Assembly: GCF_001570585.1 (NCBI RefSeq)
Contig: NZ_BBXF01000001.1
Span: 551,691-615,690 of the forward strand
Origin: Herbidospora daliensis
Lineage (GTDB): Bacteria > Actinomycetota > Actinomycetes > Streptosporangiales > Streptosporangiaceae
DNA length: 64,000 bases
Direction of reading: 5' to 3'
Shown: piece after piece, positions 1-64,000 of the stretch
How positions within the stretch are numbered: the first letter of the stretch is position 1
Layout: each line of letters opens with the position of its first letter
Translations under genes and position numbers: made by a program
Notes under the pieces: generated by a model
Told to the model about the DNA's origin: nothing
Databases searched by the model: none
What the model saw: the letters and a program-made list of their open reading frames with translations, nothing else

Positions 1-725
1 CCACCGTCCGCCGTTACGCGGGTCTCAAGGGCGACGTCGACGGAGCCACAGCCCTCCACTTCCTTCAAGGACTGCTGACGGTGCTGCGCGACTGCGGCCA
101 TCCCGGGCTGCTGGTCGTACTCGATGAGGTCGAGACCCTCCAAAAGGTCCGCAGCGACTATCGCGACCGGGGCCTCAACGCCCTGCGCCAGCTCATCGAC
201 GAGATCGACAAGGGCCGCTTCCCGGGGCTCTACCTGGTCGTCACGGGCACGCCCGCCTTCTACGACGGCCAGCTCGGCGTCCAGCGGCTGACTCCGCTGG
301 CCCAGCGGCTGCACACCGACTTCACCACGGACCCGCGCTTCGACACCGCTCGCGCGGTGCAGATCCGGCTCACCGGTTTCGACCGTGAGAGGCTCGTCAC
401 CCTCGGCTGCGTCGTCCGCGACTTGTACGCCGGGGGCGACCCCGCCGAACGCCGGATCAGAGACCGGGTCGACGACGTCTACATCAAGGACCTGGCCGGC
501 GCGGTCGAGGGCCATCTCGGCGCGGGCGTCGCGCCCCGGATCTTCCTCCGCAAGCTCGTCCAGGACGTGCTCCACCGGGTCTCCGAACACGAGCACTTCG
601 ACCCGCGTCGTGACTACCGCCAGGTCAGCGTCGTGGCGAGCGAACTCACCGACGACGAGCGCAACGCCTATGAGAAGCGGCGTCGCGCCGTGTCGGCCGA
701 CGACGTCGATCTCGACCTGCCATGA
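1..725 (+). CDS. brxD: BREX ATP-binding protein BrxD, 3' part (5' end outside window)
   Basis: The frame is open from base 3 to the TGA at 723-725, so about 240 C-terminal codons are present and the start lies upstream. A Walker B-like strand (LLVVLDEVETLQ) lies near nt 108-143, followed by a sensor-like segment (LYLVVTGTPAFYDG). The Walker A is not in the window. This pattern, together with the following BrxHI-type helicase in a 4-nt ATGA overlap, matches the P-loop protein BrxD of type 2 (Pgl) BREX, whose order ends brxD-brxHI (family knowledge). BREX blocks phage DNA replication and methylates host DNA. BrxD's exact role is not settled. The call relies on the neighbour as well as on the sequence; a related DUF2791-type ATPase is the alternative. 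Confidence 0.82.
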   Translation, partial: TVRRYAGLKGDVDGATALHFLQGLLTVLRDCGHPGLLVVLDEVETLQKVRSDYRDRGLNALRQLIDEIDKGRFPGLYLVVTGTPAFYDGQLGVQRLTPLAQRLHTDFTTDPRFDTARAVQIRLTGFDRERLVTLGCVVRDLYAGGDPAERRIRDRVDDVYIKDLAGAVEGHLGAGVAPRIFLRKLVQDVLHRVSEHEHFDPRRDYRQVSVVASELTDDERNAYEKRRRAVSADDVDLDLP

Positions 726-2800
726 GAACCGCCGCCCTCCACCCCACGCTCGCCTACCACCTGACCAACACCATGGGCTGGCCGAGCCTTAGGCCCTTTC
801 AGGAGAAGGCCTTCCCTCCGATCGCCGAGGGCCACGACACCCTGCTCATCGCGCCCACGGCGGGCGGCAAGACCGAGGCGGCGGTGTTCCCGCTGTTCGG
901 CCTGATGGAAGAGCGCGGCTGGACCGGCCTGACCGTCCTGTACGTCTGCCCGCTGAAGGCCCTGCTCAACAACCTGTTACCCCGGCTGGAGAGATACGCC
1001 GCCTGGCTGGGCAGGAGGGTGGGGCTCTGGCACGGCGACGTGTCGGCGTCCCGCCGGCAGGCGATCCTGCGGGATCCGCCCGACATTCTGCTGACCACGC
1101 CCGAGTCGCTGGAAGCCATGCTTGTCAGCCGAGGCGTCGACCACCGCCGCCTGTTCGGGGGACTGCGGACGGTCATAGTCGACGAGGTCCACGCGTTCGC
1201 CCGAGACGACAGAGGATGGCACCTGCTGGCCGTCCTCGAGCGCCTCACCCGGCTGGCCGGCCGGCCGCTCCAGAGGGTCGGCCTGTCGGCGACCGTCGGC
1301 AACCCGCACGACCTGATGTCCTGGCTTCAGGGTTCGGGCTCGGCCGACCGCCTCGCGGATGTGGTCGCCCCGGACGAGGAGGCCGCTGCCGCCGCCGACG
1401 TGGAGCTCGACTACGTCGGTTCCCTTCCCAACGCGGCCCGCGTCATCGCGGCGCTGCACGGCGGTGAGAAGCGGCTCGTCTTCTGCGACTCGCGCAGGAT
1501 GGTGGAGGAGCTCGGTGAGCTGCTCCGGGGCCAGGGCGTGACGACCTTCCTGTCCCACTCGTCGCTGTCGGCCGACGAACGCCGCCGGGCCGAAGAGGCT
1601 TTCGCCCAGGCGCGCGACTGCGTCATCGTCTCGACGTCAACCCTCGAACTCGGCATCGACGTCGGGGACCTCGATCGGGTCATCCAGATCAACGCCCCGT
1701 GGTCGGTCGCGTCCTTCTTGCAGCGGCTCGGCCGGACGGGGCGGCGGGCCGGCCTGCGGCGCAACTGTCTCGTGCTGGCGCTGACCCGGCACGACCTGCT
1801 CGCCTCGGCGGGGCTGCTGCTCCTGTGGAGCAGGGGGTACATCGAGCCGTTGCACGCCCCGCCCCAACCACGGCACATCGTCGCCCAGCAACTACTCGCG
1901 CTCACGCTGCAGGAGGGACGGATCGGCGACGCCCTGTGGATCGACTGGTGGCGAGGGCTCGCTCCGTTCGAATCGGCCCAGCCCATCCTCGATCACCTGA
2001 TCCGCGACGGCTATCTCGAACGAGACGGCGAAGGCCTCCACGTCGGCACCCAAGCGGAGCAACGGTTCGGGCGCCGGAACTTCATGGACCTCACCGCGGT
2101 GTTCACCGCCCCGCCCGAGTTCACCGTCATGAACGGCAACACCGAGATCGGCCGCACCGATCCGGCCCTGTTGACCGCCGCCGTCCCGGGCTCGCGACTC
2201 CTGCTGCTGGCCGGTCGCACCTGGTCGGTGGAGTGGATCGACTGGAAGCGACGACGCTGTTTCGTCAGCCCCGTCGACGGCGGCGGTGGAAAGGCCCGCT
2301 GGTCGGGAGCCCAGTCGGTAGGCACCTCTTTCGCCCTGTCCAGAGCCGTGCGGGACGTCGTCCTCGGCACCGATCCGCCGGTCGGGCTGACCCGGCGGGC
2401 GACCGGTGAGCTTTCGCTGGCCCGCGGCGAGCATCGCGACCTCGTCCACCCCGACGGCACCGTGATCGCGCGAGAGAACGGAGATCTCCACTGGTGGACC
2501 TGGGCGGGTTACCGGGCCAACGCCACGATCAAGGCGACCCTCGGCGCGTTGGCCGACCCGACCCATCCCGTGGACGACCTGTCCATCCGGCTCAGGAACG
2601 ACCTCACGGGCACCGGCTGGCGACGCGGCCTCGCAGACCGGCTTCGGCCACCGGCGATCGATGACCGGGCCCTGAACGGGCTCAAGTTCACCACACTGCT
2701 GGCTCGGGAACTCGCCGCCGACACGCTCGCCACCCGTCTGGCCGACCCGGTGGCTGCCGTTTTCGTGCTGTCGGAACCGGTGCGGCTCGCGGTCAGGTGA
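722..2800 (+). CDS. brxHI: BREX DEAD/DEAH helicase BrxHI (Lhr-like)
   Basis: A 692-residue superfamily 2 helicase. Visible motifs are a Q-like region (GWPSLRPFQEKAF, about 19-31), motif I APTAGGKT (44-51), motif II DEVH (about 151), motif III LSATVGNP (about 188), the STSTLELGIDVGDLDRV block and motif VI QRLGRTGRR (about 334-343). The C-terminal half is Lhr-like. ATG 722 overlaps the brxD stop as ATGA, implying translational coupling. In type 2 BREX this helicase is the last gene and is thought to act with PglX/PglZ in phage restriction. The next gene is on the other strand and its stop overlaps this one by 8 bp, so the BREX operon ends here. Chromosomal Lhr is less likely because it is usually much longer and not linked to brxD. 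Confidence 0.88.
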   Translation: MRTAALHPTLAYHLTNTMGWPSLRPFQEKAFPPIAEGHDTLLIAPTAGGKTEAAVFPLFGLMEERGWTGLTVLYVCPLKALLNNLLPRLERYAAWLGRRVGLWHGDVSASRRQAILRDPPDILLTTPESLEAMLVSRGVDHRRLFGGLRTVIVDEVHAFARDDRGWHLLAVLERLTRLAGRPLQRVGLSATVGNPHDLMSWLQGSGSADRLADVVAPDEEAAAAADVELDYVGSLPNAARVIAALHGGEKRLVFCDSRRMVEELGELLRGQGVTTFLSHSSLSADERRRAEEAFAQARDCVIVSTSTLELGIDVGDLDRVIQINAPWSVASFLQRLGRTGRRAGLRRNCLVLALTRHDLLASAGLLLLWSRGYIEPLHAPPQPRHIVAQQLLALTLQEGRIGDALWIDWWRGLAPFESAQPILDHLIRDGYLERDGEGLHVGTQAEQRFGRRNFMDLTAVFTAPPEFTVMNGNTEIGRTDPALLTAAVPGSRLLLLAGRTWSVEWIDWKRRRCFVSPVDGGGGKARWSGAQSVGTSFALSRAVRDVVLGTDPPVGLTRRATGELSLARGEHRDLVHPDGTVIARENGDLHWWTWAGYRANATIKATLGALADPTHPVDDLSIRLRNDLTGTGWRRGLADRLRPPAIDDRALNGLKFTTLLARELAADTLATRLADPVAAVFVLSEPVRLAVR

Positions 2801-3779
2801 TCTTGGACAGGTCGACGATCACGAGCCGGCCGTCCAGCCGATAGCTCAGCAGCCTGTCGTCGGGGCCCGGCACCGGGATCGCGATCCCGCCCGCCTGCAC
2901 CCCCCGCGCCGCCAGCGGCTTGACCCCCAGGTCGGCCACCTGCCCCGACACCAGGTCGTAGAGCCCTGCCCAGATCTCCCCCGGCCCCGCCAGGGTGCTG
3001 GAGGTGACGAAGCGGTCGCGGGCGGGCCGGGACACCGGCGGGTCGGTCAGCTTGGTCGCCCGCAGCCCGGCCCCCGACCGCGCTGAGGCCAGCCGGTCGG
3101 CCGACACGCACAGGTAGACCCCGCACAACGACCCGGGGCGCGTCTCCCGCCGTTCCCCCGTCTCGGCGTTGACCGCCGTGGTGAAGGCACGGGCCGGTGA
3201 CCCCACCCACGGCCACTTCAGCACGTGCTGCCCCTGCGTCCCCGGCACCTCGGCAGGCCGGCCGCCCGCGTAGGGCACCCGCCACACGCCGCCCGCGTCG
3301 GTCGACCACACGACGCCCTGGGCGGTCGGTTCGAGACCCGTCACCGTGCCGGTCAGCGCGAAGGCGGCGACGGCGACCGGGTCGCCGCCCTCCAGCGGCA
3401 GCGTCCAGATCTCGCCGACGCGGCCGGCGCCGTCGCGGCGGGCGGTCCACCACACGATGTGGCCCGATCCGGCGGCGACGCCCGAGGGGTGGACGACGGT
3501 CCGAGGGGGCACGGCGAGTTCGGCCAGTTCGGTGGTCTGGCCGTCGCTCAGCTTGTACGTCACCAGCGCCTCCGACCGTTCGAAGCCCTTGGCCACGGTG
3601 GCGAGGACGGTGTCGTCGTCGAGGAACAGGCGCGGGGTGATCGTGCGGCCGTCGGGCAGCGCCGACGGGACGACGTGGACGGCCTGGGGCCAGAGGTCCT
3701 GCACGAGCGGGGGGCGGTCGGCGAGGGCGGTGCCGTTCAGGGTGCCGGTGAGGGCGAGGGCGGCGAGCAGCAGGCGCAA
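2793..3779 (-). CDS. Secreted beta-propeller-like protein (TolB-like)
   Basis: 328 residues. The TTG start at 3779 is chosen because GGGAGG (3791-3786) lies 6 nt upstream and the encoded N-terminus is a clean signal peptide (LRLLLAALALTG, ending near ALA). The body has repeated blade-like segments such as VGEIWTLPLEGGDP, GVWRVPYAGGRP and LYDLVSGQVADLG, with a Cys pair in SLCGVYLC that may form a disulfide. No catalytic motif is seen. It lies 2 nt after the stop of the small secreted protein upstream, so the two are probably co-transcribed. The family is inferred from repeat style only; it could equally be a generic extracytoplasmic six-bladed propeller. Its 3' end overlaps brxHI by 8 bp. Confidence 0.75.
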   Translation of the reverse strand: MRLLLAALALTGTLNGTALADRPPLVQDLWPQAVHVVPSALPDGRTITPRLFLDDDTVLATVAKGFERSEALVTYKLSDGQTTELAELAVPPRTVVHPSGVAAGSGHIVWWTARRDGAGRVGEIWTLPLEGGDPVAVAAFALTGTVTGLEPTAQGVVWSTDAGGVWRVPYAGGRPAEVPGTQGQHVLKWPWVGSPARAFTTAVNAETGERRETRPGSLCGVYLCVSADRLASARSGAGLRATKLTDPPVSRPARDRFVTSSTLAGPGEIWAGLYDLVSGQVADLGVKPLAARGVQAGGIAIPVPGPDDRLLSYRLDGRLVIVDLSKIT

Positions 3780-3781
3780 GG

Positions 3782-4114
3782 TCAGCCTCCCACCGGGCCG
3801 CAGTCGGACACGAAGGTGCCGAGCTGGCGGCAGGTCTGCAGCACGACGTCGGAGGCGTCGAGGTAGTGCCGGACCACGGTCCCGGCGCCGCCGGTGTTCT
3901 CGTCGTAGCCCTGGCCGGCGCCGCCGACGCCCACGTAGGTGCGGACCGACTGGCCGTCGGCCTCGGTGTCCCACACGTCGAGCACGCCCCGGTCGTGGAC
4001 GGCCCGGCCGCCGCCGGGGGTCAGGGTGGTCACCGGGCCGCCCGCCGCCGCGCTCGCGGGCGCGGCCAGCAGGGCCGCCGTGGCGAGGGCGGCGACAGCC
4101 GATCTGCGACGCAT
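3782..4114 (-). CDS. Small secreted protein of unknown function
   Basis: 110 residues from ATG 4114. The start is supported by a signal peptide (MRRRSAVAALATAALLAAPASA) and by a -10-like TATCGT (4126-4121) ending 6 nt before the ATG with no Shine-Dalgarno, as in leaderless genes. The mature part is rich in Gly and Asp and carries two Cys (QTCRQ and SDCGP) that could pair. No recognised domain. Two nt separate its stop from the TTG start of the propeller protein, so they form a two-gene unit. An upstream in-frame ATG exists but would spoil the signal peptide. Confidence 0.7.
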   Translation of the reverse strand: MRRRSAVAALATAALLAAPASAAAGGPVTTLTPGGGRAVHDRGVLDVWDTEADGQSVRTYVGVGGAGQGYDENTGGAGTVVRHYLDASDVVLQTCRQLGTFVSDCGPVGG

Positions 4115-4150
4115 GCAAGCACGATAAGTCACGAATCCATAAAGTGACTA

Positions 4151-5263
4151 TCAACCGCCGGAAAGGGCGTCTTCCGCCTCGGGGACGGCGTAGTCGTCGG
4201 GGTCGTCGAGCCAGCCGTGCGGCAGGGCCACCTTCTGGCGTTCGCCGCTCTTGCCGCGCGGGCCATCGGCGGCCTCGCCGGGCCACGGCTGGTCGGGGTC
4301 GAGGCCCGACAGCCGCTCGCGCAGCTCGTCGATCGAGGCGGCCTGGGCGGTGAGCCGGCGGGTCTCCGCGCCGACGGAGAACGCCTTCAGATACCACCCG
4401 ACGTGCTTGCGGAAGTCGGAGACGCCGTGCTTCTCGTCGCCCATCACCTCGACCAGGAGCTCGGCGTGGCGCAGCAGCATGGTGACGACCTCGCCGAGGC
4501 GGGGCTCGGCGCGCTCGGGCGAGCCGTTGAACGCGTTCTCCAGGTCGCGGAAGAGCCACGGCCGGCCGAGGCAACCGCGGCCGATCACGACGCCGTCGCA
4601 GCCGGTCTGGGCGACCATGCGCAGGGCGTCGTCGGCGGTCCAGATGTCGCCGTTGCCGAGCACCGGCACCTCGCCGGGCACGGCGTCGCGCAGGCGGGCG
4701 ACGGCGTCCCAGTCGGCGAAGCCGCCGTAGTGCTGGATGGCGGTGCGGGCGTGCAGGGCCACGGCCTGCACGCCCTCTTCCGCGGCGATCCGGCCGGCGT
4801 CGAGGTAGGTGAGGTGGTCGTCGTCGATGCCCTTGCGCATCTTCACGGTCACCGGCAGGGGGCCCGCGTTGGCGACCACCTCGCGGATGATCGCCCGCAG
4901 CAGCCGCCGCTTGTAGGGCACCGCCGCGCCGCCGCCGCGCCGGGTCACCTTGGGCACCGGGCAGCCGAAGTTGAGGTCGATGTGGTCGGCCAGGTCTTCA
5001 TCGGCGATGATCTTGGCGGCGCGGCCCATGTAGACCGGGTCGACGCCGTAGAGCTGGATGCTGCGGGGCGACTCGGCCGGGCCGAAGCGGATCATCTCGT
5101 AGGTCAGCGGGTTGCGTTCGACCAGCGCGCGCGAGGTGATCATCTCGCACACGAACAGGCCGCCGCCCTGCTCGCGGCAGAGCGTGCGGTAGGCGCGGTT
5201 GGTGATGCCGGCCATCGGGGCGAGCACCACCGGGGGCCAGACGTCGAGCGACCCGATTTTCAT
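4151..5263 (-). CDS. dusB: tRNA-dihydrouridine synthase DusB
   Basis: 370 residues. FMN-dependent reduction of uridine to dihydrouridine in the tRNA D-loop. The TIM-barrel start (PPVVLAPMAGITNRAYR), the catalytic Cys of NFGCPVPKV (Cys101), the RRGGGAA segment, TVKMRKG (FMN phosphate region), ALHARTAIQHYGG and VLGNGDI are all in the order expected for Dus enzymes. Length fits the actinobacterial DusB class. ATG 5263 starts just before the conserved strand; a GACAAT hexamer sits 6 nt upstream, a weaker version of the leaderless pattern seen elsewhere here. The last 50 residues are a family-typical acidic tail. Divergent from the ACT-domain gene. Confidence 0.95.
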   Translation of the reverse strand: MKIGSLDVWPPVVLAPMAGITNRAYRTLCREQGGGLFVCEMITSRALVERNPLTYEMIRFGPAESPRSIQLYGVDPVYMGRAAKIIADEDLADHIDLNFGCPVPKVTRRGGGAAVPYKRRLLRAIIREVVANAGPLPVTVKMRKGIDDDHLTYLDAGRIAAEEGVQAVALHARTAIQHYGGFADWDAVARLRDAVPGEVPVLGNGDIWTADDALRMVAQTGCDGVVIGRGCLGRPWLFRDLENAFNGSPERAEPRLGEVVTMLLRHAELLVEVMGDEKHGVSDFRKHVGWYLKAFSVGAETRRLTAQAASIDELRERLSGLDPDQPWPGEAADGPRGKSGERQKVALPHGWLDDPDDYAVPEAEDALSGG

Positions 5264-5314
5264 CTGCTCATTGTCGTCCACGGCCGGGGGTGACCGGTGC
5301 ACTAGCCTGGTCGC

Positions 5315-5968
5315 ATGCTGCTGCGGTTGCGGATCGCGCTGCCCGACCGTCCCGGCGCCCTGGGGGCGGTCACGCAGGCCCTCGGTGTCGCGGGGGCCGA
5401 CATCATCCAGGTCGTCGTGCTCGACCGGGGCGACGAACGCGCGGTCGACGACTTCACCGTCTCGTGGCCCGACGCCGCGCCGCGCGAGCATCTCCTGCGG
5501 GCCCTCGACGAGATCCCCGACATCAAGGTCGAGGGCGTGTGGGCCACCCGCGAGGCGCCGGGCACCTTCCCCGAGCTGGAGGTGCTCAAGTTCCTGACCA
5601 CCGCCGGAGAACGCGCGCTGCCCACCCTGGTCGACGCGATGCCGGTGATCTTCAGCGCCGACTGGGCGGCCTGCGCGGCCGACGGCAGCCACGACGTGGT
5701 CTGCGCCAGCTGGCGGGCGCCCGAGTCGGTCAGGTTCCCCGAGCTGGTCCCGGCCCGGCCGGTGGCCGCGACGCTCGACTCGGGGGTCCACGTGGTCAAC
5801 GCGCCGCTGCCGCCGCTGGCCTTGACGCTGGTGCTGGCCCGGGTCGAGGGGCCCGCCTTTCACCGCATCGAGGTGGCGCGGCTGGCCCGGATCCTCGACA
5901 TCTTCCTGCTGCTGCCCGCCATCGAGGCGGGCGCCGAGCGCGCCTTCCGGTCGTCTCAGCCCACGTGA
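5315..5968 (+). CDS. ACT domain-containing protein
   Basis: 217 residues. The first 75 residues form an ACT ligand-binding fold (LRIALPDRPGALGAVTQAL, then ADIIQVVVL), usually an amino-acid sensor. The C-terminal 140 residues have a hydrophobic, mixed alpha/beta make-up without a motif I can name. ATG 5315 has TAGCCT at 5303-5308, exactly 6 nt upstream, and no Shine-Dalgarno, so the transcript is probably leaderless. The gene stands alone, divergent from dusB, and its stop overlaps the epimerase gene by 13 bp. The function beyond a regulatory amino-acid-binding role is unknown. Confidence 0.85.
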   Translation: MLLRLRIALPDRPGALGAVTQALGVAGADIIQVVVLDRGDERAVDDFTVSWPDAAPREHLLRALDEIPDIKVEGVWATREAPGTFPELEVLKFLTTAGERALPTLVDAMPVIFSADWAACAADGSHDVVCASWRAPESVRFPELVPARPVAATLDSGVHVVNAPLPPLALTLVLARVEGPAFHRIEVARLARILDIFLLLPAIEAGAERAFRSSQPT

Positions 5969-6774
5969 TCGCGCCAGGAGTGCTGAGGGTCGTACCCGAG
6001 CACCTTCCTGGCCTTGTCGATCGACAGCAGCGTGCCGAACTCGCCCACGTCGTGGGTGAACTCGACGCCCGGGAACTCCTCGCGCATCAGGTCGGCCGAG
6101 GGGCGGTCCATCACGGTGTCGGCCGCCGCGATCACGAAGCTCTCGGCCCCGGTGACCTCGGCGGTCAGGGCCAGGCGGCAACTCTGCGCGACGTCGCGCA
6201 CGTCGACGTAGCCCCACAGGTTGAAGCGCCGCGAGGCGGGGTCGGCCCAGTACGACGGGACGTTCGCGTAGTCCTCGGGCAGGTGGATGTTGGACAGGCG
6301 CAGGGCCACGAACGGGATGCCCGACCAGGCCGCGACGTGCTCGGCGGTGGTCTCGGTGACGACCTTCGACAACGCGTAGGCGGTCGTCGGCACCGGATAG
6401 TGGGCCTCGTCGACCGGCGCGTAGCGGGGGGCGTCGTCGAAGGGCAGGCCCAGGGTGGTCTCGCTGGAGGCCCAGACGACGCGGCGCAGCTTGAGGGTGG
6501 CCGCCGCCAGGAACACGTTGGCGTTCATGGTCACGTTGCGCTGGAAGGTGACGGCCGGGGTGGCCAGGCCGGGGGCGGGGATGTTGGCCAGGTGGACGAC
6601 GGCCGAGCAGCCTTCGAGGACCTCGATCGCCTGCCCGTGGTCGGTCAGGTCGGCGGCCAGCACGCCGGGACCGGCGAGGTCGGTGGCGACCACGTCGTAG
6701 CCGTGGTCGCGCAGGTCGGCGACGACCGCCCGGCCCGCCTTCCCGGCCGCGCCGGTGACACAGATGCGTTCCAT
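5956..6774 (-). CDS. NAD-dependent epimerase/dehydratase (extended SDR)
   Basis: 272 residues. Rossmann dinucleotide motif GAAGKAGRA at residues 7-15, followed by a D-ending second strand (VVATDLAG) typical for NAD preference. The active-site set is present: Ser in VWASSETT, then YALSK (Tyr-x3-Lys). The enzyme probably acts on a sugar nucleotide or similar alcohol; the substrate cannot be told. ATG 6774 has AAAGG about 10 nt upstream. It lies 14 nt downstream of the second Rossmann-fold gene on the same strand, so the two may share a transcript. Confidence 0.85.
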   Translation of the reverse strand: MERICVTGAAGKAGRAVVADLRDHGYDVVATDLAGPGVLAADLTDHGQAIEVLEGCSAVVHLANIPAPGLATPAVTFQRNVTMNANVFLAAATLKLRRVVWASSETTLGLPFDDAPRYAPVDEAHYPVPTTAYALSKVVTETTAEHVAAWSGIPFVALRLSNIHLPEDYANVPSYWADPASRRFNLWGYVDVRDVAQSCRLALTAEVTGAESFVIAAADTVMDRPSADLMREEFPGVEFTHDVGEFGTLLSIDKARKVLGYDPQHSWRDHVG

Positions 6775-6788
6775 GGCTCGGAAGCCTT

Positions 6789-7436
6789 TCACATCCGGGC
6801 GAGCCGGTTGATACCGGTCGCATACAGGATTTTCGGGGCTTTTGCTCCGCGTGCCAGGGTGAGCATGGCCCGGCCGATCGCCTCGGTGGTGGTCACCATC
6901 CGGGGGAACAACCGGGAGAACACCGGCCAGATCGGCGTGCCGATCATGTACAGCACCCGGTAGGCCCGGGTCTTGCTGGTCGCGCCGTGCAGGGCCCTGA
7001 TCACGCCGGGGCGCATCGCGAAGGCCCGGTCGAACCGCTCGAAGAGCGCGTTCTCGGTCTCGCCCTTCACCCGGGCCCACATCCGCCGCCCATCGGGGTC
7101 GGCGCCCTGCGCCGAGACGTACACGAAGGTCACGTCGCGCCGCAGCGTGCGGGCGACGTCGGTGGTCAGCGTGTACGTCACCTGCCGGTAGTCGGCCTCG
7201 GACATCCCGCCCGAGCTGACCCCGACGCAGAAGAAACACGCGTCGAACCCCTGCAGGAACGCCGCGTACCCGGCCGGTTGCGAGACGTCGGAGATCACTT
7301 CGGTGAGTTTGGGGTCGGTGACGCCGGTGGGCGTGCGCCCGACGACGAGCACCTCGGACACGTCGGGGGCGAGCAGGCACTCCCGCAGGACCCCCTGGCC
7401 GACCATTCCGGTCGCCCCGAACACGATCACTCGCAC
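6789..7436 (-). CDS. NAD(P)-binding Rossmann protein (atypical SDR)
   Basis: 215 residues from GTG 7436. Starts with VRVIVFGATGMVGQG, the GATGxxG nucleotide-binding loop of atypical SDRs of the HTATIP2-like type. VSAQGAD replaces the usual catalytic Ser strand, and the classical YxxxK is not obvious, so it may be a redox-sensing or accessory protein rather than a dehydrogenase. The C-terminal third has hydrophobic stretches (RVLYMIGTPIWPVFSRL). TAATGT (7449-7444) ends 7 nt before the GTG without a Shine-Dalgarno, a leaderless-type start. It precedes the epimerase gene. Confidence 0.82.
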   Translation of the reverse strand: MRVIVFGATGMVGQGVLRECLLAPDVSEVLVVGRTPTGVTDPKLTEVISDVSQPAGYAAFLQGFDACFFCVGVSSGGMSEADYRQVTYTLTTDVARTLRRDVTFVYVSAQGADPDGRRMWARVKGETENALFERFDRAFAMRPGVIRALHGATSKTRAYRVLYMIGTPIWPVFSRLFPRMVTTTEAIGRAMLTLARGAKAPKILYATGINRLARM

Positions 7437-7446
7437 ATAACCGACA

Positions 7447-8079
7447 TTACGCCTGCACGACCACGGAGGTGACGAGCAGTCCGCCCTCGGCCGCCCAGCG
7501 GCCCTCGAACACCGGTAACGGCGAGTCGACGAGGATCCGGGCGCTGAACACACCATCACCGAAGGTCACATGCGCGTCCTCGAACCCCAGCCAGCGCCCG
7601 GTGATCGGGAACCACGCCTTGTAGACCGACTCCTTGGCGGAGAACAGCAGCCGGTCCCAGGCCACCACCGGCCGGGACGCCAGCAGCCGCCCGACGTCCA
7701 TCTGCTCCTCGGGCGAGGCGACCGCGCCCAGCACCCCTTCGGGCACGGGCTGGTCGGGCTCGGCGTCGATGCCGATCGAGGCGATCACGTCGTCGGGGGC
7801 CACGGCGGCGGCCCGGTAGCCGTCGCAGTGGGTCATGCTGCCCACGATGCCCTTGGGCCACAGGGGTTCGCGCTTGGGGCCCGAGAGGATGGGCACGTCG
7901 GCGTGCCCGAACGACGAGAGGGCCTGGCGGGCGCACCAGCGGGCGGTGGCGAACTCGGCCTGACGGCGCGGCACGGCGCGGGCGACCAGAGGCTCCTCCT
8001 CGGGGAGGGGCCGCACGCCGGGCGGGTCGCCGAAGCTCTCGTGCCACACGACGCCCGGGGGAAGCACCGATCCCAGCAT
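7447..8079 (-). CDS. 4'-phosphopantetheinyl transferase, EntD/Sfp type
   Basis: 210 residues. Moves the phosphopantetheine arm from CoA to a Ser of carrier proteins, activating PKS, NRPS or fatty-acid carrier domains. Diagnostic motifs: SMTHCDGY (early substrate region), IGIDAEP (Mg-binding Asp and Glu) and FSAKESVYKAW (general base Glu and Lys). Length fits the EntD-like class common in actinomycetes. ATG 8079 is preceded by GGAAAGGGGG. No carrier-protein gene is adjacent. It may serve natural-product clusters elsewhere, for example whatever locus the thioesterase at 58100 belongs to. Confidence 0.92.
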   Translation of the reverse strand: MLGSVLPPGVVWHESFGDPPGVRPLPEEEPLVARAVPRRQAEFATARWCARQALSSFGHADVPILSGPKREPLWPKGIVGSMTHCDGYRAAAVAPDDVIASIGIDAEPDQPVPEGVLGAVASPEEQMDVGRLLASRPVVAWDRLLFSAKESVYKAWFPITGRWLGFEDAHVTFGDGVFSARILVDSPLPVFEGRWAAEGGLLVTSVVVQA

Positions 8080-8149
8080 GAAACGCCCCCTTTCCGGCTG
8101 GACCTTACCGCCTGGAGGGTCACGGTAAAGTGACAGCCCAGGAGGTCCG

Positions 8150-8392
8150 ATGTCTGACAGCACACCCGAATCCGCCGTCGAGGCGGAGGTGACCGACGAG
8201 TCGATCGACGGGGTCGCCGACGAGGCGAACGCGGAAGACGAGCTCAAGCGGAAGTTCCGCGAGGCTCTCGACCGTAAGCGCCAGGCGCAGTCCGACCGCA
8301 ACGGGAAGGGTGCCCGGGGGTCGTCCAAGATCCACGGCACGCACGAGGCCGCCGGCGGCAAACGTTCGTTTCGCCGCAAGAGCGGGGGCTGA
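8150..8392 (+). CDS. DUF5302 family small basic protein
   Basis: 80 residues with an acidic N-terminal half (repeated Glu and Asp up to about residue 30) and a very basic C-terminal half ending KRSFRRKSGG. This charge split and the C-terminal FRRKSG ending match the actinobacterial DUF5302 family, of unknown function. ATG 8150 has a strong AGGAGG 6-7 nt upstream. Probably disordered and nucleic-acid-binding in part; that is inference from composition. Divergent from the phosphopantetheinyl transferase. Confidence 0.8.
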   Translation: MSDSTPESAVEAEVTDESIDGVADEANAEDELKRKFREALDRKRQAQSDRNGKGARGSSKIHGTHEAAGGKRSFRRKSGG

Positions 8393-8461
8393 CACCCGCT
8401 GAAAGGGGCCGCCATCGGTGGGGGGCCTTCCGATCCGCGTGATCCAGGCGCACTATGGAAA

Positions 8462-9172
8462 GTGACATCCTGGGCGAAATCGCATGGAGCGGCTGTGCAA
8501 GGTCACCTTCCGGCGGCGGTCCCGCTGCTGTCCCGAGGCAAGCACCGCAACCCGCGCAAGGGTGCGTGTTTCATGGAGTTCGCGTCCTATCTGGCCGGTG
8601 AGCGCTGGAGCGACCACCCGGCCTGCACGCATCCGCTGCTGGCGGCGATGGCGCGGCTTGTCAACGACTACACGACCGACACCAACCGGCAGCGGCTCGC
8701 GCCGCTGATCCCGTCGGTGATCGGGCTCACCACCAACGATCCACGGGCCGACGTCCGGATCGCGCTGCGCGCGGCCACGACGGCGCTGCCGGTGGTCGCG
8801 GCCGAACGGCAACTGGCCCTCGCGGTCTCGGTGCTGGCGGCCGAGCACGTCCTGGCCGACCTCGAAGGCCGGGAACCCGGCCTCGAACCGGCCAGCCAGG
8901 AGGCGCTCGACCTGGTGCCCGACGCCGCCCGCTGGGCCTACGGCTTCCGCAGCGGGGTCAAGGTGTCCCGCCGCGGCTTCCGCCGCTACGCGGCGCCGAA
9001 CACGGTCCAGCTGGCCGTACGGGGCGTCTCGCAGGCGTGCGTCGAAGATCCCGACCGGATCCTGCGCGGCCTGCTGACCATGGCCATCGACGAGGTCAGG
9101 GCCATGGTCGACGGCCCCGTCGACGGCGATCAGGTGGAGACGCGGCCGCTGGCCTTCAGAGCGGGCCTGTAG
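8462..9172 (+). CDS. Conserved actinobacterial hypothetical protein
   Basis: 236 residues from GTG 8462. No domain recognised. Predicted largely alpha-helical with a long hydrophilic middle; contains GACFMEFASYLAGERWSDH, which I recall as a conserved block in Streptomyces-type hypotheticals. The Cys and His residues there (C-F-M-E, H-P-A-C-T-H) could be a metal site, but this is speculation. Codon use has the high third-position G+C of its neighbours, which supports it as real. Its 3' end overlaps the convergent PAP2 gene by 43 bp, the largest overlap in the window. Confidence 0.8.
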   Translation: MTSWAKSHGAAVQGHLPAAVPLLSRGKHRNPRKGACFMEFASYLAGERWSDHPACTHPLLAAMARLVNDYTTDTNRQRLAPLIPSVIGLTTNDPRADVRIALRAATTALPVVAAERQLALAVSVLAAEHVLADLEGREPGLEPASQEALDLVPDAARWAYGFRSGVKVSRRGFRRYAAPNTVQLAVRGVSQACVEDPDRILRGLLTMAIDEVRAMVDGPVDGDQVETRPLAFRAGL

Positions 9173-9885
9173 AGGGCCCCGCCGGCGAGGATCGCCACAC
9201 AGGCCGCGCCGAGCATGAAGCCCCAGCTGACGTCGGTCAGGTGGTGCATGCCCCGGTAGAGCCGCGAGGCGGCGATGCCCAGCGGCACCGCCAGGCCGAT
9301 CGCGAGCAGGATCCACCGCAGGATCGCGTGCCGGTGCAGGTGCAGGCCGAGCACGACGGCGACGCCGAGATAGAAGGCGACGCCCGCGCTGGTGTGCCCG
9401 GAGGGCCAGCTGGAGGTGGGCGGCGCCGGGTCGAGGTGGGCCACCTCGGGCCGGGGCCGCTCCGACACGACCGTCGACGCCAGGAAGATCAGCGACTGCG
9501 CCCACACGGCGAAGATCAGGAACACCGACTCCCGCCACCGCTTGTACGCGATCCGGAACCCGATCGCGAAGATCGCCGTGGCCACCACGATCACCGGCGT
9601 GTCGGAGAACGACGACACGACGTCGGTGACGCCGTTCCAGAACGGCGACCGCTCCCCCGCGACCTCCCGGCTGACCTCCTCGTCGCGGGCGATCAGCCAG
9701 CTGTCGCCCAGCACCCGCACCAGCAGCAGGCCGGTGCCGAGCGTGGCGATCAGCAGGACGAACAGCGGCAGCAGCACCCGCCGCCCGACCTCTTTGAAGT
9801 CGACCCGCTGCCACGGACGCTCGTGGGCGTGCTCGCGGGTCGCCGGGGGGCTCGTCGTCACCATTGGGGCTCCAATCTGATTCAT
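9130..9885 (-). CDS. PAP2-family membrane phosphatase (second of pair)
   Basis: 251 residues with about five to six membrane segments. Motif 2 is SWPSGHTS and motif 3 is SRLYRGMHHLTD, both intact. Motif 1 ends ERPRP, but the usual Lys of K-x6-RP is replaced (Thr in STVVSERPRP). The phosphatase would dephosphorylate a lipid phosphate at the outer membrane face, such as phosphatidate or undecaprenyl diphosphate. ATG 9885 overlaps the stop of the upstream PAP2 gene as ATGA; an alternative ATG at 9864 has GGAG upstream. The pair is clearly one transcription unit. Confidence 0.86.
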   Translation of the reverse strand: MNQIGAPMVTTSPPATREHAHERPWQRVDFKEVGRRVLLPLFVLLIATLGTGLLLVRVLGDSWLIARDEEVSREVAGERSPFWNGVTDVVSSFSDTPVIVVATAIFAIGFRIAYKRWRESVFLIFAVWAQSLIFLASTVVSERPRPEVAHLDPAPPTSSWPSGHTSAGVAFYLGVAVVLGLHLHRHAILRWILLAIGLAVPLGIAASRLYRGMHHLTDVSWGFMLGAACVAILAGGALYRPALKASGRVST

Positions 9886-10640
9886 CGGGGCTCTCCCGTG
9901 CCCTTCGGGGCGGCCATCTCCGGCTCGACCCCCTCGATGTAGGGGTCGACCGGCCGCCGGCCCATCCGCCGCCGCCAGGCCTCGAACCCGGCGGCCGTCG
10001 CGGCCACCACCACCAGCGCCAGGATCAGCCCGGCCACCACGTCGCTGAGCCAGTGCACGCCGAGGGCGACCCGGGTGAAGGCGACCGTCACCGACGCCAG
10101 CGCGGCCAGCGTCCAGGCGACCGCCCGCCACGCCCCGTGCAGGACGGGCAGCAGCAGGAGCACCAGGGTGACCGCGCCCAGCGCGGCGTTGAGGGCGTGG
10201 CCCGAGGGGAACGACCAGCCGGGCGCCCAGGAGACCGGGTCGGGCAACATCGGCCGGGCCCGCTCCACGGCGATCTTCACGGCCAGCCCGATCAGCCCGC
10301 CCGCGACCACGGTCGTGATCGCCCAGATGGCCAGCCGGGGGGCGCCGCGCAGCAGCATGTACACGGCCGCGGCCCCGACCAGCACCCGCCACGTCTCCGG
10401 CGCGAGGGCGTTGGTGATGAACTCCATCGCCCGGGCGAAGCCGGGGTTGCTCAGCGCGTAGGAGTGCAGATCGGCGGCGACGCCCTGGTCGAAGCGGTTG
10501 AGTGGGGTGAAGGCGCTCTTCACCAAAACCAGCAGGATCATGAACGGGACCAGCAGAAGCGCGGCCGCCAGGGTCGCGGCCGTCAGCCGCGCGCCCAGGG
10601 CGCCGTCGGGTCCCTGCATCCATCGGCGCATCTCCGTCAT
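9882..10640 (-). CDS. PAP2-family membrane phosphatase (first of pair)
   Basis: 252 residues, about six membrane segments. The complete PAP2 signature is visible: KIAVERARP (motif 1), SFPSGHALNA (motif 2) and TRVALGVHWLSD (motif 3), with catalytic His residues in motifs 2 and 3. A cytoplasmic, basic C-terminal tail follows the last helix (EAWRRRMGRRPVDP). Likely acts on a lipid phosphate or isoprenoid diphosphate on the periplasmic side. Translationally coupled to the second PAP2 gene by a 4-nt overlap. The two are paralogous in architecture but quite diverged, so they may differ in substrate. Confidence 0.9.
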   Translation of the reverse strand: MTEMRRWMQGPDGALGARLTAATLAAALLLVPFMILLVLVKSAFTPLNRFDQGVAADLHSYALSNPGFARAMEFITNALAPETWRVLVGAAAVYMLLRGAPRLAIWAITTVVAGGLIGLAVKIAVERARPMLPDPVSWAPGWSFPSGHALNAALGAVTLVLLLLPVLHGAWRAVAWTLAALASVTVAFTRVALGVHWLSDVVAGLILALVVVAATAAGFEAWRRRMGRRPVDPYIEGVEPEMAAPKGTGEPR

Positions 10641-10677
10641 GGGCCGCCGTGCTACCCCGGCGCGGGGCGATCGAACA

Positions 10678-11277
10678 TCAACATCCCACGCGCAAGGGGG
10701 CCTTCGCCGACCAGCGGCCCGAGGCGGCGTCCTGGGCGCGGGCGTAGGCGTTGGGGGCGCCGGAGCAGTGGGGCAGGCCGGTCTTCTTGCCCCAGCTGCC
10801 GCCCGGGTAGCCGGGGAACTCGGCGGCGGCGATCACGCCGCTCCAGACCAGCGCGCCGCCCGGCCGGCGGACGTAGAGCTTGACCTGGCCGACGTTGTAG
10901 TGGCTGCCGTTGAGCTTGACGACGTGGCCCTCGGTGGTGATCCACAGTTTCGCGAGCATGCGCCGGGAGTCGGCCGCCGCGTTGTCGGCCCTGGCCTGGG
11001 CGCGCACCGAGGGGATGACGCACACGTCGTCCTCGTGGAAGGCCTCGCGCCAGACGTAGCCCTCGACGCAGGTGTGGTCGTCGCCGGCCCAGCGGGTCGC
11101 CTTGAGCGCGTTGTCGGCCAGGGTCGCCGCCCGCGTCGCCGGGGTCACGCAGACCCGGTCGGCGGGGCGGGCGGCACGGTACACGAAGCCCTCACGGCAG
11201 AGCTGGGGGGCGGCGGAGGCGGGGGCGGCCGCGGCGCCGAGGAGGAGCGCGGCGGCCGTGAGGGTACGCAGGATCAT
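10678..11277 (-). CDS. Secreted Cys-repeat protein of unknown function
   Basis: 199 residues. A signal peptide (ILRTLTAAALLLGAAAAPASA) is followed by two tandem copies of a 43-residue unit: Cys27-x15-Cys43 and Cys70-x15-Cys86, with matching frames CREGFVYRAA / CVEGYVWREA and TPATRAATLADNA / IPSVRAQARADNA. Each unit probably closes one disulfide. The C-terminal half (from about residue 110) looks like a beta-sandwich with a further Cys pair (HCSGAP and the last residue RVGC). GGAG lies upstream of ATG 11277. I do not recognise the family; it could bind an envelope or extracellular ligand. It sits 37 bp before the PAP2 operon, on the same strand. Confidence 0.78.
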   Translation of the reverse strand: MILRTLTAAALLLGAAAAPASAAPQLCREGFVYRAARPADRVCVTPATRAATLADNALKATRWAGDDHTCVEGYVWREAFHEDDVCVIPSVRAQARADNAAADSRRMLAKLWITTEGHVVKLNGSHYNVGQVKLYVRRPGGALVWSGVIAAAEFPGYPGGSWGKKTGLPHCSGAPNAYARAQDAASGRWSAKAPLRVGC

Positions 11278-11354
11278 GGGTGGAGCTCCAGAAGGGCGTG
11301 GGTGTTGCCCTCCCTTATGCACCGGAGCGCCTGCAGAATCCTTGCAAACCCGTG

Positions 11355-13082
11355 TCAGGCCGACTGGAGCAGGGCGTACGCGCCGCCCGCGCGCAGCAGT
11401 TCGTCGTGGGAGCCGGTCTCGGCGACGCGGCCGTGCTCCATGACCACGATGCGGTCGGCGTTCCGGATCGTGGACAGCCGGTGGGCCACCACCAGCACCG
11501 TCCGGCCGGCGACGAGGCGGGCCATGGCCTGCTGGATCAGCTGCTCCGATCGGGTGTCGAGGGCCGAGGTCGCCTCGTCGAGGATCAGGATGCGGGGGTC
11601 CCTGATGAGGGCGCGGGCGATGGCCAGCCGCTGCTTCTGGCCGCCCGACAGTCGGGCGCCGCGCTCGCCGACCACGGTGTCCCAGCCCTCGGGCAGCCGG
11701 TCGACGAACTCGGCGGCGTTGGCGTCCTCCAGCGCGCGGCGGACCACCTCATCGGGCACGTCGGGCAGGCCGTAGGTGACGTTCTCCCGGACGCTGCCCT
11801 CGAACAGGGTCGACTCCTGCGGCACCACCGACACGAACCGCCGGTAGGTGCGCAGGTCGAGGATCTCCATGTCGACGCCGTCGAGCAGGATGCGGCCCTC
11901 GGTGGGGCGCAGGAAGCCGATGACGAGGTTGAGGACGGTGGACTTGCCCGCGCCGGAGGCGCCGACGAGGGCCACGGTCTCGCCGGGGCGTACCGACAGG
12001 GATAGGTCCTCGACGCCGTAGGTGAAGGAGACGTCCTGGAAGTCGAGGCGGCCGGTCACCTCGGCGACCTCGGCCTTGCCGTCGTTGTGCTCCAGGTCGG
12101 GGGCCTGCAGGACCTCGCCGATCGAGCGCACCGACTCCAGCCCCTTGCTGATGATCGGGGTCAGGCTCATCAGGGAGGTGACCGCGGTGGTCAGGGTGGT
12201 GAAGAAGGTGCTGAGCATGACCACGTCGCCGGGGGTCAGGGCGAACACGCGGTGGTACGACACCAGCGCCGCCCCCGCCAGGCACACGACGCCGAGGGTG
12301 TTGAGCAGGATCCAGGCCAGCGAGCCGAACCGGCCGTTGACGAGGTCGAGCCGCAGGCCGGTGCGGAGCACCGTGCGCAGGGTGCCGTCGACGCGGTGCA
12401 GGGCGTCCTTCTCCAGGCCGTGGGCGCGGGTGATCGGGATCAGGTGGGTCATCTCGGTGACCCGGGAGGACAACCGCTCGACCTCGACGCGGAAGCTCTC
12501 GTTGTCGGTGCGCATGCGGTCGCGCATCCGCATCACCAGGATCGCGGCGGCCGGGACGACGAGCAGGAAGACGGGCAGCGCCTGCGGCACCTTGACGGCG
12601 ATGACGGTCACCCCGCCCGCCAGCATCACCAGCGCCGACAGGCCGATGTCGCCGGCCTGCTGCGACATCGTCTCGACGCTCTCGACGTCGCGGATGACCT
12701 TGGTCTGCAGCACCCCGGCGCTGACCCGGGCGTGGTAGCCGATCGAGAGCTGCTGCATCCGGGCGCACAACGAGGAGCGCAACCCGGTGCTCACCTTGCG
12801 GATGGTGCCGCTGAGGCGGCGTACATAGAGCAGGTGGAAGGGGTAGTTCAGGGTGAGCAGCAGGCACAGCACCCCGGCGTTGAGCCAGATGCCGGCGACC
12901 GGTCCCCGGTCGACCAGGACGTCGATGATGTTGGCGGTGACCAGCGGCAGCATCCACGTGGGGCTGTGCTTGAACACGAAGGCGACCACCGCGATCAGGA
13001 GAGATGCGCGGTGGTCGCGGTAGAGGTAGGCGAGCGTCCGGATCGGATGTTCGCCCCGGTAGCGGTGGTCCAGTTCACCCAT
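11355..13082 (-). CDS. ABC exporter, fused TMD-NBD half transporter
   Basis: 575 residues. Residues about 20-310 form a six-helix exporter membrane domain, residues 340-575 the ATPase: Walker A VGASGAGKST (about 370), Q-loop VVPQEST, signature LSGGQKQRLAIAR (about 475), Walker B ILILDEATSALD (about 497) and H-loop VVAHRLST. Works as a homodimer or with a partner; substrate unknown, drug or lipid export is usual for the type. GGGGAC precedes ATG 13082. An ATCTAC-N9-GTAGAT inverted repeat (13103-13123) sits about 20 bp upstream of the start and may be an operator. No regulator gene adjoins it. Confidence 0.93.
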   Translation of the reverse strand: MGELDHRYRGEHPIRTLAYLYRDHRASLLIAVVAFVFKHSPTWMLPLVTANIIDVLVDRGPVAGIWLNAGVLCLLLTLNYPFHLLYVRRLSGTIRKVSTGLRSSLCARMQQLSIGYHARVSAGVLQTKVIRDVESVETMSQQAGDIGLSALVMLAGGVTVIAVKVPQALPVFLLVVPAAAILVMRMRDRMRTDNESFRVEVERLSSRVTEMTHLIPITRAHGLEKDALHRVDGTLRTVLRTGLRLDLVNGRFGSLAWILLNTLGVVCLAGAALVSYHRVFALTPGDVVMLSTFFTTLTTAVTSLMSLTPIISKGLESVRSIGEVLQAPDLEHNDGKAEVAEVTGRLDFQDVSFTYGVEDLSLSVRPGETVALVGASGAGKSTVLNLVIGFLRPTEGRILLDGVDMEILDLRTYRRFVSVVPQESTLFEGSVRENVTYGLPDVPDEVVRRALEDANAAEFVDRLPEGWDTVVGERGARLSGGQKQRLAIARALIRDPRILILDEATSALDTRSEQLIQQAMARLVAGRTVLVVAHRLSTIRNADRIVVMEHGRVAETGSHDELLRAGGAYALLQSA

Positions 13083-13102
13083 CGTTGTCCCCAGCGCAAA
13101 AT

Positions 13103-13123
13103 ATCTACAGATTCAGGGTAGAT
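13103..13123. promoter_or_regulatory. Inverted repeat upstream of ABC exporter
   Basis: ATCTAC at 13103-13108 and GTAGAT at 13118-13123 form a perfect 6-bp inverted repeat with a 9-bp spacer, 20 bp before the ABC exporter start, where a repressor would block transcription. Seen directly; the role is inference and no matching regulator is present nearby. Confidence 0.4.
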
Positions 13124-13147
13124 CTTCGCATCTCAGGATTAACGGGG

Positions 13148-13636
13148 TCATATCGTGGCGTAAACCACCTTCCACGCCCCGCCGTAGAGGCACTGGACGG
13201 AGACCTTGGTGGTCTTGGCCTCGGAGCAGACCTTCAGCTCGACGAGGGTGGCCTTCTTGTACGTGAAGCTGTAGGAGACCGGCGTCTTGTAGGTGCAGTC
13301 GCGGAAGGTCTTGTGGGTGAAGGGCTGGTTGCCGCCCTTCTGGTAGGTGATCCGGAAGACCGCGTAGCCGCAGCCGGAGCCCTTGGTCAGGTCGCTGATC
13401 TTGCCGCTGACCTTGATGTCGGCGTTCTCGATGACGGCGCCGGGGTTGGTGATCACACCGGTCAGGGAGCCCTTGGTGTACGCCCGCTTGCCCGAGCTGT
13501 AGCGCTCGAACTTCTTGGCGGGGGCCTGCTGGGCGAGGTCGGTCTTGGACGCGACCGGGGGTTTGTCGGCGAAGGCGGGGGCGGAGGGGACGAGGACGAG
13601 GGCGAGAGCTGCGACGAGGCCGCCAAGGAGGCGCAC
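13148..13636 (-). CDS. Secreted protein of unknown function
   Basis: 162 residues from GTG 13636, chosen because the codons that follow form a signal peptide (VRLLGGLVAALALVLVPSAPAFA) and AAGGGA lies upstream. The mature part is Lys- and Tyr-rich with beta-strand style repeats (SYSFTYKKATLVELKVC) and four Cys, probably two disulfides. No known domain; the fold may be an immunoglobulin-like sandwich. It stands 65 bp before the ABC exporter on the same strand. Confidence 0.72.
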   Translation of the reverse strand: MRLLGGLVAALALVLVPSAPAFADKPPVASKTDLAQQAPAKKFERYSSGKRAYTKGSLTGVITNPGAVIENADIKVSGKISDLTKGSGCGYAVFRITYQKGGNQPFTHKTFRDCTYKTPVSYSFTYKKATLVELKVCSEAKTTKVSVQCLYGGAWKVVYATI

Positions 13637-13717
13637 GGCTGGTTCCCTTCGGGGGTGTTTCGCTTGTTGTGGTGACACCATCTCCACAACTCCTTGCACG
13701 CCGCTTACGATCCGGTT

Positions 13718-14008
13718 ATGAAGGCCCTGAACGCCCGCCGTGTCGCCTGGGAAGGCGCCCGTGTCGTCGTCGAGGCGTCGACGGCCGAGGCCTATTGGTG
13801 GGTCAACGACATGATCGGCCGCTACCTGGGCGTCATGTACCAGCTGAAGCTGGCCGAGACCCGGCTGCGCCTCCTGGAGGACGACGAGTTCACGGTCGCC
13901 GAGACCGGCGCCTGGCGGGCCCGCCTCGACGACCTGCTGGCCGAGCGGCCCGACCTGACCCCGGTCGTGGCCGACCTGACCAAGGAGACCTCGGCCCGCC
14001 TTCCCTAG
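13718..14008 (+). CDS. Small conserved hypothetical protein
   Basis: 96 residues. Helical, with several aromatic residues (EAYWWVNDMIGRYLGVMYQLK) and an acidic C-terminal half. No domain recognised. TACGAT (13706-13711) ends 6 nt before ATG 13718 and there is no Shine-Dalgarno, which supports a leaderless mRNA and this start rather than the TTG at 13694. Its TAG stop is also the first three bases of the -10 hexamer (TAGGCT) of the next gene. Confidence 0.65.
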   Translation: MKALNARRVAWEGARVVVEASTAEAYWWVNDMIGRYLGVMYQLKLAETRLRLLEDDEFTVAETGAWRARLDDLLAERPDLTPVVADLTKETSARLP

Positions 14009-14017
14009 GCTGACCGC

Positions 14018-14497
14018 ATGACGATCCGTCCCGCCGGGCCCGGCGACCTCGCGTCGGTCGCCGCCGTCTACGAGCACTACGCGCGCACCACCGTCATCAC
14101 CTTCGACGAGGCCGGGCTCGACCGGGCGGCGTGGGAGGCCAAGGCCGGCACCGGGTGGCCCTTCCTGGTGGCCGAGGTCGAGGGGGTCGTGGCGGGGTTC
14201 GGGTACGCGGGGCCGTACCGGCCGAAACCGGCCTATCGCTACACGGTGGAGGATTCCCTCTATATTTCCCCCGAGTACACCGGACGGGGGCTCGGGCGGG
14301 CCCTGCTGCGCGAGCTGATGGTCCGGTCGAGGGAAGCGGGGGCCAGACAGATGATCGCGGTGATCGCCGACGCGCAGCCCGCGTCGGTGGGCCTGCACGT
14401 CGCCGAGGGGTTCACCGAGGCCGGGCGGCTGCGGGACGTGGGGTTCAAACTGGGGCGCTGGGTCGACACCGCCCTCTACCAGAGGGCGTTGTCATGA
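14018..14497 (+). CDS. GNAT N-acetyltransferase, phosphinothricin acetyltransferase-like
   Basis: 159 residues. Begins [21 protein letters not shown], with the acetyl-CoA-binding motif [17 protein letters not shown] (the R/Q-x-x-G-x-G/A loop is GRGLGR) and the downstream [10 protein letters not shown] and GLHVAEGF strands of the PAT/Bar subgroup. It transfers acetyl from acetyl-CoA to an amine; the true substrate may be methionine sulfoximine-like compounds or something else. TAGGCT (14006-14011) lies 6 nt before ATG 14018. The ADH gene starts in its stop codon (ATGA), so the two are co-translated. Confidence 0.9.
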
Positions 14498-15501
14498 GGG
14501 CGGTCGTGTACGACGCCGTCAAGGAGCGGCCCACGGTCCGCGAGGTGCCCGACCCGGTCGCCGGACCGGGCGAGGTGGTCGTGCGGGTCGAGGCGACCGG
14601 CCTGTGCCGGAGCGACTGGCACGGGTGGCAGGGCCACGACTCCGACATCCAGACCTTCCCGCACGTGCCGGGGCACGAGTTCGCGGGCGTGATCGCCGAC
14701 GTCGGGCCGGGCGTGACGGGCTGGGCGGCCGGCGACCGGGTCACCGCGCCGTTCATCTTCGCCTGCGGCGTGTGCGCCCAGTGCCGCGCGGGCGACCACC
14801 AGGTGTGCCCGGCGCAAACCCAGCCGGGCTTCACCCACTGGGGCTCCTACGCCGAGTACGTCGTCGTGCGGAACGCGGCGGTCAACCTGATCGCGCTGCC
14901 CGCCGACCTGTCGTTCGGGGCCGCCGCCGCGCTCGGCTGCCGGTTCGCGACCGCGTTCCGGGCCGTCGTCCACCAGGGGCGGGTGCGTCCCGGCGAGTGG
15001 GTGGCCGTGCACGGATGCGGCGGGGTCGGGTTGTCGGCGGTGATGATCGCGGCGGCGGCCGGGGCCCGGGTGGTCGCGGTCGACGTCAACCCCGACGCGC
15101 TCGCGCTGGCCGCCGCGGCGGGGGCCGCGGAGACGCTGCCGCCGGGCCGCCTCGACCGGCTGGTCGAGCTCACCGGCGGCGTCCACCTGTCGATGGACGC
15201 CTTCGGCTCCGCCGCGACCTGCCGGAACTCGATCGGGAGCCTGCGCAGGCGGGGGCGGCACGTGCAGATCGGGCTGCTGCCCGGTGACACCGAGCTCTCG
15301 ATGGGCCGGGTCATCGCGTGGGAGCTGGAACTCCTCGGCAGCCACGGCATGCCCGCCCACGCCTATCCCGAGATGCTCGCCCTCATCGAGAACGGCTCGC
15401 TGGCGCCCGAACTGCTGATCACCCGGACCATCCCCCTGGACGAGGCGCCCGAGGCGCTCGTCCAGGGCGGGCGGCCCGGGGTGACGCTGATCAGCCCTTG
15501 A
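14494..15501 (+). CDS. Zinc-dependent alcohol dehydrogenase (MDR superfamily)
   Basis: 335 residues. Catalytic-zinc ligands are visible as Cys38-region [17 protein letters not shown] and the later Cys; the structural-zinc lobe is [15 protein letters not shown] with four Cys in order. Cofactor motif [10 protein letters not shown] with a following Asp (VVAVDVN) suggests NAD(H). It probably oxidises or reduces a primary or secondary alcohol; the substrate is unknown. ATG 14494 overlaps the GNAT stop by 4 nt, and the 3' end overlaps copA by 11 bp. Confidence 0.92.
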
Positions 15502-17596
15502 AGGCGCGCAGCCGCAGGCTGTTGGCGACCACGAACACCGACGACAGCGCCATCGCCGCCCCGGCGATCATGGGGCTGAGCAGGCCGAGGGCGGCCAGCG
15601 GCAGGGCCGCCACGTTGTAGGCGAAGGCCCAGAACAGGTTGCCCTTGATGGTCCGCAGGGTCCGGCGCGACAACCGGATCGCCGCGGCGGCCACCCGCAG
15701 GTCGCCCCTGACCAGGGTCAGGTCGGCGGCCTCGATGGCGGCGTCGGTGCCGGTGCCCATGGCCAGCCCCAGGTCGGCCTGGGCCAGCGCGGCGGCGTCG
15801 TTGACGCCGTCGCCCACCATGGCGACCACGCGGCCCTCGGCCTGGAGCCGTTTGACGGCCTCGACCTTGCCCGCCGGGAGGACCCCGGCGACGACCTCGT
15901 CGATGCCGACCTGACCGGCGATCTCGCGGGCGACGGCCTCGTGGTCGCCGGTCAGCAGGACCGGCCGCAGCCCGAGCGCGCGCAGCTGGCCGATCGCGGC
16001 GGCCGACGACGGCTTCAGCACGTCGCTCACCGTCATGACGGCGGCGCGCACGCCGTCGATCGTGACGGCCACGCCCTGCTCGGCCCGGCCGACGGCCACC
16101 TCGCGGCCCTCGACGACGCCCCGCACGCCCACTCCGGCCGTCGCGGCGAAGTCGGCGACCGGCGGCAGGTCGGTGTGGCCCTTGACCAGCGCCCGCGCGA
16201 TGGGGTGCTCGGAGGCGTGCTCGACGGCGGCGGCCAGGCGGCGGACCTCCTGCTCGTCGAAGCCCTCCTCGACGCGGACCTCGACCAGCGTCATGCGGCC
16301 CTCGGTGACCGTGCCCGTCTTGTCGAGCACGACCGTGTCGACCCGCCGGGTCGATTCGAGCGCCTCGGGGCCCTTGATGAGGATGCCGAGCTGCGCGCCC
16401 CGGCCGGTGCCGACCAGCAGCGCGGTCGGGGTGGCCAGGCCCAGGGCGCACGGGCAGGCGATGATCAGCACCGCCACTGCGGCGGTGAAGGCCGCCACCG
16501 GGCCCGCGACCGGGAGCCAGAAGCCGAGCGTGGCCACCGCGAGGGCGATCACGACCGGCACGAAGACGCCGGAGATCCGGTCGGCGAGCCGCTGCACGCG
16601 GGCCTTGCCGGTCTGGGCCTCCTCGACCATGCGGGCCATCTGCGCCAGCGTGGTGTCGGACCCGACGCGGGTGGCCCGGACGACCAGCCGCCCGCCCGCG
16701 TTGACGGTCGCGCCGGTGACCGCGTCGCCGGCCCGCACCTCGACCGGCATCGACTCGCCGGTCAGCATCGAGGCGTCGACCGCCGAGGCGCCCTCGTGGA
16801 CGACGCCGTCGGTGGCGATCTTCTCGCCGGGCCGGACCACGAACAGGTCGCCCGCTTTGAGCAGCTCGGCCGGGATCCGGCTCTCCTTGCCGTCGCGCAG
16901 CACCGCGACGTCCTTGGCGCCGAGCTCCATCAGGGTGCGCAGGGCGTCGCCGGCGCGGCGTTTGGCGCGGGCCTCGAAGTAGCGCCCGGCCAGCAGGAAC
17001 GCCGTCACGCCCGCGGCGGTCTCCAGGTAGATGTTGCCGGCGCCGTCGCTGCGCTCGATCGCGAACGAGAACGGGTGGACCATGCCGGGCTCCCCGGCCG
17101 TGCCGAGGAACAGCGCCCACAACGACCAGCCGAAGGCGGCCAGCGTGCCGAGCGACACCAGCGTGTCCATGGTGGCCGCGCCGTGGCGGAGGTTGGTCCA
17201 GGCGGCCTTGTGGAACGGCCACCCGGCGTAGACGACGACCGGGGCGGCCAGGGTCAGGGAGAGCCACTGCCAGGAGGTGAACTGGAGCGCCGGGATCATC
17301 GCCATCGCGATCACGGGGACCGCGAGCACGACGGCGGTGATCAGCCGGGTCTTCAGCGGGTCGCCCTCGGCGGCCTCGGGCTTCTCCTCGGGCAGCGTCG
17401 CGCTGTATCCGGCCTTCTCCACCTCTTCGACCAGCGTGCGCACCGACACCCCGGGCGCGAAGACGACGTTGGCCTTCTCGGTGGCGTAGTTGACGGTGGC
17501 GGTCACGCCGTCGATCTTGTTGAGCTTGCGTTCGATCCGGTTGGCGCACGACGCGCAGGTCATGCCGCCGATGGAGAGCTGGATGAGGTTGGGCAT
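15491..17596 (-). CDS. copA: Copper-exporting P1B-type ATPase CopA
   Basis: 701 residues. An N-terminal HMA domain carries GMTCASC (Cys14, Cys17). Membrane Cu(I) motif CPC is at 381-383, phosphorylation site DKTGT at Asp425, A-domain TGES about 279-282, hinge GDGVNDA near 620. C-terminal helix [16 protein letters not shown] holds the MxxSS of P1B-1 enzymes. Pumps Cu(I) or Ag(I) out of the cytoplasm. It is the last gene of a csoR-copZ-anchored protein-copA run; only 1 nt separates its ATG from the preceding stop. Derepression by CsoR when copper binds is the expected control. Confidence 0.95.
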
Positions 17597-17597
17597 G

Positions 17598-18446
17598 TCA
17601 TCCCTCCAGCGTGAACGACGCGGTGCGGACCTCGCCGTCGTGCTTGAAGTCGAAGAACAACCGGTAGGCGCCGCCCTCGGGGGGCGCCTGGGCCATGAAG
17701 ACGAGCCCGGTCATCGGGTGGACGTGCAGGTAGGCCAGGTCGCCGGCGCGCAGCATGACCAGATGGCCCTGGGCGCCCAGGTAGGGCTCCGGGTCGACCG
17801 GCGTGCCGTCTCTGCTGACCGCGAGGGCGAGCGGCGAGGGCTGGCCGGGGTTCATCTCGCCCTGGAGGGTGACGGTGTAGCCGTCGACGGTGGACGTCCG
17901 GCTCGTCTTGGGGAACGGGTCGGGCTCGAAGTCGCCCGGGGCGGTCAGGTCGGCGCCGAGGGTGAGGGCCGGGCCGCCTTCGGGGGCGAAGTCGGCGTAC
18001 ATGCGGTAGGCGCCGGGTTCCGGGAGGGCGAGCGGGATGGTCCAGGTGCCGTCGGGGGCCAGCTCGGGGTGGAGGTGCTGGAAGCCGCCCAGGTCGCGGG
18101 GGGCCACGATCAGGTGCAGCTTCTTCTCGTGGGCGACCTGGTAGCCGGTGACCGGCTTGCCGTCGGGGCCGACGATGTGGAAGGCGAAGTCGTGGCTCTT
18201 TCCCGGTTCCAGCGTGGTGGTCGCGGGGCGCAGGCGGTAGCCGTCTTGGGAGATCTGCAGGCCGCCCGGCACGCTCGGGGCGGTCTCGCCGGTCTCCTCG
18301 TGGGCGTGCCCGCCGTGGGCGGGCTCGGGAGAGTAGGCGACCTGACCTCGTGGCGGGTCCTCCTGGGTGACGCCGACCGCGTAGGCCCCGCCGAAGACGA
18401 CGGCGAGGCCGGCGGCGAAGACGCCCAGCTTCGTGGCGGTGTTCAC
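17598..18446 (-). CDS. Membrane-anchored His-rich copper-associated protein, duplicated domain
   Basis: 282 residues. One N-terminal membrane segment (about 5-25), then a His cluster ([10 protein letters not shown], 42-50). Two tandem beta-sandwich domains follow with matching His pairs: H106, H111 and FQHLHP (H124, H126), then QGHLVML (H228) and YLHVHP (H241, H243). The second ends in [14 protein letters not shown]. Placement between copZ and copA suggests an extracytoplasmic copper-binding or buffering role, which is inference; I know no tested homologue. GTG 18446 overlaps the copZ stop (GTGA), so synthesis is coupled to the chaperone. Confidence 0.82.
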
Positions 18447-18655
18447 GCCGGGCCCACCAAGGTGTAGCCGGCCTCCTCGACGGCGGCCTTGAGGGCGGTC
18501 TCGTCGACCGGGCTCTCGCTGGTCACGGTCACCGTGCCCGTCGGCACGTCGACCTTGACGTCGCTCACGCCCGCGATGGCGCGGACCTCTTCGGAGACGG
18601 AGCTGGCGCAGTGTCCGCAGGTCATGCCGGTGACGGTGTATGCGGTGACGGTCAT
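18443..18655 (-). CDS. copZ: Copper chaperone CopZ (single HMA domain)
   Basis: 70 residues, essentially one HMA domain, with TGMTCGHCASSV (Cys13 and Cys16) as the Cu(I) site and the usual beta-alpha-beta-beta-alpha-beta order. Carries Cu(I) in the cytoplasm to the CopA HMA domain and can load CsoR. ATG 18655 is 26 nt after the csoR stop. The stop overlaps the next start by 4 nt. Confidence 0.95.
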   Translation of the reverse strand: MTVTAYTVTGMTCGHCASSVSEEVRAIAGVSDVKVDVPTGTVTVTSESPVDETALKAAVEEAGYTLVGPA

Positions 18656-18681
18656 GGCGGTTCCTCTTTCAGGTCGAGTCG

Positions 18682-18963
18682 TCAGGAGCGGACGAGCCGG
18701 GCGATGGCGTCGGAGGCTTCCTTGATCTTCGCGTCGGCCTCGGGGCCGCCCTTGGCGGTGGCCTCGGCGACGCAGTGGGCCAGGTGCTCTTCGAGGAGCG
18801 CCAGGGCGAACGACTGCAGCGCGCGGTTGGCGGCCGACACCTGGGTCAGCACGTCGATGCAGTACTTGTCTTCTTCGACCATGCGCTGCAGGCCCCTGAC
18901 CTGCCCCTCGATCCGGCGGAGCCGCTTCAGATGGTCTTGCTTGTGATCGGTGTAGCCGTGCAT
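18682..18963 (-). CDS. csoR: Copper-sensing repressor CsoR
   Basis: 93 residues of the all-helical CsoR/RcnR family. The Cu(I) ligands C-H-C are Cys35, His60 and Cys64 (EEHLAHC), and RLRRIEGQVRGLQRMV is the family's DNA-contact helix. Homotetramer that releases operator DNA on Cu(I) binding. GGGGAGG precedes ATG 18963. A -10-like TACTAT (19000-18995) lies in the upstream region, overlapped by an operator-like palindrome, so it represses itself and both copper transport units. First gene of the csoR-copZ-X-copA operon. Confidence 0.95.
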   Translation of the reverse strand: MHGYTDHKQDHLKRLRRIEGQVRGLQRMVEEDKYCIDVLTQVSAANRALQSFALALLEEHLAHCVAEATAKGGPEADAKIKEASDAIARLVRS

Positions 18964-18994
18964 CGCGACCTCCCCGGGCCTTCGTCCTTGCTCA

Positions 18995-19047
18995 ATAGTA
19001 CCCCTAGGGGGTAGTGGTATAGAATCTAGCATACCCCCAGGGGGTTT
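18995..19047. promoter_or_regulatory. Two CsoR-type operators in divergent csoR/copB promoter region
   Basis: Site 1, TACCCCTAGGGGGTA at 18999-19013, overlaps the csoR -10 (TACTAT, 19000-18995). Site 2, ATACCCCCAGGGGGTTT at 19031-19047, lies just after the likely copB start of transcription, downstream of a -10-like TAGAAT (19020-19025). Both are G/C-tract palindromes of the TACCCCC-GGGGGTA kind bound by CsoR in other actinobacteria. Centres are about 33 bp apart, near three helical turns. Confidence 0.85.
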
Positions 19048-19065
19048 AGTCGAGGAGGTCCGGAA

Positions 19066-20967
19066 ATGCACGATCACCATGTGGCGCAGTACCGGCGGCT
19101 GTTCTGGTGGATGCTGGCGCTGGCCGTGCCGACGGTCCTCACCTCCGGCATGTTCGCCATGGTCGTGGGCTACCAGGCCCCCGGCCCGCCGTGGTTGTCA
19201 CCGGTGCTCGGCACCGTCATGTACGTCTGGGGCGGCCGCCCGTTCCTGACCGGGGCCGTCGACGAGCTGCGGTCGCGCCGGCCCGGGATGATGCTGCTGG
19301 TCGGGCTGGCCATCACGGTCGCCTTCGTCGCCTCGATGGGCGCGAGCCTGGGGCTGCTCGACCACGGTCTCGACTTCTGGTGGGAACTGGCGCTGCTGAT
19401 CGTGATCATGCTGCTGGGCCACTGGATCGAGATGCGCTCGCTGGCCCGCACCACCTCGGCGCTCGACTCGCTGGCCGCCCTGCTGCCCGACGAGGCCGAA
19501 CGCGCCGACGGCACGCGGGTGCCGCCGTCGGAGCTGCGGGTGGGCGACGTCGTGGTGGTCCGGCCGGGCGGCCGGATCCCGGCCGACGGCGTGGTCGTCG
19601 CGGGCTCGGCCGGCCTGGACGAATCGATGATCACCGGCGAGTCGGCGACCGTCCGCAGGTCGGAGGGCGACCGGGTGGTCGCCGGGACCGTCGCGACCGA
19701 CTCGGGCCTGCGCGTCGAGGTGCGGGCCGTCGGCGAGGACACCGCGCTGGCGGGCATCCGGCGGCTGGTCGAGGCCGCCCAGAACTCCACCTCGCGGGCC
19801 CAGCGCATCGCCGACCGGGCGGCCGCGCTGCTGTTCTGGTTCGCGCTCGGCGCGGGCCTGCTCACGGCGGCCGTCTGGACGCTGCTCGGGCAGCCCGACG
19901 AGGCGGTGGTCAGGACCATCACGGTCCTGGTGATCGCCTGCCCGCACGCCCTCGGCCTGGCCATTCCGCTGGTGGTGTCGATCGCGACCGAACGGGCCGC
20001 CCGCGCGGGGGTGCTGGTCAAAGACCGGCTGGCGCTCGAGAGCATGCGGACCGTCGACACCGTGCTGTTCGACAAGACCGGCACCCTGACCAAGGGCCGG
20101 CCCGCGCTCACCTGGGTCACCTCCGACGAGGTGCTGGCGCTGGCGGCGGCGGCCGAGGCCGACTCCGAGCATCCGCTCGCCAAGGCGATCGTGGCGGCGG
20201 CCAAGGAGCGCGGGCTCGACGTCGAGCCGGCGACGGAGTTCGTCTCCTCCCCCGCCCTCGGGGTGTCGGCCCGGGTCGGGTCGCAGACGGTGCAGGTCGG
20301 CGGGCCCGCGCTGCTCGAACGCGAGGGCGCCGAACCGCTGCGGGAGGCCGAGGGGGCGACCCTGCTGCACGTCCTGGCCGACGGCGCGGTCGTGGGGGCG
20401 CTGACGCTCGCCGACGAGATCCGGCCCGAGTCGCGCCGGGCCGTCGCCGACCTCGAATCGCGCGGGGTCGAGGTCGTGATGATCACCGGCGACGCCCGTC
20501 AGGTGGCCGAGGCGGTCGCGCGTGAGCTGGGGATCGCCCGCTTCTACGCGGGAGTACGGCCCGAGGACAAGGCGGGAGCCGTACAGGAACTGCAGGACGA
20601 AGGGCGGCGCGTCGCGATGGTCGGCGACGGGGTGAACGACGCGCCCGCGCTGGCGCGGGCGGACGTCGGGATCGCCATCGGGGCGGGCACCGACGTCGCC
20701 ATCGCCTCGGCCGGGGTCATCCTCGCCGGAGACGACCCCCGGGCCGTGCCGTCGGTCATGGACCTGTCGCGGGCCGCCTACCGGAAGATGAAGCAGAACC
20801 TCTGGTGGGCGGCGGGTTACAACCTCATTTCGGTCCCCCTGGCGGCCGGGGTGCTGGCGCCGTGGGGGTTCGTGCTGCCGATGTCGGTCGGCGCGATCCT
20901 GATGTCGGCCTCCACGGTCGTGGTGGCCGCCAACGCTCAGCTGCTGCGGCGGCTGAGGCTCTCGTAG
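19066..20967 (+). CDS. copB: Copper P1B-type ATPase, CopB-like (CPH motif)
   Basis: 633 residues. No HMA domain; a short His-containing N-terminus (MHDHH). The membrane metal motif is CPH (292-294, IACPHALGL), typical of the P1B-3 subgroup that exports Cu(II), Cu(I) or Ag(I). Phosphorylation DKTGT at Asp336, TGES about 190-193 and [11 protein letters not shown] near 525 are intact. GAGGAGG precedes ATG 19066. Divergent from csoR and controlled through the two palindromes between them. Its last 31 bp overlap the end of glgM. Confidence 0.92.
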   Translation: MHDHHVAQYRRLFWWMLALAVPTVLTSGMFAMVVGYQAPGPPWLSPVLGTVMYVWGGRPFLTGAVDELRSRRPGMMLLVGLAITVAFVASMGASLGLLDHGLDFWWELALLIVIMLLGHWIEMRSLARTTSALDSLAALLPDEAERADGTRVPPSELRVGDVVVVRPGGRIPADGVVVAGSAGLDESMITGESATVRRSEGDRVVAGTVATDSGLRVEVRAVGEDTALAGIRRLVEAAQNSTSRAQRIADRAAALLFWFALGAGLLTAAVWTLLGQPDEAVVRTITVLVIACPHALGLAIPLVVSIATERAARAGVLVKDRLALESMRTVDTVLFDKTGTLTKGRPALTWVTSDEVLALAAAAEADSEHPLAKAIVAAAKERGLDVEPATEFVSSPALGVSARVGSQTVQVGGPALLEREGAEPLREAEGATLLHVLADGAVVGALTLADEIRPESRRAVADLESRGVEVVMITGDARQVAEAVARELGIARFYAGVRPEDKAGAVQELQDEGRRVAMVGDGVNDAPALARADVGIAIGAGTDVAIASAGVILAGDDPRAVPSVMDLSRAAYRKMKQNLWWAAGYNLISVPLAAGVLAPWGFVLPMSVGAILMSASTVVVAANAQLLRRLRLS

Positions 20968-22118
20968 AGGTCCCGGGTGCGTTCGGCGATGGCCGGCCAG
21001 GAGAACTCCGCCACCGCGCGGGCCCGGCCGGCGCGGCCCATGCGGGCGGCCAGATCGGGGTCGGCAAGCAGCCGGTTGACGTCGGCGGCGAGGGCGTGGG
21101 CGAACAGGGCCGGGTCGCGCGGCTCGCCGTGCTCGCCCGCCTCGATCGGCACCAGCAGGCCGGTCTCGTCGTGCGCGACCACCTCGGGGATGCCGCCGGT
21201 CGCGGTGGCGACGACGGCGGTCTCGCAGGCCATCGCCTCCAGGTTCACGATCCCCATGGGCTCGTAGACCGACGGGCAGACGAAGACGGTCGCGTGGGTG
21301 AGGATCTCGATGATCTCCGGGCGCGGGCGCATCTCGGTGATCCAGATGACGCCCTCGCGGGTGGCCTGCAGCTCCTCGACCAGGGCGGTCACCTCGGCGG
21401 CGATCTCGGGCGTGTCGGGCGCCCCGGCGCAGAGCACGAGCTGCGCGGCCGGGTCGAAGTCGCGGGCGGCCCGCAGCAGGTGGGTCAGGCCCTTCTGGCG
21501 GGTGATCCGGCCGACGAAGACGACGTAGGGCTTGCCGGGGTCGATGCCGTGCCGCAGCAGCGCCTCGCTGGAGGAGGCGGGGGCGTACTCGTCGGTGTCG
21601 ATGCCGTTGTGGATCACCGTCACCTTGCCCGGGTCGATCTCCGGGTAGCAGGCCAGCACGTCGCGGCGCATGCCGCCGGAGACCGCGATGATCGCGTCCG
21701 CGGCGGCCAGGGCGGTGCGCTCGGCCCACGACGACAACACGTAGCCGCCGCCGAGCTGCTCGGCCTTCCAGGGGCGGAGCGGTTCGAGGCTGTGGGTGGT
21801 GGCGACGTGCGGGATGCCGTAGAGCATCTTGGCGACGTGGCCGGCAAAGTTGGCGTACCAGGTGTGGGAGTGCACGAGGTCGGCCCCCGCGCAGCCGGCC
21901 GCCATCTCCAGGTCGGTCCCGAGCACCTGGAGCGCGGCGTTCGCCGAGGTCAGGCCGGGTGGAGTCGAGTAGGCGTCGGCGCCCTCGCGGGGCGCGCCGA
22001 AGCAGCGGACCCGCGCGTCGAGGAGCCGTCGCAGCTCCCGCGAGAGGTATTCGATGTGCACACCCGCCCCGCCGTAAACGTCGGGCGGGAACTCACGGCT
22101 CAAAAGATCGACACGCAT
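20937..22118 (-). CDS. glgM: GT4 glycogen/maltose-1-phosphate synthase GlgM-type
   Basis: 393 residues, GT-B fold. N-terminal donor loop EFPPDVYGGAGVHIEYLSREL, middle HSHTWYANFAGHVAK, C-terminal VGRITRQKGL and VYEPMGIVNLEAMACE (the retaining GT E-x7-E). This short (about 390 aa) form, divergent from glgC, is the arrangement of the mycobacterial pair in which the enzyme makes alpha-maltose-1-phosphate from ADP-glucose for GlgE-type glucan synthesis; it was long annotated as GlgA. TAGGCT (22130-22125) ends 6 nt before ATG 22118, a leaderless start. Confidence 0.9.
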   Translation of the reverse strand: MRVDLLSREFPPDVYGGAGVHIEYLSRELRRLLDARVRCFGAPREGADAYSTPPGLTSANAALQVLGTDLEMAAGCAGADLVHSHTWYANFAGHVAKMLYGIPHVATTHSLEPLRPWKAEQLGGGYVLSSWAERTALAAADAIIAVSGGMRRDVLACYPEIDPGKVTVIHNGIDTDEYAPASSSEALLRHGIDPGKPYVVFVGRITRQKGLTHLLRAARDFDPAAQLVLCAGAPDTPEIAAEVTALVEELQATREGVIWITEMRPRPEIIEILTHATVFVCPSVYEPMGIVNLEAMACETAVVATATGGIPEVVAHDETGLLVPIEAGEHGEPRDPALFAHALAADVNRLLADPDLAARMGRAGRARAVAEFSWPAIAERTRDLYESLSRRSS

Positions 22119-22167
22119 ATGCGCAGCCTAGTGTTTGCGACCGTTTTGACGGGTTAAGGTCTGCGTC
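22119..22167. promoter_or_regulatory. Divergent leaderless promoters of glgM and glgC
   Basis: Only 49 bp separate the two start codons. TAGGCT (22130-22125, minus) lies 6 nt from the glgM ATG and TAAGGT (22155-22160, plus) lies 7 nt from the glgC ATG, neither with a Shine-Dalgarno. The two promoters face away and their -35 zones overlap, so they likely share any regulator. Confidence 0.7.
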
Positions 22168-23394
22168 ATGAGGGTCATGGCAATTGTGCTCGCCGGTGGT
22201 GAGGGGAAGCGGCTCATGCCGCTGACCGCGGACCGGGCCAAGCCGGCGGTGCCGTTCGGCGGGATCTACCGGCTCATCGATTTCGTCCTGTCGAACCTGG
22301 CCAACGGGCACTATCTCCAGATCGTGGTCCTGACCCAGTACAAGAACCACAGTCTCGACCGGCACATCTCGCGCACCTGGCGCCTGTCGGCGATGCTCGG
22401 CAACTACGTGACCCCGGTGCCCGCGCAGCAGCGCCTCGGCCCCCACTGGTTCTCCGGGTCGGCCGACGCCCTCCTCCAGAACCTCAACCTGGTCTACGAC
22501 GAGCTGCCCGACCACGTGATCGTGTTCGGCGCCGACCACATCTACCGCATGGACCCGCGCCAGATGGTGGAGCAGCACATCGACTCGGGCGCCGACGTGA
22601 CGGTGGCGGCGATCCGCCAGCCGCTGTCGACCTCCGACCAGTTCGGCGTGATCGAGACCGACCCGACCGGCCGCCGCATCACCGCCTTCCGCGAGAAGCC
22701 GAAGGACGCAGTCGGCCTGCCCGACTCCCCCGGCGAGATCTTCGCCTCGATGGGCAACTACGTCTTCCGGACGCAGGCCATGATCGAGGCCGTCCGCGAG
22801 GACGCCCTGGACTCCTCCAGCAAGCACGACCTGGGCGGCAACATCATCCCGATGATGGTCAAGGCCGGCAGCGCCGAGGTGTACGACTTCAAGAACAACA
22901 TCGTGCCCGGCTCGACCGAACGCGACCGCGGCTACTGGCGCGACGTGGGAACGCTCGACGCCTACTACGACGCCCACATGGACCTGATCTCGCCCCACCC
23001 GGTCTTCAACCTGTACAACGACCGGTGGCCGATCTACACCGGCCACGACCCGCTGCCCCCGGCCAAGTTCGTGCACAACGACGGCGACCGGGTCGGCCGC
23101 GCGATCGACTCGCTGGTGTCGGCCGGTGTGATCGTCTCGGGCGGCCTGGCGCTGCGCTCGGTGCTCTCCCCCGGCGTGATCCTGCACAGCCACGCCCACG
23201 TCGAGGACTCGGTGCTGATGGGCAACGTCAAGGTGGGCCGGGGCGCGATCGTGCGCCGGGCCATCGTCGACAAGAACGTCGTCATCCCCGACGGCGCCCG
23301 CATCGGCTTCGACCTCGAAGAGGACCGCGAGCGGTTCGAGGTCACCAAGGACGGCGTCGTGGTGATCGGGAAGAACGAGATCATCGACCGTTGA
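22168..23394 (+). CDS. glgC: Glucose-1-phosphate adenylyltransferase GlgC
   Basis: 408 residues. Makes ADP-glucose from glucose-1-phosphate and ATP, the first committed step of alpha-glucan synthesis. Nucleotidyltransferase motif [23 protein letters not shown] is split by usual family spacing; [11 protein letters not shown] holds the catalytic Asp, [10 protein letters not shown] the product site, and a left-handed beta-helix C-terminal domain begins near residue 300 ([15 protein letters not shown]). Length matches bacterial GlgC. Leaderless-type start (TAAGGT 7 nt upstream). Confidence 0.96.
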
Positions 23395-23968
23395 TGCGCC
23401 AGGTGGGCTCGACGACCGTCCAGGCGTCGGCCCAGTCGCGGCGGACCCGGCGCCACACCAGCAGCCGGGTCACGCCCAGCAGGACGCAGCTCGCGACGAT
23501 CATGGCCAGCGGCACGCCCGTGCCGACGGTCAGCGCGGCCACCACGGTGGTCTCGCGGTCGCGCGGGCGCGGCACCGGCTGGCCCTGCGTGTCGGTGTAG
23601 ACGGTGATCTTCTGGCCCTTCATGGACAACACCGGGGCCTGGACCAGGCCCTGGTGGTCTCTGCCGTCAGGGCCCTTCCAGGCGGCCATCACGGTCGCCG
23701 TCGCCGGGCCGTTCACGGTCGCGTGCACGCGGGCGTCGTCGAGCAGGGTCGCCTCGGTGGCGTGCCGGGCACGCGCCTGCTCGTGTTCGGCGCGCACGCC
23801 CTCGCCGTAGGCCCTGATCCCCAGCATCAGCCCGCACACCACGGCGGCGAGCGTGACGAGGACGGCCAGCCGGCGGACCGCCGCCTCGACGCGGTCACAC
23901 GGGCGGCGCAACGGGTTCCGGTCGAATCCCAGCCAGCGCCGGAACCGGACCACAGGATTTGCAGCCAT
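23381..23968 (-). CDS. Rv1733c-like two-helix membrane protein
   Basis: 195 residues from ATG 23968, which has AGGTGGGGAG just upstream. Two membrane segments (about 36-55 and 145-165) flank an extracytoplasmic loop containing [20 protein letters not shown] and [13 protein letters not shown]. The N-terminus [20 protein letters not shown] is the recognisable hallmark of the actinobacterial Rv1733c-like family, whose function is unknown though the mycobacterial member belongs to the dormancy regulon. Convergent overlap with glgC of 14 bp. Confidence 0.8.
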
Positions 23969-24068
23969 CTCCCCACCTCTAGGGATCCCTACCACTTCAC
24001 ATCCGGTTTATGCCTATTTCCGGACATGTGACCTGGGGTTTCCGCCGCTTCGCGTTACGCTCGGGGGC

Positions 24069-24695
24069 GTGCGCCCAGCCCTCCTCGCCCTCACCGCCCT
24101 GCTCTTACTCGCGGCCTGCTCCACACCGCAGCCCAAGCCCATTCCGGGCACCGAGGTGCCCGACGGCTTCCACCGCATCGGCAGCGTGGCCACCGGCGTC
24201 TCGATCGGCGTGCCGACCGCCTGGAAGGTCGTCGACCTGTCGAAATCCGGCTTCGAGGAGCAGCTCGCGGCCACCGGCCTCACCGGCCCCGCGCTCGACC
24301 AGGCCCGCGAGGGCCTGAAGGCCCTCCAGAGCGCCAAGGCCGTCTACGCCCTCGACCCCGCCAGCCGCGAGGAGTCGAAGCAGGGCTTCGTCACCAACCT
24401 CAACGGCTTCTGCCAGCCGAGCGTGGGCGGCTCCAACGAGGCCCTCCAGCAGCAGGCCGAGCAGCAGCTCGCGAGCGTCGGCGCGACGGTCTCCGACGCG
24501 GGCGTGGTGAAGGTCGGCTCCGGTCAGGGGGTGCGCATCCGCTACACCCTGAAGATGCCGGCCGGGCCGGTCCAGGGCACCCAGTACTACGCCCACTCGG
24601 GCAAGGGCACGACCTGCGTGGTGACGCTGACGACCGACCTCGCGGGCAGGGAGACCCTGTTCGAGCAGATCGGGTCGACGATCAGACCTCTGTGA
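24069..24695 (+). CDS. Lipoprotein of unknown function
   Basis: 208 residues from GTG 24069. A type II signal with lipobox LAAC (residues about 14-17, ALTALLLLAACSTP) gives a lipid anchor. The mature part has an early block DGFHRIGSVATGVSIGVPTAWKV, like the N-terminal strand of PsbP/LpqN-type lipoproteins, and a Gln-rich helix (EALQQQAEQQLASVGA). LpqN-like binding is possible but not shown. TACGCT (24056-24061) ends 7 nt before the GTG, a leaderless start. Overlaps the MscS gene by 14 bp. Confidence 0.78.
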   Translation: MRPALLALTALLLLAACSTPQPKPIPGTEVPDGFHRIGSVATGVSIGVPTAWKVVDLSKSGFEEQLAATGLTGPALDQAREGLKALQSAKAVYALDPASREESKQGFVTNLNGFCQPSVGGSNEALQQQAEQQLASVGATVSDAGVVKVGSGQGVRIRYTLKMPAGPVQGTQYYAHSGKGTTCVVTLTTDLAGRETLFEQIGSTIRPL

Positions 24696-25710
24696 TCCGC
24701 AGCCGGGGCAGGCTCTCCGGGTGGTTCTCCCTGATCCACGTCACCAGGTGCTCCCGCACGTCGCACCGCAGGTCCCAGGCGCTGGCCGAGTCGGCGGCCG
24801 ACATGAGGGCGCGCACCTCGACCAGCCCGCCGGGGGTGACGTCGGTGACCTGGAGGGTCCAGTCCTTCTGGTCCCAGAGCGGGTTGTCCTTGATCGCCCG
24901 GTGCAGTTCGGCGCGCAGTTCGGCGATGGGCACCGCCCAGTCGACGCGCAGGAAGACGGTGCCGAGGATCCGGCTCTCGTGCCGGGTCCAGTTCTCGAAC
25001 GGGTTGTTGGCGAAGTGGGAGACGGGCAGGATCAGCCGCCGTTCGTCCCAGAGCCGCAGCGACACGTAGGTGAGGGTGAGCTCCTCGACCCGTCCCCACT
25101 CGCCCTGGACGACCACGACGTCGTCGAGCCTTATGGCGTCGGAGAAGGCCAGTTGGAGGCCGGCCAGCAGGTTGCCCAGGGTCGACTGGGCCGCGATCCC
25201 GACCAGCACACCGGCGATGCCCGCCGACGCGAGCAGCCCCGCTCCCAGCGCCCTGACCTGGGGGAAGGTGAACAACATGGCGCCGAGGGCGAGCACGATC
25301 ACGGCGGCGGCGCAGACCCGGCGCACCAGCTCGATCTGGGTCCTGATCCGCCGGGCCCGCCGGTTGGCGTCCCCTTCGACCCGCACCAGCCGTTCCAGTA
25401 CGACGTCCGTCACCGCGTAGGCGGCCTGGATGACGAGCCAGGTGACGCAGAAGATCAGCGCGATGGTGGTCAGGTGGCCGACCCAGCCCTCGGCGTCGGG
25501 CGGGATCAGCCCCCGGTCGTAGACGGCGGTGCCGGTGGCGAGGGCGGCGGTCACGAAGCCGGGCCAGGTGCAGCGCCGGACCAGCGGCCCGGCCAGGGCC
25601 CAGCGGTCGCCGACGAGCCGTGAGCGCAGGATGCGCCGCACCAGCTCGACCGCGATGAGGGCGGCGAGCACGGCGATGGCGAGGGAGATCCAGTTCCATG
25701 CGTCCGTCAC
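24682..25710 (-). CDS. MscS-family mechanosensitive ion channel
   Basis: 342 residues. Four or five membrane segments in the first 160 residues; the pore helix is the Gly/Ala-rich GLLASAGIAGVLVGIAAQS followed by TLGNLLAGLQLAFSDAIRLDDVVVV, the MscS signature, then a beta-domain (ERRLILPVSHFANNPFENWT). Opens under membrane tension to relieve osmotic shock. It begins with GTG 25710. The YxxxNxxF-type segment is complete, so it should be functional. Confidence 0.93.
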   Translation of the reverse strand: MTDAWNWISLAIAVLAALIAVELVRRILRSRLVGDRWALAGPLVRRCTWPGFVTAALATGTAVYDRGLIPPDAEGWVGHLTTIALIFCVTWLVIQAAYAVTDVVLERLVRVEGDANRRARRIRTQIELVRRVCAAAVIVLALGAMLFTFPQVRALGAGLLASAGIAGVLVGIAAQSTLGNLLAGLQLAFSDAIRLDDVVVVQGEWGRVEELTLTYVSLRLWDERRLILPVSHFANNPFENWTRHESRILGTVFLRVDWAVPIAELRAELHRAIKDNPLWDQKDWTLQVTDVTPGGLVEVRALMSAADSASAWDLRCDVREHLVTWIRENHPESLPRLRITEV

Positions 25711-25760
25711 GGATTGAGATCACCACATTTATGGCTCTTTGTCAGATTTTTGGGGTCAGA

Positions 25761-26687
25761 TTATTGCTTGAGGCCGAGATCGGTCAGGACGTCGCGGGAG
25801 CGGGCCGACTCGACGCCCAGCCAGTCGTCGAAGTCGGGGCCCTCCAGGTAGAGCGGGGCCCAGAGGTGGCGGCGGCAGGAGGCGGCCCACTCGTCGGAGG
25901 CGCCGATGCTGCGGCACAGGTCGAGCAGGTGGGCGCGGTCGTCGTCGCGGAGCGCGTCGGAGGCCAGCAGGGCGCGCCAGTCGGCGTGGACGAGACGGAC
26001 CCCCGACTCCATCAGGGTCGGCGCGTCGACCTCCGGCAGGCGCTCGGGCGACGAGACGGCCAGCGCCCGGACGCGACCGGCGCGGATCTGCGGCGCGAGC
26101 CCGGCGACCCCGCCGACGCCGGCCGCGACCCGGCCGTCGAGCAGCGCGCCCAGCAGCCCGTCTCCGCCGGCGAAGGAGGCGTAGTCGACGAGGCGCGCGT
26201 CGGCGCCGAGCCCCTTGGCGACCAGGCCGCACAGGACGTGGTCGGCGCCGCCGTGGCCCCGGCCGCCCATCAGCACCGAGCCGGGAGCCCGGCGCAGCGC
26301 GGCGGCCAGGTCGCCGAAGTGCCGGAACCGGGAGCCCATCGGGGCGACCACGACCGACCACTCCCCCGCCATCCGGGCGAGCGGGACCGTGCCCGTCAGG
26401 TTGACCAGCGCGGGCCCCGCGACCAGCAGCCGCCCCCGGCTCGCACGGTGGGTGAAGTCCTTGATCGACGCCTTGTCGCCGTCGCAGGTGGTGACGTCGA
26501 CGGCGCGGGCCAGGCCGCGCTTCGTGACGAGCCGCCGCAGTTCCCGGGCGAACGCGTCGTCGAGCCCGCCCACGACGGCGGGCACGACCAGGGAGAGCGG
26601 CACGCCCAGTGGGCGTGGGTCAGCCCCGCAGCCGGCGGCCAATGCGGCGAGCCCGGCTCCCCACAGGAGGAACTCCCGACGCCGCAC
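25761..26687 (-). CDS. Bug/TctC-type solute-binding lipoprotein, orphan
   Basis: 308 residues. Begins RRREFLLWGAGLAALAAGC, a twin-Arg-like signal with a lipobox Cys19, so export may be by Tat before lipid anchoring. The rest matches the tripartite tricarboxylate transporter binding proteins: VAPMGSRFRHFGDLAAALRRAPGS, ALLDGRVAAGVGGVAGLAPQI, RALAVSSPERLPEVDAPTL. GTG 26687 has GAGGGGAGGGCGGA upstream. No TctA/TctB membrane subunits are in the window, so its partner must be elsewhere or it acts as a sensor. The substrate is not predictable. Confidence 0.87.
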   Translation of the reverse strand: MRRREFLLWGAGLAALAAGCGADPRPLGVPLSLVVPAVVGGLDDAFARELRRLVTKRGLARAVDVTTCDGDKASIKDFTHRASRGRLLVAGPALVNLTGTVPLARMAGEWSVVVAPMGSRFRHFGDLAAALRRAPGSVLMGGRGHGGADHVLCGLVAKGLGADARLVDYASFAGGDGLLGALLDGRVAAGVGGVAGLAPQIRAGRVRALAVSSPERLPEVDAPTLMESGVRLVHADWRALLASDALRDDDRAHLLDLCRSIGASDEWAASCRRHLWAPLYLEGPDFDDWLGVESARSRDVLTDLGLKQ

Positions 26688-26758
26688 TCCGCCCTCCCCT
26701 CGGTCTTACACGTTGAGCATATGACCGATTACCTGGCGTTACGTCGGCGGGGTCCGGG

Positions 26759-26816
26759 TTGACGGGAGAGGTCTCCATCAATTAACTAATGCATTAGTGG
26801 ATTGATGGGAGTGACG
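26759..26816 (+). promoter_or_regulatory. Autoregulated promoter of GntR-ABC unit
   Basis: -35 TTGACG (26759-26764), a 17-bp spacer and -10 TTAACT (26782-26787). The perfect 14-bp palindrome ACTAATGCATTAGT (26785-26798) covers the end of the -10 and the likely start point. A YtrA-type repressor encoded directly downstream is the natural ligand. Confidence 0.72.
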
Positions 26817-27203
26817 TTGATCGAGTTCTCTCTCGACAAGAGGTCGGGCGTGGCGACGTACATGCAGATCGTCCAGCAGGTCGAACAGGCCATGCGGCTC
26901 GGCCGGCTGACCCCCGGCGACCGGCTGCCGACGGCGGCCGAGGTGGTGGGCAGGCTGGCGATCAACCCGAACACGGTGCTGCGGGCCTACCGCGAGCTGG
27001 AGTCCCGGGGGCTGGTGGAGCCCCGGCCCGGCCTGGGCACCTTCGTGCGGCGGTCGCTGGCCCGGCCGCGCGACCCCGCGCTGGAACGGCGGCTGGCGGC
27101 CTGGGTGCACGACGCGCGGGCCGGCGGCCTCGGGGCCGACGACATCCGGGCCCTGGTCGAGTCGGCCCTGTCCGGCGGCCTGACCGGGGAGGCGACGGCG
27201 TGA
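26817..27203 (+). CDS. GntR-family regulator, YtrA type
   Basis: 128 residues. The N-terminal winged HTH (YMQIVQQVEQAMRLGRLTPGDRLPTAAEVVGRLAINPNTVLRAY) is split here at family-typical spacing; only a short 45-residue dimerisation tail follows, as in YtrA repressors. TTG 26817 is preferred because GGGAG lies 5 nt upstream and the product then starts MIEFSLDKRSGV, the usual YtrA start; ATG 26805 is an alternative. It precedes and overlaps by GTGA an ABC transporter it likely represses together with itself. Confidence 0.9.
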   Translation: MIEFSLDKRSGVATYMQIVQQVEQAMRLGRLTPGDRLPTAAEVVGRLAINPNTVLRAYRELESRGLVEPRPGLGTFVRRSLARPRDPALERRLAAWVHDARAGGLGADDIRALVESALSGGLTGEATA

Positions 27204-28069
27204 ACGCGCTGGAACTGACCGGCGCCGGGTTGCGTTACGGCCGGACCTGGGCGCTGCGCGGCTGTTTCGCCGGGGTGCCGCAGGGGCGCGTGGCGGCGCT
27301 CGTGGGGCCCAACGGGGCCGGCAAGTCGTCGCTGATGCGGCTCGCCGTCGGCCTGCGCAGGGCGAGCGAGGGCGAGGTCACCGTCTTCGGACGGCCGCCG
27401 CGCGGCGCGAACCTGCCCCGGGTGGCGTTCGTCGCGCAGGACAAGCCGCTCTACCCCGAGCTCACCGTCGCCGAGACGATCAGGGCCGGAGCCGGGCTGA
27501 ACCCGAACTTCGACACGCAGGGGGCGCGCAAACGGCTCGACGACCTCGGCATCCCGCAGCGCAGGCGCGTCCGCCAGTTGTCGGGGGGCCAGCGCGCCCA
27601 GGTCGCCATCACGCTGGCCGTCGCCAAGCGGGCCGACCTGATCGTGCTCGACGAGCCCCTCGCCAACCTCGACCCGCTGGCCCGCCACGAGGTCATGGAG
27701 GGGCTCATGTCGGCCGTCGCCGAGCGGGGGCTCACCGTGCTGCTCTCCTCGCACGTCGTGGCCGAGCTCGCCGAGGTCTGCGACCACCTGATCCTGGTCT
27801 CCCGGGGCCGGGTGCAGGTCGCGGGCGACATCGAGGAGCTGGTCGCGGCGCACCGGCTGCTCGTGGGGCCGGCCGGCGAGCCGCCCGCCGGTTCCTACGA
27901 CGTCATCGGCAGGAGCGACACCGAACGGCAGACCACCCTGCTGGTCCGGGCCAGGGGGCCGGTCCACGACCCCCGCTGGACCGCCCGCGAGCTCTCCCTG
28001 GAGGACATGGTGCTCGGTTACCTGCGCGCGCCCGACGCCGTGCTGACCCCGAGGCCGGTGGCGTTGTGA
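27200..28069 (+). CDS. ABC transporter ATP-binding protein (YtrB/BcrA-like)
   Basis: 289 residues. Walker A LVGPNGAGKSSL (about 35-46), Q-loop VAFVAQDKPLY, signature QLSGGQRAQVAITL, Walker B LIVLDEPLANLD and H-switch LLSSHVVAEL. The C-terminal 80 residues are an accessory domain of the drug or peptide-resistance type. Pairs with the permease encoded next, which starts inside its stop (GTGA). Such units usually respond to cell-wall-active antibiotics. Confidence 0.93.
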   Translation: MNALELTGAGLRYGRTWALRGCFAGVPQGRVAALVGPNGAGKSSLMRLAVGLRRASEGEVTVFGRPPRGANLPRVAFVAQDKPLYPELTVAETIRAGAGLNPNFDTQGARKRLDDLGIPQRRRVRQLSGGQRAQVAITLAVAKRADLIVLDEPLANLDPLARHEVMEGLMSAVAERGLTVLLSSHVVAELAEVCDHLILVSRGRVQVAGDIEELVAAHRLLVGPAGEPPAGSYDVIGRSDTERQTTLLVRARGPVHDPRWTARELSLEDMVLGYLRAPDAVLTPRPVAL

Positions 28070-28689
28070 CCTGGCTCGCGATCAGGCAGCACCGGGTCCG
28101 CATGATCAGCATGGCGTGCGTCGTCGCCCTGTGGGCCGGGTTCGTCGCCGTCGAGCGCCTCTACCCCGGCGTGCGGGGCATCTCGGCCAGTCTGTTCCCC
28201 TACCTGCCCCTCGTCATGGCGGTGTTCCTGGGGGCGCCGCTGCTCGCGCGGGAGTACGAACGCGGCACCCACCAGTTCGCCTGGACGCAGTCGATCAGCC
28301 GGAGCCGCTGGCTGGCCCCCCAGGTCGGCACCGCCGCCGCGCTCGCCCTGGTCACGACCGGGCTGGTCACCGCGCTGATCTGCTGGTCGCTGCGGACCGT
28401 CCCGCCGGAGCTGACCGGCCTGCTCCCGTTCACCTGGACGCTCTTCGCGCTCGCCCTGGGCACGTTCTGGAGCGCCGTCACCCGCCGGACCACCGTCGCC
28501 ATGGGCGCGTCGTTCTTCGGCGTCGCCGCCTGCCAGCTGATCGCCGAAGGGCTGCGCAACCGGGCCGCCCGCGAGCTCGGCTGGACCCCCGCCACGCTCG
28601 GCGCGGTGGAGGCCGCGATCACGGCCGGGCTCGCGGGCGCCCTCTTCGCGGGCGCGTGGTGGTTCGTCACGCGCCGCGATCCCGGCTAG
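28066..28689 (+). CDS. ABC transporter permease (ABC-2 like)
   Basis: 207 residues from GTG 28066. About five to six hydrophobic helices (IRQHRVRMISMACVVALWAGF start, LPLVMAVFLGAPLLAREYERGTHQ, LALVTTGLVTALICW, LFALALGTFWSAV, GLAGALFAGAWWFV). LAREYERGTHQFAWTQSISR is the typical cytoplasmic coupling loop of ABC-2 permeases beside YtrA regulators. Third gene of the GntR-ATPase-permease operon; its stop overlaps the aldo/keto reductase stop by 4 bp. Confidence 0.88.
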   Translation: MTWLAIRQHRVRMISMACVVALWAGFVAVERLYPGVRGISASLFPYLPLVMAVFLGAPLLAREYERGTHQFAWTQSISRSRWLAPQVGTAAALALVTTGLVTALICWSLRTVPPELTGLLPFTWTLFALALGTFWSAVTRRTTVAMGASFFGVAACQLIAEGLRNRAARELGWTPATLGAVEAAITAGLAGALFAGAWWFVTRRDPG

Positions 28690-29591
28690 ACGTCCAGCGC
28701 GGCCAGGTCCCCCGGGGAGAGCGAGGGGAGGTCGAGCAGTTCGTCGAGCTGGGCGATCGTGGACGGCCCGATGATCGGGCTGACCCCGGCGGCGAGCAGC
28801 CAGGCCAGCACGACCTGGTTGCGGGTCGCCCCGAGGCCGTCGGCCACCTCCCCGAGCGCCGCCAGCCTGCGGGTGGTCCCGGGGTGGTCGTAGGCGTCGG
28901 GGAAGGGGCGCTCCGGACGTACATAGGACCCCGAGATGAGCGGCGTGTAGGCCCACAGGTCGAGGCCCTCCGAGGCCACGTAGTCGAGGGTCTCGTCGGT
29001 CACCCACGCGAAACGGTGGTTGACGCCCTCGACCTGGGTCCAGGGCCGGGGGGTCAGGTACGAGTACCGCAGTTGCAGCGCCGAGTAGGGCGCGCCCAGG
29101 GCGCGGGCGCGCTCGACCCGCCACGTGGGGTGGTTGGAGACGCCGACGCGGGTGGTGAGACCGTCGGCGACCAGGCCGGCGAGGGCCCCGGCCGTCTCCT
29201 CCAGCGGGACCGACCGGTCTTCCATGTGGGTCCAGAAGAGGTCGACCCGGTCGATCCCGAGGCGGCCGAGGCTCAGCGCGAGCGCCTCCTTGAGGGCGGG
29301 CGCCGAGAGGCCCTCCCTGCTGGCGGGCCACTCCCCCGGGCCGACCGGCTCGGCCCCGGCCTTGGTGGCCAGGGTCAGCCGGTCGCGCAGGCCCGGACGG
29401 GCGGCCAGCCAGCGGCCCAGGAGCCGCTCGCTCTGGCCGCCCCGGCCGTCCGGGTCGTTCCAGAAGGCGTAGCAGTTCGCGGTGTCGATCACCGTTCCAC
29501 CGGCGTCGACGAACCGGTCGAGCAGCGCGAACGAGGTGCGTTCGTCGGTCAGGGTGCCGAAGTTCATGGCCCCGAGCACAAGAGAGGTCAT
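28686..29591 (-). CDS. Aldo/keto reductase
   Basis: 301 residues, TIM barrel. The catalytic tetrad is intact: Asp36 and Tyr41 (DTANCYAFW), Lys77 (LATKAG) and His122 (LFWTHMED). NADPH-site residues fall in GVSNHP and the C-terminal SPIIGPSTIAQL. Reduces aldehydes or ketones of unknown nature. ATG 29591 has no Shine-Dalgarno; a MerR-type promoter with -10 only 6 nt upstream implies a leaderless mRNA that is induced by a signal. No MerR gene lies in the window. Confidence 0.92.
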   Translation of the reverse strand: MTSLVLGAMNFGTLTDERTSFALLDRFVDAGGTVIDTANCYAFWNDPDGRGGQSERLLGRWLAARPGLRDRLTLATKAGAEPVGPGEWPASREGLSAPALKEALALSLGRLGIDRVDLFWTHMEDRSVPLEETAGALAGLVADGLTTRVGVSNHPTWRVERARALGAPYSALQLRYSYLTPRPWTQVEGVNHRFAWVTDETLDYVASEGLDLWAYTPLISGSYVRPERPFPDAYDHPGTTRRLAALGEVADGLGATRNQVVLAWLLAAGVSPIIGPSTIAQLDELLDLPSLSPGDLAALDV

Positions 29592-29597
29592 GCCGAC

Positions 29598-29628
29598 ACC
29601 CTGAACCCTGGAGTGCGCTCCAGGTCAA
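29598..29628 (-). promoter_or_regulatory. MerR-type promoter with 19-bp spacer
   Basis: Minus-strand -35 TTGACC (29628-29623), 19-bp spacer (29622-29604) and -10 CAGGGT (29603-29598). An almost perfect dyad CCTGGAGTG/CGCTCCAGG (29607-29624, one mismatch) fills the spacer. Over-long spacers with a central dyad are the hallmark of MerR-family activation. The -35 lies inside the end of the cellulase gene. Confidence 0.75.
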
Positions 29629-30959
29629 ACCTGGGTGCATCCGGGGATGGACGGCACGCCGCTGCTGCCCGGCCGGGTGGCCTGGAAGCCGAAGCTGGTG
29701 CTCTGGCCCGAGCTCAGGCTGGCGTTGTAGCTCATACCGGTGATCGTCACGTTCGACCCGCTGACCGAGACCTGCGAGCTCCAGCTCGACGTGATCTGGT
29801 GGCCCGAGGGCAGCGTGAACGGCAGCGACCAGTTCGACGCCGGACCGTTCAGCGTGAACTGGGCGACGTAGCCGCCGCCCCACTGGTCGAACCTGACGGT
29901 GCAGCTGCCGCTCTGACCGCCGCCCGAGGTGGTCAGCTGGACCGTGTTCGACTGCCCGGACACGTTCCCGGCCGCGTCGTAGGCGGTCACGTAGAACTGG
30001 TAGGTCGTCGAGGCCGACAGGCCCGTCGCCGAGTAGGACGTCGAGCTCGACGTGCCGACCTGGCTGAACGACCCGCTGGTGCCCTGGCGGCGGTAGATCC
30101 GGTAGCCCGCGACGCCGACGTTGTCGGACGAGGCGCTCCACGACAGGTTCGTGCCGTTCGCCGTCAGGTTCGAGGGCGCGCTCGGCGCGGTGGTGTCCTG
30201 GTTGGAGCCGCCGCTGGTCGAGTAGGTGAAGTTGTTCACCGTCAGCCCCGCGCCGCCGATCCACGGCTCGAACCCGGCCTGCACGCTGGTCAGGTACCAC
30301 GACCGCTGCGCGTAGCCGCGGGAGACCGCGTCGCTGTAGAAGGTGTTCACGGCGAAGTCCATCGAGGAGGTCGGGGACGTGCGCACGTACGAGATCACGT
30401 TCCAGCCGATGTTGCCGAACCAGACCTGCCAGGTGCCCCCGGCCAGGTTCACCGTCGCGACCTGGCTGCCGATCGGCTGGATGGAACCCTGGCGGTTGAG
30501 CCAGATCATGACCTCGGCACCGGTGTTCTGGCCGTCGGTGCGCGGCGTCGGGTCGAACCAGATGTCGTAGGCGGCGTCCCACGTGCCGCTCGACGGGTAG
30601 CTCATGCTGACGCTGGTCCGGACGTTGCCGAAGTTGCCGGAGCTGGCCTGCATGGGCAGGTTGCTGCCGCTGGAGCAGTTCGCGTAGTGGCACCCGGCGT
30701 AGATCGTCGGGTAGGAGGCCGGGGCCCCGTTCGTGGCGTTGTTGTGGTTGGCCGACTGGATGGTGAATCCGCCGGACTGGTTGACGTCGATGCACTGGGA
30801 GGTGTTGGCGCCCCAGACGTTGTTGATCACAACGTAGCGGCCCGACTGGATGGTGGTGGAACCGTACTTCTCGCAGATCACAGGCGCGGCCTGCGCGGGG
30901 GAGACGCCGAAGAGCACGAAACCGCCGAGCAGCGCCGCCACAAGGGCGATGCGTCTCAT
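29625..30959 (-). CDS. Secreted GH12 endoglucanase with FN3 and CBM2
   Basis: 444 residues. Signal peptide 1-24 (LVAALLGGFVLFGVSPAQA). GH12 catalytic domain about 26-245: nucleophile Glu149 (AEVMIWLNRQG) and acid/base Glu231 (AGFEPWIGG), with Cys pairs. A Ser/Thr-rich linker leads to a fibronectin type III domain (about 262-345) and a C-terminal CBM2 cellulose-binding module (about 355-444, NGPASNWSLPF, WNASLSSGQSTSFGFQ-like order, terminal Cys pair SCTVRF / PGCTQV). Hydrolyses beta-1,4-glucan outside the cell. TAGCGT lies 7 nt before ATG 30959 with an inverted repeat over the promoter. Confidence 0.95.
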   Translation of the reverse strand: MRRIALVAALLGGFVLFGVSPAQAAPVICEKYGSTTIQSGRYVVINNVWGANTSQCIDVNQSGGFTIQSANHNNATNGAPASYPTIYAGCHYANCSSGSNLPMQASSGNFGNVRTSVSMSYPSSGTWDAAYDIWFDPTPRTDGQNTGAEVMIWLNRQGSIQPIGSQVATVNLAGGTWQVWFGNIGWNVISYVRTSPTSSMDFAVNTFYSDAVSRGYAQRSWYLTSVQAGFEPWIGGAGLTVNNFTYSTSGGSNQDTTAPSAPSNLTANGTNLSWSASSDNVGVAGYRIYRRQGTSGSFSQVGTSSSTSYSATGLSASTTYQFYVTAYDAAGNVSGQSNTVQLTTSGGGQSGSCTVRFDQWGGGYVAQFTLNGPASNWSLPFTLPSGHQITSSWSSQVSVSGSNVTITGMSYNASLSSGQSTSFGFQATRPGSSGVPSIPGCTQV

Positions 30960-30966
30960 GTCACGG

Positions 30967-30995
30967 ACGCTAGGACGGGCCGGTGAAGCGTCCTA
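30967..30995 (-). promoter_or_regulatory. Cellulase promoter and 7-bp inverted-repeat operator
   Basis: -10 TAGCGT (30972-30967) ends 7 nt before the ATG, leaderless. TAGGACG (30971-30977) and CGTCCTA (30989-30995) are perfect inverted arms with an 11-bp spacer; one arm touches the -10 and the other lies where a -35 would be. It is unlike the TGGGAGCGCTCCCA box of CebR, so another repressor is implied. Confidence 0.55.
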
Positions 30996-31041
30996 CGAAA
31001 CCTCTCGCGACGCCGGGCTGACCTGCGGAGAAGCCTGAAAC

Positions 31042-31575
31042 TTACACCAGCACGCCTTCGAGGAACAGGTCGAGCAGGCGCTCCTGCCTGACCGGGTCGC
31101 TCTCGCACGACCACGCGATGCCGTGGACGATCGTCGCCAGGTCGGGCTGGGTGAGGTCGGGCCGCACCGCGCCGGTCTCCTTCGCCTTCGCGAGCAGGTC
31201 GGCGGAGACCGAGAAGAGGGCCTCGCACTGTCCGTGCAGGGGCGATTCGGGGTTGTTGACCGCCACGGCCAGCTCGGCGGTGAGCCCCCGGGTGGCGGTG
31301 ATGTGGTGGAGCTGGGCCAGCAGCCATTCGCGGAGGGCGCGGCCCGGGTCGTCGGGGGTCAGGTCGCGCGCGGTGGCCGCCATCGCCTCGAAGCGGTCGC
31401 GGAGCACGGCCAGGATCAGATCCTGCCGGGTCGGGAAGTGGCGGTAGAGCGTGCCGACGCCGACGCCGGCGGCCTTGGCGATGTCTTCGAGCGACGCCTC
31501 GGTGCCCTTCTCCCCGAAGGCCGCCGAGGCCTCGGTCAGCAGGCGCTCGTAGTTGCGGCGCGCATCGGCCCTCAC
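31042..31575 (-). CDS. TetR-family repressor (of the divergent MFS pump)
   Basis: 177 residues from GTG 31575. HTH at about 24-48 (SLEDIAKAAGVGVGTLYRHFPTR), followed by a helical ligand domain with RGLTAELAVAVNNPESPLHGQ. GGGAG lies 5 nt before the start. Divergent from an MFS drug exporter with two operator-like dyads between them, the standard layout of an efflux regulator that releases DNA on binding the exported compound. Confidence 0.92.
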   Translation of the reverse strand: MRADARRNYERLLTEASAAFGEKGTEASLEDIAKAAGVGVGTLYRHFPTRQDLILAVLRDRFEAMAATARDLTPDDPGRALREWLLAQLHHITATRGLTAELAVAVNNPESPLHGQCEALFSVSADLLAKAKETGAVRPDLTQPDLATIVHGIAWSCESDPVRQERLLDLFLEGVLV

Positions 31576-31595
31576 GACAACTCCCTTGCGTAAAC

Positions 31596-31633
31596 GGAGG
31601 CGGCCTCCATATATTTACCGGAGTCGGCCTCCG
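31596..31633. promoter_or_regulatory. Tandem TetR operators between tetR and MFS gene
   Basis: Dyad 1 GGAGGCGGCCTCC (31596-31608) is perfect about a central G. Dyad 2 CGGAGTCGGCCTCCG (31619-31633) has one mismatch. Centres are 24 bp apart with AT-rich DNA between, so both divergent promoters would be covered. Confidence 0.75.
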
Positions 31634-31661
31634 ATTATTTTATCGCCTGAAAGGCCTCCCC

Positions 31662-33026
31662 TTGAACCCTCGCCAGCGCATCACGCTGCTCGTGATCGCC
31701 CTCGCCCAGCTCATGCTGATCCTCGACGGCACGATCGTGACCGTCGCCCTCCCCGGCATCCAGGAGGAACTCGGCTTCAGCCCCGGAGGGCTGTCGTGGG
31801 TGATGAACGCGTACATGCTGGCCTTCGGCGGCCTGCTGCTCCTCGGCGGCCGGGCCGGCGACATCCTCGGCCGCCGCCGCGCCCTGATGGCCGGTGTGCT
31901 GATCTTCACCCTGGCCTCGCTCCTGGGCGGCTTCGCCCCCGGCCCCGAGGCCATGATCGCCTCCCGGGTGCTCCAGGGCGTCGGCGGCGCCCTGGCCGGC
32001 CTGGCCCTCATCACCGGCAACTTCCCGCAGGGCCCGCTGCGCGACCGCGCCATCGCCGTGTTCACCTCGGTCGGCGCGGCGGGGGCCGCGATCGGGCTGC
32101 TCGCGGGCGGGGTGCTGACCGACCTGGTGTCGTGGCGCTGGGTCATGTTCGTGAACGTCCCGATCGGCCTGGCGATCCTGGCCCTGGCCCCCGTGGTCGT
32201 CCGCGAGACCCCGCGCGTGCCCGGCCGCTTCGACCTGGCCGGCGCCGTGACCGCCACGACCGGCTCCACCGGCCTCGTGTACGGCCTGGTCCGCGCCTCC
32301 GAACAGGGCTGGGACGACGGATGGGCCCTCGCGTCCCTGCTGGGCGGGGTGCTCCTGCTGGCCCTCTTCATCCGGGTCGAACGGCGCGCCGCGCAACCGG
32401 TCATGCCGCTGCGCCTGTTCGGCGAACGGTCCCAGGTGGCCGGTTACGTCTCGATGCTGCTGCTCCCGGCCGCGATGATGGGCACGTTCTTCTTCCTCAC
32501 CCAGTTCGTGCAGTCGGGCCTCGGCTACTCGCCCCTCCAGGCGGGCCTCGCCTTCCTGCCGCTGGCCCTGACCATCCTGACGCTGTCGCAACTCGCGGGC
32601 CGGATCCTGCGCGTGGTCAGCCCGCAGCGGGCGTCGGTCGCGGGCATGCTGCTGATCCCGGCCGGCCTGGCGTGGTTGTCGCGCATCGACGCGACGACGG
32701 CGTACTTCCCGGGCGTGTTCGCGCCGCTGGTCATCCTGGGCGTGGGCGCGGCGGCCGCCCTGGTCGTGATGAGCATGCGCATCATCAACGGCGTCCAGGG
32801 CGACGACGCGGGCGCGGCCTCGGGGTTGCTCCAGGCCATGCAGCAGACGGGCGGCTCGCTCGGGCTGGCGGTGCTGGTGACGGTGCACGCGTCGGCGGGC
32901 CTGTCGGCCACGTTCCTGACGGCGGCGGGCTTCTCCCTGCTGGCCCTGCTGATCGTGACCGTCCTGCGGCCCCGGCGGCCGGCGCCGGAGCCGAAGGACG
33001 GGCAGCCCGTGGTCACTCGACGGTGA
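31662..33026 (+). CDS. MFS drug exporter, DHA2 (EmrB/QacA) family
   Basis: 454 residues, about 13-14 predicted membrane helices. DHA2 hallmarks: LDGTIVTVALPGIQEELGF in helix 1, WVMNAYMLAFGGLLLLGGRAGD (motif A) and GGVLTDLVSWRWVMFVNVPIGL (motif C region). Proton-driven export of small lipophilic drugs. TTG 31662 has AAAGG 7 nt upstream. Under control of the divergent TetR protein. Its 3' end overlaps glmS by 14 bp. Confidence 0.93.
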   Translation: MNPRQRITLLVIALAQLMLILDGTIVTVALPGIQEELGFSPGGLSWVMNAYMLAFGGLLLLGGRAGDILGRRRALMAGVLIFTLASLLGGFAPGPEAMIASRVLQGVGGALAGLALITGNFPQGPLRDRAIAVFTSVGAAGAAIGLLAGGVLTDLVSWRWVMFVNVPIGLAILALAPVVVRETPRVPGRFDLAGAVTATTGSTGLVYGLVRASEQGWDDGWALASLLGGVLLLALFIRVERRAAQPVMPLRLFGERSQVAGYVSMLLLPAAMMGTFFFLTQFVQSGLGYSPLQAGLAFLPLALTILTLSQLAGRILRVVSPQRASVAGMLLIPAGLAWLSRIDATTAYFPGVFAPLVILGVGAAAALVVMSMRIINGVQGDDAGAASGLLQAMQQTGGSLGLAVLVTVHASAGLSATFLTAAGFSLLALLIVTVLRPRRPAPEPKDGQPVVTRR

Positions 33027-34830
33027 CGCTCTTGGCGAGGTTGCGGGGGCGGTCGACGTCGCGGCCGAGGGCGACCGCCGCGTGGTAGGCGAAGAGCTGG
33101 AGCGGGATCGACAGCAGGATCGGGTCGAGCTCGTTCTGGTTCTTCGGGACCAGGATGCAGTCGTCGGCCTGGTCGGTCTCGCGGTGGCCGACCATCAGGA
33201 TGCGGCCGCTGCGGGCGCGGATCTCGCCCAGGGTGGTGAGGTTCTTGTCGAGCATCTCGTCGTCGGGCACGATCGCGACCGTCGGCATCTCGGGGCCGAT
33301 CAGCGCCAGCGGGCCGTGCTTGAGCTCGCTCGCCGGGTAGGCCTCCGCGTGGACGTAGGAGACCTCCTTGAGCTTCTGCGCGCCCTCGCGGGCCACCGGG
33401 TAGCCACGCACCCGGCCGATGAACATCATCCCGGTCGAGGTCGCGTACTTGTGGGCCAGCTCGCGGATGTGCTCCTCCTGGGTGAGGATCTCCTTGATCT
33501 GGTCGGGCAGGGCGCGCAGGCCCTCGCAGATGCGGCGGCCGTCGGCGGGCGACAGGTCGCGCACCCGGCCCAGGTGCAGGGCGAGCAGGGCGAAGGCCGC
33601 CGCCGTCGAGGTGAACGCCTTGGTCGAGGCGACCGAGACCTCCGGCCCGGCGTGCAGGTAGACGCCGCCGTCGCACTCGCGGGCGATGGCCGAGCCGACC
33701 GTGTTGACGATGCCGAGGACCCGGCCGCCCTTGCGCTTGAGCTCCTGGACGGCCGCCAGGGTGTCGTAGGTCTCGCCCGACTGGCTGATGGCGACGTACA
33801 GGGTGTCGGCCTCGACGACCGGGCTGCGGTAGCGGAACTCCGAGGCCGGTTCGGCGTCGGCGGGGATGCGGGCGAGCTCCTCGATGAGCTGGGCGCCGAT
33901 CTGGCCCGAGTAGTAGGCCGAGCCGCAGCCGATGATCTTGACGCGGCGGAACGAGCGGGTCTCGCGGGCGTCCATGTTCAGGCCGCCGAGGTGGGCGACG
34001 TGGAAGCGGTCGTCGAGGCGGCCGCGCAGGGTGCGGGCGATCGTGTCGGGCTGCTCGGAGATCTCCTTGAGCAGGTAGTGCTCGTAGCCGCCGGTGTCGT
34101 AGTGGCCGGTGTCCCAGTCGACCGTCAGCGGCTCCTTCGCGGTCTCGCGGGCGTCGCCGCCGAAGGTGTGGAAGCCGTCGGCCTTCAGGACGGCCAGCTC
34201 GCCGTCCTCCAGGTGCACGACCTGGCGGGTGTAGCGGACCAGCGCGGCGACGTCGGAGGCGGCGAACATCTCCTTCTCGCCGATGCCCAGCACGATCGGG
34301 CTGCCCAGCCGGGCCACCACGACCTCGCCGGGGCGCTGCGCGTCGACCACGGCGATGCCGTAGGTGCCGACGACGCTCTTCAGGGCCCGGCGGACCGCGT
34401 CCTCGAGGCTGTCGGTCTCCTCGACGGCGCGGGCGATCAGGTGCGAGAGCACCTCGGAGTCGGTCTCGCTGAGGAACTTGACGCCCTCGCCCTCGAGCCG
34501 CTGCCGCAGCGCGTCGGCGTTCTCGATGATCCCGTTGTGGACGACCGCGATGCGCTCGTCGCTCGACAGGTGCGGGTGGGCGTTGACGTCGCTCGGCACG
34601 CCGTGGGTGGCCCAGCGGGTGTGCCCGATGCCGGTGGCGCCCTTGAACCGGGCCGGCACCGCCGCCGCCAGGTCGGCCACGCGGCCCTTGACCTTGCGGG
34701 TCTTCAGCGCCCTCGACGCGACGACGGCGACGCCCGCGGAGTCGTAGCCTCGGTATTCGAGCCTCTGGAGCCCCTCCAGCAAGATGGGCGCGGCGTCCTT
34801 CGGCCCGACGTAGGCCACGATTCCGCACAT
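33013..34830 (-). CDS. glmS: Glutamine-fructose-6-phosphate aminotransferase GlmS
   Basis: 605 residues. Makes glucosamine-6-phosphate for peptidoglycan. Starts MCGIVAYVG, with Cys2 as the nucleophile of the glutaminase domain (GHTRWATHG, NGIIEN). Two SIS domains bind fructose-6-phosphate (GCGSAYYSG, ISQSGETYDTL, SVASTKAFTSTA) and the C-terminal catalytic segment KSVTVE closes the protein. GGAGGG precedes ATG 34830. No glmS ribozyme core could be seen in the 5 bp upstream, as expected for actinobacteria. Confidence 0.97.
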   Translation of the reverse strand: MCGIVAYVGPKDAAPILLEGLQRLEYRGYDSAGVAVVASRALKTRKVKGRVADLAAAVPARFKGATGIGHTRWATHGVPSDVNAHPHLSSDERIAVVHNGIIENADALRQRLEGEGVKFLSETDSEVLSHLIARAVEETDSLEDAVRRALKSVVGTYGIAVVDAQRPGEVVVARLGSPIVLGIGEKEMFAASDVAALVRYTRQVVHLEDGELAVLKADGFHTFGGDARETAKEPLTVDWDTGHYDTGGYEHYLLKEISEQPDTIARTLRGRLDDRFHVAHLGGLNMDARETRSFRRVKIIGCGSAYYSGQIGAQLIEELARIPADAEPASEFRYRSPVVEADTLYVAISQSGETYDTLAAVQELKRKGGRVLGIVNTVGSAIARECDGGVYLHAGPEVSVASTKAFTSTAAAFALLALHLGRVRDLSPADGRRICEGLRALPDQIKEILTQEEHIRELAHKYATSTGMMFIGRVRGYPVAREGAQKLKEVSYVHAEAYPASELKHGPLALIGPEMPTVAIVPDDEMLDKNLTTLGEIRARSGRILMVGHRETDQADDCILVPKNQNELDPILLSIPLQLFAYHAAVALGRDVDRPRNLAKSVTVE

Positions 34831-34835
34831 AGAGT

Positions 34836-35099
34836 TCACCCTCCGTAGATGATCCGGCGGAGCTGGCGCTGTGACAGCTCCGGTGCCGCGACCCGGCGCG
34901 CGGGCAGCTCGGCGGCCACCCGGCGGAAGATCTCGTCGTTGCCGAGCCCGCGTGCCCGCAATTCGGCATGCCTGCGCCTGACATAGGCCTCGGCCGTCTC
35001 GCCGAAGTAGCTGAGCACGTCGGCGACCACCCTCGCCGCCTCCCCCGGACCGAGCGAGGTGGTCCGCATGAGGTGGGCGATGAGGTCGTCGTACGGCAC
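34836..35099 (-). CDS. Small conserved hypothetical protein upstream of glmS
   Basis: 87 residues from GTG 35099. Helical, rich in Arg (YVRRRHAELRARGLGNDEIFRRVAAELPARR), no domain recognised. Ends 5 nt before the glmS start, so it is probably in the same transcript. TAAGGT (35113-35108) is 8 nt before the GTG, near the leaderless pattern. It may be a nucleic-acid-binding protein on charge alone. Confidence 0.7.
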   Translation of the reverse strand: MPYDDLIAHLMRTTSLGPGEAARVVADVLSYFGETAEAYVRRRHAELRARGLGNDEIFRRVAAELPARRVAAPELSQRQLRRIIYGG

Positions 35100-35159
35100 A
35101 GAGATGGACCTTACGGAGGAGGAACCGGGAATACCAAGAATCCTGCCCGGAATCGGGCA

Positions 35160-36548
35160 TCAAACCCCGTTTTTGTACGTCCACCGTCCGGCGAGCATCG
35201 TCCCGAGGATCTCCGGGCTCCGCAGATCGCACATGTCGCCCACGACGACAAGATCAGCCGCGTCGCCCACGTGGACTCCGGTCCGTCCCTGGGCGGCCGC
35301 CGCCAGGGCCGTCTCCAGGGAGATCGCCTGCTCGGGATGCCAGGCCGGCCGGTCGTCGTCGGTCCGGGTGACGGCCGAGGCGATGCCGTCCCACGGGTCG
35401 AGCGGCGACACCGGGGCGTCGGAGCCGATCTCGATCGTCGCCCCGGCGGCCAGCAGGTCGGCGAAGGCGTAGGCGCGGTCGGTCCGCCCCGGCCACTGGA
35501 CGTCGGCGACCTCCCGGTCGTCGGGCTGGTGCGCGGGCTGCACGCCGGCGACGAGCCCGTCCAGCGCGAACCGGGGGAAGTCCTGCCGGGAGACCAGCTG
35601 CGCGTGCTCGATGCGCCCCGGGCAGCCGAGGGTGTGGAAGGCGTCGAGCGCGATGGTGACCGCGTCGTCGCCGATGGCGTGCACGGCCGGGTGGATCCCG
35701 TTCTCGGCGGCCCGCTTCATCACCCCGAGCAGCTCGTCGGGCGGCAGCTCCAGCAGGCCCCGGGAGGTGGTGCCCGGGTAGGGGTCGGCGCAGTAGGCGG
35801 TCCGGGTGTTCAGGGACCCGTCCACGAACATCTTCACCGGCCCGACCGTGAGGAACTCCCCGATCTCCATTCCGGTACGCAGCCCGTTGGCGATCGCGGT
35901 GTCGAGGCGGTCGCGCGGGATCGAGCAGGCCACCCGCACGTCGGTCCGGCGGCGCCGCCAGTCGTGCACGTTGTCGGCGTACTCGAAGTCGATGATCCCG
36001 GTCACCCCCCGCGCCGCCGCGGCCGTCATGGCCTCGGCCACCCAGGCGTCGACCTGCTCGACCGGCGGGGGCGGCAGCGCGGCCAGGCCGCGGAAGCAGT
36101 CGCCTTCGAGGAGCACCCCGGTCGGGTGGTCGCCCCGCCCGATCAGGGCGAGCGCCGCCTGGTTGAACCACGCCGTGTGCAGGTCGTTGCTGACCAGCAC
36201 GACGGGGTGCTCGCCGGGCAGCAGGTCCTTGTGCATCTCGTCGGCCCAGAAGGCGTCGCGGAAGCCGAAGCCCATGGTGGGCTCCCCGGGTCGTACCGCC
36301 GCCAGGATGAGCGAGACGGCGTGCGCGGCGGAGGTCGCCGCGGAGAGATCGGCGCGGCGGCGGTTCTGCGCCCACTGCACGGAGTGCACGTGGGCGTCCA
36401 CGAGACCGGGCAGCACGGTCGCGCCCTGGAGGTCGACGATCTCTTCGGGGGTGACGTCGCCGGGGGCGACGACCCGCCCGGCCGAGATCCCGAACGCGGT
36501 GAGCGGCCCGCCGATCCCGGCTCGGGCGTTCCTGAACAGGAGAGACAT
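35160..36548 (-). CDS. Amidohydrolase family 3 protein (YtcJ-like)
   Basis: 462 residues. Beta-sandwich with N-terminal ATVLPGLVDAHVHS (HxH metal motif), TIM barrel with FVDGSLNTRTAYC, HPAVHAIGD (metal His), GRIEHAQ and GSDAPVSPLDPW (active-site Asp). This is the YtcJ-like order. Hydrolyses an unknown amide or lactam. TAAGGT (36561-36556) ends 7 nt before ATG 36548 with no Shine-Dalgarno. Divergent from the M14 peptidase gene. Confidence 0.9.
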   Translation of the reverse strand: MSLLFRNARAGIGGPLTAFGISAGRVVAPGDVTPEEIVDLQGATVLPGLVDAHVHSVQWAQNRRRADLSAATSAAHAVSLILAAVRPGEPTMGFGFRDAFWADEMHKDLLPGEHPVVLVSNDLHTAWFNQAALALIGRGDHPTGVLLEGDCFRGLAALPPPPVEQVDAWVAEAMTAAAARGVTGIIDFEYADNVHDWRRRRTDVRVACSIPRDRLDTAIANGLRTGMEIGEFLTVGPVKMFVDGSLNTRTAYCADPYPGTTSRGLLELPPDELLGVMKRAAENGIHPAVHAIGDDAVTIALDAFHTLGCPGRIEHAQLVSRQDFPRFALDGLVAGVQPAHQPDDREVADVQWPGRTDRAYAFADLLAAGATIEIGSDAPVSPLDPWDGIASAVTRTDDDRPAWHPEQAISLETALAAAAQGRTGVHVGDAADLVVVGDMCDLRSPEILGTMLAGRWTYKNGV

Positions 36549-36615
36549 GCCCTGAACCTTATTTGTCAGTCTTTGTGTCTTTATAGGGGGTATGGTCCGT
36601 GTGCAAACTTAAGGG

Positions 36616-38004
36616 ATGCTTGCTCCAGACCTGACGCGTGAACTCGGCACCGTCCCCGAGTACGACCGGTTCGCCACCGTCGACGAGGTCAACGAGTGCC
36701 TGACCGGCCTGGCCGCCGCCCACCGCGGCCTGACCTCGATCGACCGGATCGGCACCTCACGCCTGGGCGACCCCCTGCTGTGCCTCACCATCGGCGACGG
36801 CGACCGCGACGTCGTCGTGGCCGCCGGCCCCCACCCCAACGAGCCCATCGGCGGCCTCACGGTCATGCACCTGGCCTCCCGGCTCTGCGCGGACGTCAGG
36901 CTGCGCAACGGCGCCCGCTGGCACATCGTCGGCTGCCTCGACCCCGACGGCACCCGCCTCAACGAGGGCTGGTTCGCCGGGCCGTACACCAAAGCCCACT
37001 ACGGCCGGCACTTCTACCGCCCCGCCGGCGACGAACAGGTCGAATGGACCTTCCCGTTCACCTACAAACGGTCCTACTTCGACCGCGTCCTGCCGGAAAC
37101 ATTGGCCCTGATGCGCCTGATCGACCGCACCCGCCCCGCCTTCCTCACCACCCTCCACAACGGCGAACTCGGCGGCGTCTTCTACTACCTCTCGCGCCCC
37201 GAGCCGGAACTCCAGTCGGTGCTCACCGAACTCCCGGCCCTGTTCGGCCTCCCCCTCCACGTCGGCGAACCCGAACACCCCGCCATCGGCCAGCTCGCCC
37301 CCGCGATCTTCCTCACCCCCCGCATGGAGGAGACCTACGACTACGTCGAAGCCCTCGGCCAGGATCCGACCGAGGTCATCACCGGCGCCGCCTCCGACAC
37401 CTACGCCGCCCGCTGGGGCACCCTCTGCCTCACCGCCGAACTCCCCTACTGGGTCGACCCCGCCGCCGGCGACACCTCCGAGACCGAGATCCCGTACGGG
37501 GAACTGATCCGCACCCAGGCCGCCCACCTGCGCGAGACCGCCACCACCCTGGAGGAGACCCTCACCGGCGTCACCGCCGACCTGATCAGCTCCTCCCCCT
37601 TCCTACGCGCCTCCCGCTTCTTCATCCCGATGCTCGCCAGCATCGCCGCCACCGACGAGAACCGCTCCACCGCCTCCAGCGCCTCCCGCCCCGCCACCGC
37701 CGCCGAGGTCTCCTCGTGCCGCGACCTCGTCCACAGCTACCGCCTCCGCTTCGGCGGCATGCTGCTGCGCGCCCTCGAAGGCGAAATGGCCATCGGCAAC
37801 GGCACCCCCGCCATCAGACGCGGCTGCCGGACCCTGTCGGAGACCTACGAAAAATGGTGCGTGAACGCCGAAAACGAGATGTCCGACCAGACGATCCCCA
37901 TCGCCCACCTGGTCGCCATCCAGTACGGCGCGATCCTCGCAGGCGCGCGGCACGCGCTTGGTGCGCACGAGCACCCGGGAAACACGCTAAAGTCTTCTTC
38001 GTGA
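36616..38004 (+). CDS. M14-family zinc carboxypeptidase-like protein
   Basis: 462 residues. Zinc ligands His73 and Glu76 (GPHPNEP) and His181 (TLHNGEL), and catalytic Glu275 (CLTAELPYW) are all in the order of M14 metallocarboxypeptidases. No signal peptide, so probably cytoplasmic. The C-terminal 170 residues form an extra helical, Ser-rich region not typical of the family. ATG 36616 follows AAGGG closely. It ends 29 bp before tRNA-Gly, and the promoter for that tRNA seems to lie inside its last codons. Confidence 0.87.
   Translation: MLAPDLTRELGTVPEYDRFATVDEVNECLTGLAAAHRGLTSIDRIGTSRLGDPLLCLTIGDGDRDVVVAAGPHPNEPIGGLTVMHLASRLCADVRLRNGARWHIVGCLDPDGTRLNEGWFAGPYTKAHYGRHFYRPAGDEQVEWTFPFTYKRSYFDRVLPETLALMRLIDRTRPAFLTTLHNGELGGVFYYLSRPEPELQSVLTELPALFGLPLHVGEPEHPAIGQLAPAIFLTPRMEETYDYVEALGQDPTEVITGAASDTYAARWGTLCLTAELPYWVDPAAGDTSETEIPYGELIRTQAAHLRETATTLEETLTGVTADLISSSPFLRASRFFIPMLASIAATDENRSTASSASRPATAAEVSSCRDLVHSYRLRFGGMLLRALEGEMAIGNGTPAIRRGCRTLSETYEKWCVNAENEMSDQTIPIAHLVAIQYGAILAGARHALGAHEHPGNTLKSSS
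37988..37993 (+). promoter_or_regulatory. -10 element of first tRNA pair
   Basis: TAAAGT, in the context CGCTAAAGT, lies 40 nt before tRNA-Gly(1), inside the end of the peptidase gene. The same context CGCTAGAGT lies 37 nt before tRNA-Gly(2), which supports both. Confidence 0.5.
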
Positions 38005-38033
38005 GGCCGACCCGGAAGGGAACGGCGGATCAC

Positions 38034-38105
38034 GCGGAAGTGGCTCAGGGGTAGAGCATCACCTTGCCAAGGTGAGGGTCGCGGGTTCGAATCCCGTCTT
38101 CCGCT
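38034..38105 (+). tRNA. tRNA-Gly (GCC), copy 1
   Basis: Acceptor arms GCGGAAG (38034-38040) and CTTCCGC (38098-38104), discriminator T 38105. Anticodon loop TTGCCAA has GCC at 38066-38068. D-arm GCTC...GAGC and T-arm GCGGG...CCCGT pair correctly. No encoded CCA. Confidence 0.97.
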
Positions 38106-38106
38106 C

Positions 38107-38177
38107 GGTGGAGTGGCCGAGAGGCGAGGCAGCGGCCTGCAAAGCCGCGTACACGGGTTCAAATCCCGTCTCCACCT
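38107..38177 (+). tRNA. tRNA-Cys (GCA)
   Basis: Acceptor arms GGTGGAG (38107-38113) and CTCCACC (38170-38176). Anticodon stem GCGGC/GCCGC with loop CTGCAAA, anticodon GCA. Only 1 nt after tRNA-Gly(1), so both come from one precursor. No encoded CCA. Confidence 0.97.
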
Positions 38178-38208
38178 CCAGGTCGTCACGAAGGCTCGTG
38201 AAGTCCGC

Positions 38209-38214
38209 TAGAGT
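38209..38214 (+). promoter_or_regulatory. -10 element of second tRNA pair
   Basis: TAGAGT, in CGCTAGAGT, lies 37 nt before tRNA-Gly(2), matching the spacing and context of the element before tRNA-Gly(1). Implies a separate promoter for tRNA-Gly(2) and tRNA-Val. Confidence 0.5.
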
Positions 38215-38251
38215 AAGACAGGTGTCGCGGAGGTAAATCCGAGGCGACCAC

Positions 38252-38323
38252 GCGGAAGTGGCTCAGGGGTAGAGCATCACCTTGCCAAGGTGAGGGTCGC
38301 GGGTTCGAATCCCGTCTTCCGCT
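38252..38323 (+). tRNA. tRNA-Gly (GCC), copy 2
   Basis: Base for base the same as copy 1 over 72 nt: acceptor GCGGAAG / CTTCCGC, anticodon GCC. A recent duplication or gene conversion is likely. Its flanks are different from those of copy 1. Confidence 0.97.
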
Positions 38324-38336
38324 CGGAAGTTTGCTT

Positions 38337-38411
38337 GGACGATTAGCTCAGCGGGAGAGCGCTTCCCTGACACGGAAGAGGTCACAGGTTCAATCCCTGT
38401 ATCGTCCACCA
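38337..38411 (+). tRNA. tRNA-Val (GAC)
   Basis: Acceptor GGACGAT (38337-38343) and ATCGTCC (38401-38407), discriminator A, and encoded CCA (38409-38411), unlike the other three. Anticodon loop CTGACAC has GAC. A terminator-like hairpin follows 8 nt later. Confidence 0.97.
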
Positions 38412-38418
38412 GGAGACG

Positions 38419-38468
38419 GGAGACCTGCGGTCGGCGCTTTGGCGCCTTCGGCGGGTCTCCTTCGTTTA
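38419..38468 (+). terminator. Terminator after tRNA-Val
   Basis: GGAGACC (38419-38425) pairs with GGTCTCC (38454-38460); an inner GGCGC/GCGCC helix extends it. TTCGTTT follows. It ends the tRNA transcript. Confidence 0.75.
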
Positions 38469-38471
38469 TAC

Positions 38472-38519
38472 GGGGGGACGACCCCCCGAACCCCCCGATG
38501 TCAGGGGGCTTCGCCCCCT
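38472..38519. repeat. Two GC hairpins after the tRNA cluster
   Basis: GGGGGG-ACGA-CCCCCC (38472-38487) and AGGGGGC-TTC-GCCCCCT (38503-38519). REP-like G/C hairpins are common beside actinomycete tRNA genes. Two direct copies of CTCGCTTCGCTCG follow at 38622-38634 and 38642-38654 with a 20-bp period. Confidence 0.6.
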
Positions 38520-38875
38520 CACGCTCCCCCTGGCCCGCTGTCGCGGTCCTGGCCGTCGCATTCGCTCCGGGGCGCTGCGCTTTCAGCGAAGGGCTCCGCC
38601 CCTCGCGCTCCCTGGAACGGCCTCGCTTCGCTCGGGCTGCACTCGCTTCGCTCGATTGATCCGAATTTCGTTCATACGTTGTACAGCACGAGAGGAATAC
38701 AGCAAGGGCGCCTTAGCGATGCGCTTGCGCGCTTCATTAGCGTCGAATTGGGGCAGCCGCCACTTTCGTTCGAGGTCTCCGTTAACGTCGCGTACCCGGC
38801 TCCCGCTGGCGTGTAAACGCGGCTAGGACGCTCACCGCTTGTTCACTTTAGACCGCCGGCCCATCACGAAGGTGA

Positions 38876-38954
38876 GGTCAACGGGAGAGCGCCAACAGCC
38901 TGCAGTCCTGGCATGGTCTGCGGCGTGACAGTCTGGCCGCAGTCAATCCCTGTA
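38876..38954 (+). pseudogene. tRNA-Val-like relic (possible att remnant)
   Basis: GGTCAACGGGAGAGCGC (38876-38892) matches the D-arm of tRNA-Val (38346-38362) at 15 of 17 bases. TCAATCCCTGTA (38943-38954) is identical to its T-arm 3' half (38390-38401). Order is kept but the gap is 50 nt instead of 27. No full cloverleaf can form, so it is not functional. Confidence 0.5.
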
Positions 38955-39239
38955 CGGCAGAGAACATCGTTGGTGACGAGCCATGGCCCCTTCCCCGGCT
39001 GTCGTCAAGGGCAGGACAGCCACAGGCGCGGCGCAGAAGGTTCTCCACTGCCTCCTGCTGTCCGGCGGGCCTGATCAGGTGCGGACCCCTCTAGGGGTTC
39101 GGCACCGCCTGCTGCGACCTCCGGGCTCGAACTGTGGTTGCCGCTGATCACCGGCGGCCGGCCGGCGTGGGTATCGCGGCGACCTCGTTGTCGGATCCGC
39201 TGCTGATCGCGCTTTCGCATCAGGAGTTCGCGGCTGGGC

Positions 39240-39626
39240 TCAGGTGCGAGCGTCGAAGCCCGATCTCGACTCCAGGATCCCGGCGGCGTTGTCCTCCGCC
39301 CAGCCGGCCAGGTCTCGGACCACCTTGAGCAAGCTGATCCCGCGCGGGGTCAGCGCGTAGTCGACGCGCGGAGGCTTGGTGTCGTAGACGGTCCTGGTCA
39401 CCAGGCCGTCGCGCTCCAGCCCTTGCAAGGTTGCGCTGAGCATGCGTTTGGTGATGGGCCTGCTCATCCGGCTGAGCTCGTTGAACCTGCGGGTGGTGTC
39501 GTCGAGCTGGCAGATGACGACGACCGACCACTTGTCGCCGATGCGTTCGAGCACGTCGCGGATCAGGGCGAGGCGGGCTTCCTCGCACAGCGCGGCGTCC
39601 GGTGCCTCCATGAGCGGCTGCGACAT
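39240..39626 (-). CDS. HxlR-family transcriptional regulator
   Basis: 128 residues. Winged HTH of the HxlR family: LERIGDKWSVVVICQL, then RRFNELSRMSRPITKRMLSATLQ and LERDGLVTRTVY...PPRVDYALTPRGISLL, in family order. Cys14 and Cys38-region residues could sense thiol or aldehyde stress. TATACT (39638-39633) ends 6 nt before ATG 39626, without a Shine-Dalgarno. Divergent from an MDR reductase and SDR pair that it probably controls. Confidence 0.93.
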   Translation of the reverse strand: MSQPLMEAPDAALCEEARLALIRDVLERIGDKWSVVVICQLDDTTRRFNELSRMSRPITKRMLSATLQGLERDGLVTRTVYDTKPPRVDYALTPRGISLLKVVRDLAGWAEDNAAGILESRSGFDART

Positions 39627-39632
39627 GTCGGC

Positions 39633-39766
39633 AGTATACGGCAGATACCAGGTTCCGATCTGGGCGGTTCCCTGAGCGATACCTGGTCATGGTGAAGTGC
39701 CTCCTTGTGGCTCCTCCGAAGTCGGTGAGAAGGTACTGAAGTCAGACCTGGTATACATTCGGAACC
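39633..39766. promoter_or_regulatory. Divergent HxlR/MDR promoter region with inverted operator copies
   Basis: ATACCAGGT (39645-39653) and its exact reverse complement ACCTGGTAT (39746-39754), with GTATAC near each, stand about 100 bp apart, one at the HxlR promoter (TATACT) and one at the MDR promoter. A third, looser copy ATACCTGGT is at 39679-39687. GGTTCC and GGAACC extend the outer copies. Confidence 0.55.
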
Positions 39767-39783
39767 ATTCGGGAGCTGCAACG

Positions 39784-40731
39784 ATGCAAGCGATCGGAGT
39801 GTATGAGTTCGGGGGACCCGAGGCTCTGCGTGTCCTCGACCTGCCCGAGCCCCACGCCGGGCCCGGTGAGGTTCGGGTGCGGGTACACGCGGCGGCGGTG
39901 AACCCGGCCGACACCCTGCTGCGCTCCGGCGTCAACGCGTGGGCGTTCGCCGGGGTGCCCGGTCCCTACGTGCCCGGCCTCGACGTCGCCGGGGTGGTCG
40001 ACGAGATCGGGCCCGACACCGAGACCGAATTGTCCCTGGGGCAATCGGTGATGGCGATGGTGACGCCGCTGGGCGGCTATGCCGAACATGTGGTGTTGCC
40101 AGCCGGATGGGTGGTCCGGGCGTCGGCGGACGCCGATCACGTGGAGGCGGCGACGCTTCCGATGAACGGGCTCACCGCGCTGCTGGCGCTCGACCTGCTG
40201 GCGCTCACTCCCGGGGCGGTGCTGGGCGTCGTCGGCGCCGCCGGGACCCTCGGCGGGTATCTCGTCCAGCTGGCCGTCCACGCCGGACTGACCGTGGTCG
40301 CCGACGCCTCGCCCGCCGACGAGGCGCTGGTCCGTCGCCTAGGTGCGACCGAAGTCGTGGTCAGGGCGCCTGACGTCGCCGAACGCATCCGGGCCCGTTA
40401 CCCGGACGGGGTGGACGCCGTCGCCGACACGGCGCTGGTCGGGCCGCGGCTGCTCGCCGCCGTTCGTGACGGAGGCGGCTACGCCCGTTTCCGCAGTGGC
40501 GACGAGCCGGGTGGTCACGAGTTCGGCGAGGACGACCGGGTCGCGGTGCGGGCGGTGTTCGTCCCCGACTACGCGGGCCGGACCGACAAGCTGCACCGGA
40601 TCCGCGAACTGGCCGAATCAGGGGTGCTCACGCCGCGCGTCGCGGCCACCCTGCCGGCCGCCGAGGCGGCCCTCGCCCACCGGCGGCTCGAAGCCGGCGG
40701 CCTGCGTGGCCGTCTGGTCCTCACCTTCTGA
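39784..40731 (+). CDS. NADP-dependent quinone oxidoreductase-type MDR protein
   Basis: 315 residues. MDR fold without zinc sites: AAAVNPADTLLRSG and VPGLDVAGVVDEIG in the catalytic domain, then VVGAAGTLGGYLVQLAVHAG as the nucleotide loop. This is the quinone oxidoreductase/zeta-crystallin type, reducing quinones or enones. ATG 39784 has GGGAG upstream. First of a two-gene unit with the SDR 38 bp downstream, controlled from the HxlR region. Confidence 0.9.
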   Translation: MQAIGVYEFGGPEALRVLDLPEPHAGPGEVRVRVHAAAVNPADTLLRSGVNAWAFAGVPGPYVPGLDVAGVVDEIGPDTETELSLGQSVMAMVTPLGGYAEHVVLPAGWVVRASADADHVEAATLPMNGLTALLALDLLALTPGAVLGVVGAAGTLGGYLVQLAVHAGLTVVADASPADEALVRRLGATEVVVRAPDVAERIRARYPDGVDAVADTALVGPRLLAAVRDGGGYARFRSGDEPGGHEFGEDDRVAVRAVFVPDYAGRTDKLHRIRELAESGVLTPRVAATLPAAEAALAHRRLEAGGLRGRLVLTF

Positions 40732-40769
40732 CATCTCCTTTCATCCACTTCACCGACACAGGAGTCGAC

Positions 40770-41534
40770 GTGTCCGCACATCTCACCGACAAAGTCATTC
40801 TGATCACCGGCGCCACCTCCGGCATGGGCCGCGCCACCGCCGAGCGCATCGCGGCCGAGGGCGCGAAGGTCGTCTTGGCCGCACGCGGCAAGGAGGCCGG
40901 TGACGCTCTGGTGGCGAGCATCCGCGGCGGCGGAGGGGAGGCCACGTTCGTGCCCGCCGACGTGACGGTGGAGGCCGACTCGGCGGAGCTGGTCAGGCAG
41001 GCGGTGAGCCGGTACGGCCGCCTCGACGGCGTGTTCAACAACGTCGGCGCCGCCACGGCGCCCGGTCCGGTGACCGACGTCGACGCCGACGCCTGGCACG
41101 CCGAACTGGCCCTCAACCTCACCAGCGTCTTCTACGGCCTCAAGCACCAGATCCCGGCCCTGCGGGCGAGCGGCGGCGGCGCGATCGTGAACAACGCGTC
41201 CGTCACCGGCGTCCAGGGCCAGTCCGGCTTCTCCGCCTACGCCGCCGCCAAGCACGGCGTCATCGGGCTCACCCGGTCAGCGGCGCTGGAGACGGCCGAG
41301 ACGGCCATCCGGATCAACGCCCTGGTCACCGGCGGCGTCGACACCCCGCTTCTGCGGGGCGGCATGGGCCCCACCCCGGACGAGGCGCTGCGGGCCGCCG
41401 GCGCGATGCACCCGCTCGGGCGGATCGGGCGGCCGGAGGAGATCGCCGCCTTCGTGGCGTTCCTGCTGAGCGACGAGGCCGCGTTCATCACCGGAGCCGC
41501 CCTCGCGATCGACGGCGGGATGACCGCCGCCTGA
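40770..41534 (+). CDS. SDR-family oxidoreductase
   Basis: 254 residues from GTG 40770 (GGAG upstream). Classical SDR: cofactor loop GATSGMG (14-20), NNVG strand, catalytic Ser144, Tyr157 and Lys161 (NNASV, YAAAK). C-terminal FITGAALAIDGGMTAA is typical. NAD(P)-dependent alcohol/ketone conversion; substrate unknown. Co-transcribed with the MDR gene. Confidence 0.92.
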   Translation: MSAHLTDKVILITGATSGMGRATAERIAAEGAKVVLAARGKEAGDALVASIRGGGGEATFVPADVTVEADSAELVRQAVSRYGRLDGVFNNVGAATAPGPVTDVDADAWHAELALNLTSVFYGLKHQIPALRASGGGAIVNNASVTGVQGQSGFSAYAAAKHGVIGLTRSAALETAETAIRINALVTGGVDTPLLRGGMGPTPDEALRAAGAMHPLGRIGRPEEIAAFVAFLLSDEAAFITGAALAIDGGMTAA

Positions 41535-41558
41535 CGGGGCGCCGACCGGCACGGCTGT

Positions 41559-42146
41559 TCAGCCGTCGGCCGGCGTGTCGAGCACCCGCAGGAGCGCTGC
41601 GGCGTACCGGGTGAGATCTTCCGGATGCGCTTTCACGAGCGCGGTGGTGCCCAGGACGCGGCGCATCAGCCACACCCCCGCCTGGACGGCGAGCATCAGT
41701 TCGGCCCGCGCCTCCGCGTCGGGGCCGGAGAGTTCCTCACTCAGGTGCCGCGCGGCGTGCCGGCCGATCGCGTCCCGCATGATCTCCGCGGCCCTCGGGC
41801 TGGCGGCCGACCGGAGCATGAGCAGGAACGGCCCGAGTTCCTCGGCGTCGGGCGCCGTCCGTGAGACGAGAGTCCGCGCGGTCTGCTCGGCGAGTTCGGG
41901 TCCCGTTCCGGTGATGACGGTACGCGGGGCGAAGGACACGTCGACCGCCTCGGCGAACAGCTGCTCCTTCGACCCGAAGTAGCGGTTGATGAGCATCGCG
42001 GTCACGCCCGCGTCCCGGGCGATGTCGCGTACTCCCACCCCGTCGTAGCCGTGCCGGGTGAAGGCGGCGACCGCCGCATCGAGGATGGCTTGCCGGGTCC
42101 CGGCGGCGTCGCGTCTGCGCCGGTCAGGGGCGGTCTCGTCGGTCAT
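41559..42146 (-). CDS. TetR-family regulator
   Basis: 195 residues. HTH at about 30-55 (GVGVRDIARDAGVTAMLINRYFGSK). TACAGT (42158-42153) ends 6 nt before ATG 42146, so the mRNA is probably leaderless; an operator-like dyad sits on that -10. Divergent from the SDR/SnoaL pair, which it very likely represses. Confidence 0.92.
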   Translation of the reverse strand: MTDETAPDRRRRDAAGTRQAILDAAVAAFTRHGYDGVGVRDIARDAGVTAMLINRYFGSKEQLFAEAVDVSFAPRTVITGTGPELAEQTARTLVSRTAPDAEELGPFLLMLRSAASPRAAEIMRDAIGRHAARHLSEELSGPDAEARAELMLAVQAGVWLMRRVLGTTALVKAHPEDLTRYAAALLRVLDTPADG

Positions 42147-42187
42147 TCTACAACTGTATACTTCCACGAAAGTCTACACCTGTAGAC
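42147..42187. promoter_or_regulatory. Two TetR operator-like dyads
   Basis: GTCTACA-CC-TGTAGAC (42172-42187) is perfect; TCTACA-AC-TGTATA (42147-42160) is imperfect and covers the tetR -10. Both share TCTACA-N2-TGTA, so one protein can bind both. Centres are about 26 bp apart. Confidence 0.75.
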
Positions 42188-42210
42188 AAAATGATTCGGG
42201 GAGGAACACC

Positions 42211-43011
42211 ATGAACCTGCACCTGAGCGGACGACGCGCGCTGGTCACCGGCTCCAGTTCCGGCATCGGGGAAGCCGTCGCCAGGGCCCTGGCCGCCGAG
42301 GGGGCCGACGTCGTCGTCCACGGCCGCGACCGCACCCGGGCCGAATCCGTCGCCGCCGCCATCCGCGCCGAAGGCGGCGGCGCCCAGGTGGCCATCGGCG
42401 ACCTGACCACCGACGCGGGCGCCGACGCCGTCGCCGAGGCCGCGCTGGGCGGCGGGCCGATCGACATCCTGGTCAACAACGCCGGCGCCTACCGGCACCT
42501 CTCCTGGCACGACGCCTCCGCCGAGGACTGGCGTCAGACCTACGAGATCAACGTCATCTCGGGGGTCCGCATGATCAAGCGGATCGTCCCGGGCATGCGC
42601 GAACGCGGCTGGGGCCGGGTCGTCCAGATCGGCGGCGGCCTCGCCGTGCAGCCGATCGCCGACCTCCCGCACTACACAGCGACCCTGGCCGCGCGCCACA
42701 ACCTCGCCGTCTCACTCGCGCGGGAGTTGCGAGGCAGCGGCGTCACCTCCAACACCGTCTCCCCCGGCGCCGTCCTGGTCGACGCCGTCGAACGTCTCGT
42801 CACCGATCTCGCCCCCGTGCGCGGCTGGGGCGAGTCATGGGAGGAGATCGAACCCCGCGCGATCGACACGCTGGCCCCCAACGACGTCGGCCGGTTCGGC
42901 CGCGCCGACGAGATCGCCGCCGCGGTCCTCTACCTCACCGGCCCGCTCGCCGACTACGTCACCGGCACCACGCTGCGGGTGGACGGCGGCACCGTCAAAG
43001 GCGTCCACTGA
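42211..43011 (+). CDS. SDR-like protein lacking catalytic Ser and Lys
   Basis: 266 residues. The fold is a full SDR: GSSSGIG (14-20), NNAG (89-92), Asn in EINVIS (114), and VTGTTLRVDGG near the end. At the catalytic positions, Ser is Gly142 (QIGGGLAV) and Lys is Leu159 (YTATL); Tyr155 remains. GGGGAGGA precedes ATG 42211. Either it works by another route or it is a non-enzymatic binding protein. The neighbours are the divergent TetR and a SnoaL-like gene, so a ligand-handling role is possible. Confidence 0.88.
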   Translation: MNLHLSGRRALVTGSSSGIGEAVARALAAEGADVVVHGRDRTRAESVAAAIRAEGGGAQVAIGDLTTDAGADAVAEAALGGGPIDILVNNAGAYRHLSWHDASAEDWRQTYEINVISGVRMIKRIVPGMRERGWGRVVQIGGGLAVQPIADLPHYTATLAARHNLAVSLARELRGSGVTSNTVSPGAVLVDAVERLVTDLAPVRGWGESWEEIEPRAIDTLAPNDVGRFGRADEIAAAVLYLTGPLADYVTGTTLRVDGGTVKGVH

Positions 43012-43058
43012 CGCGCCGCGGCGACACGACACCCACCTCTTACCTTCAGGAGTTCCCC

Positions 43059-43499
43059 GTGACGACCATCGACGACGTCGAAGAGATCAAGCGGCTCAAG
43101 GCGCGCTACTTCCGGTTCCACGACCTCAAGATGTGGGACGCCTTCCTCGGGCTGTTCACCCCGGACGTCCACATCGAGATCGGCGACACGGTGATGCGCG
43201 ACCCCGCCGCGATGGTCCGCATCACCAGCGCCTGGGTCGGGGACGCGACCACCGTCCACCGGGGCTTCATGCCCGAGATCGACGTCACCGGGCCCGACAC
43301 CGCCACCGGCGTCTGGAGCATGGACGACTACCTCGTCTGGCCGGAGAAGGACGGCCTCACACAGGGCATGCGGGGCTACGGGCACTACTACGAGCGATAC
43401 CGGAAGATCGACGGCAGTTGGCTGATCAGCGCACTGCGGCTTGACCGCCTGAAGGTCGAGGTCTTCGAAGGCGGCCTGCCTCCCGTCCCCACCGTGTGA
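43059..43499 (+). CDS. SnoaL/NTF2-like protein
   Basis: 146 residues from GTG 43059 (CAGGAG upstream). NTF2-like cone fold: IKRLKARYFRFHDLKMWDAFLGLFTPDVHIEIG, split here at the usual length, with two further strands ending SWLISALRLDRLKVE. Members include polyketide cyclases and isomerases, also steroid enzymes. Probably acts with the SDR protein before it, 47 bp upstream. Confidence 0.85.
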   Translation: MTTIDDVEEIKRLKARYFRFHDLKMWDAFLGLFTPDVHIEIGDTVMRDPAAMVRITSAWVGDATTVHRGFMPEIDVTGPDTATGVWSMDDYLVWPEKDGLTQGMRGYGHYYERYRKIDGSWLISALRLDRLKVEVFEGGLPPVPTV

Positions 43500-43742
43500 C
43501 GACGTCCCGGGCCCAGCCTATTTCCCGGCCGGGCTTTCCGGTTATCGCAGGCGTTCCGGAACGGAGAAAGGTCCACGTTTCACGTTTCTCTTCACCGGGG
43601 TATTTCTAGCGCGATAATGCTTGATTCTGCATAAAGGCGATTCAGTGATCGTCTCCCGAAGGATTCGAGCATCTGAAAGGCAGAAGCCGGTCGAGGGTCA
43701 GGTGGGGTGTAGAATCACCGCTCTCCGTGAACGGGAAGAACC

Positions 43743-44444
43743 ATGAGACATCCCGAGGTCATTCTCGGAGCCGATCTCGACCGGGCCGATTTCACCGGGC
43801 AGAAGCTGACTGATCTCGTCATCGGCGAGGGCAGCAGGCTGACGCGGTGCGACTTCACCGGTGCCGTCGTTCGCGGTGGGTCGCTGGGGGCGGGCATGCA
43901 TCCCACCGAATACCTGGAGTGCGATTTCAGCGGCGCGCGGCTGAAGCAGGTGTCACCGGGCCGCGCGTCGTTCATCTCCTGCGTGTTCAACGGCGTGCAG
44001 ATCATGAACATGATGTCGCTGGAGGCCGAATTCGTCGACTGCACCTTCACCGGTCTGCTGAAGTCGGTCACCTTCAGCGCCACGCCCGATCTGTTCGACG
44101 ACCGGCTCCTGCGGACCCGTAACCGATTCTCGGGCAATGATTTCTCCGGCGCCGAACTACGCGAGGTCGCCTTCCGCGGAGGTGTCGACCTTGACGCCCA
44201 GCGTCTCCCCGGCGGCGACGGGTTCCTCCTGCTGCGACAGGCGGCCGGGATCCTCACCGAGGCGAGGAAGGACATCGCCACCTGGACCTCCACGCCAGAC
44301 CGGGATGAGGCGTCGATCGTGACCGGCGTCCTCCTCGACGAAACGGCGATGGGTCAGCGTGACCTGTTCATCGCGACCTCATTCCTGACCAAGCGCCTCT
44401 CACCGGATTACGCTCAGCGACTGCTGTCGATCATCGCGGCCTAG
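43743..44444 (+). CDS. Pentapeptide-repeat-like protein
   Basis: 233 residues. First 115 residues carry pentapeptide-like steps (ADLDRADF, CDFTGAVV, CDFSGARL, CVFNGVQI, CTFTGLL), enough for a short beta-helix, then NDFSGAELREVAF. The C-terminal 80 residues are helical (AAGILTEARKDIA...). GGGAAGAA precedes ATG 43743. Function unknown; such helices often mimic DNA or bind proteins. Confidence 0.78.
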   Translation: MRHPEVILGADLDRADFTGQKLTDLVIGEGSRLTRCDFTGAVVRGGSLGAGMHPTEYLECDFSGARLKQVSPGRASFISCVFNGVQIMNMMSLEAEFVDCTFTGLLKSVTFSATPDLFDDRLLRTRNRFSGNDFSGAELREVAFRGGVDLDAQRLPGGDGFLLLRQAAGILTEARKDIATWTSTPDRDEASIVTGVLLDETAMGQRDLFIATSFLTKRLSPDYAQRLLSIIAA

Positions 44445-44620
44445 AGCCTGAGGCCCAGTCCCGCAGCGGGCCCACGTCGCCCCGAGGTGGTCGAGGCATA
44501 CCTGGCGTGGCCGGCCCCGTCGGCGATGCCGAGCCTGCCGCGCGGCGTCGATCGCGCCTCTCCGGCGGTCGGTGGGCCGACGGCTCTTCGGCCAGGCTTC
44601 ATTGGGTGCTCGTGGGCGCG

Positions 44621-44641
44621 TCACCAGCGCTTTCCTGGTGA
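44621..44641 (+). terminator. Weak terminator-like hairpin
   Basis: TCACCAG (44621-44627) pairs with CTGGTGA (44635-44641), 7-bp loop, then TCTCTTTA. Lies 180 bp after the pentapeptide gene in a 283-bp gap that otherwise shows no gene. Confidence 0.4.
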
Positions 44642-44727
44642 TCTCTTTAATCGGGTGCTTGTGCCCTTGATCCAACTGGGCGCAGCGGGGGCGTCATCCC
44701 CGTGTCATCACATGACCCGAGGTAGCA

Positions 44728-47700
44728 ATGAAATCGATGGTCTCGAACCATCCACGTACGAAGCTTCTGCTGGTGGCGCTTGCCGCGGCGACGACGTTGG
44801 CGGTCTCACCTGCCGCCGTGTACGCGGACGGCACCGCGCCGGTCACCGGCGGCATCCCCCTGATCGACACGACCGAGCAGATCGGGCCGGGGATCGCGTT
44901 ACAGCACGTCAAGGCGCTCGACCAGAAGGGCTGGTACGACGCGCGGTTCCTCACCGTCGACCTGTCGAACACGGCCGTCAGCACCGATCTGCTGACCGCC
45001 GGACCGGTCGCGGCCGGAGGGCCGCTCAGCGTCGCCGCCAACAAGGTGGGGGCCGTCGCGGGGGTCAACGGGGAGTTCTTCGACATCGGCAACTCCAACG
45101 CGGCGCTCGGCGGCGAGGTCCTCGACGGGCAGCTCAGGAAGACCGCTGACATCGGCGGCCGCCAGCACGTCGGCGTCAGCAAGGACGGCGTCGCCCAGCT
45201 GGTGAACCTCATGGTGAACGCGGCCGCGAACTTCTCGGGCGCGGACCACAAGGTGCTGTCCGTCAACGCCGCGAACGGCGGCGGGGTCCCGGCTGACGGG
45301 CTGATCGCGTTCACCTCGGCGTGGGGTGAGTACAGCCGCAACCGCGGCATGACCGGCGTGGGCAACGACCAGATCGCCGAGGTGCTGGTCCGGAACGGGT
45401 CGGTCGTCTCTGTCACGCCGAACGGTCCTGCGGGTTCTGGGGCGATTCCGGACGACGGCTTCGTGCTCGTCGGGCGTGGCGCCGCGGCGACCGCGATTCG
45501 CGCGTTGCAGCCCGGCAACCCGGTGACGCTCAGCTACGCGCTCGCCGACGAGGCCGCCAAGACGATGAAGTTCGCGCTCGGCCACGGCGGCACCGTCGTC
45601 ACCGGCGGCCAGGTCGTGCCCGGCCTCGACACCTCGATCGCCCCGCGCACCGCGCTCGGCTTCAAGGACGGCGGCCGCACGCTCGTGCTCGCCACCTGGG
45701 ACGGGCCGGGCGGCACCGGCAAGGGCGGCGTCGGGATCGACAAGGAGGCGCGTGACCTCGTCGCGATGGGCGTGCAGACCGCGGTCAACCTCGACGGCGG
45801 CGGCTCGACCACGATGGTCGCCCGCGAGCTCGGCGAGGACGCCGCGACCGTGCGCAACGTGCCGTCCGACGGGCGGGAGCGCAACGACCCGAACGGCGTG
45901 GGGGTGTTCGTCGCCAAGGGCGACGGCAAGCTGCACGAGCTGCTGATCAAGCCCGCGGCCGGGCTGAAGGTCTTCCCGGGGCTGCGTCTTCCGCTCCTCG
46001 CGGCGGGCGTCGACGACCACCAGACGCCGGTCGGCGTCGACGCCGGTTCCGTGCAGTGGTCTGCTCGCGGAGCGTCCGTCGAGGGCGGGACGCTGGTGGC
46101 GCCGGACAAGCCGAACGGGCGGATCAGCGTCGACGCCCGCGTGGGCGCCGTGGTCGCGAAGCCCGTGAAGGTCACCGTTCTCGACCCGGTCAGCGCGGTC
46201 GAGTTGTCGTCCAAGAGGCTTTCCATCGCCGAGGCGACGCCCGCCAACGCGGTGACCGTCTCCGTGACCGGGCGCAACGCGCAGGGGTACGCGGCCCCGA
46301 TCGACCCCCGGGACCTCACGCTCGACTACGACCACGCCGTCGTCGACATCCAGCCGGTGGACGGCAAGCTGAAGATCACCCCCCTCACGGCCGCGGGCAC
46401 CATTCTCACGGTCTCGGTCGGCGGCGCGTCGGTCCAGCTGCCGATCACGGTCGGCGTCGAGACCAAGACGGTCTACGACTTCGACGACGACGTGCTGGCC
46501 CGCTGGCGCAACAACAGCACTGCGGCCACGACGTTCTCGGCCGACCCCGACGGGCTGCGGATCGACTTCAACGCCATGCGCAACGTGGGCATCACCGCCG
46601 CGTCGGCGGCCCGGCGCATCGCCGTGCCCGGCCAGCCGCTGCGGGTGCGCGTGCGGATCAAGTCGAGCATCGACGTGCCGAACGGCCTGACGTACCTGGC
46701 CTACACCGACGCGAACGGCAAGGGCACCGGCGTCTACGGCACCGCCCTGACCGCGAGCGGCGACTGGCAGAACGCGACGTTCACGATGCCGGCGAACACG
46801 CCGTTCCCGATCTCGATCTCGGGCTTCCAGGGCATCAACACGAGCGTCCCGCAGCAGAAGGCGGGCACGTTCGTCCTGGACCGCATCGAGGCCGACGTCC
46901 CGACGTCGATCGACCTGCCCGCCCAGCCCGACCTGCGGCCCGACCCGCTCATCTCCGACGACGGCTCGCTGCCCGAGGGCGCCGGCACGTGGCGGTTCGC
47001 CACCCTGTCGGACGTGCAGTTCACCGCCGACAACCCGGCGCTGACCCAGGTCGCGACCGCCGCCGTCAGGCGGATCCGCGCGACCAAGCCGGACCTGGTC
47101 GTCCTCAACGGTGACATCACCGACCGCGGCCTGCCGCAGGACCTCGCGCTCGCCCGCCAGGTGCTCACCGACGCCGGGTGCGACCTCGTCCCGGTCGGCC
47201 AGGAGCCGCCGGCGGACAGCACGCCCAACCCGGACGCCGGCTCGATCCCGTGTTACTACGTGCCGGGCAACCACGAGTCCTACGGTCTCAACAACGTCCA
47301 GTCCGACCTGACGAACTTCATCAAGGAGTTCGGGCAGCCGTACCGGACGTTCGACCACAAGGGCACCCGGTTCATCCTGCTCGCCAGCTCGATCGGGTCG
47401 CTGCGCTCGACGGCCTGGGACCAGCTCCCCATGCTGCAGAAGGCGCTCGGGGACGCCGAGAAGGACACCTCGGTGCACAACGTCGTCGTGTTCGCCCACC
47501 ACCCGGTGGACGACCCCGCCGAGACCGATTCCAGCCAGCTCGGCGACCGCGACGAGGTCGCGCTGATCGAGAACCTGCTGACCGACTTCCGCGACACCAC
47601 GGGCAAGGGCACCGCGATGGTCGGCTCCCACGCCCAGATCGCCGACGTCCACCGCCTCGAAGGCGTGCCGTACATGGTGCTGCCGTCGTCGGGCAAGGAC

Positions 47701-48177
47701 CCCTACGGCACGCCCGACCGGGGCGGCTTCACCGGATGGGTCAACTGGTCGGTCGACTCGCGGCGCGACGCCGACAAGCAGTGGCTCGAGGCCGAGGTGC
47801 GCGCCTTCGCGCAGTCCATCACGCTCACCACCCCCGACACGCTCAAGGTGGACGAGACGGCGCAGCTCTCGGGCAGCATCGTCCAGCCGTCGGGCGTGTC
47901 GGCGGGCACCCGCGTGGTGCCGCTGCGCTACCCGATGTCGGTCGACTGGAGCGGCTCGTCCACCCTGGCGATCGGCAGCGGGCAGGACGCCGTCGACACG
48001 GCCGTCCGCAAGGGCCGGGTCGCGATCCTCGACCCGCGCACCCGGACGCTCACCGCGCTGAACCCCGGCACGGTGACCGTGACGGTGACGAACGACTCGA
48101 TGCGGGCGTACACCGACGACAGTTCGCTGGCGCCGATCACGACGTCGAAGACCATCCAGGTCCTGCCCGGCAAGTGA
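44728..48177 (+). CDS. Secreted phosphodiester glycosidase-metallophosphoesterase fusion
   Basis: 1149 residues. Signal peptide about 1-34. NAGPA-type phosphodiester glycosidase domain about 60-400 (NLDGGGSTTMVAREL, Asp356). Then beta-sandwich domains, about 400-750, one lectin-like (VYDFDDDVLARWRNN). Calcineurin-type phosphoesterase about 755-1010: Asp762, Asp796 (NGDITDRG), Asn848-His849 (GNHE), His924 (AHHP), His968. Two usual His ligands are Gln764 (SDVQ) and Gln970 (SHAQ). C-terminal Ig-like domain 1040-1149. Likely trims phosphate-linked sugars in the envelope or medium, as inference. GAGGTAG lies before ATG 44728. Confidence 0.9.
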   Translation: MKSMVSNHPRTKLLLVALAAATTLAVSPAAVYADGTAPVTGGIPLIDTTEQIGPGIALQHVKALDQKGWYDARFLTVDLSNTAVSTDLLTAGPVAAGGPLSVAANKVGAVAGVNGEFFDIGNSNAALGGEVLDGQLRKTADIGGRQHVGVSKDGVAQLVNLMVNAAANFSGADHKVLSVNAANGGGVPADGLIAFTSAWGEYSRNRGMTGVGNDQIAEVLVRNGSVVSVTPNGPAGSGAIPDDGFVLVGRGAAATAIRALQPGNPVTLSYALADEAAKTMKFALGHGGTVVTGGQVVPGLDTSIAPRTALGFKDGGRTLVLATWDGPGGTGKGGVGIDKEARDLVAMGVQTAVNLDGGGSTTMVARELGEDAATVRNVPSDGRERNDPNGVGVFVAKGDGKLHELLIKPAAGLKVFPGLRLPLLAAGVDDHQTPVGVDAGSVQWSARGASVEGGTLVAPDKPNGRISVDARVGAVVAKPVKVTVLDPVSAVELSSKRLSIAEATPANAVTVSVTGRNAQGYAAPIDPRDLTLDYDHAVVDIQPVDGKLKITPLTAAGTILTVSVGGASVQLPITVGVETKTVYDFDDDVLARWRNNSTAATTFSADPDGLRIDFNAMRNVGITAASAARRIAVPGQPLRVRVRIKSSIDVPNGLTYLAYTDANGKGTGVYGTALTASGDWQNATFTMPANTPFPISISGFQGINTSVPQQKAGTFVLDRIEADVPTSIDLPAQPDLRPDPLISDDGSLPEGAGTWRFATLSDVQFTADNPALTQVATAAVRRIRATKPDLVVLNGDITDRGLPQDLALARQVLTDAGCDLVPVGQEPPADSTPNPDAGSIPCYYVPGNHESYGLNNVQSDLTNFIKEFGQPYRTFDHKGTRFILLASSIGSLRSTAWDQLPMLQKALGDAEKDTSVHNVVVFAHHPVDDPAETDSSQLGDRDEVALIENLLTDFRDTTGKGTAMVGSHAQIADVHRLEGVPYMVLPSSGKDPYGTPDRGGFTGWVNWSVDSRRDADKQWLEAEVRAFAQSITLTTPDTLKVDETAQLSGSIVQPSGVSAGTRVVPLRYPMSVDWSGSSTLAIGSGQDAVDTAVRKGRVAILDPRTRTLTALNPGTVTVTVTNDSMRAYTDDSSLAPITTSKTIQVLPGK

Positions 48178-48200
48178 CCGCAGCCTGCAACCGGCGCGGC

Positions 48201-48230
48201 TGAGGGCGAGCACATACGTGCTCGCCCTCA
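48201..48230. terminator. Bidirectional terminator
   Basis: TGAGGGCGAGCAC (48201-48213) pairs perfectly with GTGCTCGCCCTCA (48218-48230) around loop ATAC. Serves the fusion gene and the convergent lipoprotein gene. Confidence 0.85.
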
Positions 48231-48250
48231 GTGCTGTCCGGCGCCGACCT

Positions 48251-48595
48251 TCAGTAGCTGTCGCTCCACCGGTACCACGCACCCCGCAGATGTTCGAAGG
48301 TCGACGCCGCTCCCCCGTTGATCTCGTGGGCCGGCGGTCTCCTCTCCGGGCTCCAGACATAACCACTGGGGTCCACACCGACCACGGCCTCGCTCGTCAC
48401 GAAATAGACGCGGTCGCGGAAGCGGTAGACCCTGATGAACTCGACCCCGCCGATCGTGACTTCCCCGGTCTCCTCCGCACCGATCGTCTCGGCCGCCCGC
48501 TCCAATTCGGGAAGGGCGCGCAGGACGAGGTCTTCGTGGCTGGGGCCGCAGGCCGTCAGCGTCATCAGGGCGGCGTACACGACCAGTCTTCTCAC
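48251..48595 (-). CDS. Small lipoprotein of unknown function
   Basis: 114 residues from GTG 48595. Lipobox LTAC within VRRLVVYAALMTLTACGP. The mature part is a beta-rich 95-residue domain (EVTIGGVEFIRVYRFRDRVYFV, VGVDPSGYVWSPE). No family recognised. Divergent from the LRR protein, 36 bp between starts. Confidence 0.72.
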   Translation of the reverse strand: MRRLVVYAALMTLTACGPSHEDLVLRALPELERAAETIGAEETGEVTIGGVEFIRVYRFRDRVYFVTSEAVVGVDPSGYVWSPERRPPAHEINGGAASTFEHLRGAWYRWSDSY

Positions 48596-48631
48596 CCGCG
48601 AATTGTCGGCGATCGCTGGTAGAGATGGCGG

Positions 48632-49684
48632 ATGTTCTTCGAAGGCAATGAGATCTACGGCGACGACCGCGAACACGACCGATATCTCGACGCGCAGTTC
48701 CGCGGCAGAACCGCCGATCCTCGTGACTGCGGCGAGACGTTCCTCCCCGAATCCGGGTTCTATGACGTCGACAGGATGGGCGCCCACCGGGAGACCTTCG
48801 CCGGGCTTCCCGTGGCCGGATATCGGCTGCTCAAGGGCCGCGCCACCGTCGATCCCGCGCTGGTGGCCTGGCCCCTGCACGGTTGTGAGATGTTCGAGGA
48901 GGCCGACGAGGACGGCTACCTCTCGGGGCTGGAGGACCTGCTCGCCGTCGCCGACGGGGCGCGGATCGAGGCCATCGTCGCTCCCGGCATCAGCGCGCGC
49001 CACGCGCCCGCGGTGCTCGCGGCCAACGCCCACCGGCTGCCCCGATTACGGTCGCTGTTCCTCGGCTGCACCGATCCCGAATACCAGATCTCCTGGATCA
49101 CGCACGCTGACATCACCCCGGTCCTGGAGGCGTTTCCCCTGCTGGAGCGGCTGGACGTCCGGGGCGCCGACGGCCTTGAACTGAAGCCCGTCCGCCACTC
49201 GTCGCTGAGGATCCTGCGGTTCGAGACCGGAGGGCTGCCCGAAGAGGTCGTGCGGGCGATCGGGGAGAGCGAGTTGCCGGCGCTGGAGCACGTGGAGTTG
49301 TGGCTCGGCACGGCCGCCTACGGCGGCGGCGCGACGGTGAACGACCTCGCGGGCATCCTCGGCGGCACGGGTCTGCCGGCGCTGCGCCGGCTGGGCCTGC
49401 GCGACAGCGAGATCCAGGACCGGGTGGCCGCAGCCGTGGCGGCCGCGCCGGTCGTCTCCCGGCTGGAGGAGCTCAGCCTGGCCATGGGCAGCCTGACCGA
49501 CGACGGGGTCGAGGCGCTGCTGACCGGCCAGCCGCTGACCCACCTGCGCCGGCTCGACCTGCACCACCACTTCGTCTCGGAGCCCATGGGCGAACGGCTC
49601 CGCGCGGCCCTGCCCGAGGTCGAGATCGACCTCTCCGAACCTCAGGACCGGCGGACGGGGCCGTACATCTCCGTCGCCGAATGA
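48632..49684 (+). CDS. Leucine-rich-repeat protein, STM4015-like
   Basis: 350 residues. After an N-terminal domain with FAGLPVAGYRLL and WPLHGCEMFEEADEDGYL, leucine-rich repeats begin near residue 155 (LERLDVRGADGLEL, LRILRFETGGL, LEHVELWLG, LRRLGLRDSEI, LEELSLAMGSL, LRRLDLHHH). This resembles STM4015-type LRR proteins, of unknown role, often in bacterial conflict or bacteriocin-like loci; that link is memory, not proof. ATG 48632. Confidence 0.78.
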   Translation: MFFEGNEIYGDDREHDRYLDAQFRGRTADPRDCGETFLPESGFYDVDRMGAHRETFAGLPVAGYRLLKGRATVDPALVAWPLHGCEMFEEADEDGYLSGLEDLLAVADGARIEAIVAPGISARHAPAVLAANAHRLPRLRSLFLGCTDPEYQISWITHADITPVLEAFPLLERLDVRGADGLELKPVRHSSLRILRFETGGLPEEVVRAIGESELPALEHVELWLGTAAYGGGATVNDLAGILGGTGLPALRRLGLRDSEIQDRVAAAVAAAPVVSRLEELSLAMGSLTDDGVEALLTGQPLTHLRRLDLHHHFVSEPMGERLRAALPEVEIDLSEPQDRRTGPYISVAE

Positions 49685-49778
49685 CCCGGGACGACGTCGC
49701 TGACCAGCCGATATAGCTCGCGTATATCCCGATGACCCAGCGTTCTGCCCGTCAGGTCAACCGGCGTGAAGGAGCGGA

Positions 49779-50183
49779 ATGCGAAAGATCCACAAGCTGG
49801 CCCTCGTCTCGGGAACGGTCTCGGCGCTTCTCCTCGGGGTCGCGCCTCCGGCGATGGCCGCCAGTTCGAGTTGTTCGATCCCGCTGTTCTGGACCACGTG
49901 CACGACGGGGACGGTGGCCGCGAACTCCGGCACGCACGATCTCATGGTCATCGCCACGAACTGCCCGGGGCCGCTCGGCGGCAAGTCCCTGGCCATCAAG
50001 CTCCAGGACGTCGGCACCGGACAGTACTTCTGGTACTCCAGCGTCCCCTACGGCTACGCGCGGTACGTCAAGGTGTCCGGCCTCTACGGCAGTTACAAGC
50101 TGCGCCTGGACGGTGAGCCGACCCGGTTCGGTCAGCTCACCACCAACGTGAACGGCTGGACGCCGGGGCTGCGCGCCTGCTGA
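49779..50183 (+). CDS. Small secreted protein of unknown function
   Basis: 134 residues. Signal peptide 1-28 (LVSGTVSALLLGVAPPAMA). Mature domain about 105 residues with four Cys (SSCSIP, TTCTT, TNCPG, terminal RAC) and aromatic strand YFWYSSVPYGYARYVKV. GGAG lies before ATG 49779. No domain recognised. Its stop abuts the stop of the large SARP protein. Confidence 0.75.
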   Translation: MRKIHKLALVSGTVSALLLGVAPPAMAASSSCSIPLFWTTCTTGTVAANSGTHDLMVIATNCPGPLGGKSLAIKLQDVGTGQYFWYSSVPYGYARYVKVSGLYGSYKLRLDGEPTRFGQLTTNVNGWTPGLRAC

Positions 50184-53100
50184 TCAGGCGCAGACCGCCT
50201 GGCGGGGAAGGCCGGCGGCGTAGGTGGCCCACTCGGCGGCGGTGAGATCGCGGCCGGAGGCCCGGCACAACCCCGACACCGCCGCGGCGGGGTCGAGGGG
50301 CCAGCGGATGATGCGGCCGGAGTCGTCGCCGCTGATCAGTTCGCCGGCCGGGGTGAAAGTCAGGGCCTTGATCGGCAGGGTGGGGCCGGTCAGCCGGGCG
50401 AAGGGGCGCCGGCTGGCCAGGTCCCACACGATGATCGTGCGGTCTTCCCCGGCCGAGGCGAGCAGCCGTCCGTCGGCGCTGAAGGCGACGGCGTGGACGG
50501 GGGCGGTGTGGCCGGTCAGCGGGGTGGCGACGGTCCGGCCGGCCGGGTCGTGCAGTCTGACGGTCCGGTCGGCGCCCGCGGTGGCGATCGTCCGCCCGTC
50601 GGGGCTGAAGGCGACGTCCAGGATCGAGCCGTGGCCGGGACGGACCCGGGTGATCTCCGTGTCGGTGGCTGTGTTCCAGAGCACGAGCAGGTCCGACGGG
50701 CCGGCGGAGACGAGCAGCGGGTCGCGGGGGCTGTAGGCGACCACGGTGGACAGGTAGGGCGGGGCGTCGAACGGCGTCTCCTTGGGGGCGGCGGGGTCGG
50801 TGACGTCCCAGCGGAACCGGCTGATCGCGGTCGTCACCAGGGTGCGGCCCGATGGGTCGAAGGCGACGCTGGTGGTGGCGCCCGTGCCGGCGTAGCGGGT
50901 CTCGCTGAGCCGCCGCCGGGTGGGCACGTCCCACAGGGTGAGGCTGTGGTCGCGGCCGACGGCGGCGAGCACGCGGCCGTCGGGGCTGTAGGCGATCGAC
51001 CTGACCTGGTCGGGGTGGCCGTCGAGGATGGCGAGGGGGTGCCCGGTCAGGTCCCAGAGCCGGACGGTCCGGTCGCTGCCGGCCGAGGCCGCGGTGGTGC
51101 CGTCGGGGCTGATCTGGAGGTCGTTGACGGCCTGGTCGTGGCCGCCGAAGAGCGGGACCGCGTGCTCGCGGATCACGATCGACGGGCCCATGCCGCCCGA
51201 GGCGAGCCGGGAGCCGTCGGCGCTGAGGGCCAGGGCCCTGGTCTCGGCGCGGCTGCGGTCGAGGTAGGTCTCGACGGGTCGCCGGCGGGTCAGATCCCAG
51301 ACGGTGATCTTGCCGTCCTCGTCGGCCACCGCCACCCGGTCTCCGGCGGGGGCGGACACGTCCCACGCGTAGGGGCCGCCGGTCGGCAGCGCGAACATGG
51401 GGGTGACCTCGTCGCGGGTCAGCCGCCAGAACTTGGCCCCGCCGGTGTCGGAGGCGGTGACCAGCGTCTCCCCGGAGACGATCACGCGGTGCACGCGCTC
51501 CGTGGGCACCTCGGCGTGGCGGCGGCCGGTGCGGACGTCCAGCACGACCGGGTGCTCCGGTCCGGCGGCGACCAGCAGCGAGTTCCCGGCGGCGAAGGCC
51601 AGCGAGCCGACGGACGGCCCGCCCGTGCCGATCGATCGGCGGGTGCCGGCGGGCAACGTCCACAGGTCTATGGCGCCGTCGTCGTGGCCGGCCGCGAGCG
51701 TGCGGCCGTCGGTGGAGAAGGCCATGGCGGGGGTGAGTTCGGTGAGCCGTTCGGTGAAGACGGCCTTCATGGTGGTGGTGTCCCAGACGACGATCGAGCC
51801 GCGCGCCCCCTTCGCGACGGGTTCGCGGGCGGTGGAGGCGAGGTAGCGCCCGTCGCCGCTGAACGCGGCGCTCCTGACGTACAGCGGCACGTCGGTCTGG
51901 TGATCGGTGAGGGTGGCGATCCTGCGGTGGTCGCGGTCCCACACGCCGACGGTGCCGTCGACTCCGGCGGCGGCCATCATGCCGCCGTCGGGGCTGAACG
52001 CCAGCGCGTAGACGCCGGCCCCGCCGGGGCGGACCTCGACGCGCCGCCGGGCCGCCGCGGCGACGCTCAGCACCCCGCCGACCGTCTCGGCGTCGGCGGT
52101 GAGGCGGTGGGCGGCGACGGCCAGCAGGCCGGCCAGGTCGGGGTCGGTGTCGAGCAGGAACCGGGCCGTCAGCGACAACCGGCCGGAGGCCGCGATGTGC
52201 TGCTGGCGCTGGGCTTCGCGGCTCTGGCCGACCGCGACGCCGCCGCTGACGAAGGCCAGCAGGAGCAGCGCCGCGATCCCGGCGACCAGTCGCTTCAGCA
52301 GCCGGTTGCGGCGGCGTACCGCGACGAGTTCGCCCTGCTCGGCGGACCGGGACGCGGACAGGAAGGCGGCCTCCAGCGTGTTCGGCTCGTCCGGGTGCTC
52401 GTCGGCCCAGGTCAGAGCCGACGACAGGCGCGAGCCTCGGTAGAGCGTGCCGGGGTCGCGGTGGTGGTCGTCCCAGAGCCGGGCGGCCTCGGTGACGCCG
52501 CGGTGCACCAGGAGCGCCGCGCGGTCGTCGGTGAGCCAGCCGCGCAACCGGGGCCAGTTGCGGATCAGCGCCTCGTGCGCGACCTCGGCCGTGCCCTCGC
52601 CGAGGGTGACCAGCCGGGCGGCGGCCAGCCGCAGCAGCACGCCGGTGACCACCGGTTCGGCGGCGATGCCAACCAGTTCGGTGGTGGCGACCGGACGGCG
52701 GGTGTCCTCGGTGCCCTCTCCCAGGGCCGACAGCCGCAGGAAGATGCGCCGGGCCGCCTGGCGTTCCTCGGGGCCGAGGCCGGCGTACACCTGCTCGGCG
52801 GTCTGGGCGATGGCCCCGGCGACGCCGCCGGTGCCCTGGTAGGCGTCCAGGCTGAGCAGGGTGCCCTCGCGGGCCCGCCACGTTTCCAGGAGGGCGTGCG
52901 AGACGAGCGGCAGCCCGCCCGGTTCGGCGACGGCGGCGGCGACGATCTCGGCCAGCATCTCGGGCTGCACCCGCAACCCCGCCCGCGCGGCCGGGCCGAC
53001 GACGATGTCCCGCAACTCGGCCGTCGACGGCGGTCCCACCAGCACCTGCGCCTCGCCGGTGAGCGCGTCGACGAGGTCGGGATAGCGGGTCAGCCGGCCC

Positions 53101-54230
53101 AGGAAGTCGGCCCGGACGCCCAGGACCACCCGCCGCCCGGGTTCCAGCAGCCGGGCCACGAACGCGCGCCGTTCCGCCTCGTCGGCGCAGAGCGTGAAGA
53201 CCTCCTCGAACTGGTCGACGACCAGCAGCCCGCCGGTCTCCTCCGGCACCTGGGCGAGCGGGTGCTCCCCCGGCGTGACCAGCACGCCGTCGGGCCGGGC
53301 CCCGAGCAGCCCGGCGCGCAGCAGCGACGACTTGCCGCTGCCCGAGGCGCCGTACACCGCGACGAGCGGCAGCCGGTCGGACAGGTCGGCCAGCCGGTCG
53401 CGCAGCGCCTCCCGTCCGAAGAACCAGGCGGCGTCCGCCGCCTGAAAGGCCGCCAGTCCCCGGTACGGGCACTCGCCGGTGTCGGACGGCAGGGGGATCA
53501 GCTCCTCGTCGCCCCGCAACATCGCCTCGTGCAGCCGCCGCAGATCGAGGCCGGGTTCGACGCCGAGCTCCCGGTCGAGCACCTCCCTGGCCTCGTGGAA
53601 GCCCTCCAGCGCCTCGGCCTGCCGTCCGGATCGGTAGAGCGCCAGCATCAGGTGGGCGCGCAGCCCCTCGCGGAAGGGGTGCCGCCGGACCAGTTCGGTG
53701 AGCTCGGCGACGCTGTCGCCGGGACGGCCGGCCCGCAACATCGCGGTCGCCCACGACTCGGCCGCGGCGAGCCGGGCCTCGTCGAGGGCGCCCGCGGCCT
53801 CGGCGACCGGCGGGCAGTCGGCGAACCCCTCGAACGCCTCGCCCCGCCACATCCTCAGGGCCTCGCCCACCCTCTTGGCGGCCAGTTCGGCCTCTCCGGC
53901 CTCCAGCGCCGCCTCGCCCTGGGCGGTCAGGTCGCGGAAGCGGCGGGCGTCGAGCCCGGGGGCGTGCAGGGTGTAGCCGCCGGGCCCGCGGGTCACCACG
54001 TCGTCGCCCAGGGTCCGGCGCAGGCGGTGGACGTACAGGTAGAGGTTGTGCCGTGCCGACGCCGGCGGCCGGTCGCCCCAGACGGCCTCGATCAGCGTCT
54101 CGGCCGAATGCGGCCGGCCGGCCCCGGCCAGCAGGACGGCGAGCGTCAGCCGCAGCTTGCGGGCGTCTCCGAGAGAGACCTCGGCCCCGTCCCGGATGAC
54201 CCGCAACGGCCCCAGCACGTTGAATTCCAT
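50184..54230 (-). CDS. SARP/BTAD-nSTAND1-TM-WD40 multidomain regulator
   Basis: 1348 residues. OmpR-type HTH (1-95, GDARKLRLTLAVLL, LYLYVHRLRRTLGD), BTAD (96-245), nSTAND1 P-loop: Walker A YGASGSGKSSLL near 291-302 and Walker B LLVVDQFEEVF. A hydrophobic segment near 640-660 (VAGIAALLLLAFVSGGVAV) may span the membrane. WD40 repeats run from about 740 to 1330; I count 14 (e.g. VYALAFSPDGG, VRSIAYSPDGR, VHAVAFSADGR), enough for two seven-bladed propellers. Probably senses a signal and switches transcription, or acts as a STAND defence-like switch. ATG 54230. Confidence 0.9.
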   Translation of the reverse strand: MEFNVLGPLRVIRDGAEVSLGDARKLRLTLAVLLAGAGRPHSAETLIEAVWGDRPPASARHNLYLYVHRLRRTLGDDVVTRGPGGYTLHAPGLDARRFRDLTAQGEAALEAGEAELAAKRVGEALRMWRGEAFEGFADCPPVAEAAGALDEARLAAAESWATAMLRAGRPGDSVAELTELVRRHPFREGLRAHLMLALYRSGRQAEALEGFHEAREVLDRELGVEPGLDLRRLHEAMLRGDEELIPLPSDTGECPYRGLAAFQAADAAWFFGREALRDRLADLSDRLPLVAVYGASGSGKSSLLRAGLLGARPDGVLVTPGEHPLAQVPEETGGLLVVDQFEEVFTLCADEAERRAFVARLLEPGRRVVLGVRADFLGRLTRYPDLVDALTGEAQVLVGPPSTAELRDIVVGPAARAGLRVQPEMLAEIVAAAVAEPGGLPLVSHALLETWRAREGTLLSLDAYQGTGGVAGAIAQTAEQVYAGLGPEERQAARRIFLRLSALGEGTEDTRRPVATTELVGIAAEPVVTGVLLRLAAARLVTLGEGTAEVAHEALIRNWPRLRGWLTDDRAALLVHRGVTEAARLWDDHHRDPGTLYRGSRLSSALTWADEHPDEPNTLEAAFLSASRSAEQGELVAVRRRNRLLKRLVAGIAALLLLAFVSGGVAVGQSREAQRQQHIAASGRLSLTARFLLDTDPDLAGLLAVAAHRLTADAETVGGVLSVAAAARRRVEVRPGGAGVYALAFSPDGGMMAAAGVDGTVGVWDRDHRRIATLTDHQTDVPLYVRSAAFSGDGRYLASTAREPVAKGARGSIVVWDTTTMKAVFTERLTELTPAMAFSTDGRTLAAGHDDGAIDLWTLPAGTRRSIGTGGPSVGSLAFAAGNSLLVAAGPEHPVVLDVRTGRRHAEVPTERVHRVIVSGETLVTASDTGGAKFWRLTRDEVTPMFALPTGGPYAWDVSAPAGDRVAVADEDGKITVWDLTRRRPVETYLDRSRAETRALALSADGSRLASGGMGPSIVIREHAVPLFGGHDQAVNDLQISPDGTTAASAGSDRTVRLWDLTGHPLAILDGHPDQVRSIAYSPDGRVLAAVGRDHSLTLWDVPTRRRLSETRYAGTGATTSVAFDPSGRTLVTTAISRFRWDVTDPAAPKETPFDAPPYLSTVVAYSPRDPLLVSAGPSDLLVLWNTATDTEITRVRPGHGSILDVAFSPDGRTIATAGADRTVRLHDPAGRTVATPLTGHTAPVHAVAFSADGRLLASAGEDRTIIVWDLASRRPFARLTGPTLPIKALTFTPAGELISGDDSGRIIRWPLDPAAAVSGLCRASGRDLTAAEWATYAAGLPRQAVCA

Positions 54231-54374
54231 CCGGCTTCACGACTCCCGGGCCAGAGCTTGACGATCAAGGAGCCCAGGTTCGCGACGCCCCTTCCTCCTG
54301 TCAAGAAGGAAGATCTGGCTCCCGCGTCCGCGCGGAGGTACACACAGGAGTGCCCCCCACATCAGGAGACCACC

Positions 54375-54794
54375 ATGGCCAGTACGACCGCGTCCGCCGA
54401 CCTCGACGCCTCCCCCGACCGGGTCTGGGCCCTGATGGGCGGCTTCGGCTCGCTGCCCGACTGGTTGCCCTCCATCACGTCCAGTGAGCTGCTGGAGGGT
54501 GGCCGTGTCCGCAGGGTCGTCACCAAGGACGGCGTCGTCATCGTCGAGCGCCTGCAGCACTTCGACGATCAGGCCCGCACCTACGGCTACTCCGCGGGCG
54601 AGTTGCGTCTCCCCGTGCGCGACTACCGGGCCGTGATCGCCGTCCTCGGCGTCCCCGGCGCTCCGGAGAGGTCCCGCGTCGAGTGGACGGGCACGTTCAC
54701 GCCCGACGGGGCCACCGAGGAGGAGGCGGTCGCGGTCGTCCATCGGGTGCTGAGCGGTGGGCTCGATTCGCTGCGGCGGGCGCTCGACGGCTGA
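54375..54794 (+). CDS. SRPBCC-family protein
   Basis: 139 residues. START-like helix-grip fold: TASADLDASPDRVWALMGGFGSL, then WLPSITSSELLEGG, YGYSAGELRLPVRDYRAVIAV and a C-terminal long helix (GGLDSLRRAL). Binds a hydrophobic ligand of unknown kind. GGAG lies 8 nt before ATG 54375. Divergent from the SARP protein and followed by a strong terminator. Confidence 0.85.
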   Translation: MASTTASADLDASPDRVWALMGGFGSLPDWLPSITSSELLEGGRVRRVVTKDGVVIVERLQHFDDQARTYGYSAGELRLPVRDYRAVIAVLGVPGAPERSRVEWTGTFTPDGATEEEAVAVVHRVLSGGLDSLRRALDG

Positions 54795-54800
54795 ACGGGC

Positions 54801-54829
54801 GAGGGCCTCCCCCAGAAGGGGAGGCCCTC
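54801..54829. terminator. Bidirectional terminator
   Basis: GAGGGCCTCCCC (54801-54812) pairs perfectly with GGGGAGGCCCTC (54818-54829), loop CAGAA, then TCCTCTT. Between two convergent genes. Confidence 0.9.
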
Positions 54830-54835
54830 TCCTCT

Positions 54836-55192
54836 TCACTGGGCGAAGACCACCGGGCGGACCTCGATGCCCATGCCGTCGACGTGGGCGTCCGGGATGA
54901 GGGCCGCGAGTTCCAGGGCCCTCTCCCGGTTCTCGACCTCGATCAGGTAGTAGCCGCCGAAGAACTCCTTCGTCTCCAGGAACGGGCCGTCGGTGACGAC
55001 CGGGATGCCGCCGCGGACGGTGACCACGGCGCTCTGCGTCGGGTCGGCCAGGGCCGCCGTGGCGACCATCTCGCCCGACTTGGTGATGGCCTCCATGAAG
55101 TCGCCGTGGCCGGCCATCACCTCCTGGCGCTGCTGTTCCGTGAGGCCGTCCCAGAGGCGGGGGTTCATGTGCATGATCAAGAGGAACTTCAT
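54836..55192 (-). CDS. YCII/DGPF-domain protein
   Basis: 118 residues. The DGPF block VVTDGPFLETKEFFGGYYL follows family spacing, with KFLLIMHMNPRLWDGL at the start. Dimeric alpha-beta barrel, His and Asp in the pocket. DGPF proteins often sit beside ECF sigma factors; none is here. GGAG precedes ATG 55192. Confidence 0.9.
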   Translation of the reverse strand: MKFLLIMHMNPRLWDGLTEQQRQEVMAGHGDFMEAITKSGEMVATAALADPTQSAVVTVRGGIPVVTDGPFLETKEFFGGYYLIEVENRERALELAALIPDAHVDGMGIEVRPVVFAQ

Positions 55193-55221
55193 CGTGTCTC
55201 TCCTTCGGTGTGCTTCCGGTG

Positions 55222-55437
55222 ATGAGTCGGAGCCACCGCCGGGTTCTCTACATCGGTGCCCAGGGATTCGCGAGGTTCCACGTGCTGTTCGCCGCCCTCG
55301 GTCAGGGCACGGTCGTCGACGTCGGCTACCCGGGCCTGTCGTCGTCGTTCCAGCAGGTGGTCGGCGGGGCGTTCCTCGCGGCGGTGGTGATCAGGCACCG
55401 GGTGCTGGGCGGTGTACGCGGCGACGACCCGGTGTGA
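55222..55437 (+). CDS. Possible small membrane protein or gene fragment
   Basis: 71 residues from ATG 55222, no clear Shine-Dalgarno. Third codon positions are nearly all G or C, as in real genes of this DNA. One hydrophobic stretch (VVGGAFLAAVVI) and basic ends. No family recognised. Could be a fragment of a lost membrane-protein gene. Ends 12 bp before the USP start. Confidence 0.4.
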   Translation: MSRSHRRVLYIGAQGFARFHVLFAALGQGTVVDVGYPGLSSSFQQVVGGAFLAAVVIRHRVLGGVRGDDPV

Positions 55438-55449
55438 TCACATGGACAC

Positions 55450-56280
55450 ATGATCGTCGTGGGGGTCGACGGGCTGGCGCCCGGTGTGCTGGCGGTGGAG
55501 TGGGCGGCGCGGGAGGCGGCTTTGCGCGGGGTTCCGCTGCGGCTTGTGAGCGTCGTACCGGAATGGTGCCTGCACGAGAGCCCCGAGGGCCCGGTCGCCG
55601 ACATCGGCGGGTGGATGCGCGACGGGGGCGCGACCGCCCTGGCCGAGGCGACGCAGGCCGCCCGGCGGGTGGCCGAAGAGGTCGCCGTCGAGACCGCCCT
55701 GACCGGCGGCGATCCCCGGCAGGAGCTCATCGCGCTCTCCCGTGAGGCCGGCCTGCTCGTCGTCGGCGACTCCGGCATGGGGTCGCTGCGCGGCCTGCTG
55801 ATCGGCTCGGTCGCCCTCGGCGTGGCCGGGCACGCCCACTGCGACGTGGTCGTGGTCCGGCCCGCTCCGGCCGAACCCCGCCCGGAGGTCGTCGTGGGCG
55901 TCGACGGGTCGGCGGCGCAGTCGCGGGTGCTCGACTTCGCGTTCCGGGAGGCCGCCGTCCGCGGCGTCGGGCTGCGCGCCGTCATCGCCTGGAACTGGCG
56001 CGACGCCCTGGGCGCCGTCGGCGGCGAGCCGGAGGCGAGCGGCCGGGCCCTGGCGGAGGCCCTCGCGGGCCGTGGGGAGAGCTATCCGGACGTCCAGGTG
56101 TGGATGGAGATCGTCGAGGGGCACCCCGTCGAGGTCCTGCGCCGCGCCGCCGCGCACGCCGAACTGCTGGCGGTCGGCTCACGCGGGCGCGGGCCGCTGG
56201 CCGGCATGGTGCTGGGGTCGGTCAGCCAGGCGCTGCTGCACATCGCGCCCTGCCCCATCGCCGTCGTGCGCGAACGGTGA
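55450..56280 (+). CDS. Universal stress protein, two USP domains
   Basis: 276 residues. Two tandem USP domains: domain 1 starts MIVVGVDGLAP and ends VVGDSGMGSLRGLLIGSVALGV; domain 2 starts VVVGVDGSAAQ and ends VGSRGRGPLAGMVLGSVSQALL. Both have the G-x2-G-x9-G(S) ATP-binding loop. Tandem USP proteins of this length are common in actinobacteria and often belong to hypoxia regulons. ATG 55450 follows TGTGATCACA, which overlaps the start area. Confidence 0.93.
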   Translation: MIVVGVDGLAPGVLAVEWAAREAALRGVPLRLVSVVPEWCLHESPEGPVADIGGWMRDGGATALAEATQAARRVAEEVAVETALTGGDPRQELIALSREAGLLVVGDSGMGSLRGLLIGSVALGVAGHAHCDVVVVRPAPAEPRPEVVVGVDGSAAQSRVLDFAFREAAVRGVGLRAVIAWNWRDALGAVGGEPEASGRALAEALAGRGESYPDVQVWMEIVEGHPVEVLRRAAAHAELLAVGSRGRGPLAGMVLGSVSQALLHIAPCPIAVVRER

Positions 56281-56359
56281 TCGGGGCCGGCGCCGGCGGG
56301 CATGGCCTGAGCCGATCGCGGAATGATGATCGGTACCAAGCCCACGAGAAGGAGCGGCC

Positions 56360-57217
56360 ATGCGGATCGGCGTCGTCTTCCCCCAGACCGAGATCGGCCC
56401 CGACGTCGGCGCGGTGCGCGCCTACGGGCAGCGGGTCGAGGAACTGGGCTTCACCCACGTGATGGCCTACGACCACGTGCTGGGGGCCGATCCGGACGTC
56501 CACCAGGGCTGGGACGGCCCCTACGACGTGTCCACCGCCTTCCACGAGCCGATGGTGCTGTTCGGCTACCTCGCCGCGCTGACCTCGCTCGAGATGGTGA
56601 CCGCGATCATCATCGCGCCGCAGCGGCAGACCGCGCTGCTGGCCAAGCAGGCGGCCGAGGTCGACCTGCTCACCGGCGGCCGGTTCCGGCTCGGGGTGGG
56701 GCTGGGCTGGAACCGGGTCGAGTACGAGGCCCTCGGGCAGGACTTCACGACCCGGGGCAGGCGGATCGAGGAGCAGGTCACGCTGATGCGACGGCTCTGG
56801 ACCGAACGGTCGCTCAGCTTCGACGGGGAGTTCGACCGGGTGACCGGGGCGGGGCTCGCCCCGCTGCCGGTGCAGCGCCCGATCCCCGTGTGGTTCGGCG
56901 CGCAGTCCGCGCCGGCGTACCGGAGGGTCGGGCGGCTGGCCGACGGCTGGTTCCCGCAGCTGGAACCGGGCCCCGGCCTGGCGGAGGCGAAGGCGGCGGT
57001 CGAGCGGGCCGCCGCCGAGGCGGGCCGCGACCCGGCCGCCCTCGGCATGGACGGCCGCCTCCGGTGGACCCCCGACCAGGACGTGCTGGCCGAGAAGGCC
57101 CGGGGATGGCGGGAGCACGGCGCGACCCACGTCAGCGTCAACACGATGAACGCGGGCCTGCGCACCGTCGACGAGCACCTGGCGGCGCTGGAGACGGCGG
57201 CCGCGACCCTCCTCTGA
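56360..57217 (+). CDS. LLM-class F420-dependent oxidoreductase
   Basis: 285 residues. Luciferase-like TIM barrel: MRIGVVFPQTEIGPD, HVMAYDHVLG, EVDLLTGGRFRLGVGLGWN (with F420-binding region), PIPVWFGAQSAPAYRRVGRLADGWFP. The form matches F420-dependent members rather than FMN ones. Substrate unknown. GGAG precedes ATG 56360. Confidence 0.92.
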   Translation: MRIGVVFPQTEIGPDVGAVRAYGQRVEELGFTHVMAYDHVLGADPDVHQGWDGPYDVSTAFHEPMVLFGYLAALTSLEMVTAIIIAPQRQTALLAKQAAEVDLLTGGRFRLGVGLGWNRVEYEALGQDFTTRGRRIEEQVTLMRRLWTERSLSFDGEFDRVTGAGLAPLPVQRPIPVWFGAQSAPAYRRVGRLADGWFPQLEPGPGLAEAKAAVERAAAEAGRDPAALGMDGRLRWTPDQDVLAEKARGWREHGATHVSVNTMNAGLRTVDEHLAALETAAATLL

Positions 57218-57229
57218 TTTCCCGACAAA

Positions 57230-57258
57230 ATACGTAGGTTTTTAGGGGATATACGTAG
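57230..57258 (+). promoter_or_regulatory. Direct repeats upstream of the SARP gene
   Basis: ATACGTAG at 57230-57237 and 57251-57258, 21 bp apart (two helical turns), with GTAGGTTTT (57234-57242) between. SARPs bind direct heptamer-type repeats. The same GTAGGTTTT occurs upstream of the LAL gene. Confidence 0.5.
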
Positions 57259-57329
57259 TTTCGCTGATGTGCGGAGCGGCCCGGCCGAACAGGGTGGAGG
57301 ACACCAGTCCACTGCCGCCAGAGGTGCCG

Positions 57330-58103
57330 ATGCGTTACGAACTGCTGGGGCCGCTCCGTGTGTCCGACGGCCGGGAGTCCCGTTTCCTCAGCGCTCCGAA
57401 GATGGAGACGACCCTCGCCATCCTGCTCGTCAGGGCCGAGTGGGTCACCACCAAGGAGCAGCTCATCACCGAGTTGTGGGGGGAGTCGCCGCCCCAGCGG
57501 GCCTCGGCGGCGCTGCACGTCTACATCTCCCAGCTGCGCAAGTTCCTGGCCTCGGCCGGGCACGGCGAGGGCGACGCGATCGTCACCCGCGCGTCGGGCT
57601 ACGTGCTGCGCCTGCGCGACGCCGAGTACGACGTGGCCGACTTCCAGCGGGCCGTCGGCCACGGCCGGATGTGCCTGCAGGCCGGGCGGTACGAGGAGGC
57701 GCTCGCCCAGTTCGAGGAGGCGCTGCGGCTGGTGCGCGGGCCGGTGCTCGACCAGCTGCCCGAAGGGCCCGTGCTGGCCGCGTTCGCCGCGTGGGCGGAG
57801 GAGGAGCGGCTCGACTGCCTGGAGTTGTCGATCGAGGCGCGGACCGCGCTCGGACGGCACCGCGAGGTGATCGGGCCGCTGAACGGGCTGATCACGCAAC
57901 ATCCGCTCCGGGAGTCGTTCTACCGGCAGCTCATGCTGGCCCTCTACCGCTCGGAGCGGCAGGCCGACGCGCTGCAGGTCTACCGCACCGCACAGCGGGT
58001 GCTGCAGGCCGAGCTCGGGGTGCAGCCCTGCCCGGCGCTGCGGCGGCTGCACCACGCGATCCTCACCTCCGACGCCCTGCTCGACCTGCGTGCGGCCAGT
58101 TGA
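57330..58103 (+). CDS. SARP-family regulator
   Basis: 257 residues. OmpR-like HTH 1-95 (LSAPKMETTLAILL, ALHVYISQLRKFL) and BTAD 97-245 (FQRAVGHGRMCLQAG, PLRESFYRQLMLALYRSERQADALQVY). Typical pathway activator of antibiotic clusters. GAGG 5 nt before ATG 57330 decides this start over an upstream ATG. TTG of the thioesterase lies in its stop (TTGA), so both are co-translated. Confidence 0.93.
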   Translation: MRYELLGPLRVSDGRESRFLSAPKMETTLAILLVRAEWVTTKEQLITELWGESPPQRASAALHVYISQLRKFLASAGHGEGDAIVTRASGYVLRLRDAEYDVADFQRAVGHGRMCLQAGRYEEALAQFEEALRLVRGPVLDQLPEGPVLAAFAAWAEEERLDCLELSIEARTALGRHREVIGPLNGLITQHPLRESFYRQLMLALYRSERQADALQVYRTAQRVLQAELGVQPCPALRRLHHAILTSDALLDLRAAS

Positions 58104-58846
58104 CCGCCGCCGACCTGTGGTTGCGCCGCTACCACGCCGCCCCGTCGGCCTCGGCCGAGCTGGTCTGCTTCCCGCACGCGGGCGGCGCGGCGGCCTACTG
58201 GCGTCCGCTGTCGGCCCTGCTGGCCCCCGGCGTCGAGACGCTGGCGGTGCAGTATCCGGGCCGCCAGGACCGCCACCGCGAGCCGCCGGCGGCCGGCCTG
58301 CACGAGCTGGCCGACCGGCTGGCCGTAGTGCTCGCCCGACCGGCGGCGCGGCCCCGCGTGTTCCTCGGGCACAGCATGGGCGCCTCCCTCGCGTACGAGG
58401 TGGCCGCCCGGCTGGAGGGCACGACGGCCGCGCCCGCCCGGCTGATCCTGTCGGGCCGCCGCGCGCCCTCGCGGTGGCGGCCCTCCCCCGAGCCCCTGGA
58501 CGACGCCGCGCTCGTCGCACGGGTGCGCGCGCTGGGCGGCACCGACGCCGACCGGCTCGCCGACCCCGACGTGCTGGAGCTGGTGCTGCCCGCCCTGCGC
58601 GCCGACCACCGCGCCCTGGCGGGCTACCGCGACACGCCGGGCACGCCGGTCTCCTGCCCGGTGACGGCCTTCGCCGGCGACCGCGACGAGGAGGCCCCGG
58701 CCGCCGACGTGGCGGCCTGGCGGCACCACACGACCGGCGGGTTCGACCTGCGGGTCTTCCCCGGCGGGCACTTCTTCCTCGCCGACGACGCGCCGGGCAA
58801 GGCCCGCCTCATCGCTGAGCTGGCCCGGCCGGTTCCGACACGCTGA
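58100..58846 (+). CDS. Type II thioesterase (TEII)
   Basis: 248 residues from TTG 58100, in a 4-nt overlap. Alpha/beta hydrolase with Ser92 (LGHSMG), Asp194 or Asp196 (GDRDE) and His224 (GGHFFL). ELVCFPHAGGAAAYWRPL and VQYPGRQDR are family blocks. Frees stalled acyl or aminoacyl chains from PKS/NRPS carriers. No synthase is in the window. 3' end overlaps the LAL gene by 38 bp. Confidence 0.93.
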   Translation: MTAADLWLRRYHAAPSASAELVCFPHAGGAAAYWRPLSALLAPGVETLAVQYPGRQDRHREPPAAGLHELADRLAVVLARPAARPRVFLGHSMGASLAYEVAARLEGTTAAPARLILSGRRAPSRWRPSPEPLDDAALVARVRALGGTDADRLADPDVLELVLPALRADHRALAGYRDTPGTPVSCPVTAFAGDRDEEAPAADVAAWRHHTTGGFDLRVFPGGHFFLADDAPGKARLIAELARPVPTR

Positions 58847-61502
58847 GCAGGCGCACCAGCGCGGCGCGGGAGGCGACGCCGAGCTTGGCGTAGATGCGGT
58901 TGAGGTGGACGTCGACCGTGCGAGGGCTGATCCGCAGGCGCTCGGCGATGTCCTTGGTCTTCAGCCCCTCGCCCGCCAGGTCGGCGACCTCGCGTTCGCG
59001 TGAGGTCAGCTCGCCCAGCCCGGCCTGCGGGCCGGGGGCGGCGTTCTGGAGGGCGGCGCGGGCGAGGTCGCGGGCCCGCGCGCCGCCCGGTGGGCCGTCG
59101 CCGAGGAGGGCCAGCGCCTCTTCGTAGCAGCGGGCGGCCGGCTCCCAGCGGCGGGCCTGGGCGTGCACGTGGCCCTGGGCGAGCCGGGCGTATCCGGCCG
59201 CCTCGGGCAGGCCGACGGCGGCCGCGGCGTCGGCGGCGGCCCCGGCCCAGCGGGCGACGCGGGCGGGCGGGCCGTCGTCGTGGCGCAGGGTCGCCGCGGC
59301 CAGCAGTTCGTAGCACCAGGCCGCGTAGACCTGGACCGGCTCGGGCACCTGCTCGGGCAGGCCGCCCGGCTCGGGCTCGTGCGGCAGCAGCACGGCCAGC
59401 GCGCGGCCGGGGTCGCCGCCCGTCAGCGCGGCCTCGGCGAACAGCAGGGCGTTGATCGGGGTCCGGGCGGCGACGAGATGGTCGTCGCGGCCGGTCGGCA
59501 GGGTGGGGCGGCCGAGCCGGGCCCAGGAGGCGGCGATCAGGGCGTCGGCCAGGGCGACGTGGTCGGCGCGGCCGATGCGGTGGGCGACCGACCGGGCCTC
59601 CAGCGAGACCGCGTGCGCGTCGGCGGGCCGGCCCCGGTGGTAGTGGACGTAGCCCAGGGTGCCGAGCAGTGGGGCCATCAGGTGGGCCTCGCCCCGTTCG
59701 CGGGCCCCCGACAGGGCGCGTTCGGCGTGCGCGCGGGCCGGGTCGTAGCCGCCCATGAGGGCCTCGGCCCACGCGAGCACGAGCAGGTGCGCGGCCTCCC
59801 GGGAGCCGGCCGGGGTCTCCCGGCCGTCGAGGAGCCGGGCGGCCTCCCGGAGCGGTCCGGCGGCCCCCGCGGGGTGGCCGCCGATGACCGTGCACATGCC
59901 GAGCAGGGCCAGCCGGCCCGCCCCGGTGATCGGGTCCTCGTACGCGGCGTTCCTGGCCAGCGCCTCGACGTCGGCGCGGTCCGGGACCTGCCCGGCCAGC
60001 ACCTTGGCGAGCTGCGCCTGCACGTGCAGCAGGGCGCGGGCGACCGGGTCGGCGTCGCCGCGCGCGGCCAGTTCGGCCAGCACGAGCGACTGGGCCTCGG
60101 CCGCGTCGCCGAGCGCGGCGGTCACCGACGACAGGAAGGCGACGGTGCGGGCCACGGGGCGGCCGCCGAGCACCTGCCGGGCCAGGTCGCGGACCCCTTC
60201 GGCGTCGCCGGTGGCCGCCAGCGCGCGGACGACCGGCCGCCACGACCCGGGGCCGGGTTCGGCGCCGTGGGCGCGGTGCGCCCGCAACGCCGAGCCGAGC
60301 CAGTGGGCGGCCTCGGCCGGGCGGCCGTTGCGCAGCGCGTCGTGGACGGCGGCCGTCAGGAGCGCGGCGTCGGCCGAGAGGACGCCGGAGCGTTCGGCGT
60401 GCCGGGCCACCTCGGCGGGCGGCGCGCCGGTGGCCGACAGGTGCCGGGCGGCCCTGCCGTGCGCCGCCGACCGCCAGCAGGGGTCGACGGCGGCGTACAG
60501 GGCGCGCCGGACGAGCGGGTGGCGGAAGGTGAGGGCGCCGGGGCTGCCGGGGACGGGCCGGATCAGGTCGCGCCGCCGGAGCTCGGTCAGCACCCGGCAG
60601 GCGACGTCGCGGTCGACCCCGGCCACGGCGGCCACCGCGCCGACGTCGAGGACGTCGCCGAGCACGGCCGCGGCGTCGAGCACCAGCCGGGCCTCCCCCG
60701 GCAGCGGCTCGGTCTCGGCGAGCAGCCTGGCTCCGAGGCTGCCGCGCGTCCAGGGGCCGTCGTCGGCCGGGAGGCCGGCCAGCGCGGTCAGGTAGAGGGG
60801 GTTGCCCATCGCGTCGTCGTGCAGGCCCCGGACGGCCGCGAGGTCGACGCCGTCGAGCAGCCGGGCCGACTGCCCGTGGCTCAGCGGGCCGAGCGCGACC
60901 GAGGCGACGCCACCGAGGTCGAGCACCGAGCGCAGCCTGACCGGCGACTGGCGGGGGCGGTGGGCGACGACGGTGGTCAGCGGGCCGTCGACGGGACGCC
61001 GGATGAGCATCTCCAGCAGCGCCACGGACATCGGGTCGGCCCAGTGGACGTCGTCGAGGAGCAGCAGCACGTCGCCGGGCGCGGCGGCCAGGCAGTCGGC
61101 CAGCGCCCGGCGCACCGTGACGAAGAGCCGGTGGCGGCCGGCGAACGAGCCGGTCTCGGCGTCACCGGCGCTCCCGAGCACGTCGATCAGCCTGGCGGCG
61201 GCGGGCACGATGTGGCCCTCCGGCCCGCGCCAGGTGGCCAGGGCCTGGAGGAAGGGGTGGAAGGGCTGTTCGGCGCCCGCTTCGGAGCAGCGGCCCGGCA
61301 GCACGGTGACGCCGTCGCGGCGGGCCTCCCCGGCGAGGCCGCCGAGCAACCACGACTTGCCCGCGCCGGGGTCGCCGGTCAGCTCGGCGACCCGGCCGTG
61401 CCGGTCGCGCGCGGCCCGGACGAGACGGGTCAGGCGGTCGAACTCCAGGTCTCTGACGAGCGCGGGGCGCCGGATCTCATGAGCACGGGCGATGACCGTC
61501 AT
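58809..61502 (-). CDS. LAL-type LuxR-family regulator (large ATPase)
   Basis: 897 residues. N-terminal AAA-type domain: Walker A TGDPGAGKS (42-50), Walker B LLLLDDVHWADP near 155-166. Long helical TPR-like middle. C-terminal LuxR HTH LTSREREVADLAGEGLKTKD...ISPRTVDVHLNRIYAKLGV near 830-890. LAL activators often control macrolide clusters and need ATP. ATG 61502 is preferred (GGGGAGG upstream). Convergent with SARP-TEII. Confidence 0.93.
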   Translation of the reverse strand: MTVIARAHEIRRPALVRDLEFDRLTRLVRAARDRHGRVAELTGDPGAGKSWLLGGLAGEARRDGVTVLPGRCSEAGAEQPFHPFLQALATWRGPEGHIVPAAARLIDVLGSAGDAETGSFAGRHRLFVTVRRALADCLAAAPGDVLLLLDDVHWADPMSVALLEMLIRRPVDGPLTTVVAHRPRQSPVRLRSVLDLGGVASVALGPLSHGQSARLLDGVDLAAVRGLHDDAMGNPLYLTALAGLPADDGPWTRGSLGARLLAETEPLPGEARLVLDAAAVLGDVLDVGAVAAVAGVDRDVACRVLTELRRRDLIRPVPGSPGALTFRHPLVRRALYAAVDPCWRSAAHGRAARHLSATGAPPAEVARHAERSGVLSADAALLTAAVHDALRNGRPAEAAHWLGSALRAHRAHGAEPGPGSWRPVVRALAATGDAEGVRDLARQVLGGRPVARTVAFLSSVTAALGDAAEAQSLVLAELAARGDADPVARALLHVQAQLAKVLAGQVPDRADVEALARNAAYEDPITGAGRLALLGMCTVIGGHPAGAAGPLREAARLLDGRETPAGSREAAHLLVLAWAEALMGGYDPARAHAERALSGARERGEAHLMAPLLGTLGYVHYHRGRPADAHAVSLEARSVAHRIGRADHVALADALIAASWARLGRPTLPTGRDDHLVAARTPINALLFAEAALTGGDPGRALAVLLPHEPEPGGLPEQVPEPVQVYAAWCYELLAAATLRHDDGPPARVARWAGAAADAAAAVGLPEAAGYARLAQGHVHAQARRWEPAARCYEEALALLGDGPPGGARARDLARAALQNAAPGPQAGLGELTSREREVADLAGEGLKTKDIAERLRISPRTVDVHLNRIYAKLGVASRAALVRLLSVSEPAGPAQR

Positions 61503-61521
61503 CTTCGCGGAAGCCTCCCCA

Positions 61522-61542
61522 AGGTTTCTATACAAAACCTAC
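61522..61542 (-). promoter_or_regulatory. Operator-like inverted repeat at LAL promoter
   Basis: AGGTTT (61522-61527) and AAACCT (61535-61540), 7-bp spacer holding a TATAG -10-like core on the minus strand. AAAACCTAC (61534-61542) is the reverse complement of GTAGGTTTT before the SARP gene. Confidence 0.5.
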
Positions 61543-61778
61543 TGGAATTGGGGAATAGCATAACCAACCTTCGCGGCCCGCCCGATTAGCGCATCATCGC
61601 AATCCGCATTTCCGCACCGGCCGGAATCGCCGCGCCGACGCCCGTGCGTCCGCTGACCGGGCACGACACATCCCGGCAAATTACCTCTAACCGGATTCCG
61701 GGGGCGTTAAGTCGCGCTTTAGAAGCGCGGCCGAAGATGAGGCTCGCCGATCCGGCCCATTCGAGGGGTGAGCAGCCT

Positions 61779-64000
61779 GTGTCCACACTCCGGGACGTCC
61801 ACGCCCGGCACGCCGTCCGGCGCGTCCCTCTCGGCGACGCCGCCGAGGTGCTGGTCGACCTGCGCGACGGCACGCCGGTCGTGCGCCGGCTCGACCTGGT
61901 GGCGGCCGGCACCCGCGCCCACCTGCGGCTCGTCAGCGAGTACCGGGGCGACTCCCGGCAGGAGGCCGGGCTCGGCCCCGGCTGGCGGCTCGACCCCGCG
62001 CCGACGCGGGGACCGGCGGGCGAACCCGTCGTCGTCGACGACCAGGGCCGCGTCGTCACGCTGCACCGCGACACGGGCGGCCTGATCACGAAGATCGTCG
62101 ACCCGCTCGGCGCGCAGGCCGCCTTCTTCCTGTACGACCTGGCCGGCCGCCCCGTCCGGCACACCGACGCCGCCGGGGCCGCGACCCTGTTCCGCTGGGA
62201 CGACGACGACCGCCTGACCGCGATCGAGGACCCCACCGGCGGCACGCTGACCTTCGCCTACGACGGCCGGGCGGTGACCGGGCTCGACTGGGGCGCCGGC
62301 CGGCTCGCCTTCGCCTACGCCCCCGGCCGCACCACGGTGACCGACACCGCCGGGCGGGTGAGCGTGCACGACTTCGACGAGAAGGGCCGGCTGACCGGGC
62401 TCGGCGACGGCCGCCGCTGGTCCTGGACCGGCGACGACCTCCTCCACGAGGAGATCGACGCCCTCGGCGGCGTGGTCACCCGCGAGCACGACCCCGAGGG
62501 CCGCGTGACCACGCTGCGGCTGCCGACCGGCGAGGAGAGCCACGCGACCTACGGCCCGCGCACCGTGCTGCGCGATCCGGCGGGCCGCGAACTGCGGCTG
62601 GACGCCGACCCGTACGGCCGCCCGGTGCGCGCCCTGGTGCCCGGCCGGGACGAACCCCTCGACATCCGCACCTACCACCCGGTGCACGGCCGCGTGCTGA
62701 CGTTCACCGACGGCGGCGGCCACACCACCTCCTTCGGCTACGACGCCGCCGGGAACCTGACCTCGGTCACCCCGCCCGCGCCGCTCGGCCCGGTCCGGTA
62801 CGCCTACGACGGCCTGTCGCGCGTCACGGCCGTGACCGGGGGCGACGGCCGTACGGTCGGCTACCGGCACGACCCCGCCGGGCGCCTGGCGGAGGTCGTC
62901 GACGAGGCGACCGGCACGGTGCTGGCCGCCTTCTCCCACGACGGCCTCGGCCGGGTCGCCCGCCGCTCCGGGCCCGGCTGGTCGTACGCCCACACCTGGA
63001 CCCCGACCGGCCGCGGCCCCCGGATCGCCCGGAGCGTGCGCACCGCCGACGGCGAACCGGACGAGGAGGTGCGTCACGACCACTCCCCCGACGGCGACCT
63101 GCTCGCCGTCACCACCCCGGGCGGCACCACCGCCTACTCCTACGACGACCACGGCCGCCCCGCGACGGTCACCACCCCCTCGGGGCACGTGGCCCGGCTC
63201 ACCCACGACGCCGCCGGGCGGCTGATCGGGGTGGACCTGGGGGCGGCCGTACAGGAGATCGAACACGACGCGTCGGGCCGCCGCACCGCGCTCACCGTGC
63301 GCGGCCCCGACGGCGAGCCGCGGCTGACCGCCCGCTACGCCTACGAGGGCGGCCTGCTGCGCGCCGCCGAGATCGACGGCGCGACCGTGGAGTACGCCTA
63401 CGACGGCCTGGGCCGGCTGATCCGGGCCGGCGACGTCGAGTACGCCTACGACCGCGCGAACAACCTGGTCAGGCTGGGCGAGATCGCCTTCACGCTGAAC
63501 GCGGCCGGGCAGGTCACCCGCTTCGGCGACACCCGGTTCGCCTACGACGGCGCGGGCGACTTCGTCGAGGAGGAGAACCCGACCGGCTCGTTCGCCTACA
63601 GCCCCACCCGCCAGACCCTCACCGGCGTCTTCGGCGGGGTCACGGTCGTGGACGTCGCCTACGACGGCCTCGACCAGCGCACCCCGCGCCGCATCACCGA
63701 GACCACCGTCGACGGCCGGACCGTCACCCACGTGCTGACCTGGTCGGAGCTCGGGCTGCTCCGCGTCGTCGACGACGGCGCACCCACCGACCTGATCCGC
63801 CTCCCCGACGGCACGCCGATCGCCCTGACCGCCCCCGGCGGCGCGCACCACTGGATCGTGACCGACCACCGGGGCTCGGTGCTGGCCCTGATCGGCCTCG
63901 ACGGCGAGGTCACCGCCCGCTACCGCTACACCCCCCACGGCGCGGTCACCGCCGAGGGCCCGGCCGCCGCCCTGAACCCGCTGCGCTTCCTGGGCGCCTA
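61779..64000 (+). CDS. YD/Rhs repeat protein (3' end outside window)
   Basis: About 740 codons are open to the window edge. Repeated YD motifs: YDLAGRPV, YDAAGNLT, YDGLSRVT, YDDHGRPA, YDGLGRLI, YDRANNLV and others. The window ends at LNPLRFLGAY, where the RHS core motif (about NP-x-RF-x-G-x-Y) begins; the variable C-terminal tip lies outside. No signal peptide at GTG 61779 (GAGGGG 10 nt upstream); ATG 61737 is an in-frame alternative. Rhs proteins shield toxins in contact-dependent killing. Whether this one ends in a toxin cannot be seen. Confidence 0.9.
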   Translation, partial: MSTLRDVHARHAVRRVPLGDAAEVLVDLRDGTPVVRRLDLVAAGTRAHLRLVSEYRGDSRQEAGLGPGWRLDPAPTRGPAGEPVVVDDQGRVVTLHRDTGGLITKIVDPLGAQAAFFLYDLAGRPVRHTDAAGAATLFRWDDDDRLTAIEDPTGGTLTFAYDGRAVTGLDWGAGRLAFAYAPGRTTVTDTAGRVSVHDFDEKGRLTGLGDGRRWSWTGDDLLHEEIDALGGVVTREHDPEGRVTTLRLPTGEESHATYGPRTVLRDPAGRELRLDADPYGRPVRALVPGRDEPLDIRTYHPVHGRVLTFTDGGGHTTSFGYDAAGNLTSVTPPAPLGPVRYAYDGLSRVTAVTGGDGRTVGYRHDPAGRLAEVVDEATGTVLAAFSHDGLGRVARRSGPGWSYAHTWTPTGRGPRIARSVRTADGEPDEEVRHDHSPDGDLLAVTTPGGTTAYSYDDHGRPATVTTPSGHVARLTHDAAGRLIGVDLGAAVQEIEHDASGRRTALTVRGPDGEPRLTARYAYEGGLLRAAEIDGATVEYAYDGLGRLIRAGDVEYAYDRANNLVRLGEIAFTLNAAGQVTRFGDTRFAYDGAGDFVEEENPTGSFAYSPTRQTLTGVFGGVTVVDVAYDGLDQRTPRRITETTVDGRTVTHVLTWSELGLLRVVDDGAPTDLIRLPDGTPIALTAPGGAHHWIVTDHRGSVLALIGLDGEVTARYRYTPHGAVTAEGPAAALNPLRFLGA

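Follow-up and report, generated by a model that had tools for sequence, protein, structure and literature searches.

A glutamine-substituted metal site in a fused phosphoesterase

We found that a NAGPA-phosphoesterase fusion protein of Herbidospora daliensis, encoded in the window (the whole 64,000-nucleotide stretch of DNA that was analysed), carries glutamine at two ligand positions of one metal site in its calcineurin-like phosphoesterase (MPE) domain. The most likely of the readings considered is that the domain is a phosphoesterase that uses two metals, with all-oxygen ligands at metal 1 and a shifted metal preference, because in the accessible text of the relevant papers a Gln at either position, taken singly, corresponds to one described in a dimetal enzyme, namely Gln27 of ADPRibase-Mn and Gln254 of E. 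coli 5'-nucleotidase. We consider it about evenly balanced that the protein as a whole is a secreted two-domain enzyme for extracellular sugar-phosphate material, with a phosphoesterase centre of this kind.

The fusion, already claimed in an earlier note made from the sequence, was borne out by Pfam, which matched NAGPA (PF09992) at residues 219-394 with 92.1 bits (cut-off 25) and Metallophos (PF00149) at residues 757-942 with 40 bits (cut-off 21.5); an NCBIfam search of the protein returned 0 families. The protein is probably secreted, judging by eye from its signal peptide. Pfam gave no match for residues ~401-575, where the full-length structure model has a pLDDT of 69-90 in 10-residue blocks, or for the beta-rich domain at residues 586-735, which is perhaps carbohydrate-binding. 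In the C-terminal region, the Big_2 match (E 0.012, 16 bits) lies under the cut-off of 22.8.

Table 1. Features of the fusion gene and its upstream region, in window coordinates.
Feature	Position	Strand	Basis
Upstream block conserved between genera	44588..44727	+	comparison of upstream regions
Three PHO-box-like units, 11-nt spacing, about -131	44597..44625	+	score 16 of 21
NAGPA-phosphoesterase fusion gene (P0001)	44728..48177	+	ORF, 1149 aa
Putative Sec signal peptide, residues 1-34	44728..44829	+	translation judged by eye: basic N-terminus, hydrophobic stretch
NAGPA phosphodiester-glycosidase region, residues ~40-400	44845..45927	+	Pfam match 219-394
NLDGGGST motif of NAGPA domain, residues 354-361	45787..45810	+	motif reading
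Putative Ig-like beta region, residues ~401-575	45928..46452	+	strand-rich model
Beta-rich domain, residues 586-735	46483..46932	+	model of low to middling confidence
Calcineurin-like phosphoesterase (MPE) domain, residues ~740-1010	46945..47757	+	Pfam, fold model
Asp762, metal-1 ligand position, motif 1	47011..47013	+	motif alignment
Gln764 (CAG), metal-1 ligand position, at usual DxH His	47017..47019	+	motif alignment, codon
Asp796, bridging ligand position	47113..47115	+	motif alignment
Asn848 (metal-2 ligand position) and His849 (catalytic His of GNHE)	47269..47274	+	motif alignment
His924, metal-2 ligand position	47497..47499	+	motif alignment
His968, metal-2 ligand position	47629..47631	+	motif alignment
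Gln970 (CAG), metal-1 ligand position, at last GHxH His	47635..47637	+	motif alignment, codon
Putative C-terminal Ig-like (Big_2-like) region, residues 1031-1149	47818..48174	+	sub-threshold Pfam match and model

The MPE motifs of the protein are D762-V-Q764, G-D796, GN848H849E, H924 (in AHHP), and S-H968-A-Q970. As the earlier note had claimed, motif alignment puts Gln764 in place of the His of DxH and Gln970 in place of the last His of GHxH, both at the same metal site. The two canonical histidines of metal 1 are thus replaced, and its ligand positions (Asp762, Gln764, Asp796, and Gln970) make up an all-oxygen set in the sequence. The other ligands are kept, again as claimed: the metal-2 set is canonical (D796, N848, H924, and H968) and H849, the catalytic His of GNH, is intact. 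A changed metal use is plausible, since the change is clade-wide and confined to metal site 1. There are 17 Metallophos matches in the same genome, and among the 14 proteins whose motifs are displayed in the pattern listing, the window gene is the only one with Gln at both metal-1 places; two others (L066 and L074) have a D-x-Q candidate together with GHDH.

The AlphaFold model of the MPE domain (mean pLDDT 58.2, pTM 0.66) and that of the full-length protein (mean pLDDT 56.6, pTM 0.39, much of the NAGPA region with very low confidence) are both of low confidence, and side-chain geometry was therefore left out of the argument. A fold search with the MPE model as query, at that mean pLDDT, gave 30 PDB entries with E <=0.001, every one a member of this superfamily to judge from its title; the best matches to this low-confidence model include E. 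coli 5'-nucleotidase, a superfamily member. The weak MPE model would leave room for a misalignment, with other residues (e.g., His925 or His975) as the real ligands and nothing swapped, but relatives with SDLH...GHAH motifs fall in the same alignment columns, the PF00149 match covers the first four motifs, and His925 is replaced by Val in many relatives, so we regard this explanation as highly improbable.

Variation of the metal-1 site among relatives

The family survey comprised 140 letter-distinct MPE domains. Position 764 is Gln in 116 and His in 23 of them, and the Gln764/Gln970 pair occurs in 38, which answers in the negative the question of whether the two Gln are peculiar to the window sequence. 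The other partners of Gln764 at position 970 are Gly (76, which makes Q/G the commonest state among the domains read), His (1), and Ser (1), while His764 occurs with His (10) or Arg (13). The paired change suggested by the earlier note is borne out only in part; strict co-change of the two Gln was rejected, as Q/G, Q/H, Q/S, and H/R states occur. As far as these domains tell, Gln/Gln is a clade trait and not a coupled pair, with positions 764 and 970 varying separately. Within the clade, both Gln are invariant in an 18-row Gln/Gln alignment (A2), and a 24-row Gln/Gln alignment shows no variation at His849 or at any of the seven ligand positions.

Residue 970 may not be a required ligand, because G, Q, R, H, or S occupy this position in the family. 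The same variability, beside metal-2 ligands (Asp796, Asn848, His924, and His968, as well as the catalytic His849) that are each conserved in 139/140 domains, and the prevalence of Gly would suit an enzyme with one metal (metal 2 only) or a weak metal 1, in which a metal-1 site unneeded by the reaction of the fusion is being lost by way of the Gln, Gly, and Ser states. This explanation appears doubtful to us: Asp762, a ligand of metal 1 only, is conserved in all 140 domains, position 764 is either Gln or His in 139 of them, and each Gln has a described precedent as a ligand in a dimetal enzyme, ADPRibase-Mn (PMC4334965) and E. coli 5'-nucleotidase (PMC2843633), in the portions of those papers available. 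The precedents likewise speak against the step from Gln to a single metal in the earlier note.

One relative (L189, genome G1070) has lost all MPE ligands except Asp762, together with the His of GNH, and keeps an open frame and intact NAGPA motifs (NLDGGGST, PRTAIG, and VNASYF). Such a protein would be expected if the MPE domain were largely non-catalytic in the clade and served the NAGPA domain by binding metal, phosphate, or polymer. The distribution of Asn354 points the same way, since the His764 proteins have a non-canonical NAGPA motif and lack this residue in 23/23 cases, whereas it is present in 102 of the 112 Gln764 proteins that have a residue there. However, this contrast was rejected as proof because it comprises 2 independent pairs only and is without statistical support, and another relative (L155) joins a Gln/Gln MPE domain to a damaged NAGPA motif. 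A non-catalytic role is also at odds with the invariance of the ligand positions and His849 in the 24-row alignment and with the dN/dS of the MPE region, which is 0.15-0.46 in 8/8 comparisons with the window (from 13 relatives prepared) and resembles that of the NAGPA region; we consider it unlikely.

The trees place the His/His proteins differently, and a single resolved order of the His/Gln changes was rejected. They fall outside one Gln group in a quick 77-row tree (support 91), and are grouped with Gln/Gln and Q/H in an MPE-only 77-row tree (92/85), both trees carrying a long-branch warning, and with Gln/Gln in a careful 24-row tree (90/90), for which a constraint holding all Gln764 rows together was not rejected (AU p 0.137). 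We tentatively propose that the family might represent natural stages in the alteration and dismantling of one metal site of a two-metal phosphoesterase (H/H, H/R, Q/H, Q/Q, Q/S, Q/G, and loss of nearly every ligand), and that in the Gln lineages the motifs of the fused sugar-phosphodiester enzyme are mostly retained; the Gln/Gln clade would then have an asymmetric centre in which the metal-1 site is all-oxygen and of unfamiliar metal preference. Natural proteins that are matched in their fixed metal-2 set but vary at the two His positions of metal 1 offer a series for probing the role of the second metal in calcineurin-like phosphoesterases.

Comparison with known enzymes and proposed reaction

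The window protein has the NLDGGGS and PRT motifs in common with solved NAGPA members, and these motifs have catalytic roles in NAGPA domains. Human NAGPA (the uncovering enzyme) and the bacterial DUF2233 protein 3ohg align with the NAGPA half over the NLDGGGS and PRT or RTA motifs; unlike in the window protein, no phosphoesterase was matched in their chains. Among solved sequences, class III phosphodiesterases lie closest to the MPE profile (2zo9, E 1.4e-8), and they are also the nearest fold to the low-confidence MPE model (2hyo and 2hy1). The members compared were 2zo9/2dxl, entitled 'Phosphohydrolase', which we take to be GpdQ, and Rv0805; they have the canonical His at both metal-1 positions.

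We know of no NAGPA fusion of ADPRibase-Mn. This enzyme is dinuclear and Mn-dependent and, like the window protein, has a D-x-Q first motif, with its Gln modelled as a ligand of metal 1; the accessible text describes a counterpart of only the first Gln (PMC4334965, PMC3407115). The family motif is D[V/I]Q, and in the human enzyme the carbonyl of Gln27 coordinates metal 1 in a docking model that is hypothetical according to its authors (PMC4334965). Replacing Gln27 by His lowers kcat/Km 11 fold for ADP-ribose and CDP-choline, 13 fold for 2',3'-cAMP, and 27 fold for cyclic ADP-ribose, and on this partial account Gln is therefore a functional choice in ADPRibase-Mn (PMC4334965). The E. coli periplasmic 5'-nucleotidase (UshA) provides the likeness to Gln970: its Gln254 is among the metal-coordinating residues and replaces a His of other members, including the insect and human enzymes (PMC2843633). 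In the part of that paper available, UshA retains the first-motif His, unlike the window protein with Gln764 (Asp38 and His40, in fly numbering, are common to E. coli). Its accessory domain is also different.

Fusion of NAGPA and phosphoesterase domains is itself already described, in the accessible text on a radiation of cell-surface calcineurin-like phosphoesterases that includes ShfP (YvnB) of Bacillus subtilis and in which NAGPA fusions are named (PMC11488536). The NAGPA and Metallophos matches in Pfam fit the pattern in which adhesion or glycosidase domains share a chain with a calcineurin-like domain. Compared by description, the window protein resembles ShfP in being probably secreted and in having its calcineurin-like domain amid putative Ig-like regions, and differs from it in that ShfP has a lamin-tail domain and His at both positions of the last motif (H1114 and H1116, which were mutated) as against Gln970 here (PMC11488536). 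The effect of ShfP and its release of glycerol depend on its phosphoesterase residues; the available portion of the paper holds no mention of a Gln/Gln centre (PMC11488536), and our literature searches found no paper on a double-Gln metal centre.

Under the two-metal reading, the NAGPA domain, which probably cuts sugars off phosphates, would free the sugar of a sugar-1-phosphodiester, leaving the phosphoesterase to attack the phosphate so exposed or a diester next to it. Such a two-step reaction, a sugar-1-phosphodiester cut followed by phosphate removal, fits the predicted architecture. Two metals would still be used, with the metal-1 Gln residues binding through their side-chain oxygens, and the preference would have shifted away from Zn or Fe in favour of Mn, Mg, or some other hard metal; binding of metal 1 is perhaps weak, or occurs only together with the substrate. 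The variability of position 970, the ligand loss in L189, the low model confidence, and the lack of conserved neighbours were counted against the main reading.

Gene neighbourhood and upstream region

No conserved gene neighbours were found among the window and 28 named loci, where two clusters present in at least three genera stand at inconsistent places. A scan of viral_contigs gave 30 pattern matches, with no relative among them. The upstream region was rejected as proof of a regulatory RNA: upstream of the window gene it folds no better than shuffles (z -0.68), the covariation term is small (-0.16 over 21 rows), and Rfam gave 0 matches.

The three-unit PHO-box-like match in the window has a mononucleotide-shuffle p of 0.024. 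The three-unit scan covered 23 of the 29 loci (the window and the 28 named ones), the six omitted being those in which the match does not start at residue 1; in a two-unit scan of these six, the best place is -129 in L046 and L047 and elsewhere in L048, L052, L057, and L061. The two-unit scan is weak overall, with p <=0.05 in 16/93 upstream regions whose start codons were script-based guesses. Should the upstream repeats be genuine PHO boxes, the protein would point to an enzyme by which soil actinomycetes scavenge phosphate from sugar-phosphate polymers.

Metal site of the phosphoesterase domain

The window protein joins a phosphodiester-glycosidase (NAGPA) domain to a calcineurin-like phosphoesterase (MPE) domain; both exceed their Pfam cut-offs, and an NCBIfam search of the protein returned zero families. 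The nearest solved sequences to the MPE profile are the "Phosphohydrolase" entries 2zo9 and 2dxl, Rv0805, and Mre11 proteins. The best fold matches of the MPE model are Rv0805, SMPDL3A, SMPDL3B, Lmo2642, Mre11, E. coli 5'-nucleotidase, and LpxH, which lean towards the superfamily fold at low model confidence (pLDDT 58.2, pTM 0.66).

Superfamily motifs 1–5 read SDVQF, NGD, GNHE, AHHP, and GSHAQ, so that the usual ligand positions hold Asp762, Gln764, Asp796, Asn848, His924, His968, and Gln970. With the ligands divided between metals 1 and 2 by the known superfamily scheme, exactly the two positions normally occupied by His on metal 1 are altered, and the metal-2 set is intact. A docking model gives this scheme for the residues equivalent to 764 and 848 (PMC4334965). 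The motif reading bears out the earlier note that both metal-1 His are Gln and the remaining ligands are kept, and at the sequence level there is good support for a changed metal-1 site.

Features of the fusion gene and its surroundings
Feature	Position	Remark
Fusion gene	window 44728-48177 (+)	uninterrupted 1149 codons (translation)
NAGPA (Pfam)	residues 219-394	
Metallophos (Pfam)	residues 757-942	
Conserved upstream block	window 44588-44727	~140 nt ahead of start codon
GGGG...CCCC hairpin	window 44687-44702	short; before ribosome site
Second-copy remnants, own genome	C7:149021-149641 (L062:6025-6633, minus)	match residues 557-622, 1008-1072, 1073-1141; frames not all same

Survey of relatives

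With the whole protein as query (E up to 1e-3), 83 of 150 genomes of its own family had matches, NAGPA-only matches counted. In a phylum draw, 3/396 genomes, the own genome being one of the three, matched the MPE profile at E up to 1e-20; at E up to 1e-15, the profile matched 69/345 genomes of another family, 2/66 of one class, and 49/394 of its own class. A named-species scan gave 28 loci and reaches close relatives only, because its queries were window-protein peptides. Residue states were read only for matches made into loci: 169 rows had an MPE hit, and removal of 10 partial or unrelated ones left 159, giving 140 letter-distinct domains (the window's, 19 from named species, and 120 from other genomes).

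Positions 764/970 were Q/G in 76 of these domains, Q/Q in 38, H/R in 13, H/H in 10, and Q/H and Q/S in one each, and one domain had lost every ligand except Asp762; these counts are not independent because many domains are close kin. Asp762 is conserved in all 140, and Asp796, Asn848, His849, His924, and His968 in 139 each. Phe directly follows Gln764 in 116/116 domains and His764 in 0/23. The Gln/Gln type is not unique to the window sequence; it is clade-wide, with named genera Herbidospora, Nonomuraea, Planotetraspora, Streptomyces, Actinacidiphila, Rugosimonospora, and Kribbella. The earlier note had proposed a paired change; across the 140 domains the positions vary separately, without a coupled swap.

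A Gln/Gly-type copy, annotated "phosphodiester glycosidase family protein", lies on the linear Streptomyces clavuligerus plasmid pF1D35B (L157); upstream of it is a gene for a sigma factor of the SigB/SigF/SigG type, and downstream one for a SpoIIE-type phosphatase. In a distant fusion group (loci L116-L126, L146, and L190), Arg fills the last position of GHxH, and the NAGPA region has neither Asn354 nor Arg307 in 13/13.

Evolution and meaning of the substitutions

In the 77-row MPE tree built without ligand columns, every state represented by at least two rows falls into a single group; support for the Q/G group is weak (85/81 there, 72/76 in the 24-row tree). In a quick 77-row tree, the Q/S protein nests among the Gln/Gln proteins, and L189, which has lost its ligands and sits on a long branch, adjoins two Q/G proteins. 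These placements suggest that Gln970 and Gly970 probably arose by separate changes. The three trees disagree on a single His764-to-Gln event, and one Gln clade is compatible with the data (not rejected, p 0.137).

The Q/G type resembles mammalian MPPED2 with Gly252; a literature search for MPPED2 Gly252 found no text naming that residue. PMC10547211 says no more on this point than that a His tells MPPED1 from MPPED2.

In ADPRibase-Mn enzymes, the first-position Gln serves as a ligand of metal 1 in a model, and replacing Gln27 by His lowers kcat/Km: 11 fold with ADP-ribose and with CDP-choline, 13 fold with 2',3'-cAMP, and 27 fold with cyclic ADP-ribose (PMC4334965). For E. coli 5'-nucleotidase, the last-position Gln is counted among the metal ligands (PMC2843633). 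The window protein unites these two Gln, a combination for which we found no paper in the open-licence PMC literature. Each position alone thus has metal-ligand precedent, and the sequence does not lend good support to the proposed one-metal chemistry; the earlier note was right about the two Gln and partly right in interpreting them. If both Gln bind, the metal-1 site would have oxygen donors only, from which we infer a shift of metal preference towards harder metals.

Use of the two halves

NAGPA–phosphoesterase fusions as such are already known, since the wide radiation of secreted calcineurin-like domains described in the B. subtilis ShfP paper includes them; substitutions of ShfP phosphoesterase residues are described there as impairing ShfP function and the release of glycerol (PMC11488536). 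In the window protein, the two halves may carry out the joint reaction put forward in the earlier note, cleavage of a sugar-1-phosphodiester and then removal of phosphate. Within the Gln/Gln clade, dN/dS against eight relatives was 0.15-0.46 for MPE, similar to NAGPA (0.14-0.37), with higher maxima in the Ig-like (0.21-0.48), beta-rich (0.39-0.58), and C-terminal (0.15-0.73) parts. By this simple method, which ignores codon bias, the MPE values indicate that selection maintains the domain.

The L189 fusion (genome G1070) has an open frame and intact NAGPA motifs with MPE ligands lost except Asp762, a state that counts against enzymatic use of MPE. It also carries a duplicated beta-rich stretch. 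All 23 proteins with His764 lack Asn354 of NLDGGGS, whereas of the 112 with Gln764 that have any residue at this position, 102 carry the Asn. The data suggest that the halves can trade importance, a lead rather than a result because independent pairs number only two.

Upstream region, spread, and gene copies

The upstream block is conserved between genera and contains three PHO-box-like units of 11 nt; an Rfam search of the window's copy gave no match. A comparison of 21 rows shows a few pair changes in its hairpin that are compensated, and the window stretch containing it folds no better than shuffles. The scan for three-unit PHO-like runs used the degenerate letters of the PHO unit and took in 23 of the 29 available upstream regions. 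The core GTTCACC and 11-nt units follow the description in PMC4415409. The best run lies at -126 to -137 in 22/23 regions and has a mononucleotide-shuffle p of at most 0.05 in 20/23 (exceptions L035, L051, and L059), the regions not being independent because the sequences are related.

A gene-neighbour comparison of loci across genera found no family at a consistent place. In the named-species scan, identity is ~80% between proteins of genera from different orders. Together, these observations would fit a lone gene that moved horizontally along with its promoter.

Five full-length proteins from Herbidospora are the closest named relatives (89-91% identity; named-species scan), and the gene copy at L059, a sixth Herbidospora locus, is decayed. 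The own genome (8.5 Mb) holds the second-copy remnants listed in the table, and in the relative at L155 the second copy is full-length, its NAGPA motif being damaged (ILDSGGS).
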